Shown piece after piece: positions 1 to 41,557 of a DNA stretch of 41,557 nucleotides. Each line of letters begins with the position of its first letter. The stretch's first letter is position 1. This DNA comes from Candidatus Gastranaerophilales bacterium. Its GTDB lineage: Bacteria > Cyanobacteriota > Vampirovibrionia > Gastranaerophilales > Gastranaerophilaceae. The notes under the pieces are model-generated. The model did no database searches. It was given only the letters and a program-made list of their open reading frames with translations, and was not told where the DNA came from. The position numbers and the translations under genes are program-made. The DNA is taken from NCBI GenBank assembly GCA_944323265.1, contig CALURX010000018.1, positions 1 to 41,557 on the forward strand. Direction: 5' to 3'.

Positions 1-60
1 TGACAACTTTATTGTAGGATAAAAATACTTTGGTATTTGCATCTTGCTTCTTTTTGTTAT

Positions 61-84
61 TTTTTATTTGGACACTAATGCCTC
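61..84 (+). repeat. Copy 1 of terminal inverted repeat (left end of window)
   Basis: The core ATTTGGACACTARTGCCTC, preceded by a T-run, recurs on the opposite strand at 41481-41504 with one mismatch in 24 bases. It is probably a dispersed repeat. If the window is a whole assembly contig, such a repeat would explain why it ends here. Confidence 0.55.
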
Positions 85-342
85 ACAAGGGAGGGAAACA
101 TACTCCCTTCCCTAGATGAGGGAGCGGATCTGCGGACGGACGACACGAGCGATAGCGAGTTAGTCCGGATAGCGAGGAAATTGAGCATACAGCGGCAGCG
201 CCGCTAATGCGAAACTTTCCGAGCGTGGAGCAAATACAAGACAGGGGCGGGGATGGGTGATAGTAATACTATTAAACTAGACCTATTAATCTTTGTCGAA
301 AATGCACACTATCACGAGGCGGAGCCCCCATATATTTACCCC

Positions 343-381
343 CATGTAACTCAATGGGTAATAAGTTACGTTCAATGTAAT
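343..381 (+). promoter_or_regulatory. Conserved adhesin leader element, copy 1 (alternating hairpin arms)
   Basis: There are three complementary arms: A (CATGTAAC, 343-350), B (GTTACGTT, 365-372) and C (AATGTAAT, 374-381). A and B are separated by 14 nt containing AATGGGTAATAA. The same arms with the same 14-nt spacing lie upstream of adhesin 2 at 31067-31105. The differences between the copies mostly replace Watson-Crick pairs with G-U pairs, so both A-B and B-C pairing survive in RNA. It could equally be a DNA operator. Confidence 0.55.
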
Positions 382-408
382 ACTATTTGTAAAGAAAGCG
401 AGGAAGAA

Positions 409-2124
409 GTGAGAGGAAAAAATGGCTTTTCATTAATGGAAATGATGGTTGTATTGCTCATAATGGCAATTATTGCAGCAGCAACAGCCCCAATTGTCAG
501 TAAGAAAATGACCCAGAGTGCATCCGGTAAAAGCGCAAGCCCCTGGGTATTTACAGGACAAGGGAAGAATATTGCCTACAATATGGGCGGTTTGAGTAAT
601 GCAACCGCAATAATCGGTGCAGCAAAGGTTCCTGAAGGAACAAATGCGAGATTATATATAGACTGCGGGTCTGATGCCGCCCAAATAGCACTAGGAAGCG
701 GAAATACAGCAGCAAATATATTGGCAGACCCTGTAGGAAAAAGAGTCGGCATTTTTTCAGCAGACTCTAATGTTAATGTTCCCAATAATTCTATAGCAAT
801 AGGTATGGATCAGAGTTTAAGCGGTACTGATTCTGTTACAGTAGGAAAAGGAGCCCAAACATCATCATACGCAGTTGCAGTAGGTTTAAGTGCTGATGCA
901 AGTAAAGAAGATTCTACAGCAATAGGTTATAACGCAAAGACGACAGGGAAATTAGGTTTATCTTGTGGTGCCGGTGCAGAAGCCGCTGCAAGTTCTTTGG
1001 CAGTAGGAGCTAAAGCCAAGGCAAAAGGAGGACATAGTATAGCAATTGGAGCTGCGACAACGATGTCTACAGCTGACTATGCAGCCGCTACTGACGACTA
1101 TGCAATAGCAATAGGCTCCGGCGCAAATTCTGTTGGAGAAGAAAGTATTTGTATTGGTAAAAGTGCCGTAACAAATAGTGCCGGCTCGATAGCAATAGGT
1201 ACTAATGCAAAAACAACAATGGGAACTGGTGCGGGTGCTCCTATAGCTATAGGTGAAAAGACTGTTGCGGGTTCAACAGCTTCTATCGCAATAGGGTCTC
1301 ATATTGATAATAGCGACAGTGGTTATGCAAATCGCCAAACAAAGGCTAATGGGCATGCCTCTACTGCTATCGGCGGTGGTGCTCAGGCTTCAGGCAGTTA
1401 TTCAATAGCACTTGGATGTAACTCTACTGCAAGTTATCGAGAATCCATTGCTATTGGTTATAATGCTAAGGCAACAACCAATAACCAAATTGTTCTTGGA
1501 ACAGCCGCTGACACTGTTTATATACCTGGAAATCTCGTTGTAGGCGGTTATTCATACTTTGGAGCAGATTTGGGAACAATACCTCAGGCTACCGGCAATG
1601 AACAAAATACTGCTATTTTTTTAAAGCAAGGCTTTAAGATGACACAATTAAGAGAAGAAGTCGGAGGAGGTAAGGATAAAAACGTTATCTATCATGATGA
1701 CCAACAGCATCCAGTACCATATTCAGACAAACGTCTAAAGAATCTTGGCGATAAGTACACAGCAGGAATAAATGAACTTAAAAAGCTGGATTTCTTTCAC
1801 TATACTTTCAAAAAAGACGAATCCAAAACTCCTCACGTTGGTGTAATAGCGCAGGATTTAGAGAAGGTATTTCCGGATGCGGTCACCAAAGATGATGAAG
1901 GTTATTTGAAAATCCGTTTCGAGGACATGTTCTATGCAGCTATAAATGCAATAAAAGAACTTGATAATAAGGTTAAAGAATTGTCATCTAAGGTTGCATC
2001 CGCTGTGGATGATATTGTGAGTATAAAGAACAAAAATGAAGAGCAGGATAAAATAATAGAAGAACTTAAGGCTCAAAATGAAGCTCTTATAAAACGAATA
2101 GAGGAGCTTGAAAAAAAGATTTAG
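409..2124 (+). CDS. Prepilin-anchored YadA-like head/S74 chaperone adhesin 1
   Basis: Probable surface fibre of 571 residues. The GTG start at 409 is chosen because it follows an AGCGAGGAAG ribosome site and gives a textbook prepilin leader: residues 1-6 end in Gly, followed by FSLMEMM with Glu at +5 and a hydrophobic helix. Next come a region of about 90 residues conserved in the paralogue at 31133, then repeated (S/A)IAIGxxA-type motifs over roughly residues 125-400 typical of YadA/trimeric autotransporter heads, then a neck-like VYIPGNLVVGG. An S74 intramolecular chaperone follows (YSDKRLK near residue 438, then HVGVIAQDL and VFPDAV), and a C-terminal coiled coil. S74 domains trimerise fibres and cut themselves off just before the Ser-Asp. 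The anchor is a pilin helix rather than a beta-barrel. Export by the pilus system at 14-20 kb is inferred. The domain calls are strong; the function is not tested. Confidence 0.85.
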   Translation: MRGKNGFSLMEMMVVLLIMAIIAAATAPIVSKKMTQSASGKSASPWVFTGQGKNIAYNMGGLSNATAIIGAAKVPEGTNARLYIDCGSDAAQIALGSGNTAANILADPVGKRVGIFSADSNVNVPNNSIAIGMDQSLSGTDSVTVGKGAQTSSYAVAVGLSADASKEDSTAIGYNAKTTGKLGLSCGAGAEAAASSLAVGAKAKAKGGHSIAIGAATTMSTADYAAATDDYAIAIGSGANSVGEESICIGKSAVTNSAGSIAIGTNAKTTMGTGAGAPIAIGEKTVAGSTASIAIGSHIDNSDSGYANRQTKANGHASTAIGGGAQASGSYSIALGCNSTASYRESIAIGYNAKATTNNQIVLGTAADTVYIPGNLVVGGYSYFGADLGTIPQATGNEQNTAIFLKQGFKMTQLREEVGGGKDKNVIYHDDQQHPVPYSDKRLKNLGDKYTAGINELKKLDFFHYTFKKDESKTPHVGVIAQDLEKVFPDAVTKDDEGYLKIRFEDMFYAAINAIKELDNKVKELSSKVASAVDDIVSIKNKNEEQDKIIEELKAQNEALIKRIEELEKKI

Positions 2125-2180
2125 CCGCTCACTTCGGCTATCCTTTCTTTGGCGGGGAAATTTCCCCGCCGTTTTTCTTT
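2123..2180 (+). terminator. Intrinsic terminator of adhesin 1, with shared 3' block
   Basis: A 10-bp self-complementary stem (GGCGGGGAAA with TTTCCCCGCC, 2151-2170) is followed by a T-rich run. Just before it, AGCCG...CGGCT forms a small hairpin within about 30 bases that recur almost unchanged behind adhesin 2. Confidence 0.85.
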
Positions 2181-2190
2181 ATTTTTCCTC

Positions 2191-2219
2191 TTTACAAAGT
2201 TTTGATTTTTTACTAATAT
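2191..2219 (+). promoter_or_regulatory. Candidate sigma-70 type promoter of the pyrH operon
   Basis: TTTACA (2191-2196) and TAATAT (2214-2219) are separated by 17 bp. They lie just after the adhesin terminator and about 20 bp before pyrH. Confidence 0.55.
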
Positions 2220-2240
2220 AAATCAAAGAGAGGTATCTTG

Positions 2241-2957
2241 ATGGCTACAAAATATAAACGTGTGTTATTAAAAATCAGCGGGGAGGCTCTGTTAGGCAAG
2301 CAACAGTTCGGCATTGACTACGAACCTGTTGAGATGATTGCAAATGAGATTAAATCAATCTATGACAAAGGCGTAGAAGTAGCTGTTGTAGTTGGCGGCG
2401 GTAATATTTTCCGCGGGATGAAAAACAGTGCTAAGCTCGGAATGGATCAGGCTTCCGGTGACTATGTAGGAATGCTTGCAACTGTTATGAACGCCGTTGC
2501 TCTTCAATGTGCATTAAAAAAGGGCGGCGTTGAATGCCGCGTACAAACTGCCATTGCAATGAACCAGATAGCAGAGCCTTATGTAAGACACAGAGCCATA
2601 AGACACCTTGAAAAAGGCAGGGTTGTTATTTTTGCCGCGGGAACCGGAAACCCATTCTTCACAACAGACACCGCTTCCGCCCTCAGAGCCTCTGAAATTG
2701 ATGCGGAAGTCATGCTTATGGCTAAAAATGGTGTTGACGGAGTATATAATGATGACCCCAAAATTAATCCGAATGCTAAGAAGCTTGATAATATGTCTTA
2801 TGATGATATTATTAAAAATGAGTTAAAAGTTATGGATACTTCTGCCTGCGCTTTGTGTAAACAAAATAAGATACCGATTATAGTATTTGATTTTAAAGCA
2901 AAAGGCAGTCTTGCAAAAATTATGGACGGAGAAACCGTCGGTACGTACGTAAGTTAG
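2241..2957 (+). CDS. pyrH: UMP kinase
   Basis: Phosphorylates UMP to UDP with ATP in pyrimidine nucleotide synthesis in the cytoplasm; bacterial PyrH is a hexameric amino acid kinase-fold enzyme. The 238-residue length is normal. KISGEAL near residue 11, GGGNIFRG at 52-59 and the [11 protein letters not shown] region are family hallmarks. ATG at 2241 is preferred over the in-frame TTG at 2238 because the AGAGAGG ribosome site sits at the right distance. It opens a four-gene operon with frr, cdsA and rnc; pyrH-frr linkage is widespread in bacteria. Confidence 0.96.
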
Positions 2958-2976
2958 TTTAATAAAGGAGAAAATT

Positions 2977-3543
2977 ATGTCAGAAGCTCTTGAAGAGATG
3001 TATTTATTTGGCGAAGAGAAGATGGAAAAAGCAATAGCTCAAATGAAAAGAGAGTTTGCTTCAGTACGTACCGGCCGCGCAAATCCGGGTGTTTTAGACA
3101 GAGTTGTCGTTGATTACTACGGAGCTCCTACTCCTATCAGACAAATGGCTCAAGTTAGTGTAAGCGAAGGTACAAGCCTTGTGATTACGCCTTTTGATAA
3201 AAGTATTATGAAGGAAGTTGAAAAAGCTATTATAAAAGCTGAACTCGGTGTTGCACCAAATAATGACGGTGTTTGCATCAGATTGAACTTCCCGCCTCTT
3301 ACTGAAGAAAGAAGAAAAGAAACAGCTAAAGAAGTTAAAAAATACGGTGAAGATGCAAAAGTCGCAATCAGAAACGTTAGACGTGATATGGTTGATTCTT
3401 TAAAGAAAATTGAAAAAGATGAAAACCTTCCTGAAGACGTGGCAAAAGATAATCAGGATAAGATTCAAAAGTTAACTGACAAGTATGTAGGGATGATTGA
3501 TTCTCTTGTTGCAGAGAAAGAGAAAGAGGTTTTAACGGTATAA
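2977..3543 (+). CDS. frr: Ribosome recycling factor
   Basis: Splits post-termination ribosomes together with EF-G (fusA lies at 7987). The 188-residue length is standard. The motifs VRTGRANPGVLDRVVVDYYGAPTP and RRDMVDSLKK are characteristic of the two-domain RRF. An AAAGGAG ribosome site precedes the start. The stop codon overlaps the cdsA start by one base (TAATG), suggesting translational coupling. Confidence 0.97.
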   Translation: MSEALEEMYLFGEEKMEKAIAQMKREFASVRTGRANPGVLDRVVVDYYGAPTPIRQMAQVSVSEGTSLVITPFDKSIMKEVEKAIIKAELGVAPNNDGVCIRLNFPPLTEERRKETAKEVKKYGEDAKVAIRNVRRDMVDSLKKIEKDENLPEDVAKDNQDKIQKLTDKYVGMIDSLVAEKEKEVLTV

Positions 3544-4418
3544 TGGCTTTAAGCAAAAGCATAACAAGACTGCTCACCGGTCTTGTAATCGGTTTTACTG
3601 CGTTTTTCGCAATTATGTCTGGCGGGTTGTATCTGGTAGCATTAGTTTTAGCTATCGTGATACTGGCAGCAAAAGAGTATACAACTATTTTAAGGCATAA
3701 AGGTTTTTTGCCGAGCTTTAGAGTAATAATTGCTTCAAGTATAATATTTGCAGCGCTTGCGTATTTTAACAGATTTGATTTGGTTGCACTCGCATTTTCT
3801 GCGTGTTCTATTATGGCATTTATGTCTGTTTTATTCCGGGGCAGGCAGCCATATATAGCAAATGTTGCAACGACAATTCTGGGTTTTGTATATTGCGGTT
3901 GGTTTCCTCTGCATCTTTTGTTTTTAAGAGATTTAGGGAGCCATCCTGTTTATGAAGGATTTATTAAACAAAATGTTACGGTGGAAGGCGCAGGATATGC
4001 AATAATGCTTTTATTAGCCGTAATTCTTACAGATTCTTTTTGTTATTATGCGGGATGTAAGTTCGGCAAACATAAATTGTCCAAGGTAATAAGCCCGAAT
4101 AAAACAATCGAAGGCTCAATCGGCGGTACGCTGATGTGTGTTATATTCTGCTTTTTGTTTGGAATGGCGCTTCAGATTCCGTGGTATCATTGTTTAATTT
4201 TGGGGCTTTTGATAGCCGGATTTGCTCAAATCGGGGATTTGTGCGAATCAATGATTAAGCGTGATGCGGGTGTTAAGGATTCGAGCAGTATCCTTCCAGG
4301 TCATGGCGGGTTTTTGGATAGAACAGACAGCTACATTTTAACAATTCCGGTTGTTCATTATTATTTGTATTTCTTTGTTGTAAATAATTTTGTGGATATA
4401 TTTAAAGGATTGTTCTAA
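3543..4418 (+). CDS. cdsA: Phosphatidate cytidylyltransferase
   Basis: Makes CDP-diacylglycerol from phosphatidic acid and CTP, the entry point to phospholipid synthesis, in the inner membrane. It is a 291-residue polytopic protein with about eight hydrophobic segments. The C-terminal family signature is present: SMIKRDAGVKDSSS followed by LPGHGGFLDRTD. It overlaps frr and rnc by one base on each side. The uppS gene often found between frr and cdsA in other bacteria is absent here. Confidence 0.95.
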   Translation: MALSKSITRLLTGLVIGFTAFFAIMSGGLYLVALVLAIVILAAKEYTTILRHKGFLPSFRVIIASSIIFAALAYFNRFDLVALAFSACSIMAFMSVLFRGRQPYIANVATTILGFVYCGWFPLHLLFLRDLGSHPVYEGFIKQNVTVEGAGYAIMLLLAVILTDSFCYYAGCKFGKHKLSKVISPNKTIEGSIGGTLMCVIFCFLFGMALQIPWYHCLILGLLIAGFAQIGDLCESMIKRDAGVKDSSSILPGHGGFLDRTDSYILTIPVVHYYLYFFVVNNFVDIFKGLF

Positions 4419-5083
4419 TGGATTTTTTGCGTGAAGACAATGAACTTATCCAAAAAGCTCTTACTCATCCGTCTTATACCAAAGAAAACAATCTTGATGC
4501 GCTCGGAAACTACGAAAGGCTGGAGTTTTTCGGGGATTCAGTTTTGAAGCTTTTTACCTCAAAGCTTCTTTATGAAACTTATCCGGAGGCAGAAGAGGGA
4601 GAACTTTCCAAAATCCGTTCTATTCTCGTATCAGACGCAATTCTTGCTCAAATTGCGGTTAAAATAGGGCTGGATAAAGTGATAAAATTAGGCCCTGCAG
4701 AAGAGAAGCAGGGCGGCAGGATGAGAGAATCAAACCTTGCGTGTTCTCTGGAAGCAGTTTTAGGTGCGCTTTATCTGAGCGGAGAGCAGGTGGTTATAGA
4801 GAGTTTTATAAATGAATATATAATGGTTTTTGCGGAAGACATTGATAAACATTTTGAGAAATATAATGCAAAAGACATATTGCAGCAGTATACACAAGGG
4901 GTTAATAAGACGCTTCCTGTATATAGAACCGTGGATATAAAAGGGCCTGCGCATAAACCTGTTTTTGAGGTAGAAGTGGAGTGGGACGGCAGGATTATAG
5001 CAAGAGCCTGCGGGAAGACCAAGAAGGAAGCCCAGCAGAATTGCGCGCTAGAGGCTTGCAAAGAACTTGGTGCGATTGATTAA
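4418..5083 (+). CDS. rnc: Ribonuclease III
   Basis: Endonuclease for double-stranded RNA, processing rRNA precursors and mRNAs. It has 221 residues: the catalytic domain with ERLEFFGDS at 33-41, then a double-stranded RNA-binding domain at about 148-217. The second acidic motif, usually Asp-x-x-Glu, reads Cys109-Ser-Leu-Glu112, so the metal-binding Asp equivalent to E. coli Asp114 appears to be replaced, while Glu112 is kept. Family identity is clear; whether activity is altered is unknown. It is the last gene of the pyrH operon. Confidence 0.94.
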   Translation: MDFLREDNELIQKALTHPSYTKENNLDALGNYERLEFFGDSVLKLFTSKLLYETYPEAEEGELSKIRSILVSDAILAQIAVKIGLDKVIKLGPAEEKQGGRMRESNLACSLEAVLGALYLSGEQVVIESFINEYIMVFAEDIDKHFEKYNAKDILQQYTQGVNKTLPVYRTVDIKGPAHKPVFEVEVEWDGRIIARACGKTKKEAQQNCALEACKELGAID

Positions 5084-5127
5084 CTCCGCTACTCCAAATG
5101 TATGATTACTAAATAGTTCTGTTTTAA

Positions 5128-5133
5128 TATAAT
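5128..5133 (+). promoter_or_regulatory. Candidate -10 element of the gene at 5164
   Basis: A perfect TATAAT lies about 30 bp before the start codon. No good -35 element is visible. Confidence 0.35.
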
Positions 5134-5163
5134 GATAATGTGTATTGGGAGAGGTTTTTTTTG

Positions 5164-5487
5164 ATGAACAGACGTTGGTACGATTCAAATGAACATACTG
5201 AAAAAGCTTTAGCATTATTGAAAGATATGGACGAGGAGAAGAGAAGAGCTTTGTCCCGAGATTTAACTACGGTTGTAAGACAAATTAAGGAAATGCATGA
5301 AGAGGATGAAGAGCAGGACGTAAGCATTGGGATTGATAGAGTTCTCGGGCTTTATAAACTTTCTAATTCCAGAAGATGGTATGATAAAGTAAGCGTTTTG
5401 TCCTATGCGTTAAAAACCATGTCAACTTTGCCTAAAGAAGATTTTTATAACATTATGGAAGGAATTTCAACGTCATTATCCGCTTAA
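5164..5487 (+). CDS. Small hypothetical protein, helical
   Basis: Not recognised. It has 107 residues, highly charged and predominantly alpha-helical, with no membrane segment. The motif RRWYD occurs twice, near residue 3 and near residue 68. ATG at 5164 is chosen because GGGAGAGG lies about 10 bp upstream; a GTG at 5140 is possible but would put the ribosome site inside the gene. Its 3' end overlaps that of the convergent hydrolase gene by 12 bp. No function is proposed. Confidence 0.7.
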   Translation: MNRRWYDSNEHTEKALALLKDMDEEKRRALSRDLTTVVRQIKEMHEEDEEQDVSIGIDRVLGLYKLSNSRRWYDKVSVLSYALKTMSTLPKEDFYNIMEGISTSLSA

Positions 5488-6390
5488 AAGCGATATGATA
5501 GTATCAATCTTCTGGCTGTCCCAGGCATGACCACCTGTATTTAGGATGTTGAAGCTGTGAAGGTTTTTGCATTTTTGGGCAATTCTTCTTGCAGAAACTG
5601 ATTTTACAACACTATCATTCAGGGAGTGAATTATGTCTATAGGTGTATTAATTTTTTTCAGACACTTGCCGGTTTTAAATATATGCTCAATTGGTCGGCG
5701 CAGAATTTTCACGTTTTCAAACAGATAAAAAACTATTGGAGGGAAAGAATTTTTAGCAGCTTTAAAATTAGTAGAATCTTTGTTTAAAGAGTCAATAGAT
5801 GATACCAGGATTAATCTTTCTACATCCGGATTCTTTTGTACAAGCTGTGACGCAGTAAAACCGCCAAGACTGTGGCCTATAACACAGATATCTTTCAGTT
5901 GAATGCCTTTATTTTTTAAATAATTAAGTGCCATTGTTGTATCTTCAAGAAAAGTTTTTGTGCTGACTGCTGCGTCCGGATTCTTGCCAAACCCCCTGTA
6001 TTCAGGTGCAAGTACAGCATAATCAGTCCTCTGAGCAATTTCTTTATAAAGAGGCTGCAGGTTTGAAATATTTTGGCTCATACCATGTAAAACGAGTGCA
6101 TATTTTTTCTTGGAGCCGTCGTTTATATCCCAGGCATAAGTAGATTTTTTCTTACTATGTAAAACAACTTCTTTTGTTATAGGTTCAAGTTCCGGCATTA
6201 TCGGCTGAATCCTTGCACGAGAAACTATTAATGTTCTTTCAAAAAGTTTTTGTAAATACATTTTGGCAGGGTTCATCCGCGTGAATACTGACTGCTTCGG
6301 TGAATAGATATGACCTTGAAAAGCAGGTGTTCGTTTTGTATTTATGTGACTATTTATATTCGGATTAAATTGGACTCTCATAATTTTCAC
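5476..6390 (-). CDS. Alpha/beta hydrolase (lipase/esterase-like)
   Basis: Cytoplasmic serine hydrolase of unknown substrate. It has 304 residues from the GTG at 6390, or 301 from the ATG at 6381; neither has a strong ribosome site. An HG oxyanion motif lies at 102-103, the nucleophile elbow GHSLGG at 172-177 (Ser174), Asp259 in IIHSLNDSVV, and His288 in GGHAWDS, so the catalytic triad is complete. The first 60 residues form an extension with a TPAFQG motif that is not part of the hydrolase fold. It is a single gene, convergent with the small gene at 5164. Confidence 0.85.
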   Translation of the reverse strand: MKIMRVQFNPNINSHINTKRTPAFQGHIYSPKQSVFTRMNPAKMYLQKLFERTLIVSRARIQPIMPELEPITKEVVLHSKKKSTYAWDINDGSKKKYALVLHGMSQNISNLQPLYKEIAQRTDYAVLAPEYRGFGKNPDAAVSTKTFLEDTTMALNYLKNKGIQLKDICVIGHSLGGFTASQLVQKNPDVERLILVSSIDSLNKDSTNFKAAKNSFPPIVFYLFENVKILRRPIEHIFKTGKCLKKINTPIDIIHSLNDSVVKSVSARRIAQKCKNLHSFNILNTGGHAWDSQKIDTIISLLSG

Positions 6391-6420
6391 TTTAGATTAA
6401 ACAAATTATTTTTGCAATTC

Positions 6421-6449
6421 TTGATTTTATGTGTTTTTTATTCTAAGAT
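6421..6449 (+). promoter_or_regulatory. Candidate promoter of tpiA
   Basis: TTGATT (6421-6426) and TAAGAT (6444-6449) have 17-bp spacing, about 60 bp before the start. A TATGAT at 6455 is an alternative -10. Confidence 0.35.
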
Positions 6450-6512
6450 TCAAGTATGATAAAAAAGAGAGGGGTAAGGTTACATCTTATCTTAAATTAA
6501 AGGAGAAATATT

Positions 6513-7307
6513 ATGTCAAGAAAACCAATTATTGCAGGAAACTGGAAAATGAACCTTCTTCAAGATGAAGCAAAAGCTTTATTTGAAGGAATAAAGAGCT
6601 TTACAAAAGATTTTACGGCGCCTCAATTACCTACAATCGTAATTGCGCCGGTATTTACATCATTGAATGTTGTACATACAGAAAAATGTAATTGCGGATG
6701 CGGCGGCGATAAAATTGCTATTGCAGCACAAAACTGCCACTGGGAAAAATCAGGTGCTTATACCGGTGAAGTTTCAGTAGAAATGTTAGCAGACGCAGGC
6801 TGTTCTTATGTTATCATCGGTCACAGCGAAAGAAGACAGTATTTCTCTGAAACAGATGAGATGATTAACAAAAAAGCTAAAGCAATTTTAGCTGGCGGTC
6901 TTATTCCTATTATCTGCTGCGGTGAAACTCTTGAACAAAGAGAATCAGGAGTTACTGACCAGCATATCGCAACTCAAATCAGAGCAGCATTGAACGGTTT
7001 GTCAGAAGAAGAAATTGCAAAATCTGTTATTGCTTATGAACCAATCTGGGCTATCGGTACTGGTAAAACTTGCGACAGCAAAGAAGCAAACAGAGTAATT
7101 GCAATGATTAGAAATGTTGTTAAAGAGGTTTCAACACCTGCTGCAGGCGATGCTATCAGAATCCTTTACGGCGGTTCTGTTAAACCTTCAACTATTGAAG
7201 AACAGATGTCTCAATCAGATATCGACGGAGCATTGGTTGGCGGCGCAAGCTTGAAGGCTGACAGCTTTAACGAAATTATTGCTAACACTATGAAAGTTGG
7301 TGTATAA
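6513..7307 (+). CDS. tpiA: Triosephosphate isomerase
   Basis: Interconverts dihydroxyacetone phosphate and glyceraldehyde 3-phosphate in glycolysis. It has 264 residues with all catalytic landmarks: GNWKMN (Lys12), GHSERR (His104), AYEPIWAIGTGK (Glu176) and YGGSVKP near the phosphate site. It is somewhat longer than the usual 250 residues because of an insertion near 56-66 with the cysteine-rich motif CNCGCGG, plus Cys75. A strong AAAGGAG ribosome site is present. The gene stands alone, flanked by its own terminator. Confidence 0.97.
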   Translation: MSRKPIIAGNWKMNLLQDEAKALFEGIKSFTKDFTAPQLPTIVIAPVFTSLNVVHTEKCNCGCGGDKIAIAAQNCHWEKSGAYTGEVSVEMLADAGCSYVIIGHSERRQYFSETDEMINKKAKAILAGGLIPIICCGETLEQRESGVTDQHIATQIRAALNGLSEEEIAKSVIAYEPIWAIGTGKTCDSKEANRVIAMIRNVVKEVSTPAAGDAIRILYGGSVKPSTIEEQMSQSDIDGALVGGASLKADSFNEIIANTMKVGV

Positions 7308-7322
7308 GTTTTTTAAGATTTA

Positions 7323-7357
7323 AGCGGCGGAATGATGAAATCATTCCGCCGCTTTTT
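7323..7357. terminator. Bidirectional intrinsic terminator between tpiA and mscL
   Basis: A 14-bp stem, AGCGGCGGAATGAT with its complement around a GAA loop, is followed by a T6 run on the plus strand. The reverse side is also moderately T-rich, so it can serve the convergent mscL. Confidence 0.9.
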
Positions 7358-7809
7358 TATTGCAATTCCGAAGTACAATTTGGGCATCTTTTTGCGTTTA
7401 AAGGAATTATTGAACAACAAAAAGGACATTCTTTTGTGGCAGTGACTTCTTTAGCCTGTCTGGATGCCCGCAGTTTATTAACAGCCTTAATTACCATAAA
7501 TATCGAAATAGATACAATAATAAAGCTTATAATTGTGTTTATAAAAGTTCCGTAATTTATAGTTACTGCACCTGCACTTTGTGCGGTTTCAAGTGACGGA
7601 TAATTTACTCCGCGCGGGTATATTTGAAAATACAAATTTGAAAAATTAACTTTACCCAGAATTAATCCTATAGGCGGCATAATGATATCTTTGACCAGAG
7701 AGTCAATAACCTTGCCGAAAGCTGCACCGATAATTATACCGACAGCCATATCGAGAACACTTCCTCGCAGAATAAATTCTTTTAATTCTGTTATAAAATT
7801 TTTGAACAT
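7357..7809 (-). CDS. mscL: Large-conductance mechanosensitive channel with C-terminal zinc ribbon
   Basis: Inner-membrane pentameric channel that opens on hypo-osmotic shock. ATG at 7809 is chosen because GGGGGA lies just upstream; an upstream TTG at 7824 is rejected. Residues 1-115 match MscL: an N-terminal amphipathic helix, TM1 with AVGIIIGAAFGKVIDSLVKD, a periplasmic loop and TM2. The last 25 residues form a zinc ribbon-like module (CPFC at 128-131, CPNC at 142-145), where E. coli MscL has a helical bundle. Confidence 0.93.
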   Translation of the reverse strand: MFKNFITELKEFILRGSVLDMAVGIIIGAAFGKVIDSLVKDIIMPPIGLILGKVNFSNLYFQIYPRGVNYPSLETAQSAGAVTINYGTFINTIISFIIVSISIFMVIKAVNKLRASRQAKEVTATKECPFCCSIIPLNAKRCPNCTSELQ

Positions 7810-7986
7810 AATTTTTTCCCCCAAGTAGTATGTTAAACAGAAATATTACGAATTTCCTTCTCCATATATTTACCCCACTTGTGCATGAAATTTGTTTATG
7901 TGACAATAAAATTAACCTTTACTTTAAAGGTGTAAAACTGGTAACAGTACAATCGTAGTAGTAAAAATATAAAGGAAACTAAGACA

Positions 7987-10074
7987 ATGGCTAGAAAAAC
8001 TCCATTAGAAAAAATCAGAAATATTGGTATTGCTGCTCACATCGACGCCGGCAAAACCACTACAACTGAACGTATCCTGTTCTACACAGGAAAAACCCAT
8101 AAACTTGGTGAAGTTCACGATGGTGCAGCTGTAACCGACTTTATGGAACAAGAAAGAGAAAGAGGTATTACAATCCAATCAGCTGCTGTAACAGCAGAAT
8201 GGAAAGGACATCAGATTAACATTATTGACACCCCTGGTCACGTTGACTTTACAATCGAAGTTGAACGTTCACTCCGTGTATTAGACGGTGTTGTTGCTGT
8301 ATTCTGTGCAGTAGGCGGTGTTCAATCTCAATCAGAAACTGTTTGGAGACAAGCTAACAGATACGAAGTTCCTAGAATGGTATTTGTTAACAAAATGGAC
8401 AGAACAGGTGCTGATTTCTTCAGAGTTGTTGATCAAATCAAAAACAGACTGGGTGCTAATGCATTCCCTATCAGACTTCCTATCGGAGCTGAAGACCAGT
8501 TCAGAGGTCTTATTGATTTGTTCACAATGAAGGCTGAAATCTATACAAATGATTTGGGTACTGATATCAGAGAAGAAGATATTCCTGCTGATATGCTTGA
8601 AATGGCTCAAAAATACAGAGATGAACTTGTAGAAGCTATCGCTGCAGAGAATGATGATTTAATGGAAAAATACTTTGAAGATCCTGCTTCAATTACAGTT
8701 GATGAATTGAAGAAAGGTTTGAGAAAAGCAGTTTGTGATAACAAAATTGTTCCTGTAACTTGCGGTACAGCATTCAAGAACAAAGGTGTACAGCTTCTGT
8801 TAGACTCAATTGTAGAATTAATGCCGTCACCTGTTGATGTAAAAGCTATCGAAGGTGAATTGGAAGACGGTACTAAGACAGAAAGACATTCTTCCGACTC
8901 TGAACCGTTTGCAGCATTGGCATTTAAGGTTATGACAGACCCGTTCGTAGGCCGTTTGACCTTCTTAAGGGTTTATTCTGGTGTAATTACATCAGGTTCT
9001 TATGTGCTTAACGCAACAAACGGCAAAAAAGAACGTATTTCAAGATTGGTACGTATGTATGCTGATCAAAGACTTGAAGAATCTGAAGTATACGCAGGTG
9101 ATATCTGCGCTGCCGTAGGTTTGAAAGATACTACAACAGGTGATACATTGTGCGATGAAAAAGCTCCTATTATTTTAGAAAGAATGAGCTTCCCTGAGCC
9201 GGTTATCTCTGTTGCTATCGAACCAAAAACAAAAGCAGACCAGGATAAAATGGGTATTGCTCTTCAAAAATTGGCAGAAGAAGATCCTTCATTCAGAGTT
9301 AAATCTGATACGGAAACCGGTCAGACAATTATCTCCGGTATGGGCGAACTTCACCTTGATATTATCGTAGACCGTATGTTGAGAGAATTCAAAGTAGAAG
9401 CTAACATCGGTAAACCTCAGGTTGCTTACAGAGAAACCATCAGAGGAACTGCAGATCAGGATTCTAAATTCGCTCGTCAATCAGGTGGTAAAGGTCAATA
9501 CGGTCACGTTAAGATTAGAATTTCACCTGCAGGCGAAAATGAAGGCTTCGTATTTGAAAACAAAATCGTTGGTGGTGCTATTCCTAAGGAATACATTGAA
9601 CCTGCAAGAAAAGGTATGGAAGAAGCTCTTGAAGGCGGTATCTTAGCAGGATTCCCGATGATAGACGTTAAAGTTGAACTTTATGATGGTTCATACCACG
9701 AAGTTGACTCTTCTGAAATGGCGTTCAAGATTGCCGGTTCTATGGCTATCAAAGAAGGTACAAGAAAAGCTCAGCCTTGCATTTTAGAGCCTATGATGAA
9801 GGTTGAAATTGAAATTCCTGAAGAATTCACAGGTACAATTATCGGTGATATTTCAAGAAGACGCGGACGTGTAGAAGGTCAAGAACCTCAAGGCAACACA
9901 GGAAACGTAATCGTTAGAGCGGTTGTTCCTCTTGCTAACATGTTCGGTTATGCTACTGACTTGAGATCTAATACTCAGGGACGTGGTACATTCTCTATGG
10001 AATTCCAAAAATACGAACAAGTTCCTGCAAATATCGAAAAAGAAATTATCGAAAAATCAGGTGCTTCAAAATAG
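7987..10074 (+). CDS. fusA: Elongation factor G
   Basis: GTPase that moves tRNAs and mRNA through the ribosome and, with RRF, recycles ribosomes. It has 695 residues. The G1 motif AHIDAGKTT lies at 17-25, with [13 protein letters not shown], domain IV and the C-terminal EF-G fold following. The AAAGGAA ribosome site is good. It is not accompanied here by rpsL, rpsG or tuf, so it stands outside a str-type operon. Confidence 0.98.
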
Positions 10075-10102
10075 GATAAAGTGTATATTCAATATAATGG
10101 AA

Positions 10103-10134
10103 AAGCGCGTCTCAAAAGAGGCGCGCTTTTTTTT
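10103..10134 (+). terminator. Intrinsic terminator of fusA
   Basis: GCGCGTCTC and GAGGCGCGC pair around AAAA with one G-U pair, followed by a T8 run. Confidence 0.88.
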
Positions 10135-10145
10135 AGGTTGGAGTC

Positions 10146-10466
10146 TTATTCATCTTCTGATGGAATAATTTTGTTCAGAATAGTGCTCAATTCTGTACAA
10201 GTATTTTCTATTTCTTGTGCGATATCGTCAATGTCATTTTGCTGCTCGGGGGTGAATCTATCCCAGGCATTTTTTTGTGATTTGATAAACTGCAGTGAAT
10301 TATATATATGTTCAAACTCCAAAGTTGTTTGTGTCAAAGATCTCATTGCATAGCCTAATCTTTCGTCCAGTGCCATATACAGGTTTTTATTTTCGAAATG
10401 TTTGCGAAAATATGTCAGAAGATTCTTTCCGTAGAAATCATTGTATTCTTCTTTTTTGTTCCGCAT
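10146..10466 (-). CDS. Small hypothetical protein
   Basis: Not recognised. It has 106 residues, very hydrophilic and helical, without signal peptide or membrane segment; the C-terminus is acidic (IIPSEDE). A clear GGGGGAG ribosome site precedes the ATG, which supports real coding. It is convergent with fusA and has no partner gene. Confidence 0.7.
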   Translation of the reverse strand: MRNKKEEYNDFYGKNLLTYFRKHFENKNLYMALDERLGYAMRSLTQTTLEFEHIYNSLQFIKSQKNAWDRFTPEQQNDIDDIAQEIENTCTELSTILNKIIPSEDE

Positions 10467-10516
10467 TACTCCCCCTCGTACCTGCTTTTATGTAGCTATA
10501 ATCTTATTAAAAGCAG

Positions 10517-10548
10517 TTGTCTGAGGAAAGTCAATATCATATTATAAT
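10517..10548 (+). promoter_or_regulatory. Candidate promoter giving a leaderless XRE mRNA
   Basis: TTGTCT (10517-10522) is followed after 17 bp by TATTAT (10540-10545), which overlaps a TATAAT at 10543. Transcription would begin at or next to the ATG at 10552, and no Shine-Dalgarno sequence is present. Confidence 0.45.
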
Positions 10549-10551
10549 AGT

Positions 10552-10788
10552 ATGAATAAAGATTGCGGTGTGATAAATGCTAAAATTTGTAAGAAAGTAA
10601 AACTCGAAAGGACTAAAAGAGATTTATCACAAGAAGAACTGGCATTTCGAGCTGGAGTCAATAAAAATACGATTTGGAAAATTGAAACAGGGCAGGTCTC
10701 ACCAACAATTCAAACAATAGAAAAAATCGCCAAGGCTCTGGATATGGATTTTGCAACTCTGACTGACGTCTCCAAAGTAGACCTGTAG
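10552..10788 (+). CDS. XRE-family helix-turn-helix regulator
   Basis: DNA-binding regulator of 78 residues made almost entirely of a Cro/CI-type HTH (residues about 14-70: LSQEELAFRAGVNKNTIWKIETGQVSPTIQTIEKIAKAL). No sensor domain is attached. It lies 33 bp upstream of the phosphopantetheinyl transferase gene, which may be its target or only a neighbour. The start has no ribosome site, and the -10 sits 3-6 bp before it. Confidence 0.88.
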   Translation: MNKDCGVINAKICKKVKLERTKRDLSQEELAFRAGVNKNTIWKIETGQVSPTIQTIEKIAKALDMDFATLTDVSKVDL

Positions 10789-10821
10789 TCATATCTTTTT
10801 TACTTGTGATAAAATTAGGTT

Positions 10822-11355
10822 ATGGATATTTTTGTTATAGAAGTTGTGGACGCTGATAATGTACATATGGAACTTTTAAAAGAGTTCCAAAAAAAAGAAA
10901 TTTCAGATCCTAAAAAATGGAATCAGCATTGTTTATCTTACCTGATGGTGGATAGAGTGCTTAGGGAGTTTTATAAGATTGAGGATAGAGAAGTTGTTTT
11001 TAATGGGAAAAAACCGTTTCTTAAAAATAGAGAAAAGTTTTTCAGCATTAGCCACAGCGGAGATTTTATAGCGCTAGCATTCTCAGATTATGACTGCGGA
11101 ATTGATATTGAGCAGATAAAACTCAGAAACTTTGAAGAAATTTCTAATCGTATGGGATTTAAGTGTAATACTCTGGAAGAGTTCTATAACGAGTGGACAA
11201 AATATGAAGCAGAGTACAAACTCGGAAAACCCGCGCAGAAGTTTAAAAAGATTCATTTCGAAGATTATATCATCACTGCCGCCAGCGTTAATATTAGAGA
11301 AAATTTTGAAGTTTATATTCAGAGCGGAAACGTGTTTCCTAACGCAAATGCTTGA
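10822..11355 (+). CDS. 4'-phosphopantetheinyl transferase (Sfp-type)
   Basis: Transfers phosphopantetheine from coenzyme A to a carrier-protein serine. It has 177 residues, shorter than Sfp itself. Motifs in order: KPFL near 64, FSISHS at 74-79, GIDIE at 93-97 (Mg-binding) and WTKYEAEYK at 125-133, corresponding to the usual WxxKEA, with Tyr in place of the Lys before Glu. No carrier protein, polyketide or peptide synthetase is in the window, so it may modify the fatty acid acyl carrier protein encoded elsewhere. A TGTGATAAAAT box lies about 8 bp before the ATG. Confidence 0.85.
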   Translation: MDIFVIEVVDADNVHMELLKEFQKKEISDPKKWNQHCLSYLMVDRVLREFYKIEDREVVFNGKKPFLKNREKFFSISHSGDFIALAFSDYDCGIDIEQIKLRNFEEISNRMGFKCNTLEEFYNEWTKYEAEYKLGKPAQKFKKIHFEDYIITAASVNIRENFEVYIQSGNVFPNANA

Positions 11356-11417
11356 TTGTTCTAAAGTTTTTGGTAATTCTTGCCGATAATAATTATATAA
11401 AACAAAGAGGACTATAA

Positions 11418-11591
11418 ATGGCTAGAATTATTGAATCTCAAGTTGGAGCAAGAAGAATTATAAAAATGTCAGTTGATGATATTTTATCCATTGTTCAGGA
11501 TTATCAGCGAATAGTTCCGAGATTTTCTACAATAGAAGACGCTCGCTCTTATCTCAGCGATACGGTTATTTATATTCCGGAAGAAGCTTAG
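11418..11591 (+). CDS. Small hypothetical protein of 57 residues
   Basis: An AGAGGA ribosome site 6 bp upstream supports a 57-residue product beginning MARIIESQVGARRIIKMSVD and ending YIPEEA. It is helical, with no membrane segment, and no family was recognised. The 3' end overlaps the convergent TPR gene by 4 bp. The ribosome site and the snug fit between neighbours are the main evidence for coding. Confidence 0.65.
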   Translation: MARIIESQVGARRIIKMSVDDILSIVQDYQRIVPRFSTIEDARSYLSDTVIYIPEEA

Positions 11592-13243
11592 TAATAATCA
11601 GATGACGCCATATCCGTAAGTGCGTTTTTAGCTTCTTCAAAAGTAGGGTCTTGTTCAAGAACTTCTATATACAGCTCCTTTGCTTTATCCCTGTTATTGT
11701 TCTCATAGAGGAGTGCAAGATTGTATTTGGCCTGCAATAAGTTTGGATCATACATTATTGCTTTTTTGAATGACTCTTCAGCATTTTTAATATCATGCTG
11801 AGCCGCATACATTATTCCTACACGATAAAGACCATAAGGGTTCTTTTCATCAACTTTTAATAAGTCTGTAAGCGCCTTTTTTTCCTCAAAGAAGTGACCG
11901 AGCTGGTGATGTGCTTCTGATAAAAGGAGCAGATATTTTGCAAGAAATTCTCTTTGTTTGTCGAATTCCAGAGCTTTGTTGAGCGATTCTATCGTGCTCG
12001 TATAATTTTTCTGGGCAAAATAGTTTTTAGCTACGTTATAATAGATTTCCGGATTTAGGGCATTATATTGAGTTGCATTTTTTAACATTTCGTACGATTC
12101 TTCATACTTTTCCTGCTCAGAATAATTTATTGCCCATTTGATATATAAGTCGCATATTAAAAGATTAACGGTTTTGGCTTCTCTCTGGGTAGCCTTGTCA
12201 AGAAGTATTGTATATCTTTCTAAAGCTTTTTCATAATCTTTTCTTTGTATGTAAGCATCGGCAAGTTCCAGAGTTACGTCAAAGCCATTCTGCGACATCA
12301 TAGCTAAGTCTTCTAATATAGCAATCCCTTCATCCGTTCTGTTTAGCTTGATATTAAATGTTGCAATATCATTTCTAACTTTAAATTTATCGGAACCCTG
12401 TATATCAAGGAGTTTCTCAGAATATTCAATAGCCTTGTCATATTCTTCAGTTTCTACATATAAAGCTACCAGCGTATCGTAAACCCATAATAAAACTTTT
12501 GGTTCTGTTACAAATGTTAACATGTAAAGTAGTGTCTCAATTGCAACAGGATAATTTTTTATTTTAATGTATAACTCAATGAGTTTTCTATTTGTATTAA
12601 CATCGTTAGGATATATGCCTAACCTTACTTTATAAGCTTCAAAAGCCGCAGGATAATCATGCGCTTCTTCGTTTAATTCTGCAAGAATAGATTGAACATC
12701 TGCAATATCTTCATCCAAATCCAGAAGGTCAGCAAGAACTTCATAGGCGCTTATGGAAGAATATAGCTGGTCTGTTTTTCTGTATAATTCAGCAAGGGTT
12801 CTTACTACATCTTTATCAGTTTTTTTGTGGTCAAATACAAGTTCATATTCTTTTATTGCTTTATTAAGAACTTGTTTTTTTATGTAGCAGTTGCCTAAAA
12901 CCTGATGAGTATCAACATTGTTTGGCTTTTTCTTAAGGATAATGAGACATTGTTTTATTGCTTGATTGTACTTTCTATCTTCATAATACGCTTTTGCAAG
13001 ATAGATTCTGACATCAATATGCCCCGGAACTCTGTCAAGGTATTTTGTTGCAAGAAGTTGAACAAGTGTGTACTCCTTCTTGTCAAAGAGCACCTGAACC
13101 TGCTCAAGAATATTTTTGGTAGATAACTGCAGCTCTTCTCCTTTGCCGGAGCCTTGATATAAAATAATGGAGTATAAGATATATATGGCAGCGATTGCAA
13201 CCAAAAATGCAATAATAATTATTATCAGGTTTGTATCAGTCAT
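11588..13243 (-). CDS. Membrane-anchored TPR-repeat protein
   Basis: 551 residues. An N-terminal transmembrane helix (about residues 5-27, mostly Ile/Leu/Ala) is followed by about twelve tetratricopeptide repeats to the C-terminus, such as the series with YNQAIKQCLIILKKKPNN and YDKAIEYSEKLLDIQG. TPR arrays are protein-protein scaffolds. The layout resembles LapB/YciM, but the C-terminal rubredoxin-like metal domain of that family is missing, so a homologous role is not claimed. A GAAGAGAG ribosome site precedes the ATG. It is divergent from the secreted protein at 13361. Confidence 0.85.
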   Translation of the reverse strand: MTDTNLIIIIIAFLVAIAAIYILYSIILYQGSGKGEELQLSTKNILEQVQVLFDKKEYTLVQLLATKYLDRVPGHIDVRIYLAKAYYEDRKYNQAIKQCLIILKKKPNNVDTHQVLGNCYIKKQVLNKAIKEYELVFDHKKTDKDVVRTLAELYRKTDQLYSSISAYEVLADLLDLDEDIADVQSILAELNEEAHDYPAAFEAYKVRLGIYPNDVNTNRKLIELYIKIKNYPVAIETLLYMLTFVTEPKVLLWVYDTLVALYVETEEYDKAIEYSEKLLDIQGSDKFKVRNDIATFNIKLNRTDEGIAILEDLAMMSQNGFDVTLELADAYIQRKDYEKALERYTILLDKATQREAKTVNLLICDLYIKWAINYSEQEKYEESYEMLKNATQYNALNPEIYYNVAKNYFAQKNYTSTIESLNKALEFDKQREFLAKYLLLLSEAHHQLGHFFEEKKALTDLLKVDEKNPYGLYRVGIMYAAQHDIKNAEESFKKAIMYDPNLLQAKYNLALLYENNNRDKAKELYIEVLEQDPTFEEAKNALTDMASSDYY

Positions 13244-13360
13244 TATACTCTCTTCTAACTAACTTAAATATATCAATATTATACATTATAACTTTGAAAA
13301 ATAAAAGTTTTTTGTATTAAAGGTTTACTTTTTCAAAATTTTGATTAACATAATAAGTAT

Positions 13361-13936
13361 ATGAAGCAAGTATTGATAAGTTTTTTAGTGTTACTAATAT
13401 TTAACCCTTTAGCTTTAGCAGAAGGCTCTCTTGAAGATTTTTCAAATATTGATAGAGCCTGGGATGGTCAAGAAGCTATAACTAATGAACAATTTGAGGA
13501 GGCCATAGATACTCTGGAAGCGAATAAAAAGAAGAAAGAGGCGAAACAGAGAAAAAAATTAATAAAGAAAGTCGGAGGCGGTGGAACGAGCCTTCATCCG
13601 GGGTTAGATCCTTCCGGAGAAATAAAGCCTATGAGTGATATTGATAAAGAAGAGGCTAGAATTTTGAATGTGCCGGTTCATTTGATAATTGGTGATAAAA
13701 AGTTGGATAAGGGTTTCTATAGAATATTAGCAGAGCGTAAAGATAATAAGATTTATTTGTTATTTTATCAATCTCAATTTTTTAAAGGAAAAGTGCAGGC
13801 TTATGAGACTGACGATGATTTCGGGGAGGAGACAATTGATTTTGTAAAGCTGTCACCTTATAATCAAAATTTTGTACAAGTAGTGTACGGCTCTTTGGAT
13901 GTTAATGCTTATGCGTATATAAAATTTGAAGAATAG
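13361..13936 (+). CDS. Secreted hypothetical protein
   Basis: 191 residues with a signal peptide (MKQVLISFLVLLIFNPLALAEG, cut after about residue 20). A lysine-rich helical stretch with KKKKEAKQRKKLIKK follows at about 50-66, then a glycine turn and a beta-rich C-terminal half ending YAYIKFEE. No family was recognised. It precedes the pilus operon by about 225 bp, so a role in the envelope or pilus is possible but unsupported. A CATAAT box lies 6 bp before the ATG and there is no ribosome site, suggesting a leaderless mRNA. Confidence 0.75.
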   Translation: MKQVLISFLVLLIFNPLALAEGSLEDFSNIDRAWDGQEAITNEQFEEAIDTLEANKKKKEAKQRKKLIKKVGGGGTSLHPGLDPSGEIKPMSDIDKEEARILNVPVHLIIGDKKLDKGFYRILAERKDNKIYLLFYQSQFFKGKVQAYETDDDFGEETIDFVKLSPYNQNFVQVVYGSLDVNAYAYIKFEE

Positions 13937-13965
13937 TTGTTTTTCAACTTTTTGAGCACCATCTT

Positions 13966-13984
13966 ATTGTAACATTTTTGTAAC
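13966..13984 (+). promoter_or_regulatory. Possible operator: 11-bp spaced direct repeats
   Basis: ATTGTAAC (13966) and TTTGTAAC (13977) are repeated with an 11-bp period, with a weaker GTTGTAAT at 13997. One helical turn is the spacing used by OmpR/PhoB-type regulators. It lies upstream of the pilus operon promoter. Confidence 0.35.
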
Positions 13985-14091
13985 AAGAAAATTATAGTTG
14001 TAATATTCTGAAATTATGGTAGAATTAAAGAAGGTTTATATATTGAATTTTTCAAATTTGTAGGAAAAGAATAATAAAATAGTATAAACAA

Positions 14092-14120
14092 TTGATTTCA
14101 AATAAGGAACTACATAGTAT
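14092..14120 (+). promoter_or_regulatory. Candidate promoter of the pilus operon
   Basis: TTGATT (14092-14097) and TAGTAT (14115-14120) have 17-bp spacing. A second TATAAT directly abuts the start codon at 14157-14162 and could instead start transcription at the internal ATG at 14169. Confidence 0.4.
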
Positions 14121-14162
14121 AGTTTAGAGTAGGTGAGAGTTACAAGTAGTTAGAAGTATAAT

Positions 14163-14837
14163 ATGAAGATGCGCAATTATATGAAGAAAAAAGAAGAGCT
14201 TGGAAACGCATTAGATCTGTCAACAGACGAGTTGATAGAAAGGACTGTGGGTAAACGAAAAGTGGTGCTTAGAAAACGAGCAAAAGTCCTCTTGGCACTT
14301 TGTTGTATAGTCCCTATATTTTGTGTTTCCCTATCCTTACATAAGCAAGGATTTAATTCTCTGGAAGAAATTGATGGAGATGCAATTGGCTTTGTTACTG
14401 CCCCAATAGCAGCAACATCTGTCAAAAAGGATTTAATATCCATTCCGTCAGGAACTGTTAAGGCAAATCCGTTTTTACCTTATAGAGATATAGGCGGAAC
14501 CGCAGTAAGCGATGTTCCGACTTTTGATATCGTAGAACCTCCGGAGGTTATTAACGAAAATTCAGATGCTGCAAGGGTTATGGATACTATAGTCAGCGGT
14601 ATCCTGTATGATAAGTACAGCCCTTCTGCAATTTTGAATATTGAAGGAAATGATTATTTAGTAAAGAAAGGTGATACTGTTAATAATTATAAAGTCTTAA
14701 ATATTATGCAGGACAGTGTAACAGTTAAGCTTGGAAACAATGTTTATAAAGCTGGTATAGGTGAAATTTTAACCGAAGGGTCAGTAACTCATAATGACGT
14801 TTCAAATTTAAGTAGTAAATTCGGAGGGAAGAAATGA
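14163..14837 (+). CDS. GspC/PilP-like inner-membrane protein of the secretion/pilus system
   Basis: 224 residues. A basic N-terminus precedes one transmembrane helix (about 42-60). A proline-rich linker follows, then a C-terminal domain (about 145-210) with AILNIEGNDYLVKKGDTVNNYKV and DSVTVKLGNN that matches the homology region of GspC/PilP. These proteins link the inner-membrane platform to the secretin. The stop overlaps the secretin start (ATGA), which fits a direct partner. No good ribosome site is seen; ATGs at 14169 and 14181 are alternative starts. Confidence 0.75.
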   Translation: MKMRNYMKKKEELGNALDLSTDELIERTVGKRKVVLRKRAKVLLALCCIVPIFCVSLSLHKQGFNSLEEIDGDAIGFVTAPIAATSVKKDLISIPSGTVKANPFLPYRDIGGTAVSDVPTFDIVEPPEVINENSDAARVMDTIVSGILYDKYSPSAILNIEGNDYLVKKGDTVNNYKVLNIMQDSVTVKLGNNVYKAGIGEILTEGSVTHNDVSNLSSKFGGKK

Positions 14838-16744
14838 TGAAATATAATCATATACAGAGATTTTTATCAGCTGCGTTGTTATTAGCATTTACTGCACCTT
14901 CGGGTTTAGCAGTTTCAACATACGATGCAGCTTTAGACTCAGTGCAGGCAGTGCCTTATAAAGATTCAATGGTACTTTCCGCTGATGTGAAGCTTACGAA
15001 CAAGAATGACAAAATTAATCTTAGTTTGAGAAATTCTGATGTAAAACAGGTTTTGAGAATGTTTGCAGATAAAGTAGGCATGAATATTGTATTCCATTCA
15101 TCAGTTGAAGGAAATGTAACTCTTGATTTAGTTGATATGCCTGTTAATGATGCATTTAATCTGGTATTGCAGATTGCCGGTTTGAATTATTATAAACAAG
15201 ATAATACAATTATTGTACTTGCAAAAGACGCTGCAGATAATGCGACTTTTTCAAAACAAGAAATGATGGTATTTCCTGTAAAATATGTAAGTGCAGCAAA
15301 AATTGCAGACTTTTTGAATAAAAATGTTTTTGGAATGAAAAAAGCCGGACTTTCAAGTGTTGATGCTGCAACAGTAAATGCCGCAACAAACGAAATAATC
15401 GTTTTTGGTATGGAATCTGATGCTGCAATTGTTAAAAAGGTTATAGAGCAGCTTGACAGAGAACCATTAACAAAAACATTTACAGTAAATCATACGACAC
15501 CTGCAGAAATGGCGGATATGATATGTAATATGCTCTTACCGTCACGCGGTTCTTCAAATGGCGGTTCAAGCAGCAGTTCTTTTGCAACTATGGCAGCTCC
15601 TAGAACCCCTGGCGTAGGAACAGGCGGAGCTGCCGGTATAATGACCGGCGGTGCTGCAAGCAGTTCCGCAGGAGGCAGTGATATGAAACTCGGAGAAGGG
15701 GTTGTTGCTTGTACGATTTCCCCATCTGCGGTAACAACTACGGCATCTCCTTTTGATGTACAGAACCTTTCTATATCATACTTCCCGCAAAGAGGTACCA
15801 TTACAATGATGGGCGGTTCTGAAGCTCAATTGCAGATGGTTGAGAATTTTATCAAAACAAATGATATCAAGCAGCCGCAAGCATATTTGGAAGTTTCAAT
15901 TGTTGAACTTAATGAACAGGGAAGCAAGGAATTCTCTAATGACTGGTCTATACAAAGTAATGCCTGGGGTGTAAGATTCTCCGGCGGTCGTGTTAGCGGC
16001 GGCAGAGAAGCTTCTCCTGAACCAAGATGGTTTGATTATACTTATAAACAATTTGTTGACGGTCAGTGGAATGACGACGGTACTTATACTCCGCCTCAAT
16101 GGATTACTGTTGACGGTCAAAAACAAAATGTTTATGGCAGCGGCTCATATATTTCCTGGACTATGAATTATTTGATAGAAAACCAAAAGGGAAGAGTTCT
16201 TGCTAATCCGAAACTCTTGATTACAAACGGTCAGGAATCTGTTATTGACTTAACTCAAGATTATATTGAAAAAGTAACATCAGAGTTCTTGTCATCATCT
16301 AGTGCAGGTTATGGTGCAACCGGTACAGTTCAGAAAACATATACAATCGGTGAAGATCAGGGTATTAAAATTTCTTTAACTCCGTTTATATCACCAGATG
16401 GTTATGTAACATTGAATATTAAACCTGAATACGCTACGATTGCAGGTCAGGCAACAACTGTGGGTGAAACAGGGGAAAGAGAAGTTGCTGCTACACTTCT
16501 GAGCAGAAGAAATCTTGACTTGAAAAATGTAAGAATAAAAGATGGCGAAACTTTGATTATTGCTGGCTTAATTCAGGAAAATGAAAATAAAACCGTTCAA
16601 AAGATTCCTTTCTTGGGTGACTTGCCGGTAATAGGTTCTGTATTTAGATCTACAACTACATCTAAAACAAAGAATGAACTTGTAATAATGCTTACTCCAA
16701 GGATTATTAATGACGATGAAGGTACAGTAGCGGATAATTTATAA
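14834..16744 (+). CDS. Secretin (GspD/PilQ family)
   Basis: Outer-membrane channel for pilus or substrate passage, 636 residues. A signal peptide ends near residue 26 (ATG at 14834 or 14837). An N0/STN-like domain follows with LRNSDVKQVLRMFADKVGMNIVF, then KH-like N domains (MMVFPVKYVSAAKIADFLN and FTVNHTTPAEMADMI) joined by a Gly/Ser-rich linker. The secretin core has RVLANPKLLITNGQ, IKISLTPFISPDGYV, IKDGETLIIAGL and PFLGDLPVIGSVF. No lipobox and no pilotin gene are seen. The following pilB starts 3 bp after the stop. Confidence 0.93.
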   Translation: MMKYNHIQRFLSAALLLAFTAPSGLAVSTYDAALDSVQAVPYKDSMVLSADVKLTNKNDKINLSLRNSDVKQVLRMFADKVGMNIVFHSSVEGNVTLDLVDMPVNDAFNLVLQIAGLNYYKQDNTIIVLAKDAADNATFSKQEMMVFPVKYVSAAKIADFLNKNVFGMKKAGLSSVDAATVNAATNEIIVFGMESDAAIVKKVIEQLDREPLTKTFTVNHTTPAEMADMICNMLLPSRGSSNGGSSSSSFATMAAPRTPGVGTGGAAGIMTGGAASSSAGGSDMKLGEGVVACTISPSAVTTTASPFDVQNLSISYFPQRGTITMMGGSEAQLQMVENFIKTNDIKQPQAYLEVSIVELNEQGSKEFSNDWSIQSNAWGVRFSGGRVSGGREASPEPRWFDYTYKQFVDGQWNDDGTYTPPQWITVDGQKQNVYGSGSYISWTMNYLIENQKGRVLANPKLLITNGQESVIDLTQDYIEKVTSEFLSSSSAGYGATGTVQKTYTIGEDQGIKISLTPFISPDGYVTLNIKPEYATIAGQATTVGETGEREVAATLLSRRNLDLKNVRIKDGETLIIAGLIQENENKTVQKIPFLGDLPVIGSVFRSTTTSKTKNELVIMLTPRIINDDEGTVADNL

Positions 16745-16747
16745 TTT

Positions 16748-18817
16748 ATGTCTAATCAACTGGAAAAACTTAAAAATAGTATAAGACAAGAATATCTAAA
16801 GAACTTTGAATTAAACCTGATGAAGTCATCAGGTTTTATTCCAGTTGACAAACGCAAGAACGAATTCTTTGTTATTTTAAATAAGGATAATGCGGAGAAT
16901 AGATCTAAAATTGAAGAAATTATCAAAGAAAAGTTTAGTGGTCTGAGCCCAAAATTTATTCAAATTCCTTCCGGAGACTTTAATGAGGTTTTTGAATCAA
17001 TAAGTTCGCAAGTTACTAATGTTCAAGCGGAAAACCCGCCGGTCGGGCAATCACAAGAAACAGGAACAGCTCCTGAAAGTACTGAGCCTTCGGCGGAAGA
17101 AATGCTTGTGAGTATTGGCTGGATAACACAAAAACAATTAAATGAATGTATGCAGCTTGCACAAAATAGGAATGTGCCTCTGGATGCAATATTTCATGAA
17201 AAAGAATACTTGTCGTATGATAGGATAGTTTCGTATCTTAAGAAGAAATACAATTGCAATGTTGTCTCAAAGTCTAATATTATAGTTGACAAGAGTATTT
17301 TGAAGCTGTTACCGGACGATTTTGTTGAGAAAAAACGTACGGTAATTATGTCAATGGAAGATAACAAACTTGCAGTTGCAATGGTTAATCCTAATGACAA
17401 ATATACAATAAGAGAAATTTCTCTATCTACGGGACGCTCACTTAATGTATATTGTATACCTTATTTTGAATACGAAATGTATTTGAAAGAGTATTTCTTG
17501 CAGAAGAAGAGTGAACAGGCTGCAAAAGAGACTGAAAGAATTATTCAAAGTATTGAAGAAGAAGCGGCTCAGTTTAATAATGAAGAATCCTTGTGGGCAC
17601 AGGTTGAAAAAGAACTGCAAGATGCGAGCGGTAACGTTGCGAAGTTTGTATATAAAATTATTACGGATGCAATTGATGCTAAGGCTTCCGATATTCATAT
17701 TGAGCCGCGTCTTGGTTATTATGTTGTAAGACTTCGTTCTGATGGTATTTTGAAAAAAGTTTTGGAAATCCCGGGCAGTATTGAGCAAGCTGTAATAACT
17801 CGTTTTAAAGTTCTTGCAAGAATGAATATCGCAGAACACAGACGTCCGCAGGACGGTACGTTTTCTATTAAGTATAACGATAGGATGTATGATTTCCGTA
17901 TAAATACATTGCCTGTATCCGGAAAAGAAAAAGTTGTAATCCGTATTTTGGCGCCTGCCGTAAGCTTGAAAGCATCTGGCGATAAAATGGTTATTGCAGG
18001 AGCTGATGAGTCTGATATCCAAAAAATTCATGACATGGTTCAGTCTCCGAATGGTATTATTCTGACATCGGGTCCTACAGGTTCCGGTAAAACAACAACG
18101 CTTTATACGATTCTTAAGTCTTTAAACAAAGAAGATGTAAATATTACAACGATTGAGGATCCTATAGAAATTAAGCTCGAAGGTATCAACCAGTCTCAGG
18201 TAAACCCTAAGGCTGATATTACATTCGCTTCTTGTATGAGAGCTATTTTAAGACAGGACCCTGATATCATTCTTATCGGTGAAATCCGTGACTTTGAAAC
18301 ATTAGAAGTTGCAATTTCTGCGGCTTTAACAGGTCACCTTGTATTAAGCACAGTTCACACAAACTCTGCAGCTGCTACGGTTACTCGTTTGATTGAAATG
18401 GGTGCAAAAGATTATCTTGTATCTTCAACGTTGACAGGTGTTATCGCTCAGCGTCTTGTAAGGAGGCTCTGTGACAGCTGTAAAGAAGGGTATTTCCCGA
18501 CAGAAGAAGAAGTAAAGCATATTACTACTAATCCTAAAATGCAGCAACAGCTCTTAAAGACAAAATTATATAGAAAAAAAGGCTGTAAGGATTGCGGGTA
18601 TTTAGGTTATACAGGTCGTTTAGGTATTTATGAAGTTATGCCTATAACAAGAGAAATTAAGAAATTAATTGCACAAGGTGCGCATGATATTGAAATTGAA
18701 GAAGCTGCAGTTGCTGCAGGTATGAAAACCCTTAAGTATTCTTGCCTCAACCATATTATAGAGGGTGTCACTACAACTAGTGAATTTATAAGGGTATTGG
18801 GTTACGCTAATGAATAA
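16748..18817 (+). CDS. Pilus assembly/secretion ATPase (PilB/GspE)
   Basis: Hexameric ATPase that powers pilin polymerisation, 689 residues. The first 100 residues are a non-canonical extension, followed by a GspE N-terminal (MshEN-like) domain at about 115-250. The catalytic core has GPTGSGKTTTLY near residue 441 (Walker A), an Asp box TTIEDPIEI, Walker B ILIGEIRD and a His box GHLVLSTVHTN. Near the C-terminus a CDSC...CKDC zinc site is typical of extension ATPases and absent from retraction ATPases. No PilT-like gene is present in the window. Confidence 0.93.
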   Translation: MSNQLEKLKNSIRQEYLKNFELNLMKSSGFIPVDKRKNEFFVILNKDNAENRSKIEEIIKEKFSGLSPKFIQIPSGDFNEVFESISSQVTNVQAENPPVGQSQETGTAPESTEPSAEEMLVSIGWITQKQLNECMQLAQNRNVPLDAIFHEKEYLSYDRIVSYLKKKYNCNVVSKSNIIVDKSILKLLPDDFVEKKRTVIMSMEDNKLAVAMVNPNDKYTIREISLSTGRSLNVYCIPYFEYEMYLKEYFLQKKSEQAAKETERIIQSIEEEAAQFNNEESLWAQVEKELQDASGNVAKFVYKIITDAIDAKASDIHIEPRLGYYVVRLRSDGILKKVLEIPGSIEQAVITRFKVLARMNIAEHRRPQDGTFSIKYNDRMYDFRINTLPVSGKEKVVIRILAPAVSLKASGDKMVIAGADESDIQKIHDMVQSPNGIILTSGPTGSGKTTTLYTILKSLNKEDVNITTIEDPIEIKLEGINQSQVNPKADITFASCMRAILRQDPDIILIGEIRDFETLEVAISAALTGHLVLSTVHTNSAAATVTRLIEMGAKDYLVSSTLTGVIAQRLVRRLCDSCKEGYFPTEEEVKHITTNPKMQQQLLKTKLYRKKGCKDCGYLGYTGRLGIYEVMPITREIKKLIAQGAHDIEIEEAAVAAGMKTLKYSCLNHIIEGVTTTSEFIRVLGYANE

Positions 18818-18833
18818 ATAAGAAGAGGTTTAT

Positions 18834-20033
18834 ATGCCAATATACAGTTATACAGCACTGAAACAAGGAAAGGAAGTTGTAAGGGGAGAAATTACAGCAT
18901 CTGATCTTAAGGACGCCAGAGATGTCATTCGTAAAATGGGCTTGGTTCCTACAAAGATTAGTGAATACAATGATACGAAACAGAAAAAAGCTGCACGTAT
19001 TGCATCATTGTCTCTGAGTGAAAAAATTGATTTTCTGTCAACATTGCAAATCCTTCTTTCTTCAGGTATCCCTGCTGTAGAATCGTTGATGTTTATGGAG
19101 CAGGAAGCTGCAAAGGCAAAGATTAGAAATATGTCAAAAATTTTAAAGACGCAAATTATGGCAGGTTCGACCTTTGCTGATACTTTGGCACGTTATCCTC
19201 AGGTTTTCGGATATATATTTATTGGTTTGATAAAGGCTGGTGAAGAATCCGGTGAATTGGAAAAGACATTAGGACGTATGAAAGACTTGCTTCAAAAGCA
19301 GGCGAATATTAAAGGTAAAGTTATTGGTACTTTGATGTATCCGGCCTTTGTAGTTGTATTGGCCTTTTGTATTACTTTGGTAATGTTATTATTTGTATTT
19401 CCGACATTTAAAGGAATGTTTGAGGCGCAAGACAAGGCTTTACCTCTTATTACTTCATTGATGATTAATGCTGGTGATTATTTAAAAACTTATTGGTTTA
19501 CAATACCTATATTTATAGTTGTATTTGTTGCCTTCTGTTTTATCATGGTAAACTGGCAGCCAGCAAGAAATGTTTTGGATAAGTTGGTATTGAAAATACC
19601 TTTGTTTAATAATTTAATATTGTATGCAAACTATTCAAACTTTTTGTCAGTATTAAGTGTTTCTTATGATGCAGGTATTCCGATTGTAGACTGTCTGCAT
19701 TTGGGTGTTGTAACTTTGACTAATTCAGTATTAAGAAATAAAATGAGCGGAGCTATTGTAAAGGTTCAACAAGGTATGCAGGTATCTCAGGCTTTGCGTT
19801 CTACTAAAGTTGTTCCGAGAATGCTGCTGTTTATGATAGCAACAGGTGAGCAGTCAGGTCGTTTGGGAGATATGCTTGAAAAAGGTGTAAACTTCCTTGA
19901 TAAAACTCTTGACAGCATTATTGATACAATGACAAAGATGATTGAACCAATCATGCTTCTTGTAATCGGTAGTATTGTATTGGTAATGGCTCTGGCACTA
20001 TATCTGCCTTTATTCCAGTCCTACATGAGCTAA
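18834..20033 (+). CDS. Pilus/secretion inner-membrane platform protein (PilC/GspF)
   Basis: Polytopic platform protein, 399 residues. The N-terminal motif YSYTALKQGKEVVRGEI and two T2SSF domains (about 60-185 and 265-390) each carry membrane helices; GxGExSG-like motifs appear as AGEESGELEKTL and TGEQSGRLGDML. The AAGAGG ribosome site is good. Its stop codon forms TAATG with a possible micro-ORF. It completes the GspC-GspD-GspE-GspF core order. Confidence 0.94.
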   Translation: MPIYSYTALKQGKEVVRGEITASDLKDARDVIRKMGLVPTKISEYNDTKQKKAARIASLSLSEKIDFLSTLQILLSSGIPAVESLMFMEQEAAKAKIRNMSKILKTQIMAGSTFADTLARYPQVFGYIFIGLIKAGEESGELEKTLGRMKDLLQKQANIKGKVIGTLMYPAFVVVLAFCITLVMLLFVFPTFKGMFEAQDKALPLITSLMINAGDYLKTYWFTIPIFIVVFVAFCFIMVNWQPARNVLDKLVLKIPLFNNLILYANYSNFLSVLSVSYDAGIPIVDCLHLGVVTLTNSVLRNKMSGAIVKVQQGMQVSQALRSTKVVPRMLLFMIATGEQSGRLGDMLEKGVNFLDKTLDSIIDTMTKMIEPIMLLVIGSIVLVMALALYLPLFQSYMS

Positions 20034-20110
20034 TGATTGGTAAAGGGGGTAAATATTTATCCGGTAAAATTCCCGCAGTAAACGATAATCAAAAGAGTGA
20101 GAAAATTTAG
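20033..20110 (+). CDS. Possible micro-ORF of 25 codons between pilC and the next gene
   Basis: The ATG overlaps the pilC stop (TAATG) and the TAG is directly followed by the ATG at 20111, so the frame fills the gap exactly. The product begins MIGKGGKYLSGKIPAVNDNQ. The one-base overlap mimics the frr/cdsA and cdsA/rnc junctions. No family or codon test supports it; it may only be a coupling device. Confidence 0.35.
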   Translation: MIGKGGKYLSGKIPAVNDNQKSEKI

Positions 20111-20392
20111 ATGGAAAACAACGAAATTTTAGAATTAACAACATCTTCTTGGAGAGAAAAGGTTTATATAGAAACTGCTGAATATATAATCAGAGGCTAT
20201 GTTTTTATGCCGAAGATTGGTAAAAAGAGCAGATTATTGTCTGAGATATTAAATACCAATAAACAGTTTATTGCAGTAAAGAATTGTACTATAGAGTCAA
20301 AGCTGAATCCGCAGCGTGAAGTAGAAGAGCATGAGTTTTTGCAGGTAAATATCTCTACAATTCTTTTGATGAGACCGTTGTATGAAGACTAA
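20111..20392 (+). CDS. Small conserved-looking protein, DUF6812-like (tentative)
   Basis: 93 residues, soluble and mostly beta. The pattern of an early YIETAEYIIRGYVFMP segment, then RLLSEILNTNKQFIAVKNC recalls a small uncharacterised family of single-domain proteins (DUF6812, from memory only). It lies at the end of the pilus operon and overlaps the downstream SDR by 11 bp, so it is probably co-transcribed with both. Confidence 0.6.
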   Translation: MENNEILELTTSSWREKVYIETAEYIIRGYVFMPKIGKKSRLLSEILNTNKQFIAVKNCTIESKLNPQREVEEHEFLQVNISTILLMRPLYED

Positions 20393-21203
20393 GACTTATG
20401 TAATAACAGGTTCTGCATCTGGTATTGGAAGGGCATTACTTGATAGGTTAGCTTCTGATAATGTGATTTTTGCGGGTTATAGGAATAAAGAACATTTAGC
20501 GATGCTGGAGAAAATTTCTCCTAATATTTATCCTTTTTATATTGATTATTCTAAGCCGGAAACAATACGTCTGGCAGCGGATTACTTGCTGTCAAAGTGT
20601 ACAAAAGTTGACACATTGATTAATATAGCAGGCTGTGTGGTGGCCGGGCCTGTTGAAAAAATTGACATGAACGAGATTAGAAGACAGTTTGATGTTAATG
20701 TTTTCGGGCATCTTGAACTCACTCAATGTTTGGCAGAAATTTTGAACGGCGGGAGGATTATTAACATAAGTTCAATGGCAAGTTTTGGAATATTTCCTTT
20801 TATATCTCCATATTGCGCTTCAAAAAAATGCCTTGATATGTTTTTTAATTCATTTCTTATAGAAAACAAACGTAATATAAAAGTTATCTCGATAAAGCCT
20901 GGGGTAATTGCGACACCTCTGTGGGGAAAATCTGTTGATGAGAATTCAAAAAATATTGATAAATGTATCGGGTATGAAGCAGAGATGAGATTCTTAATCA
21001 ATAATGCACTAAAAAATGCTAAGGCAGGTTTGAGTGTTGAAAAGGTTGTTGACGTGATACTTAAGGCTGATAGGGCAAAGAATCCGAAGCTTTCTTATAC
21101 TGTCGGAAAAGACGCATTTTTTGCATCTCAAATATCAAAGCTTCCTCAAGGATTGGTTAACAAGCTGGTAAAACTCGGACTAAAAGCGCGAGTTAAGGGA
21201 TAA
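20382..21203 (+). CDS. Short-chain dehydrogenase/reductase
   Basis: NAD(P)-dependent oxidoreductase of unknown substrate, 273 residues. The nucleotide-binding TGSASGIG lies at 9-16, NIAG at 81-84, the catalytic Ser in NISSMAS at about 130, and YCASK (Tyr144, Lys148), with a C-terminal substrate lid. It is a classical SDR; the family is too broad to name the reaction. It overlaps the preceding small gene by 11 bp. Confidence 0.9.
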   Translation: MKTKTYVITGSASGIGRALLDRLASDNVIFAGYRNKEHLAMLEKISPNIYPFYIDYSKPETIRLAADYLLSKCTKVDTLINIAGCVVAGPVEKIDMNEIRRQFDVNVFGHLELTQCLAEILNGGRIINISSMASFGIFPFISPYCASKKCLDMFFNSFLIENKRNIKVISIKPGVIATPLWGKSVDENSKNIDKCIGYEAEMRFLINNALKNAKAGLSVEKVVDVILKADRAKNPKLSYTVGKDAFFASQISKLPQGLVNKLVKLGLKARVKG

Positions 21204-21235
21204 AAAAAAGACCTTGTGTATTTGTAACCAAGGCC
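21202..21235 (-). terminator. Terminator-like hairpin facing the minus strand, no gene in front
   Basis: Read on the minus strand, GGCCTTG and CAAGGTC pair (one G-U) and are followed by T8. No minus-strand gene ends here; the next genes on both sides are on the plus strand. It could end an unannotated small RNA, or be chance. Confidence 0.35.
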
Positions 21236-21355
21236 TGTCCGTTTAAATAAGAAGAGAGAGCTTTATATATTTATAAAAAATGGTGAAAATTTTTTTTGCT
21301 AGTTAAAAGTCAAATTTGTTACAAAACTTAATAAAATTGTGATAAAATTAAATAT

Positions 21356-21384
21356 GAACATTTTTTTTCTAAATTCGTTATAAT
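21356..21384 (+). promoter_or_regulatory. Candidate promoter of the anti-sigma/sigma cassette, possibly ECF-type
   Basis: A GAACA box is followed by a T-tract and, about 15 nt later, CGTTA, the arrangement many ECF sigma factors use. A TATAAT at 21379-21384 overlaps it, so housekeeping transcription is also possible. Confidence 0.4.
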
Positions 21385-21409
21385 AGTATAGAAACCAAAA
21401 GGTGTAAAA

Positions 21410-21757
21410 ATGGATAATAAATGTTCAAAATATGAAGGATTATTTATTTTCTCCGATGAAGAAACTTTGAAGGAGCACGTCGCACAGTGCGAAGAGTGCC
21501 GTGCAGAACAGGACAAGATGGACAAAGTTTCTGCCCTTATAGATGAGGTTAAGTTTCATTATTACAAAAAGCGCAAAATGATGCCAAAACTCAGAGCGGT
21601 TTGTGCTGTCGCTTTACTGCTTTTCTCCACTTTAACACTGGGAATTGCAGTAAATGATGAAGATTTAATGGATACAATAAGGTACGGAGAAACGCTGTCT
21701 GCTGAGGATTTGGGCTTCCCTGTAGATTCTTACGGACTGCTGATGGTGGATGAATGA
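21410..21757 (+). CDS. Zinc-finger anti-sigma factor, membrane-anchored
   Basis: 115 residues. An N-terminal ZAS-type motif (Cys5, His23-x3-Cys27-x2-Cys30), a basic stretch, a single transmembrane helix at about 64-83, and a short extracytoplasmic tail. Such proteins hold an ECF sigma factor inactive until an envelope signal. The gene precedes its sigma factor and overlaps it by 4 bp (ATGA); in many ECF operons the sigma gene comes first. Confidence 0.82.
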   Translation: MDNKCSKYEGLFIFSDEETLKEHVAQCEECRAEQDKMDKVSALIDEVKFHYYKKRKMMPKLRAVCAVALLLFSTLTLGIAVNDEDLMDTIRYGETLSAEDLGFPVDSYGLLMVDE

Positions 21758-22257
21758 ACTTTAACGAAATAATTAAAGCGAACAAACAGAACGTTAAAAA
21801 TATAATAAGATTAATAACCAAACAGGATAATGAAGACTTGGAACAGGAAGTCTACATTAAACTGTGGAAAAATGCAGACAAGTACGAAGAAAGGGGTTCT
21901 TTTAAAAGCTGGGTTAATACAATCGCTAAGAATACTTCAAAAGATTACCTGAAATCCGCGGTAGTCAGGAATGAACAGAATTCCACATCTGATGATTTTG
22001 TATTAACAAGCATACAAGACAAAAAAATATCTCCTGAAGGCAGGATTCTGGAGACAGAACGCCAAAAAAGAATTATCAAAGCAATAGATTCTTTGAAACC
22101 GAAATTTAGAGAAGTGATAATGCTTTGTGAAATTTACGGATATACTTACGAAGACGCGTCAAAAAGGTTAAACTGTCCAATAGGTACTATAAAATCAAGA
22201 ATTTATAATGCAAAAAAAGAGTTAGCAGAAGTCCTGAGTGACTTCATGAATGAATAG
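21754..22257 (+). CDS. ECF-type RNA polymerase sigma factor
   Basis: 167 residues. Region 2 contains EDLEQEVYIKLWKN and SFKSWVNTIAKNTSKDYL. Region 4 contains LKPKFREVIMLCEIYGYTYE and CPIGTIKSRIYNAKKEL, the recognition helix-turn-helix. There is no region 1 or 3, as expected for ECF factors. It is translationally coupled to the anti-sigma gene and followed 11 bp later by a Spy-like periplasmic protein. It probably directs envelope-stress transcription. Confidence 0.92.
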   Translation: MNFNEIIKANKQNVKNIIRLITKQDNEDLEQEVYIKLWKNADKYEERGSFKSWVNTIAKNTSKDYLKSAVVRNEQNSTSDDFVLTSIQDKKISPEGRILETERQKRIIKAIDSLKPKFREVIMLCEIYGYTYEDASKRLNCPIGTIKSRIYNAKKELAEVLSDFMNE

Positions 22258-22268
22258 AGAGGTACGGA

Positions 22269-22856
22269 ATGAAAAAATTAGCAATCTTAATGTGTGCAAT
22301 GTGCGTTGCAGTATCAGCCGCAAATGCTGCCGAAACTAACCAAACAACAACGGCAGTAACAACAGAGACAAAGCCGGCTGTAGAAACACCTAAAACAAAT
22401 GAAGGTATCCAGCAGCCGACAGTAAGAGAAGAACTGATAAAAATGAAAAAAGCAAGAGAAGCTGCTTTTGAACAGAAACTTGGGCTTACTGACGAACAAA
22501 AAATTAAGGCAAAAGAAATCAGACTCGAAGGTCATAAAAAGATGAAGCCGATAGTAGAACAGATTTTTGCCAAGAAACAGGAAGCAAAAATGGTAAAAAT
22601 GTCAAGAATGGCAGTTCAAATGCAGGAAGAAAAACTTGCTGTAATTGATAAAGAAATTGCTGATCTGGAAAAACAGGCAAATGAAATCAGAAAACAAAAT
22701 ATGAAACAGTTTGAATCAATTCTTACACGCGACCAGCGCAAGATATTGAAACAAATGAAAAAAGAAGGCAGAGAAAGATTTGAGCAGCAACGCAAAAGCC
22801 GTCCTTGTCCGCCGCCAAATCAGGAAAAAGTAGTTCCTCCGGAAGCTGAAAAGTAA
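22269..22856 (+). CDS. Spy/CpxP-like periplasmic LTxxQ protein
   Basis: 195 residues with a signal peptide cut after about residue 20 (VSAANAAE). A Thr-rich linker is followed by a long helical region carrying two LTxxQ motifs, LTDEQ and LTRDQ, the hallmark of the Spy/CpxP family, and a proline/charged tail. Family members are periplasmic chaperones or stress sensors. Its place behind a sigma/anti-sigma pair suggests a third, sensing or target, element of the cassette. Confidence 0.82.
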   Translation: MKKLAILMCAMCVAVSAANAAETNQTTTAVTTETKPAVETPKTNEGIQQPTVREELIKMKKAREAAFEQKLGLTDEQKIKAKEIRLEGHKKMKPIVEQIFAKKQEAKMVKMSRMAVQMQEEKLAVIDKEIADLEKQANEIRKQNMKQFESILTRDQRKILKQMKKEGRERFEQQRKSRPCPPPNQEKVVPPEAEK

Positions 22857-22871
22857 ACAAATTAAACAAAA

Positions 22872-22905
22872 ATACCGGCCTATAAATAATAGGCCGGTAT
22901 TTTTA
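22872..22905. terminator. Bidirectional terminator between the Spy-like gene and the HEAT-repeat gene
   Basis: A 12-bp perfect stem (ATACCGGCCTAT with its complement, 5-nt loop) is followed by T5 on the plus strand and flanked by A-rich sequence on the other side, so it can serve both convergent genes. Confidence 0.9.
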
Positions 22906-22918
22906 CGCTTATTTTTTA

Positions 22919-24190
22919 TTAGTTATTTCTATTGATTCTTTCAAGTGCTCTATTTGCTGTGTAGGCAACCTCAGGATTACTGTCTGCTTGTGCAAGCGTA
23001 AACAGAGTTGTCATTTCTTCTTTGTATTCCGGTCTTTGTATGTGTCTAAGAGCGTCAATTGCTGCAATTTTTACTCCTGCGTTAGGACTGTATCTGAGAG
23101 CATCAACCATTGCGGAAGTACCCGGAATATCTGTCATCGGAACTATATTTCCTGTTTGTTTTTCAACTTCATCTGTATATACCTTAGCTAAGATTGCGAT
23201 TGTATACAGTGCGTATTCTTTGTTACGTTCAGCCTGCTCCATCGGAGAAATCTCGTTTGCAAGCGCTACTTCCTGTTCTGTCAGACGGAATGGCAATTGT
23301 ATTTGAGCCTGCGGGTTTGCAGCACTGTTTTCGAGTGCAACATAATTTGCCATCAATTTTCTTCTTGCATTAACCTGTTCATTGGTTGGTGCTGCAAGCT
23401 GAGTTGTATCTTTCTTGGTAATATCAATAAGAGTTGCAAATACATCTCTTACAATATATGGAACTGCATTTTCAGGGTTATCTAGAGAAATTCTTGCAAT
23501 TTCTTCCATCTGCTGAGCCTGAATATCAAAGTCTTGGTTTGTAAGATTTTCTATAACCAGCGGAATATCAACTTCCGGTTTTATTTCTTCGCCCGGGATG
23601 ATTTCAGGTCTCTTTAATTCAACCTGTTTTGTTTCTTCTTCCATTATTTTTACATCATCAGGAATGGCATCAACATCCTCTTCAATCGGAATTTCTTCTG
23701 CCTTCACTTCAGGAGCTTTTTCTGCTTCAACTGTTGTGTATGCAGGAGCCGGCGGTTCAGGCTTTGTTATTTCTTCTTTCAAGACAGGAGCTTTATCCTC
23801 CGGAGCTTCATTTTCTTCTGCAGTTCCTACTTCTTCTTCATCCTCATCATCATTTTCAACTTCCAGCTCAATTTCTGCTTCTACAGTATTCTTAGGCAGA
23901 ATAACATTTGTTGTCTGGTAAGCAATAGTCGGGAATCCTGCAGGAAGCGGAATCTGGCGGATGTTTGCCATATCATAAGTTATAGGCCCCTGTGCTTCCG
24001 GATACGTATATATAGGTTTGGTATTCACCTCCGGCGAATCAATATTCAGGTCAACCGCATTAAATTGCCCTTCATTTGCGTTATTCTCGTTATCAGAAGG
24101 TGCATTGACCATCGGGTGAGTTATATTAATTTTTACAGCGCTGTATACAGGCTGGTTTATTCTGTTATTAAAATCCGGAGATTGTACCAT
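22919..24190 (-). CDS. HEAT-repeat protein with acidic/proline-rich linker
   Basis: 423 residues from the ATG at 24190, chosen because AAAGGAAG lies 7 bp upstream; an earlier ATG at 24211 lacks a site. The N-terminal 90 residues contain FNNRINQPVYSAVKINITHP. A low-complexity acidic and proline-rich linker with EVENDDEDEEEV follows. The C-terminal half is helical, with HEAT-type repeats at the end (VKIAAIDALRHIQRPEYKEE and NPEVAYTANRALERI). No signal peptide. It probably scaffolds protein contacts. It is last in a minus-strand cluster behind motA, motB and the RNase H-like gene. Confidence 0.75.
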   Translation of the reverse strand: MVQSPDFNNRINQPVYSAVKINITHPMVNAPSDNENNANEGQFNAVDLNIDSPEVNTKPIYTYPEAQGPITYDMANIRQIPLPAGFPTIAYQTTNVILPKNTVEAEIELEVENDDEDEEEVGTAEENEAPEDKAPVLKEEITKPEPPAPAYTTVEAEKAPEVKAEEIPIEEDVDAIPDDVKIMEEETKQVELKRPEIIPGEEIKPEVDIPLVIENLTNQDFDIQAQQMEEIARISLDNPENAVPYIVRDVFATLIDITKKDTTQLAAPTNEQVNARRKLMANYVALENSAANPQAQIQLPFRLTEQEVALANEISPMEQAERNKEYALYTIAILAKVYTDEVEKQTGNIVPMTDIPGTSAMVDALRYSPNAGVKIAAIDALRHIQRPEYKEEMTTLFTLAQADSNPEVAYTANRALERINRNN

Positions 24191-24312
24191 ATTTATACTT
24201 CCTTTCCACACATATATGTATGCTGTATTAACGTACGTAAATATAAAAAATTGCCCTAATCAGAAAAATCCTTTACAATTTTTTACATGCTAACACAAAT
24301 ATTCTAAAACCG

Positions 24313-24915
24313 TTAGAGGTTAATAACGCTAAGTCCTCTAAATTCAAAAATCTCCTGCGTATTATTCTTAAGCTTTTCTTCTGCAAGCAAAACTCCGACT
24401 ATTGCTTCCAGCTGTGCAACAGGCATCATGTTTACAGGAAGCTCATCAAAGCCGTATTCGTATTTTAATGTTGATTGAAGAAATTTACAATCAGCAGAAG
24501 AACGCTCCTTGTAGTTGGAATAAAGATTAAACTTCTGGCGTGTCAGATAAACTTCAAATCTGGAAATATCAACTCCCTGCTCTTTTAGTTTTAAGAACAA
24601 ATCACTTCCGCGTGTTGAAAACCTTTGTGTCCAATTGTCACGGTTCAAAAAGTGATTTTCGTTTGTCTGAACCATCTGATAAGGCTTGGATAAAACTCTC
24701 CACTTACCTTCCAGCATCGTATTATCCCAGGGAAGAGATACACAGATGACGGAATTTTTGAGTGAAGTATAATTATCAAAAAATAATTGTACATCATTCA
24801 TTGAAAACAATTTATCAACGTAAATCAGTTTTCCTGTTGCAATTTCTCTTACAGCAACACCGCTTTCGATTGCAGAACCTGCCCCGAGCGATAAACCTAC
24901 AGAATGTGTTATCAT
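24313..24915 (-). CDS. Hypothetical protein, possibly RNase H-like/actin-like fold
   Basis: 200 residues. It opens VGLSLGAGSAIESGVAVREI, then has VICVSLPWD near residue 58 and a C-terminal helix with AQLEAIVGVLLAEEKL. This order of a beta-strand with small residues and a late helix recalls DUF429/RNase H-fold proteins, but catalytic acids are not clearly identifiable. The start overlaps the motB stop by 4 bp, so it is translationally coupled to motB. Confidence 0.55.
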   Translation of the reverse strand: MITHSVGLSLGAGSAIESGVAVREIATGKLIYVDKLFSMNDVQLFFDNYTSLKNSVICVSLPWDNTMLEGKWRVLSKPYQMVQTNENHFLNRDNWTQRFSTRGSDLFLKLKEQGVDISRFEVYLTRQKFNLYSNYKERSSADCKFLQSTLKYEYGFDELPVNMMPVAQLEAIVGVLLAEEKLKNNTQEIFEFRGLSVINL

Positions 24916-25988
24916 AGACCGAAATCCTCATCCTCGGGGATTCTCGAATCCAGTTTGATTACACGCCTTTCAATCTCCGGCATTATATGGTCTTTATCAT
25001 TAGTGTTTTCTTTATCCAGATTAATATAGAGTTCCATATTTTTATCTGAAAGCTTTTCGCTCTTTTGTTTTGAGATTAATCTTCTTGCGTGATTTTCTTC
25101 CAGAAGTTTTCTTGCAGCCGGAGAAATTGAATCACCCTCAATTGTTCTTATAACCTCGGCTCTCTGCTTTTGAATCTGCTCCTGCTGAGACTTTGTAAGT
25201 TTCATTGTATTGTCGTTTCTTGTCTCAAATTCTCTTTTGTATTTATTTCTCATAATCAAAATTTCAACCCTTCTATTAGCCGGGTCTTTTGGAGAAATAG
25301 AAGTTTCAAGCGGTCTAGTATCCGCATAACCTATTGCGCTGAAAAGCGAAGGAGAGAATTTGAAACGGTCTATAAGATATCTGACAACTGATGAAGCCCT
25401 TGCAGAGGACAACTCCCAGTTTGAAGGATACTGCATGCTTCTTATAGGATCGCTGTCTGTATGCCCTTCAACACGCATGGAGTGAAGAACAAATTTTTTG
25501 CATATAATAACACCGACTTTATCCAGAAGTTTTTTTGCATTACTGTCAAGATAAGCTGAAGCAGAGGCAAACAGGTATTTATCCTCGAAGGTTAACAAAA
25601 GTCCTTTATCCGTTATCTTAGTTGTAATACCTTCCAATTCTCCTGCTTCTGTTAAGTCCTGAATGGTTTGTTCTATTTCATTAAAAGAAGTTTCTTCGTA
25701 TTTAGGACTGATATATTCAAGCATAAGGCTCGGGATAAAAGAATTAGCCTGCTGCTGGTCAAACAGCGAGTCGCTTCCGTCCATTATTGATTGCTTGCCG
25801 TCAAGCAGTGTGTTCTGGCTAAACGCCTCTTTAAGAGATTCTTCCAGCTTGGCAAAATCTGTCGCATCAACCTGAGCAAGAGCATACAAAACAACGAAAG
25901 TTGCAAAAAGAAGGGTGATAAAGTCTGAGTATGAGACCAGCCACCTTTCCAGATTTTCGTGTTCGGGATGCTTCTTTTTTCTAGCCAT
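24912..25988 (-). CDS. MotB-like stator protein with OmpA domain
   Basis: 358 residues. An N-terminal transmembrane helix begins YSDFITLLFATFVVLYAL, with Asp22 at the position of the proton-carrying Asp of MotB. The OmpA-like peptidoglycan-binding domain includes VEGHTDSDPIRS, SNWELSSARASSVVRYL and NRRVEILI. A charged C-terminal extension of about 100 residues is unusual. It overlaps motA by 8 bp. No flagellar gene is near, so it may power something other than a flagellum, or serve flagella encoded elsewhere. Confidence 0.88.
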   Translation of the reverse strand: MARKKKHPEHENLERWLVSYSDFITLLFATFVVLYALAQVDATDFAKLEESLKEAFSQNTLLDGKQSIMDGSDSLFDQQQANSFIPSLMLEYISPKYEETSFNEIEQTIQDLTEAGELEGITTKITDKGLLLTFEDKYLFASASAYLDSNAKKLLDKVGVIICKKFVLHSMRVEGHTDSDPIRSMQYPSNWELSSARASSVVRYLIDRFKFSPSLFSAIGYADTRPLETSISPKDPANRRVEILIMRNKYKREFETRNDNTMKLTKSQQEQIQKQRAEVIRTIEGDSISPAARKLLEENHARRLISKQKSEKLSDKNMELYINLDKENTNDKDHIMPEIERRVIKLDSRIPEDEDFGL

Positions 25989-26751
25989 TTGCCTGTTCTT
26001 CCTTGTTATCTTCTAAGATAAATGAATGCAGCTTACGTTCGATTAAAACAGGGCTTTCGCCTGCCTGAATAGAGAGAACACCTTCAAGAATCATATTTTT
26101 ATACAGCATTACGTCCTGATATATAAATTTAATTCTGGTACTAATCGGAATCATAACGAGGTTTGCGGCGAACAGACCGTATATAGTAGCAACGAATGCA
26201 ACCGCAATACCCGCACCTAGCTTTGATGGGTCGGATAAGTTCTGCATAACCTGAATCAATCCCATAACAGCACCGATAATACCGAGAGTCGGAGAGTAAC
26301 CGCCGAAAGATTCAAACACTTTTGCGGCATTGTTGACATAGTTTTCAAACTGCTCAATCTGGTTTTCCATCATTTCTCTTACCAGAGTCGGGTCAGTACC
26401 GTCGGCTACTGCGCCTAAGCCCAGAGTTAAAAGTGAATCAGAGGCGTTATAAGCTTCTTTTTCAAGAGAAATAATCCCCTCTTTTCTTGCTTTTGTTGCA
26501 AATCCGCCGATTTCGGTAATAAGTGCGTTAAAATCAACCTTAGGAGGCATAAAGACATTTTTCAGCATCTTGACAGCCGAGAGTAATGTTTTAGGCGGGA
26601 AGCTCAAAAGTACGGCACCGGTAGTACCGCCGAGTACGATAAACGCAGCTGTTATTTGCAGAAGCTGGCCAATATTACCGCCTTCCATGGCCTGACCGAT
26701 AAGAATCATTGTTATCCCGAAAAACAGCCCGATGACTGCAAAAATATCCAT
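25981..26751 (-). CDS. MotA-like stator protein
   Basis: 256 residues of the MotA/TolQ/ExbB superfamily, MotA branch. It has four hydrophobic helices, beginning MDIFAVIGLFFGITMILIGQ, and the conserved GGYSPTLGIIGAVMGLIQVM segment with the proline-containing helix. It forms an ion channel with MotB. A GGAG ribosome site is present, and a TATAAT-type -10 (26763-26768) lies about 12 bp upstream of the start. Confidence 0.9.
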   Translation of the reverse strand: MDIFAVIGLFFGITMILIGQAMEGGNIGQLLQITAAFIVLGGTTGAVLLSFPPKTLLSAVKMLKNVFMPPKVDFNALITEIGGFATKARKEGIISLEKEAYNASDSLLTLGLGAVADGTDPTLVREMMENQIEQFENYVNNAAKVFESFGGYSPTLGIIGAVMGLIQVMQNLSDPSKLGAGIAVAFVATIYGLFAANLVMIPISTRIKFIYQDVMLYKNMILEGVLSIQAGESPVLIERKLHSFILEDNKEEQANG

Positions 26752-26861
26752 AACTATCTCCGATTATATACTAGTATCCTATGTATATTAAACTATAATT
26801 TTACACCTTTGAAATCCTTTAAATATAGGAAATGTGAGGGGTAAATAAGTAAGCGGGGAAA

Positions 26862-27077
26862 TTAAACTTTGAGCAAAATCCCAACATCAATTTTTAGGTA
26901 ATCAGCTATCTCTAAAACTTTGCCCAAGGATAAGTTCAAAATCCCGGATTCTATTTTTGATACATAGCTCCAGCTTACACCCATCAACTCCGCAAATGTT
27001 TCCTGAGTAAAACCTTGCTTCTGCCTTTCCCTCTGGATATTTTTACCAACAATTCTGTATAAATCTTTTTTGTTCAC
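26862..27077 (-). CDS. XRE-family helix-turn-helix regulator
   Basis: 71 residues, nearly all a Cro/CI-type HTH: VGKNIQRERQKQGFTQETFA, LMGVSWSYVSKIESGILNL and LEIADYLKID. The start is a GTG without ribosome site; a TAGAAT box at 27084-27089 would begin transcription at about the start codon, again suggesting a leaderless mRNA. It lies directly upstream of motA on the same strand and could regulate that cluster. Confidence 0.85.
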   Translation of the reverse strand: MNKKDLYRIVGKNIQRERQKQGFTQETFAELMGVSWSYVSKIESGILNLSLGKVLEIADYLKIDVGILLKV

Positions 27078-27193
27078 TTTTTAATTCTACAGAATATTGA
27101 CATATATTTGTATTCATATATAATTGAATGTGGAGATGGTGAATAGATTTTTAACTTCTCTTCAACTTTTCCACTATTCAACTATTCAACTAC

Positions 27194-29329
27194 TTACATT
27201 CCTTCAAAATTTCCCGCAAGAATTCTCAAAGCCTTATCTTCCGCTCTCTGGGCTCTATCTAATGCGTCTTGCAGTCCTGAATTATCAAAACTCTTTGAAA
27301 TATTTGCAGCACGCTGAGACGGAATATATCTGCTCTTTGCATCTTCACCTTTATCAGGCTTAATCGTGCATTCTGATGACGGAATGTATGTGTAATTATC
27401 TATTGAATTTGATTTTAATGGTCTTGGAATTATGTTTTCAGAAGACGGAACATAAGTATAATTATCTACTTTGGCATCCTCCGGTACGCTAATTATCTGA
27501 GGATTCATCGCGTTAGCATCTTTACCCTTTGAAGAATGTGATGCTGCTTGTTGTTCAGCAAGACTTAATGCAGGCTGCGCTGCCGCAGGCTGTGCAGCCT
27601 CTTGTTTTTTCCTTGCCATTTCGTATAATCTTTCGTTCAAATCCTGCATTAAAAATTCTTTTTGTTTTTTCTTTTCGGCTTCGTGCTCATCCTGTTTCAT
27701 TGCATCATAAGACTTGCCGAACAAGAACTGGCTTGTTTTAGTTAATGCAGCTCCTAAAACACCCATAGAAATCAGACCCCAAACACCCAGCCTCATCGGA
27801 ACACCTGCGACATTTCTAAAGAAGTTCGGGATTTGTCTTACCTTATTCATTAAGATATTACCGCTCTTATACCCTTTAAATGTTTCCAAATCAAGGGTTA
27901 AGAATCTTCCGAGTTTTCTTATACCTTTTGTTAAGATATTCTGGTTTTTAACTGTACTCAAAGCCTTGAGTTGAGCTTTAGCAGCCTTTTTAGCAGCACT
28001 ATACTCAGCCTTGTTAGCAAATGCACCTGATTTAGCTTTTGTATTAAATTCTTCCAAAATTTTTCTGTACTGTTCAACCTGTTCTTTTGTCATACCTGCG
28101 TATTGAACACCGCCCATCGCGTGCATCATCTTCAATGCAAGTGGGAATGTGAATACCCAGGAAACTGATTCTATCAAACCGCCGGCAAGAGTTCCGACTT
28201 TCTGGTCTTTATCAGCTTTTTTAACATTCATTCCGACTTCAACAAGTAGCGGAGCAATAAACAACAATGCACCCAATTTCCCTCCGCCAAATGTAATTCC
28301 GCGGTGGAACATCTGCATTAATTTCGAGGTGAATCTTCCGGTGCCTGTTCTTGCACCTTCCGACATACTGTGAAGTTTATTAAAGACTTCATCACATCCG
28401 ATTGTACGTTCAAACGGCTTAGTTAACGGCCCCATCCAGCCATAGTGGCCTGCGCCCATTTTTACTCTGCCTTTAACCTTTTCGGTTGCAAGTTTAACAT
28501 CATTAATATATTTGCCGTAAACGTCTTCTTTAATTAATTTAAGCTTATTAGCGTCAAGCCCCATTTCTTTGAGGATTTCCTGCTTGGTCGCATCCATAGC
28601 CCCTGCGCCGAGAGCTTGGATTTTATTAATCTGTTCCGGAGTTTTGCCGAGCCTGTCTAAGAGAACCTGAACAACTGCTTTTTCTTCCGGAATTTGAGAA
28701 ATCTTTTGAACATTAAATGTTTTTTTGAGCATTTTTTTCTCAAAATCGTTTAATCCAATATCTTTAAGCCCCGGAGCTTTACCATCTGCGAGTTTCAAAG
28801 CATCAGTAATTCTCAAAAAGTCTTGCACAACCTCTTGTTTCTGGTTAAACATCTGGCTTTTAACCATACTCCATTCCGGCATGGATGGGGTATCCCGCAT
28901 TGCCCTTAATATTGCGCTGTTTTCTACTATTTTATGCCCAGTTTTCTTCGCAGAACCAAATCCTGATATTACAGCCTGAATCGGTTTATTCTGGATAAGT
29001 TTGGATTCTTGTATCTTATCCCCAAACCTTGCTGCTTTTGCAACTAAACTTTTTTCATACTGACCGCTGCAAGCTTCTGAATACTTATCTAAAGCAAATC
29101 CCATTGTAAGCCAGGTCGGCAATATCAATAAAGGATGTTCTATAAACGGACTTATAACCCCCATCGGGTCAGCCTCTTTTACCGTCTCTACAAAACCTTT
29201 GTGCTCAAAGCTGTCTGCCGGAACGTAATAATAGTTAGGTATACGCACAGGCTGCTGTTGCTTCTGCTGCGCCTGCGCCTGTCCCGGAGCTATATTATAT
29301 TTATCAAAATTTTGATTAATTTGTGTCAC
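27194..29329 (-). CDS. Large hypothetical protein with hydrophobic segments and NYTY(V/I)PSSE repeats
   Basis: 711 residues, not recognised. GTG start with AAAGG 8 bp upstream. A Gln-rich N-terminus is followed by NYYYVPADS (32-40). Hydrophobic segments lie near 62-80, 351-369, 383-400 and 513-530, with amphipathic, Lys-rich helices between. The C-terminal tail repeats NYTYVPSSE (623-631), NYTYIPSSE (645-653) and RYIPSQ (667-672), echoing the N-terminal motif. No signal peptide. The repeats look like short linear binding motifs. It has no operon partner. Confidence 0.7.
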   Translation of the reverse strand: MTQINQNFDKYNIAPGQAQAQQKQQQPVRIPNYYYVPADSFEHKGFVETVKEADPMGVISPFIEHPLLILPTWLTMGFALDKYSEACSGQYEKSLVAKAARFGDKIQESKLIQNKPIQAVISGFGSAKKTGHKIVENSAILRAMRDTPSMPEWSMVKSQMFNQKQEVVQDFLRITDALKLADGKAPGLKDIGLNDFEKKMLKKTFNVQKISQIPEEKAVVQVLLDRLGKTPEQINKIQALGAGAMDATKQEILKEMGLDANKLKLIKEDVYGKYINDVKLATEKVKGRVKMGAGHYGWMGPLTKPFERTIGCDEVFNKLHSMSEGARTGTGRFTSKLMQMFHRGITFGGGKLGALLFIAPLLVEVGMNVKKADKDQKVGTLAGGLIESVSWVFTFPLALKMMHAMGGVQYAGMTKEQVEQYRKILEEFNTKAKSGAFANKAEYSAAKKAAKAQLKALSTVKNQNILTKGIRKLGRFLTLDLETFKGYKSGNILMNKVRQIPNFFRNVAGVPMRLGVWGLISMGVLGAALTKTSQFLFGKSYDAMKQDEHEAEKKKQKEFLMQDLNERLYEMARKKQEAAQPAAAQPALSLAEQQAASHSSKGKDANAMNPQIISVPEDAKVDNYTYVPSSENIIPRPLKSNSIDNYTYIPSSECTIKPDKGEDAKSRYIPSQRAANISKSFDNSGLQDALDRAQRAEDKALRILAGNFEGM

Positions 29330-29392
29330 AATAATAAACCTTTATAAACCTAACTATATTTATAAAGTCAGATTGGCTCAAAAAATTGCTCA

Positions 29393-29412
29393 TGTTTGTA
29401 AAGAAACTTAAT
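29393..29412 (+). repeat. Dispersed 20-bp repeat, copy 1
   Basis: TGTTTGTAAAGAAACTTAAT is identical to 36080-36099; both copies are preceded by an A-tract and TGCTC(A/G)TG. This copy overlaps the 3' end of the radical SAM gene and lies upstream of the 711-residue protein gene. Confidence 0.6.
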
Positions 29413-30475
29413 ATTTAACTTCAAGCTCGCAGCACATCTGGCATGCGCCGAATGTTCCGCCGTTTGCCTTGAGATTTTTTCTAAAACAACAGTAATGAGG
29501 TGCATTAAAAAGTTCCTTCAAGCTCTTTTCTTTTACATTCCCGATTTTTTGCGAAAGACAGGGATATACATACCCCTCCGGATTTATCATCATATTGTTA
29601 TATGGATAAGTGCAGGGCTTGTATATCTCAGACAAAGGCTTGTCAGCCTCAGTATCAAAGAATTTTTCAATTGCAGCAAGCGGGTTGGGTGAATATTCAA
29701 ACTTCGGAGAAAATCGAAGCTTCGTTTTTCCGCGCATTCCCTCTATTTCTCTATAAACTTCCTTAAAATGCTCCATATCAAAGTATTTTTGAATAGGATA
29801 ATTTTCATTAAATTCAGGAATGAAGCTTTCCTGTAAAACAGAATTCTGCTTCCAGTTGTTGTTTCTTAAAAAAGAAATTGATAAAAATTCAAATCCCATA
29901 TCTTCACAGAGCCTGTAAAGTTTCGGCAAATCGTCCAGATTGTTTTCAAGCACAATGGTTTTTATATCTATCATTTGATTTTTTTTCTTTGATTTAAGAT
30001 TCTCAAGGTTACTCAAAATTTTATCAAAAATACCCTCTTTGCCCCTGTTCCTATCGTGATTTTGACCGTAACCGTCAAGTGAAACAGACAGCAAAAGAAG
30101 TTTGTACTTTATGAACGTATTGATAATTTCATCGTTAATCAGAATTCCGTTTGATACAACGTGAACTTTATTCATAATTTTCTTTGACGTATACGCAAGA
30201 ATATCGATAAAATCTTTCCTTATAAGCGGTTCCCCGCCGACAAGAGTTGCTATTGAATAAAACGGAAGCTGGTCAATAACCATTTTCCATTCATCTAAAG
30301 TAAGCTCTTCTTTGTTTCTTTCACATCCAACGTAACAATACGGACAAGCGAGGTTACATCGGTATGTGAGCTCAAGAAAGTATCTGAATGGAATCTTCGC
30401 TCTTCCGTACTTATCATTGTATGAAAATGAAGTGTAAAGCCCCCTTAAAGTATCAAATAAATTAGAGTAATTCAT
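29408..30475 (-). CDS. Radical SAM protein with SPASM-like C-terminus
   Basis: 355 residues. The 4Fe-4S motif Cys40-x3-Cys44-x2-Cys47 (CNLACPYC) is followed by GGEPL and an alpha/beta core. The C-terminal cysteines in CTYPYNNMMINPEGYVYPC and GACQMCCEL resemble a SPASM domain binding auxiliary clusters. Such enzymes often modify peptides or proteins. No precursor peptide or transporter gene was identified beside it. A perfect hairpin in the leader at 30497-30521 (CCTCTCTT with AAGAGAGG) lies upstream of its start. Confidence 0.88.
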   Translation of the reverse strand: MNYSNLFDTLRGLYTSFSYNDKYGRAKIPFRYFLELTYRCNLACPYCYVGCERNKEELTLDEWKMVIDQLPFYSIATLVGGEPLIRKDFIDILAYTSKKIMNKVHVVSNGILINDEIINTFIKYKLLLLSVSLDGYGQNHDRNRGKEGIFDKILSNLENLKSKKKNQMIDIKTIVLENNLDDLPKLYRLCEDMGFEFLSISFLRNNNWKQNSVLQESFIPEFNENYPIQKYFDMEHFKEVYREIEGMRGKTKLRFSPKFEYSPNPLAAIEKFFDTEADKPLSEIYKPCTYPYNNMMINPEGYVYPCLSQKIGNVKEKSLKELFNAPHYCCFRKNLKANGGTFGACQMCCELEVKY

Positions 30476-30695
30476 ACCTACTTTATAGCATAAAGAAACC
30501 TCTCTTAAAACAAAGAGAGGAAAGTTTGAGCGATGAGGATTCTATATCATAATAAACGTGAACGCTCATCTTTTCATTAAGCTTTAGTGGTAGATATTTA
30601 GTACTACATATGCAGACAGCAGGTCTGCAAACAATTATTTAAAAATTTTAATATAAAAATAAACCACCGGCTGTGCCTTAAAGTCTCTCTAATCA

Positions 30696-30725
30696 AATGT
30701 AACAAAATACCCATTCTGTTACATG
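30696..30725 (-). repeat. Isolated copy of the adhesin leader element (A-B arms only)
   Basis: Read on the minus strand: CATGTAAC, 14 nt containing AATGGGTA, then GTTACATT. Spacing and loop match copies at 343 and 31067, but arm C is absent and no adhesin follows in that direction. Confidence 0.5.
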
Positions 30726-30825
30726 TGCTACGCACGTAGCCATTCTTTCCCTGTTGGGATAAGGCCTACAGGCTTGACGTTTTTTTGATGGAATTATCAC
30801 TCCTTAAATAAAGTATATTTATCCC

Positions 30826-30916
30826 CGCACGCGTGTGAGCGAAGCGAACTATAGCGTGCGTGAAAGATTGGGCGTGAGCCCAATAACAAACCACATTTGA
30901 GCGTTAGCGAAAATGT
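30826..30916 (+). other. Array of three hairpins, two with GAGCG-AGCGA loops
   Basis: Hairpin 1: CGCACGC (30826-30832) with GCGTGCG (30854-30860), loop containing GAGCGAAGCGA. Hairpin 2: ATTGGGC with GCCCAAT (30867-30884) and a GTGA (GNRA-type) loop. Hairpin 3: ACATTT with AAATGT (30893-30916), loop GAGCGTTAGCGA. The loops are alike while the stems differ, and a similar loop occurs near 147 upstream of adhesin 1. It could be a structured RNA or a repeat family. Confidence 0.5.
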
Positions 30917-30929
30917 AGAAAACAACAGC

Positions 30930-30988
30930 TTTTTTCTTCTCTTTTGGTTCTGTTTTCTCTTCTTTTTTTGCCTAAAAAGAAGAGAAAA
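30930..30988 (+). repeat. Homopyrimidine mirror repeat plus inverted repeat (triplex-capable)
   Basis: L (TTTTTTCTTCTCTTTT, 30930-30945) is the exact mirror of the 16 bases from 30953. The first 15 of those pair perfectly with AAAAAGAAGAGAAAA (30974-30988) around a 6-nt loop; GTTC and GAAC extend the stem. L lies parallel to the purine arm in sequence, the orientation a pyrimidine third strand needs. Confidence 0.6.
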
Positions 30989-31027
30989 TGAACAGACAAA
31001 ATCAAACAAAAAGAAAATTCTTGCATA

Positions 31028-31057
31028 TTGCATAAATATTGAATTATATGGTAAAAT
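31028..31057 (+). promoter_or_regulatory. Candidate promoter of adhesin 2
   Basis: TTGCAT (31028-31033) and TAAAAT (31052-31057) with an 18-bp spacer would place the leader element just inside the 5' untranslated region. Confidence 0.35.
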
Positions 31058-31066
31058 TAAGTAGCT

Positions 31067-31105
31067 AATGTAACAGAATGGGTAATAAGTTACATTCAAT
31101 GTAAC
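31067..31105 (+). promoter_or_regulatory. Conserved adhesin leader element, copy 2 (alternating hairpin arms)
   Basis: Arms AATGTAAC (31067-31074), GTTACATT (31089-31096) and AATGTAAC (31098-31105). B-C is a perfect 17-bp palindrome with one central base; A-B makes an 8-bp stem with a 14-nt loop. The two pairings exclude each other. The match to copy 1 continues through the ribosome site to the start codon. Confidence 0.6.
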
Positions 31106-31132
31106 ATATAACAGTAAGAAAGCGAGGCAGAA

Positions 31133-32962
31133 GTGTTGAAAAAACAAGGCTTTTCATTGATGGAAATGATGATTGTGCTGTTAATTATGTCAATAATAGC
31201 AGCCGCAACCGCACCTATTGTGAGCAAAAAAATGGCGCAAAGCTCTAAATTAAGCGCAAGTCCCTGGGTTTTTACCGGCGAAGGTAAAAATATCGCGTAT
31301 AATATGGGCGGTCTGGATAACGCAACAGCAATCATAGGCGCAGCTAAAGTCCCTGATGGAACTAACACAAGATTGTATATCGATTGCGGCAGTAATGCCT
31401 CTCAGATAACCTTAGGCAAAGATGATGAGGCCGCAAACATTGTTGCCGATCCAGTCGGCAAAAGAGTAGGCATCTTCTCCAAAGCCAACGGTGGAAATGT
31501 ATTAGATAACTCTGTTGTAATCGGTATGGGACTATCAGGAACTGGAGATAATAGTATTGTGATAGGTCATAGTGCAACAGGTAACGATGGTTCTGTCATA
31601 ATCGGAAATAATGCAGAATCCTCCGCCCAAAATGCCACTGCGATAGGATATAATGCACAAGCAGCCAAAGAATCCACTGCGATAGGATATAATTCTTTTA
31701 TAGAATGGCAAAATTCAACGGCAATTGGGAGTAATACATCGATTGAATCTCCACACTCAACCGCTATTGGGAGTAATACCAATATACTAGAATCGGCAAG
31801 TAATTCAACCGCTATTGGGAGTAATATAAGTATAGCCAAGAACGCAAAGTATTCAACCGCTATTGGGAATAATATAAGTATAGCCAAGAACGCAAAGTAT
31901 TCAACCGCTATTGGGAATAATATAAGTATACCCACGGCAGTAGAGAAATCAACCGCTATTGGATACAACGCAAAGGCAGGCTGCAGTGGTTCCATAGCAA
32001 TAGGAACAGAAGCTACAGCTAAAAACTCTAATGGTACAGGATTTGGTGCCCCAATTGCTATAGGCGAATATACTAGTGCCACTAATACGGCTTCTATTGC
32101 AATAGGTTCAAAAATTGCAACTGGAAATTCCACCGAGGCTAATAAAGAGACCAAGGCTACTGGTCATGCTTCAACTGCTATCGGGGGAGGGGCTCAAGCT
32201 TTGGGAAATTATTCTACAGCGATAGGGGTTAATGCAATAGCTAATAATAATAATTCTACAGCAATAGGGTATGGTGCCACATCTACAGCTTCAAATCAAA
32301 TAGTTTTGGGAACAAAAGATGACACCGTCTACATTCCAGGAAATCTTGTTGTAGGGAGCAGCACATACCTGGGCGCTCGTATGGAGAGTGCTGGCAGTGA
32401 CTCTCATCTCTACGTAAAATTCCATAAAATGGTAAGAATTTGTGAAACTAGCGGTGAAAATAATGATCTCTATCATAATGATATTGAATACACAGTACCA
32501 TATTCCGACAAGCGGCTCAAAAACATTGGTGACAAATTCACAGCCGGGGTAGATGAGCTTAAAAAACTTGATTTATATCACTACACCTTTAAAAACGATA
32601 AAAACAAAACACCTCACGTGGGTGTAATTGCTCAGGATTTACAGAATGTATTTCCGGATGCTGTAACGAAGGGGGGAGACGGTTACTTAAGAATACGTTT
32701 TGAAGACATGTTCTTTGCAGTTATTAATGCAATCAAAGAGCTTGATGAAAAAATCTCAAATATTATTGCAAAAAATGACGAACAGGATAAGTCTATTGGT
32801 GCGCAAAAACAATCAATAGAAACACTTCAGACTACTGTTAAAACTCAACAAGAATTAATAGATGCTCAGCAAAAAACTATTGAAGAGCTTCAAAAACAAT
32901 TGATTAATCAGAACGAAGAATTTTCTAAGAGGCTTAAAAAGTTGGAAGGGCGTGAGGGATAA
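31133..32962 (+). CDS. Prepilin-anchored YadA-like head/S74 chaperone adhesin 2
   Basis: 609 residues, paralogue of the gene at 409 with the same order of parts. GTG start after AGCGAGG; leader MLKKQG then FSLMEMM with Glu at +5; a conserved segment including SPWVFTG and DPVGKRVGIFS; many STAIGxN repeats; a neck VYIPGNLVVG; an S74 domain with YSDKRLK near residue 458, HVGVIAQDL and VFPDAV; and a long C-terminal coiled coil. It differs from the paralogue mainly in the number and sequence of head repeats, which include near-identical 48-bp tandem DNA units. It probably displays a trimeric fibre at the cell surface after prepilin peptidase and S74 cleavage. No prepilin peptidase gene is in the window. 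Confidence 0.85.
   Translation: MLKKQGFSLMEMMIVLLIMSIIAAATAPIVSKKMAQSSKLSASPWVFTGEGKNIAYNMGGLDNATAIIGAAKVPDGTNTRLYIDCGSNASQITLGKDDEAANIVADPVGKRVGIFSKANGGNVLDNSVVIGMGLSGTGDNSIVIGHSATGNDGSVIIGNNAESSAQNATAIGYNAQAAKESTAIGYNSFIEWQNSTAIGSNTSIESPHSTAIGSNTNILESASNSTAIGSNISIAKNAKYSTAIGNNISIAKNAKYSTAIGNNISIPTAVEKSTAIGYNAKAGCSGSIAIGTEATAKNSNGTGFGAPIAIGEYTSATNTASIAIGSKIATGNSTEANKETKATGHASTAIGGGAQALGNYSTAIGVNAIANNNNSTAIGYGATSTASNQIVLGTKDDTVYIPGNLVVGSSTYLGARMESAGSDSHLYVKFHKMVRICETSGENNDLYHNDIEYTVPYSDKRLKNIGDKFTAGVDELKKLDLYHYTFKNDKNKTPHVGVIAQDLQNVFPDAVTKGGDGYLRIRFEDMFFAVINAIKELDEKISNIIAKNDEQDKSIGAQKQSIETLQTTVKTQQELIDAQQKTIEELQKQLINQNEEFSKRLKKLEGREG
31757..31930 (+). repeat. 48-bp tandem repeat inside the head of adhesin 2
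   Basis: TCAACCGCTATTGGGA starts at 31757, 31805, 31853 and 31901, always 48 bp apart. Units at 31805 and 31853 differ by one base. Each encodes 16 residues (STAIGSNISIAKNAKY), so copy-number change keeps the frame. Confidence 0.9.
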
Positions 32963-33031
32963 CACCTCACCCCGACCTCGCCCCTTCGGGGTCTCTCCTC
33001 AAGGATAGGGGAGCCCGTGGTAAAAAGTTTT

Positions 33032-33090
33032 AGCCGCTCACTTCGGCTATCCTTTCTTGGGCAGGGTAACTTCCGTGCCCTTTTCTTTAT
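33032..33090 (+). terminator. Terminator and shared 3' block of adhesin 2
   Basis: The AGCCG...CGGCT hairpin (33032-33048) and following bases match the block after adhesin 1. A GGGCA...TGCCC stem with one internal mismatch (33059-33080) and TTTTCTTT follow. About 65 GC-rich bases separate the stop codon from the block, unlike in copy 1. Confidence 0.65.
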
Positions 33091-33140
33091 TTTCAAATTC
33101 TTAATTTTGTTTGTCTGTCCCTGTCACACTTTGTCTCACA

Positions 33141-33174
33141 AAAGAAATTGCAGTTTGTAGATTTTTACTGCAAT
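33141..33174 (-). terminator. Candidate terminator of deoC
   Basis: On the minus strand ATTGCAGT and ACTGCAAT form an 8-bp stem with a 12-nt loop, followed by TTCTTTTG, about 28 bp after the deoC stop. Confidence 0.4.
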
Positions 33175-33201
33175 CAAAACATAAATAATTTATAAAAAGG
33201 A

Positions 33202-33855
33202 CTATTTTGCGGAAACTATCGTTACCCCTGAACTTGTTCCAAGGCGCGAAGCACCTGCATCTATCATCTTCAAAGCAGTCTCTTTATCTCTTATTCCGCC
33301 CGATGCCTTGACCTTAAGCCCCGCATCCTGGACTGTTTCATACATTAATTTGACATCCTCAGCCTTTGCTCCGACTCCGTTTTTAACAAACCCTGTTGAA
33401 GTTTTAACAAAATCCGCCTTGCCTTCAATACATAATTCACAAGCCTTCTTTATCTCATCCTGTGTGAGCAGGTCTGTTTCTAATATAACCTTTAGAGGCT
33501 TGCCCTGACATGCCATTTTTATTTTGGAAATTTCCTCCACAATATAGCCATACTCTTTATCCTTTAATTTTCCGACATTTATGACCATATCAATCTCATC
33601 TGCACCATTTTTTACCGCATCTATGGTTTCAAGAATCTTTATCTCTGAAGTGTTCTGCCCGAGCGGGAATCCGATTACTGTTACAACTTTTATTCCGGTA
33701 TCTTTTAGATACTCACTTGCAAATTTTACATTGCAAGGGTTGACACAAACCCCCAAAAACCTGTTCTCTTTTGCCTCATCAAGGAGCTTAACTACCTCAT
33801 TCCTTGCTGCGTCCTGTTTTAAAAGTGTATGTTCAATGTATTTATTAATCTCCAT
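33202..33855 (-). CDS. deoC: Deoxyribose-phosphate aldolase
   Basis: Splits 2-deoxyribose 5-phosphate into glyceraldehyde 3-phosphate and acetaldehyde in deoxynucleoside breakdown. It has 217 residues from the ATG at 33855, preceded by GGGGGAAA within the end of uppP; a longer frame from 33897 is rejected because it would overlap uppP by about 40 bp. Schiff-base Lys151 in DFVKTSTGF, with DEIDMVINVG and KVILETDLL. The start lies one base after the uppP stop, so translation is probably coupled. Confidence 0.96.
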   Translation of the reverse strand: MEINKYIEHTLLKQDAARNEVVKLLDEAKENRFLGVCVNPCNVKFASEYLKDTGIKVVTVIGFPLGQNTSEIKILETIDAVKNGADEIDMVINVGKLKDKEYGYIVEEISKIKMACQGKPLKVILETDLLTQDEIKKACELCIEGKADFVKTSTGFVKNGVGAKAEDVKLMYETVQDAGLKVKASGGIRDKETALKMIDAGASRLGTSSGVTIVSAK

Positions 33856-33856
33856 C

Positions 33857-34696
33857 TTATTTCCCCCAGAAAAAAAATGCAGTCGCAATACCGACAATCA
33901 AACAATAGTACCCGAAAATTCCAAGCGAGAATCTTGATACAAATTTTAAAAAGTATTTGATACAAACATATCCTACAAGGCCTGAAACAATAGTTCCCGC
34001 AATAATTGCAATCCAGTTGTATGTTACAATCTCGTGAAAATCAATTTTGACAAGCGGATAAACCAATGAAGCCCCCAAGATTATAGGAATACTGAGCAAA
34101 AAAGAATATCTTGCAGCGGTCGTTCTTTCCATACCGCTCAAAAGCCCTGTTGCAATAGTTAATCCGGAGCGGGAAAATCCAGGAAGCGCCGCAAGTCCCT
34201 GTGCAACAGCCATTAAAACAGAGCTCTTTACAGAGATATCCTTTTTATCAGTATGTTTCTTTGCCCAGTATTCACTGAATAAAAGCAAAAATCCTGTTCC
34301 AACAAGCAGCAGCCCGACAATTGAAGGTTTGAAAACTAAACCTCCTGCAACCTCGTTCAATGGATACGCTATTAAAACCGTAATTACAGTACCGAGGATT
34401 ATGTAAATCCCAAGCTTGAAATCCCTTGATGAGTAATCTTTATTTTTTAAGCCATAATAAAGAGCCTTTAATATTGCAAAAATCTCTTTTCTAAAATAAA
34501 TCAAAACAGCAATTAAAGTTCCCAAATGCAGCATAATATCAAGAAAAATTTCCTGATTTGATTCCTGCATAATCTCTATCCCTTTGAAAACTTTATAAAA
34601 GTTTGAAGTAAATACAAGATGCGCCGAGCTTGATATTGGTAAAAATTCGCTCAGACCCTGCACTATTCCCATTAATATTGACTGTATTAAATCCAA
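33857..34696 (-). CDS. uppP: Undecaprenyl-diphosphatase
   Basis: Recycles undecaprenyl pyrophosphate to the monophosphate lipid carrier for peptidoglycan and glycan export, in the inner membrane. It has 279 residues with about eight hydrophobic helices; LPISSSAHLVF near residue 20 and GFSRSGLTIATGLLSG near 175 are the BacA/UppP signatures. It is followed one base later by deoC, an odd functional pairing. About 90 bp upstream separate it from queD. Confidence 0.95.
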   Translation of the reverse strand: MDLIQSILMGIVQGLSEFLPISSSAHLVFTSNFYKVFKGIEIMQESNQEIFLDIMLHLGTLIAVLIYFRKEIFAILKALYYGLKNKDYSSRDFKLGIYIILGTVITVLIAYPLNEVAGGLVFKPSIVGLLLVGTGFLLLFSEYWAKKHTDKKDISVKSSVLMAVAQGLAALPGFSRSGLTIATGLLSGMERTTAARYSFLLSIPIILGASLVYPLVKIDFHEIVTYNWIAIIAGTIVSGLVGYVCIKYFLKFVSRFSLGIFGYYCLIVGIATAFFFWGK

Positions 34697-34785
34697 AATG
34701 TCCCCCTCTTTGCTTACTCAAATCTTTGGCGCCCTCAATGCCCATAGTATGTGGTAAATCGAAAATTTACCGCATCAAATTATAT

Positions 34786-35145
34786 TTACTCCTCAAAATA
34801 GCTTGCGCAAGAAGTCGCAGTCTCCCAAACAGAAACTTTTGAGAGCTGAACTATTTTTTCTTTTAACTTGTTGTAAATAAACATTGAAATCATTTCACTG
34901 GAAGGGCTTTCGCCTTTAAAATATGGAAGTTCATTCAAATCCTTATGGTCAAGCAAATCCAAAACAGCTTTCATCTCACGCTTTAGAACCTTGTAATCCA
35001 CAAGTATATTGCTCTTATCAAGAGTTTCTCCCTTTACATAAGCCTCTACCAGCCAATTATGTCCATGCTGATTTTCGCACTCACCCTCATAATTAAGCAA
35101 ATGGTGCGCTGCTGCAAAATACATCTGTGCTTTTAATTCAAACAT
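34786..35145 (-). CDS. queD: 6-pyruvoyl-tetrahydropterin synthase/QueD family protein
   Basis: Probably makes 6-carboxy-tetrahydropterin for queuosine/deazapurine synthesis. 119 residues, the usual QueD size. Zinc ligands are His in AAHH (14-15) and His27/His29 in ENQHGHN; Cys23 is the likely catalytic cysteine; LLDHKDLN and WETATSC complete the motifs. A related pterin role cannot be excluded by sequence alone. Other queuosine genes are not in the window. It lies 25 bp behind the kinase gene, with an AGAAGG ribosome site. Confidence 0.85.
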   Translation of the reverse strand: MFELKAQMYFAAAHHLLNYEGECENQHGHNWLVEAYVKGETLDKSNILVDYKVLKREMKAVLDLLDHKDLNELPYFKGESPSSEMISMFIYNKLKEKIVQLSKVSVWETATSCASYFEE

Positions 35146-35170
35146 TTTTTGTACCTTCTCTTAATCTTAT

Positions 35171-36013
35171 TTACCCCACCGGGCAGATTTCAGCCAGACG
35201 GCTCATTATCTTTTCTGTAATAACCTTAATATAATCCTTATCAACCATGCCGTTAATAATACAGTCCGCAATCTGATAAGTCGGTCTTATGTATTGCTGC
35301 GCAGTCTCGTTAACATCTTTAAACTGCAAGTCAGCTGCTTCGCCTGTTTTCCCTCTCAAAACAGCACGTTTGTACCAGCGCTCCTTGATTACATCAATCG
35401 GCGTGAACACATAAACTTTTACGTCCATAATGTCTCGAACTTCTTTATTTAAGACATAGAGCCCTTCTGTCAGAATAACTTTTGCAGGCTTTTTAACATC
35501 TCCATTAGGGTCAGAAACACAGGTTACAAAATCATACCTTGGTGAGACAACTGTTTTACCCTGTTTTAACCCGAGAAGATGCTTCCTCATAAGCTCCAAA
35601 TCAATTACATCCGGAGTATCAAAACTGAAACCTGTTTTGAACAAAGCATCATAGCTTCCTGCTTCAAGAAGTTCCTTGGAAGTATCTTTGTAGTAATCAT
35701 CCTGACGGATTACGGTATAAATACCTTCTTTTTTGTCTCTTACAACAGCCTCAATCGTGTTGTCAACAAATACTGTTTTGCCGGAGGCACTTTCTCCGGT
35801 TATTCCGATAAGAAAAGTTTTCTTCTTTTCCTGAACGACCTTCCTTGCAATATCCATAATAAAGTTATCAGCAACTTTTAAGAAAAGCGGCTGTTCTTCT
35901 TTTTTGTCTTCCTCAAGAATTTCTTTCAGCGTATCGACAATATTTGTAATAAGCTCCATATCCAAGCGGCTTGAATAGAAGTTGTAATTTGTGAGTTCGA
36001 AAGTTTCAACCAT
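35171..36013 (-). CDS. Uridine kinase/phosphoribulokinase-family protein
   Basis: 280 residues. A 65-residue N-terminal extension precedes the P-loop GITGESASGKT (70-80). Then come a DDYYKD motif and the segment SFDTPDVIDLELMRKHLLGL typical of uridine kinases, and ILTEGLYVL (Walker B-like). It probably phosphorylates a nucleoside or related sugar. It is longer than typical Udk (about 210 residues), so the true substrate is uncertain. An AAGGACGG ribosome site precedes the ATG and an ATTATA (minus-strand TATAAT) -10 lies at 36031-36036. Confidence 0.83.
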   Translation of the reverse strand: MVETFELTNYNFYSSRLDMELITNIVDTLKEILEEDKKEEQPLFLKVADNFIMDIARKVVQEKKKTFLIGITGESASGKTVFVDNTIEAVVRDKKEGIYTVIRQDDYYKDTSKELLEAGSYDALFKTGFSFDTPDVIDLELMRKHLLGLKQGKTVVSPRYDFVTCVSDPNGDVKKPAKVILTEGLYVLNKEVRDIMDVKVYVFTPIDVIKERWYKRAVLRGKTGEAADLQFKDVNETAQQYIRPTYQIADCIINGMVDKDYIKVITEKIMSRLAEICPVG

Positions 36014-36079
36014 AAAACCGTCCTTAATTCATTATAACATTGTATAGTAAATACTAAAAAAATGCTCGTGATTTGAGAT

Positions 36080-36099
36080 TGTTTGTAAAGAAACTTAAT
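36080..36099 (+). repeat. Dispersed 20-bp repeat, copy 2
   Basis: Identical to 29393-29412. This copy lies between the divergent kinase gene and the gene at 36144, 45 bp before the latter. A 10-bp stretch separates it from the shared upstream TGCTC(A/G)TG. Confidence 0.6.
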
Positions 36100-36108
36100 C
36101 AAATGATG

Positions 36109-36136
36109 TAGACATAGCTATAATTATTGTTATAAT
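36109..36136 (+). promoter_or_regulatory. Promoter giving a probably leaderless mRNA
   Basis: TAGACA (36109-36114) and a perfect TATAAT (36131-36136) have a 16-bp spacer. Transcription would begin at 36143 or so, directly at the ATG at 36144; no Shine-Dalgarno sequence exists. Confidence 0.55.
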
Positions 36137-36143
36137 TAATATT

Positions 36144-37238
36144 ATGGACGGATTTAGCGTTGGAAAAATTCTTGCAGGTCTAAGAAATCCTGAATTATAC
36201 CTGAAAAAGCTGCAGCAAGAAGGTGTTAATAACTCTTCTTTAGGGTTTAATTCAGCTTTGTCAAAACCAACTCCCGCACCGCAGCTGCAGCCTTCTCTGG
36301 TTCTTATTCAGCAGCTTCAAATGAATCAAATTGCAAATATGGATAGAGCTATTTATATAAGAAATCTTCTTGGCTTGCCGCAAACCTTAGGTCAGATACT
36401 TTTGGACATACAAAGCAAGAATAGACCAATAAATACAAATACTTTGCTTCTAAATGATATTAATCAGGAACTGTTAAAAAACCAGAAAATGATTGCTCAG
36501 CTTTTTGATGATACATCAGAGATTCCGATTAATGTCGGGCAGAATATTCAGGCTCAAGTTGCCTCTGTGCAGAAAGATGCCATAATGTTCTTCTTTAGCG
36601 GTATGATTCAAATGCCTGCCGTTGCTGAGCAGATACTTAAAAACAGCAAACAGGCTGCGGCTAATTTAATAATCGCGATGGCGTCGGCTTCTAAGAGCGG
36701 TATGACAAGCGACCAAATAAGAGAGACGTTGAGTATTATAAATTCCTGCGTTTCTATGGCAGAATCAGGTAATTCTGCACAGACACTTAAAAGTCTGATG
36801 CTTTTGTATTTGCCCTGGCTGCCGCTCAATGAAGAGGTTGGTTTTGATTTGGAGGTAACTCCGCCGGATGGAGAGAATGAGTCGAATGATTCTAAGTTAA
36901 CAGTACTTATTCAAACAAAAAATTTCGGTAATGTAAAAGGAGAATTTACTCTAACCACCTCAAATTCTGTAGATGTATTTATAACCTGTTCCGAAAATTT
37001 CCCCAAAAAGACACTGCAAAAAAGTCTTATGGATGAAAGTTCATCACTTGCAATGACTACGAATATTGATATTGAGGCAATTACGCCAAAGAAACAGGAA
37101 GTTTTAGAAAAGCAGGAAACCAAAGTGAATTTATCTGCGACAAATGAGATGAATCCTTATCTTTTATTGATGGCACATGCTTTTATAAGAAATACTATAT
37201 TTATAGATTCTAACTCTATAGTTGATGAGCCTATTTAA
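36144..37238 (+). CDS. Hypothetical protein with a possible FliK/Flg_hook-like C-terminal domain
   Basis: 364 residues, no signal peptide. The N-terminal 220 residues are helical with a Gln/Asn-rich stretch and a proline-rich spot (KPTPAPQLQP). After LPWLPLNEEVGFDLEVTP comes a beta-rich part with LTVLIQTKNFGNVKGEFTL and SVDVFITCSENFPKKTLQKS, the pattern of flagellar hook-length control C-terminal domains. The match is by eye and tentative. No flagellar genes are near except motAB 10 kb away. The 3' end overlaps the convergent gene by 8 bp. Confidence 0.65.
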   Translation: MDGFSVGKILAGLRNPELYLKKLQQEGVNNSSLGFNSALSKPTPAPQLQPSLVLIQQLQMNQIANMDRAIYIRNLLGLPQTLGQILLDIQSKNRPINTNTLLLNDINQELLKNQKMIAQLFDDTSEIPINVGQNIQAQVASVQKDAIMFFFSGMIQMPAVAEQILKNSKQAAANLIIAMASASKSGMTSDQIRETLSIINSCVSMAESGNSAQTLKSLMLLYLPWLPLNEEVGFDLEVTPPDGENESNDSKLTVLIQTKNFGNVKGEFTLTTSNSVDVFITCSENFPKKTLQKSLMDESSSLAMTTNIDIEAITPKKQEVLEKQETKVNLSATNEMNPYLLLMAHAFIRNTIFIDSNSIVDEPI

Positions 37239-38277
37239 CTACAGGGATTTTCTTAGATAATTGATTTGCAATAATGATTGCTTTTTCTGCGAAAAATATC
37301 GGCAGCTTGTCTGTATTTCCCTGAATTGAAACGAGAGACCTGTTGTAAGCCAGCTTTGGACTAACCCCTGCATTAATCAATCCTTCTACTGCCTTTCTGA
37401 AACGTTTTTCTGCATAATCTAAGGTTAATGTTTTTACTGTTGCCTCATTTATAACAGGAACAACTGCCCAATTAATGCGTCCTCCGGAAGCGAGAAAAGT
37501 GTTTACTTTCTCTGCAATAATATTTAAATTGTTCGGATAATTATAAGCATTAAACGAGAGAATATCAACACCTGCATCTATAGGAATTTTCCAATCACAC
37601 TTTTCAAAGCATTGAACCCCTACAGCACTTTTTGTTTCTTTGATCTTCTCTATTACTCTGGTATACATCTTTACAATTAAATCTCTTGTTACACCTTCAT
37701 ATTGGCGTTTTACATCGCCAAGCCGGTTTAGCAGGGGCTCTTCCAATATGATTATCGGAGTTGTGTCCGGTGAAAGCTGGCGGATTTTATTTATTACCCA
37801 CAGAGCTTTTACTGTCACTGCCTGAATCACAAGTTTTCTATAGCATCTGTCTTCCAGAAGCTGAAAGTCAGCCTCCGATGATAGTATTTGCGAGAGTGTG
37901 AAGGGCCCTAAAATGTTTACAACAGTTTCTTTCGGTTTAATACGAGTTAAAATTTGTTCATATTTTCCCCAGAAAAATGGAGTCATCTTATATAAATCAA
38001 GTCCGTCAGGCTCGGGATTATTGTATACAGAATCCAGTGTTACAAGTTTCTGGCGGAATTCTTCGTCAACAGTATTAAATATTACCCGGTTTTCTTTAAA
38101 CTTGATTCCCGGAATATTTTCCAGTGTTCTTCTCAGTACACTGTCATTCGGGTCGGCATTAGGCATAACAGCTAAAAATGGGCAAGCCTCAAATATTTTA
38201 ACCGTTAGTCTTGTTGTTAATTTTACTTCTGTGTATGGAACATCACCTACCGGAAGACAGCGTAAAGATAATTTCAT
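37231..38277 (-). CDS. MetE/UROD-like superfamily protein
   Basis: 348 residues. The overall pattern (ILGPFTLSQIL near residue 120, IIILEEPLLNRLG near 175, VGVQCFEKCDWKIPIDAGVDILSFNAYN near 220) resembles the TIM-barrel half of cobalamin-independent methionine synthase and related UROD-like proteins. Two Cys lie where MetE has a His-x-Cys zinc site, but the His appears replaced by Gln. It is much shorter than MetE (about 750), so it is not a full methionine synthase. Function unknown. Confidence 0.65.
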   Translation of the reverse strand: MKLSLRCLPVGDVPYTEVKLTTRLTVKIFEACPFLAVMPNADPNDSVLRRTLENIPGIKFKENRVIFNTVDEEFRQKLVTLDSVYNNPEPDGLDLYKMTPFFWGKYEQILTRIKPKETVVNILGPFTLSQILSSEADFQLLEDRCYRKLVIQAVTVKALWVINKIRQLSPDTTPIIILEEPLLNRLGDVKRQYEGVTRDLIVKMYTRVIEKIKETKSAVGVQCFEKCDWKIPIDAGVDILSFNAYNYPNNLNIIAEKVNTFLASGGRINWAVVPVINEATVKTLTLDYAEKRFRKAVEGLINAGVSPKLAYNRSLVSIQGNTDKLPIFFAEKAIIIANQLSKKIPVVK

Positions 38278-38300
38278 GTTTTATCTCTCTCTTTTATCCT

Positions 38301-38348
38301 AAAAGAAAAGACATGCCGCATAAAAGAAGCAGACATATCTTTTCTTTT
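38301..38348 (-). terminator. Candidate terminator of rplI
   Basis: On the minus strand AAAAGAAAAGATATGTC pairs with GGCATGTCTTTTCTTTT (two G-U pairs, 14-nt loop); the T-rich arm takes the place of the U-tract. It lies shortly after the rplI stop. Confidence 0.5.
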
Positions 38349-38363
38349 TAATTTTCAAACTTG

Positions 38364-38861
38364 TTATGCTTCAACTTCTTCAGTTTCTTCTTCGATTGAT
38401 TCTTTAACAACTTCTGAAGCTGTTACAATAACTTTTAATTCTGTTTTAACTTTTGAAGTTAATTTGATTAACATTGTGTATTCTCCGATTTTGTTAATAG
38501 GAGCGTTCAGAGAAACTGTTTTTCTATCAACTTCAATGTTAGATTTTTCTTTCAATTCTTCGCATAATTTTTTAGTAGTGATAGTACCAAATAATTTACC
38601 GCTTTCACCGGCTTTAGCAGACAATTCAATAGAGCCGAGTTTTTCAATCTGTTCAGCTTTTTGAAGAGCTTCCTGATGTAATTTTTCTTGTTTTGCTTTG
38701 ATTCTTGCCATATTTTGTTCTCTGTTTTTCAAAGCACCTTCAGTTGCTGCTTCTGCAAAATTCTTAGGAATTAAGAAATTTCTTGCATAACCGTCTTTTA
38801 CATTTACTAAATCACCGGCTTCGCCAATATTTTGAACATCTTTCTTCAATATTACTTGCAT
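38364..38861 (-). CDS. rplI: Ribosomal protein L9
   Basis: Large-subunit protein bL9, 165 residues. The N-terminal domain MQVILKKDVQNIGEAGDLVNVKDGYARNFLIP is diagnostic; a long connecting helix and the C-terminal domain (GKLFGTITTKKL) follow, with an acidic tail of about 15 residues beyond usual. A GGAG ribosome site is present. rpsF, ssb and rpsR, frequent neighbours elsewhere, are not here. Confidence 0.97.
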   Translation of the reverse strand: MQVILKKDVQNIGEAGDLVNVKDGYARNFLIPKNFAEAATEGALKNREQNMARIKAKQEKLHQEALQKAEQIEKLGSIELSAKAGESGKLFGTITTKKLCEELKEKSNIEVDRKTVSLNAPINKIGEYTMLIKLTSKVKTELKVIVTASEVVKESIEEETEEVEA

Positions 38862-38903
38862 TCTTTTTCTCCTTTTGTATATTATTGGGCTAGTATAGTC
38901 TTT

Positions 38904-38932
38904 ATAATAACTAAAAAAATATTAATTGTCGA
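38904..38932 (-). promoter_or_regulatory. Candidate promoter of rplI
   Basis: Minus strand TCGACA (38927-38932) and TATTAT (38904-38909) with a 17-bp spacer, about 40 bp before the start. Confidence 0.5.
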
Positions 38933-39050
38933 GTATTTATCCATATCTGCTTAAAATAAGTTTATATTTGATGTTGTCAATGCTGTCTTTTAAAAATACT
39001 TTGTTTATCCTATAATCAAGGAAAATAGGAATTTGTAAAAGAGGATTATG

Positions 39051-40772
39051 ATGTTAAAAGATTTTTTCTTAAATGAAGTTGAAAACGCAATATTAAAAGG
39101 TGTAGAAGATAATAAAATCGGACAAATGAGCGAGTATACAAAAGGCTCTTTGATGATTGAAAAACCTAAAAACCCGGATTTCGGGGATTTTGCGGTAAAT
39201 GTTTCATCACTTGCAAGATCTGCAAAGATTGCTCCGCCGATGATCGCAAATGCTGTTGTGGAGAATCTTGAGCCGAAGAATTATTCTGTATCTGTTGTCG
39301 GAGGTTTTATCAATTTTAAGATAGAAAATTCTCTTCTGGCAGATTCTGTTGCAGAGATTCTTGTGAAAAAAGAAAACTACGGACGTCCGGAGAAAATTGA
39401 AAAAGAAAAAATTCTTCTTGAATATGTCTCTGCAAATCCGACCGGGCCTTTCCATATAGGGCACGGAAGATGGGCTGCTATGGGCAGCGCTCTTGCAAAT
39501 CTTTTAAAATTCTACGGACACGAAGTTTATCAGGAATTTTACATAAATGATGCAGGAAGCCAGATTCAGAAGCTCGGTAATTCTTTGAAAATTCGTATTC
39601 GTCAGGAATTGGGGGAGGATATTGATTTCCCGACAGATGAAATCGAAAGAAAAAATTACTATCCAGGAGATTATTTAATCCCTGTTGCAAAAAAATTCCT
39701 GCAGGAAAATCCTGGGGTAAATATTGATAATATTGATATTCAAACTCTTTCTGATTTTGCAAAAAAAGAGATGGAAGAATGTCAGAAAAAGCTTCTTGAA
39801 GAATTCAGGGTTTATTTTGATAATTTTTATTCAGAGCTTGATTTGCATAAATCCGGCAAGGTTGAGGAAAGTTACAAAGAGCTTATGGCAAAAGGTATGC
39901 TGTATGAAAAAGACGGTGCAATGTGGTTCAAATCATCTGAATTTGGCGATGACCAGGATAGAGTTATTAAAAAGGCAGATGGTTCAAATACATACCTTAC
40001 TGCTGATATTGCGTATCACGTTGATAAATTAAAGCGCGGATACGACAGGTTAATAAATATTTGGGGCGCAGACCACCACGGTTATGTCGCTAGGGTTAAG
40101 GCTTCATTAGAGGCTTTAGGGTATGATCCGAACAAACTTGAAATCCTTCTCGGGCAGCTGGTTAATCTTGTTGTAAACGGTGAAGAAGTCAGAATGGGTA
40201 AACGTAAGAATATGGTTACTCTTGACGATTTGATTGAAGAGGTCGGTATTGATGCAACAAGATATTGGATGGCAATGCGTAATATTGATATGACGCTTGA
40301 TTTTGATATTGAACTTGCTAAACGTTCAACTGATGAAAACCCAGTTTTTTATGTTCAGTATGCTTATGCAAGAGTTTGCTCAATCCTGAGAAACGCAGTT
40401 TCTGAAAAACTTAACCCTGAAACCGGAGAGAAATCAAAGGCTCCGATGACACAGGAAGAGTTGGATGAGTTGATTAATAATTTTGATAAGAATTTGATTC
40501 TGAATACTGCAGACAGCGCTAAATCTCTTATTTTGAAGCTTGAAGAGTTTAAATCCGTTATAATGCTTTCTGCCCAAAATAGGACTGTTTATACAATTTG
40601 CAGATATGTTCAGGAGCTTGCTTCGGAATTCCATTCATTCTATAACTCTAATCGCGTAATCTGTGAGGATAGAGAGTTAATGAAATCGCGTCTTGCGCTG
40701 ATGGTTGCAATAAAGACGACTTTGAAAAATGCGCTTGATATTCTGGCGGTATCAGCACCTGAGAAAATGTAA
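39051..40772 (+). CDS. argS: Arginyl-tRNA synthetase
   Basis: Class I synthetase charging tRNA-Arg, 573 residues. The N-terminal Add1-type domain is followed by SANPTGPFHIGHGR (HIGH at 135-138), the catalytic fold, RMGKRKNMVTL in place of KMSKR, and a DALR anticodon-binding C-terminus ending APEKM. Two ATGs stand in tandem (39048, 39051); the second has better spacing to GAGG. A TATAAT at 39011 may be its -10. The HEPN gene starts 2 bp after the stop. Confidence 0.96.
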   Translation: MLKDFFLNEVENAILKGVEDNKIGQMSEYTKGSLMIEKPKNPDFGDFAVNVSSLARSAKIAPPMIANAVVENLEPKNYSVSVVGGFINFKIENSLLADSVAEILVKKENYGRPEKIEKEKILLEYVSANPTGPFHIGHGRWAAMGSALANLLKFYGHEVYQEFYINDAGSQIQKLGNSLKIRIRQELGEDIDFPTDEIERKNYYPGDYLIPVAKKFLQENPGVNIDNIDIQTLSDFAKKEMEECQKKLLEEFRVYFDNFYSELDLHKSGKVEESYKELMAKGMLYEKDGAMWFKSSEFGDDQDRVIKKADGSNTYLTADIAYHVDKLKRGYDRLINIWGADHHGYVARVKASLEALGYDPNKLEILLGQLVNLVVNGEEVRMGKRKNMVTLDDLIEEVGIDATRYWMAMRNIDMTLDFDIELAKRSTDENPVFYVQYAYARVCSILRNAVSEKLNPETGEKSKAPMTQEELDELINNFDKNLILNTADSAKSLILKLEEFKSVIMLSAQNRTVYTICRYVQELASEFHSFYNSNRVICEDRELMKSRLALMVAIKTTLKNALDILAVSAPEKM

Positions 40773-40774
40773 AA

Positions 40775-41182
40775 ATGCTTGAAATTTCTAATCTTGAAAA
40801 TGCTCTTGTAATCCTGAAAACTTGTTATGCTGACTATAACAAGAATAAGGACTCTCAATTAATCGAATACATTGCAGATTCCTGTGTAAAGAGATTTGAG
40901 TATACTCTGGAAACTGCCTGGAAGTTAATGAAAAGAATTTTTATCCAAAAGTATGGAAAATCGGAAAATGAACTTACGGTAAACAATATTTTCAGACTTA
41001 TGCAGGGCTATGGTTATGCTGAGGATTGGGAAAGATGGAGAGGGTATTATCAAAAAAGAAATGATACGGCGCATGAATATAGTCTTACAAAATCAAGAGG
41101 CTTGATAGAAATTATCCCATACTTTATTGATGATGCTGAAACTTTAGTAAAAAAATTAAAAGAGGATATAAATGCCGATTAA
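40775..41182 (+). CDS. HEPN-family toxin/nucleotidyltransferase partner
   Basis: 135 residues, helical, related to the HI0074 nucleotidyltransferase substrate-binding family. DSCVKRFEYTLETAWKLMKR is characteristic, and RNDTAH (Arg95 to His100) is the Rx4H ribonuclease motif of HEPN toxins. It overlaps the MNT gene by 11 bp. It starts 2 bp after argS with no strong ribosome site, so its translation may be coupled to argS. In known pairs the HEPN protein is an RNase toxin that the MNT protein neutralises. Confidence 0.87.
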   Translation: MLEISNLENALVILKTCYADYNKNKDSQLIEYIADSCVKRFEYTLETAWKLMKRIFIQKYGKSENELTVNNIFRLMQGYGYAEDWERWRGYYQKRNDTAHEYSLTKSRGLIEIIPYFIDDAETLVKKLKEDINAD

Positions 41183-41468
41183 GGGTATAAAACCGGAAGA
41201 AGAAACAATTATCAAATCTATTCTTGAACCGTATAAAGATAAGTACGGATTTTATTTCTACGGTTCTCGTGTGAAAGGAAACTTTCGTCCTCTTTCGGAT
41301 TTGGATATATTGATTAAAGGCTCGGAGGAAGCAAAATGGAATGATGTGGCTGATTTGAAAGAACAATTTGACCAAAGCAGACTTCCTTATATTGTTAACT
41401 TCGCGGACTACTATTCTATTGACGAAAAGTTTTATAACCTGATAAAAGACGATTTGGTGGAGATATAA
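41172..41468 (+). CDS. MNT-family nucleotidyltransferase antitoxin
   Basis: 98 residues, minimal nucleotidyltransferase. GSRVKG at 31-36 and SDLDI (Asp43, Asp45) form the catalytic motif. Known MNT antitoxins AMPylate or otherwise modify the HEPN partner near its RNase motif. The AAGAGG ribosome site inside the HEPN 3' end supports coupled translation. It appears complete. Confidence 0.9.
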   Translation: MPIKGIKPEEETIIKSILEPYKDKYGFYFYGSRVKGNFRPLSDLDILIKGSEEAKWNDVADLKEQFDQSRLPYIVNFADYYSIDEKFYNLIKDDLVEI

Positions 41469-41480
41469 TCCCTCTCCTTA

Positions 41481-41504
41481 GAGGCACTAGTGTCCAAATA
41501 AAAA
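41481..41504 (-). repeat. Copy 2 of terminal inverted repeat (right end of window)
   Basis: Reverse complement of 61-84 with one mismatch. The palindromic CACTAGTG lies inside. A-tract follows. The 89 bp after the MNT gene contain no gene. Confidence 0.55.
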
Positions 41505-41557
41505 AAACATACAACAATTGTTTTACATCTATATACCAATTTAAGCCTAGATGTAAT

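Follow-up and report, generated by a model that had tools for sequence, protein, structure and literature searches.

A candidate type IV pilus adhesin with a YadA-like head and an S74 chaperone domain in a Gastranaerophilales bacterium, encoded with paralogs behind apparent invertible promoters

We propose that adhesin 1, encoded near the beginning of the window (the whole 41,557-bp stretch of Candidatus Gastranaerophilales DNA that was analysed), is a modular minor type IV pilin carrying a trimeric adhesive fibre, and that it belongs to a paralog set located behind apparent invertible promoters. We assign this reading a probability of roughly 0.6. The features on which it is based, including a second gene of the same architecture (adhesin 2), are compiled in Table 1.

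Coordinates, strand and start of the adhesin 1 reading frame were upheld on re-check. The start codon is the GTG at 409, in a start context, AAGAAAGNGAGGNAGAAGTG, that is common to five paralogs. The longest mechanical reading frame, starting at 253, was rejected because it reads through the switch site and the shared context lies at 409. Since the DNA 5' of 409 is a separate switch region and AAGAAAGNGAGGNAGAAGTG is present in all five paralogs, the prepilin leader is the true N-terminus. It reads MRGKNG/FSLME (the slash marks the predicted cut); positions −1, +5 and +22 are occupied by Gly, Glu and Pro, respectively. Pfam profiles matched above their curated cut-offs for N_methyl (residues 1–26, E = 5e-7), YadA_head (7 stretches, 3e-19) and Peptidase_S74 (residues 439–493, 4e-12), and NCBIfam gives independent support for the domains. 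All parts that a sequence-only reading had recognised in this protein, namely a Gly/Phe prepilin leader with Glu at +5, a YadA-type head, a neck, an S74 domain and a C-terminal coiled coil, were recovered. The nucleophile, which it had placed near residue 438, is a serine as predicted but is residue 439. Its domain reading of the combination holds; the N_methyl+S74 fusion as such is not new and had already been catalogued by Raynaud et al. 2021 (PMC8179133).

Table 1 Features of the window that bear on adhesin 1, adhesin 2 and their export. Functional assignments are predictions; a dot marks features without strand.
Feature	Position	Strand	Basis or remark
Adhesin 1 switch, gene-side part of the segment	1..345	.	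81-345 263/265 identical to C54, same orientation
Adhesin 1 switch, gene-proximal site (inverted repeat)	346..369	+	24-bp quasi-palindrome GTAACTCAATGGGTAATAAGTTAC; partner off contig
Ribosome-binding site AGGAAG	401..406	+	In shared context AAGAAAGCGAGGAAGAAGTG
Adhesin 1 (prepilin / YadA-like head / S74 / coiled coil), 571 aa	409..2124	+	Pfam, AlphaFold
Prepilin leader MRGKNG, predicted cut after Gly6	409..426	+	Pfam N_methyl, TIGR02532
Pilin helix alpha-1 (residues 7-33), mature-chain Glu5 and Pro22	427..507	+	
N-cap beta region (residues 41-124)	529..780	+	85% identity among own paralogs
YadA-like head repeats (residues 125-366)	781..1506	+	Motifs often spaced 14 residues apart
Conserved neck (residues 367-384, DTVYIPGNLVV)	1507..1560	+	
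Hypervariable segment preceding S74 (residues 385-438)	1561..1722	+	Paralog identity 8%
S74 / intramolecular chaperone domain (residues 439-520)	1723..1968	+	Predicted catalytic Ser439 and Lys444 (SDKRLK)
C-terminal helix / coiled coil (residues 507-571)	1927..2121	+	AlphaFold helix 507-570
Intrinsic terminator-like hairpin 3' of adhesin 1	2150..2171	+	
Secretin, PilQ/GspD type	14834..16744	+	
Assembly ATPase, PilB/GspE type	16748..18817	+	
Platform protein, PilC/GspF type	18834..20033	+	
Adhesin 2 switch, distal site (inverted repeat)	30699..30722	-	Core CC on + strand
Apparent 347-bp invertible segment of the adhesin 2 switch	30723..31069	.	
Promoter TGCATA-17-TAAAAT, extended -10 TG	31029..31057	+	Gene-proximal end of the adhesin 2 segment
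Adhesin 2 switch, gene-proximal site (inverted repeat)	31070..31093	+	Core GG
Adhesin 2, architecture of adhesin 1 repeated, 609 aa	31133..32962	+	Pfam

In the AlphaFold monomer model the head (about residues 90–366) forms a regular strand-turn roll, most blocks of which have a pLDDT of 80–97, and a long helix spans residues 507–570; the S74 part was modelled with low confidence (pLDDT about 50–60). Foldseek matched the head to the heads of BpaC, CbpF and YadA and found a weak match to the S74/ICA domain of MyRF. A profile search of solved structures returned BpaC (5e-35), YadA (4e-21) and MyRF ICA (4e-5), and type IV pilins only marginally. The strong PHROG and viral-fold matches to phage tail fibres would also suit a tail fibre of a prophage. 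However, this explanation is already contradicted by the downstream neighbours, which read from their translations as pyrH, frr, cdsA and rnc, by the limits of the phage matches, as no phage record spans 80% of the query and among the matches listed none reaches the leader, and by the many dispersed leader-bearing copies in family genomes. We regard it as scarcely tenable.

The host genome (2.24 Mb, 99.95% complete) contains S74 at six places, five of them intact genes with pilin, head and S74 parts. The sixth copy (C22; L100 / L002) is broken, with head repeats and S74 in different frames and without a leader. Within the phylum, S74 matches occur in 85 of 292 genomes, nearly all of them in the same family (Gastranaerophilaceae), at up to 11 copies per genome. 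Leader frequency was determined in 33 ORFs drawn by an S74 search alone, in which the leader was not used. The leader pattern was matched in 28 of them; the remaining five comprise three ORFs truncated 5', one whose leader is a variant (A/VSLIE) and one (L138) that is leaderless. Thus, 29 of 30 five-prime-complete S74 proteins of the family carry a leader, with an intact Ser-Lys dyad, while no prepilin leader was found in six S74 proteins from other phylum members. Among 71 leader-bearing proteins the residue at −1 is Gly in 48 and Ala in 23, and Pro22, which lies outside the search pattern, is invariant (71/71); the conservation of Glu5 is not independent because this residue is part of the pattern. 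Due to the five intact copies in one genome and the dozens in relatives, the architecture is not a product of chance. At least three YadA-type motifs were counted in only 7 of 28 proteins of the sample drawn by S74 alone, and the YadA head is just one of several heads carried by the pilin-S74 scaffold. For the sampled members without a YadA head, including those of other genera, Pfam names no head. In another genus (L152, L153) three pilin-S74 genes with unnamed heads, two in tandem and one convergent, form a conserved cluster.

The five paralogs are nearly constant at their ends and variable between them. Mean identity is 90% in leader and helix, 85% in the N-cap and 81% in S74, but 64% in the neck, 35% in the coiled coil, 34% in the head and 8% in residues 385–438; over 39 sequences this last segment falls to 6%. 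The hypervariable segment stands immediately before the predicted cut and, as that cut lies before Ser439, it would become the free end of the fibre. The S74-bearing MAT (mosaic adhesive trimer) fibre of Bdellovibrio and phage fibres expose a cleft at the corresponding end (PMC10769870). This distribution of variability also bears on the interpretation of S74 as a peptidase effector that is displayed on pili and cuts other proteins. N_methyl+S74 is one of the 15 most frequent modular pilin architectures in the survey of Raynaud et al., who read it as a predicted peptidase (PMC8179133). We consider this very unlikely, since variability peaks not in S74 but in the segment laid bare by the predicted self-cleavage, since the adhesin S74 retains the C-terminal layout with a coiled coil and the SDxRxK motif, and since descriptions of characterised S74/ICA domains present them as chaperones that cleave themselves (PMC8326128, PMC10769870). 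Our proposal, if true, would correct the prior reading of pilin-S74 proteins as displayed peptidases.

For MyRF, S587 and K592 are both essential and equivalent to S911 and K916 of endoNF, and cleavage occurs in the trimer only (PMC8326128). Ser439 and Lys444 of adhesin 1 have the same +5 spacing. From this homology we infer that adhesin 1 cleaves itself in dependence on trimerisation. Alternatively, S74 could be purely a trimerisation chaperone that stays attached to the fibre, and at least one otherwise intact relative (L039:3935-5578) has Cys in place of the nucleophile (CDRRLK). We judge this improbable, as the leader-bearing proteins otherwise retain both residues (Ser in 70/71, Lys in 71/71), a near-invariance that is hard to account for unless cleavage takes place.

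With respect to export, the window encodes a secretin, an assembly ATPase and a platform protein, and the genome encodes a PilT-like ATPase and one match to a prepilin peptidase (a 305-aa ORF). No match to YadA_anchor was found by Pfam in the adhesin 1 protein or in 97 family genomes, in a search in which the E. coli control was positive, and a YadA barrel encoded elsewhere was thereby ruled out. Homotrimeric minor pilins such as CofB and TcpB can cap a pilus (PMC9565799). Taking together the machinery genes, the missing YadA_anchor and this precedent, loading at the pilus tip is most likely the route of adhesin 1. A fibre that is trimerised and cut but stays off pili, held either by an inner-membrane anchor or within a short pseudopilus in the periplasm, seems rather unlikely to us. 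It could accommodate that the assembly genes of the window reach the curated cut-offs of neither T4P nor T2SS, and that in adhesin 1 beta structure comes straight after the pilin helix, where the usual pilin globular domain was looked for and not found. Yet pilin Glu5 and Pro22 are retained, and the genome encodes all of secretin, platform, assembly ATPase, PilT-like ATPase and prepilin peptidase. Hypervariable tips combined with apparent promoter switching are also characteristic of structures exposed at the surface.

In the pilus-borne fibre that we favour, the adhesin 1 chain would enter the inner membrane via its prepilin helix. In the periplasm, S74 and the coiled coil would join three chains and aid the folding of the YadA-like heads, and correct trimerisation would set off a cut before Ser439 by the Ser439-Lys444 dyad. 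This would free a fragment of about 133 residues (S74 and coiled coil) and leave residues 385–438 exposed as the fibre tip. Prepilin peptidase would take off the six-residue leader, three pilin helices would seat the fibre in a type IV pilus, the tip being the most likely position, as with CofB/TcpB, and the pilus would carry it out through the secretin. The genome would thus hold a set of fibres with near-constant ends and differing heads and tips. Apparent invertible promoters with 24-bp inverted repeats, one preceding each gene of the set, would let cells express different members. The sequence-only reading had arrived at a pilin-anchored trimer with two processing cuts, and our results partly support it, as the tests run do not contradict that scheme. 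Its view that the adhesin is anchored by something other than a barrel agrees with the missing YadA_anchor; its YadA head proved to be only one of several. The inverted-repeat promoter switches 5' of the adhesin genes had escaped it.

The switch sites follow the consensus GTAAC-N14-GTTAC with conserved arms. By chance 0.02 matches are expected in the window, and genome-wide the motif occurs at about 27 places compared with 0–1 for a control pattern. In the host genome an upstream site is present at 13/13 large pilin genes but at 0/9 small pilin genes (about 2e-6). In most cases a few tens of bases separate the gene-proximal site from the start codon that follows; at the minus-strand gene of C49 the distance from the outer edge of the site to the leader codon is about 270 bases. 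Among the loci compared we counted 32 site pairs (one of them twice, as L056 and L133), all inverted except one and many with identical arms. The exception, L060:3386-3590, is the sole pair in direct orientation and may be a hybrid or an assembly error. The central dinucleotides are mostly CC/GG, CA/TG or CT/AG and are in opposite orientation within a pair, as expected for an inversion site. A shared operator was considered for the 24-bp palindrome and rejected, since the exact inverted pairing and the flipped segments fit an invertible promoter better. The genome encodes two small serine recombinases, on C3 and C70, as candidate enzymes, neither linked to the sites. The same sites accompany a second family of large modular pilins of about 470–560 aa (L201, L209, L199 and L202 on C31, C9, C12 and C33); those scanned (C31, C9, C12) have no Pfam domain besides N_methyl.

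Two loci of one MAG, L056 and L079, share both flanks (394/408 positions upstream, 230/231 downstream), while the 378-bp segment between the sites matches at 363/378 only when flipped. Both orientations therefore occur at the same site. The segments of L091/L092 (147/157) and L050/L076 (357/368) likewise match only when flipped, with less flank shared. The segment of adhesin 2 matches that of C49, also 347 bp long, at 323/342 positions only when flipped, and those of C53 and C50 unflipped. Promoter-like sequences with an extended −10 are found at the gene end in adhesin 2, C53 and C50, and at the far end in C1, C54, C12, C31 and C49. These calls are based on a simple consensus score, by which L056 and L079/L080 are not callable, and a sigma-70 promoter scan of 1–2300 gave no excess over shuffled sequence. 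With its promoter at the gene end, adhesin 2 looks ON. Adhesin 1 looks OFF: no convincing promoter was found at the gene-proximal end of 1–345 and, as the partner site lies off the contig, its state is read by homology with the OFF-like C54. A dispersed repeat of about 80 bp, which occurs at the ends of many contigs of the genome and inside which the window contig begins (about 6–83), is probably a cause of assembly breaks. At L203 (C34) and L206 (C49) a single switch separates a divergent pair of modular pilin genes, so that a flip could swap which gene is transcribed; the minus-strand gene of C34 is interrupted by a stop.

We interpret the inverted site pairs and the promoter-bearing segments in both orientations as apparent invertible promoters. 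As the comparisons set paralogous loci of assemblies against each other, they strongly suggest, but do not prove, that inversion takes place in a living population. The paired sites might instead be the ends of a MITE-like element that was inserted either way round. Dispersed intergenic repeats are common in the host genome and some sites, at C11, C23 and C36, do not adjoin pilin genes. We give this little credence, because at L056/L079 one site with both flanks shared holds both orientations, because the sites divide large from small pilin genes so sharply, and because a promoter stands at one end of the segment. Among the sampled family genomes the sites are abundant in only two (29 and 35 copies), and the motif was not found upstream of most S74-pilins in other genera. 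Switching by invertible promoters thus appears to be a feature of a lineage and not a property of the protein family.

More broadly, we speculate that lineage-wide type IV pilus adhesins of Gastranaerophilales are matured like phage tail fibres, as prepilins that S74 trimerises and proof-reads and whose self-cut unveils a hypervariable tip, and that in part of the lineage the repertoire, including other modular pilins, is switched cell by cell via invertible promoters; our own judgement on this wider proposal is evenly balanced. If true, it would describe how a trimeric surface adhesin can be made without an autotransporter barrel, with pilus assembly providing export and a phage-type chaperone providing folding. 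It would also offer a mechanism of surface variation in the poorly studied gut Gastranaerophilales, a non-photosynthetic cyanobacterial order, that is testable from sequence because available metagenome reads allow the orientations of a switch to be counted.

Our literature search found no report of invertible promoters in Gastranaerophilales, no publication on S74 in Melainabacteria pili, and neither the combination with a YadA head nor the design of constant ends with a variable tip nor the promoter switches. In the invertible promoters (invertons) of gut bacteria, short inverted repeats flank a promoter upstream of surface genes; the switches described here differ in that they precede modular pilin genes. 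Their presence at pilin genes appears to be new, whereas the N_methyl+S74 fusion and S74-matured cellular fibres (Bdellovibrio, 2024; PMC10769870) are already known. With modular type IV pilins such as PilB and PilC of S. sanguinis, adhesin 1 shares a prepilin helix onto which a non-pilin functional module is grafted; the accessible part of the modular pilin survey makes no mention of a YadA head, trimer maturation or promoter switching (PMC8179133). In CofB/TcpB the pilin helix is likewise followed by trimeric beta domains at the pilus tip, an arrangement that adhesin 1 would adopt by inference, but these proteins have their own H-type lectin-like tip, and S74 or self-cleavage is not mentioned in the accessible part of the source (PMC9565799). 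Trimeric autotransporter adhesins (type Vc) such as YadA and BpaC have the same YadA-like parallel beta-roll head; in contrast, adhesin 1 lacks the YadA_anchor barrel, begins with a prepilin leader and carries S74 at its C-terminus. The S74/ICA domains of endosialidase tailspikes and MyRF resemble that of adhesin 1 in the Ser-Lys dyad at the same spacing and in the C-terminal coiled coil, but belong to a phage or eukaryotic membrane-protein context (PMC8326128). The MAT fibres of Bdellovibrio are cellular and trimeric, with many paralogs, a self-cleaving S74 end and diverse tips, and their superfamily shares with adhesin 1, whose trimer and cleavage are predicted, an S74-terminated fibre with the SDxxxK motif (PMC10769870). 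Compared by description, MAT fibres have an N-terminal signal peptide, followed by a conserved beta domain of ~130 aa, and tips of beta-helix, lectin or TNF-like type, and the word "pilin" is absent from the MAT paper, whereas adhesin 1 begins with a prepilin leader.
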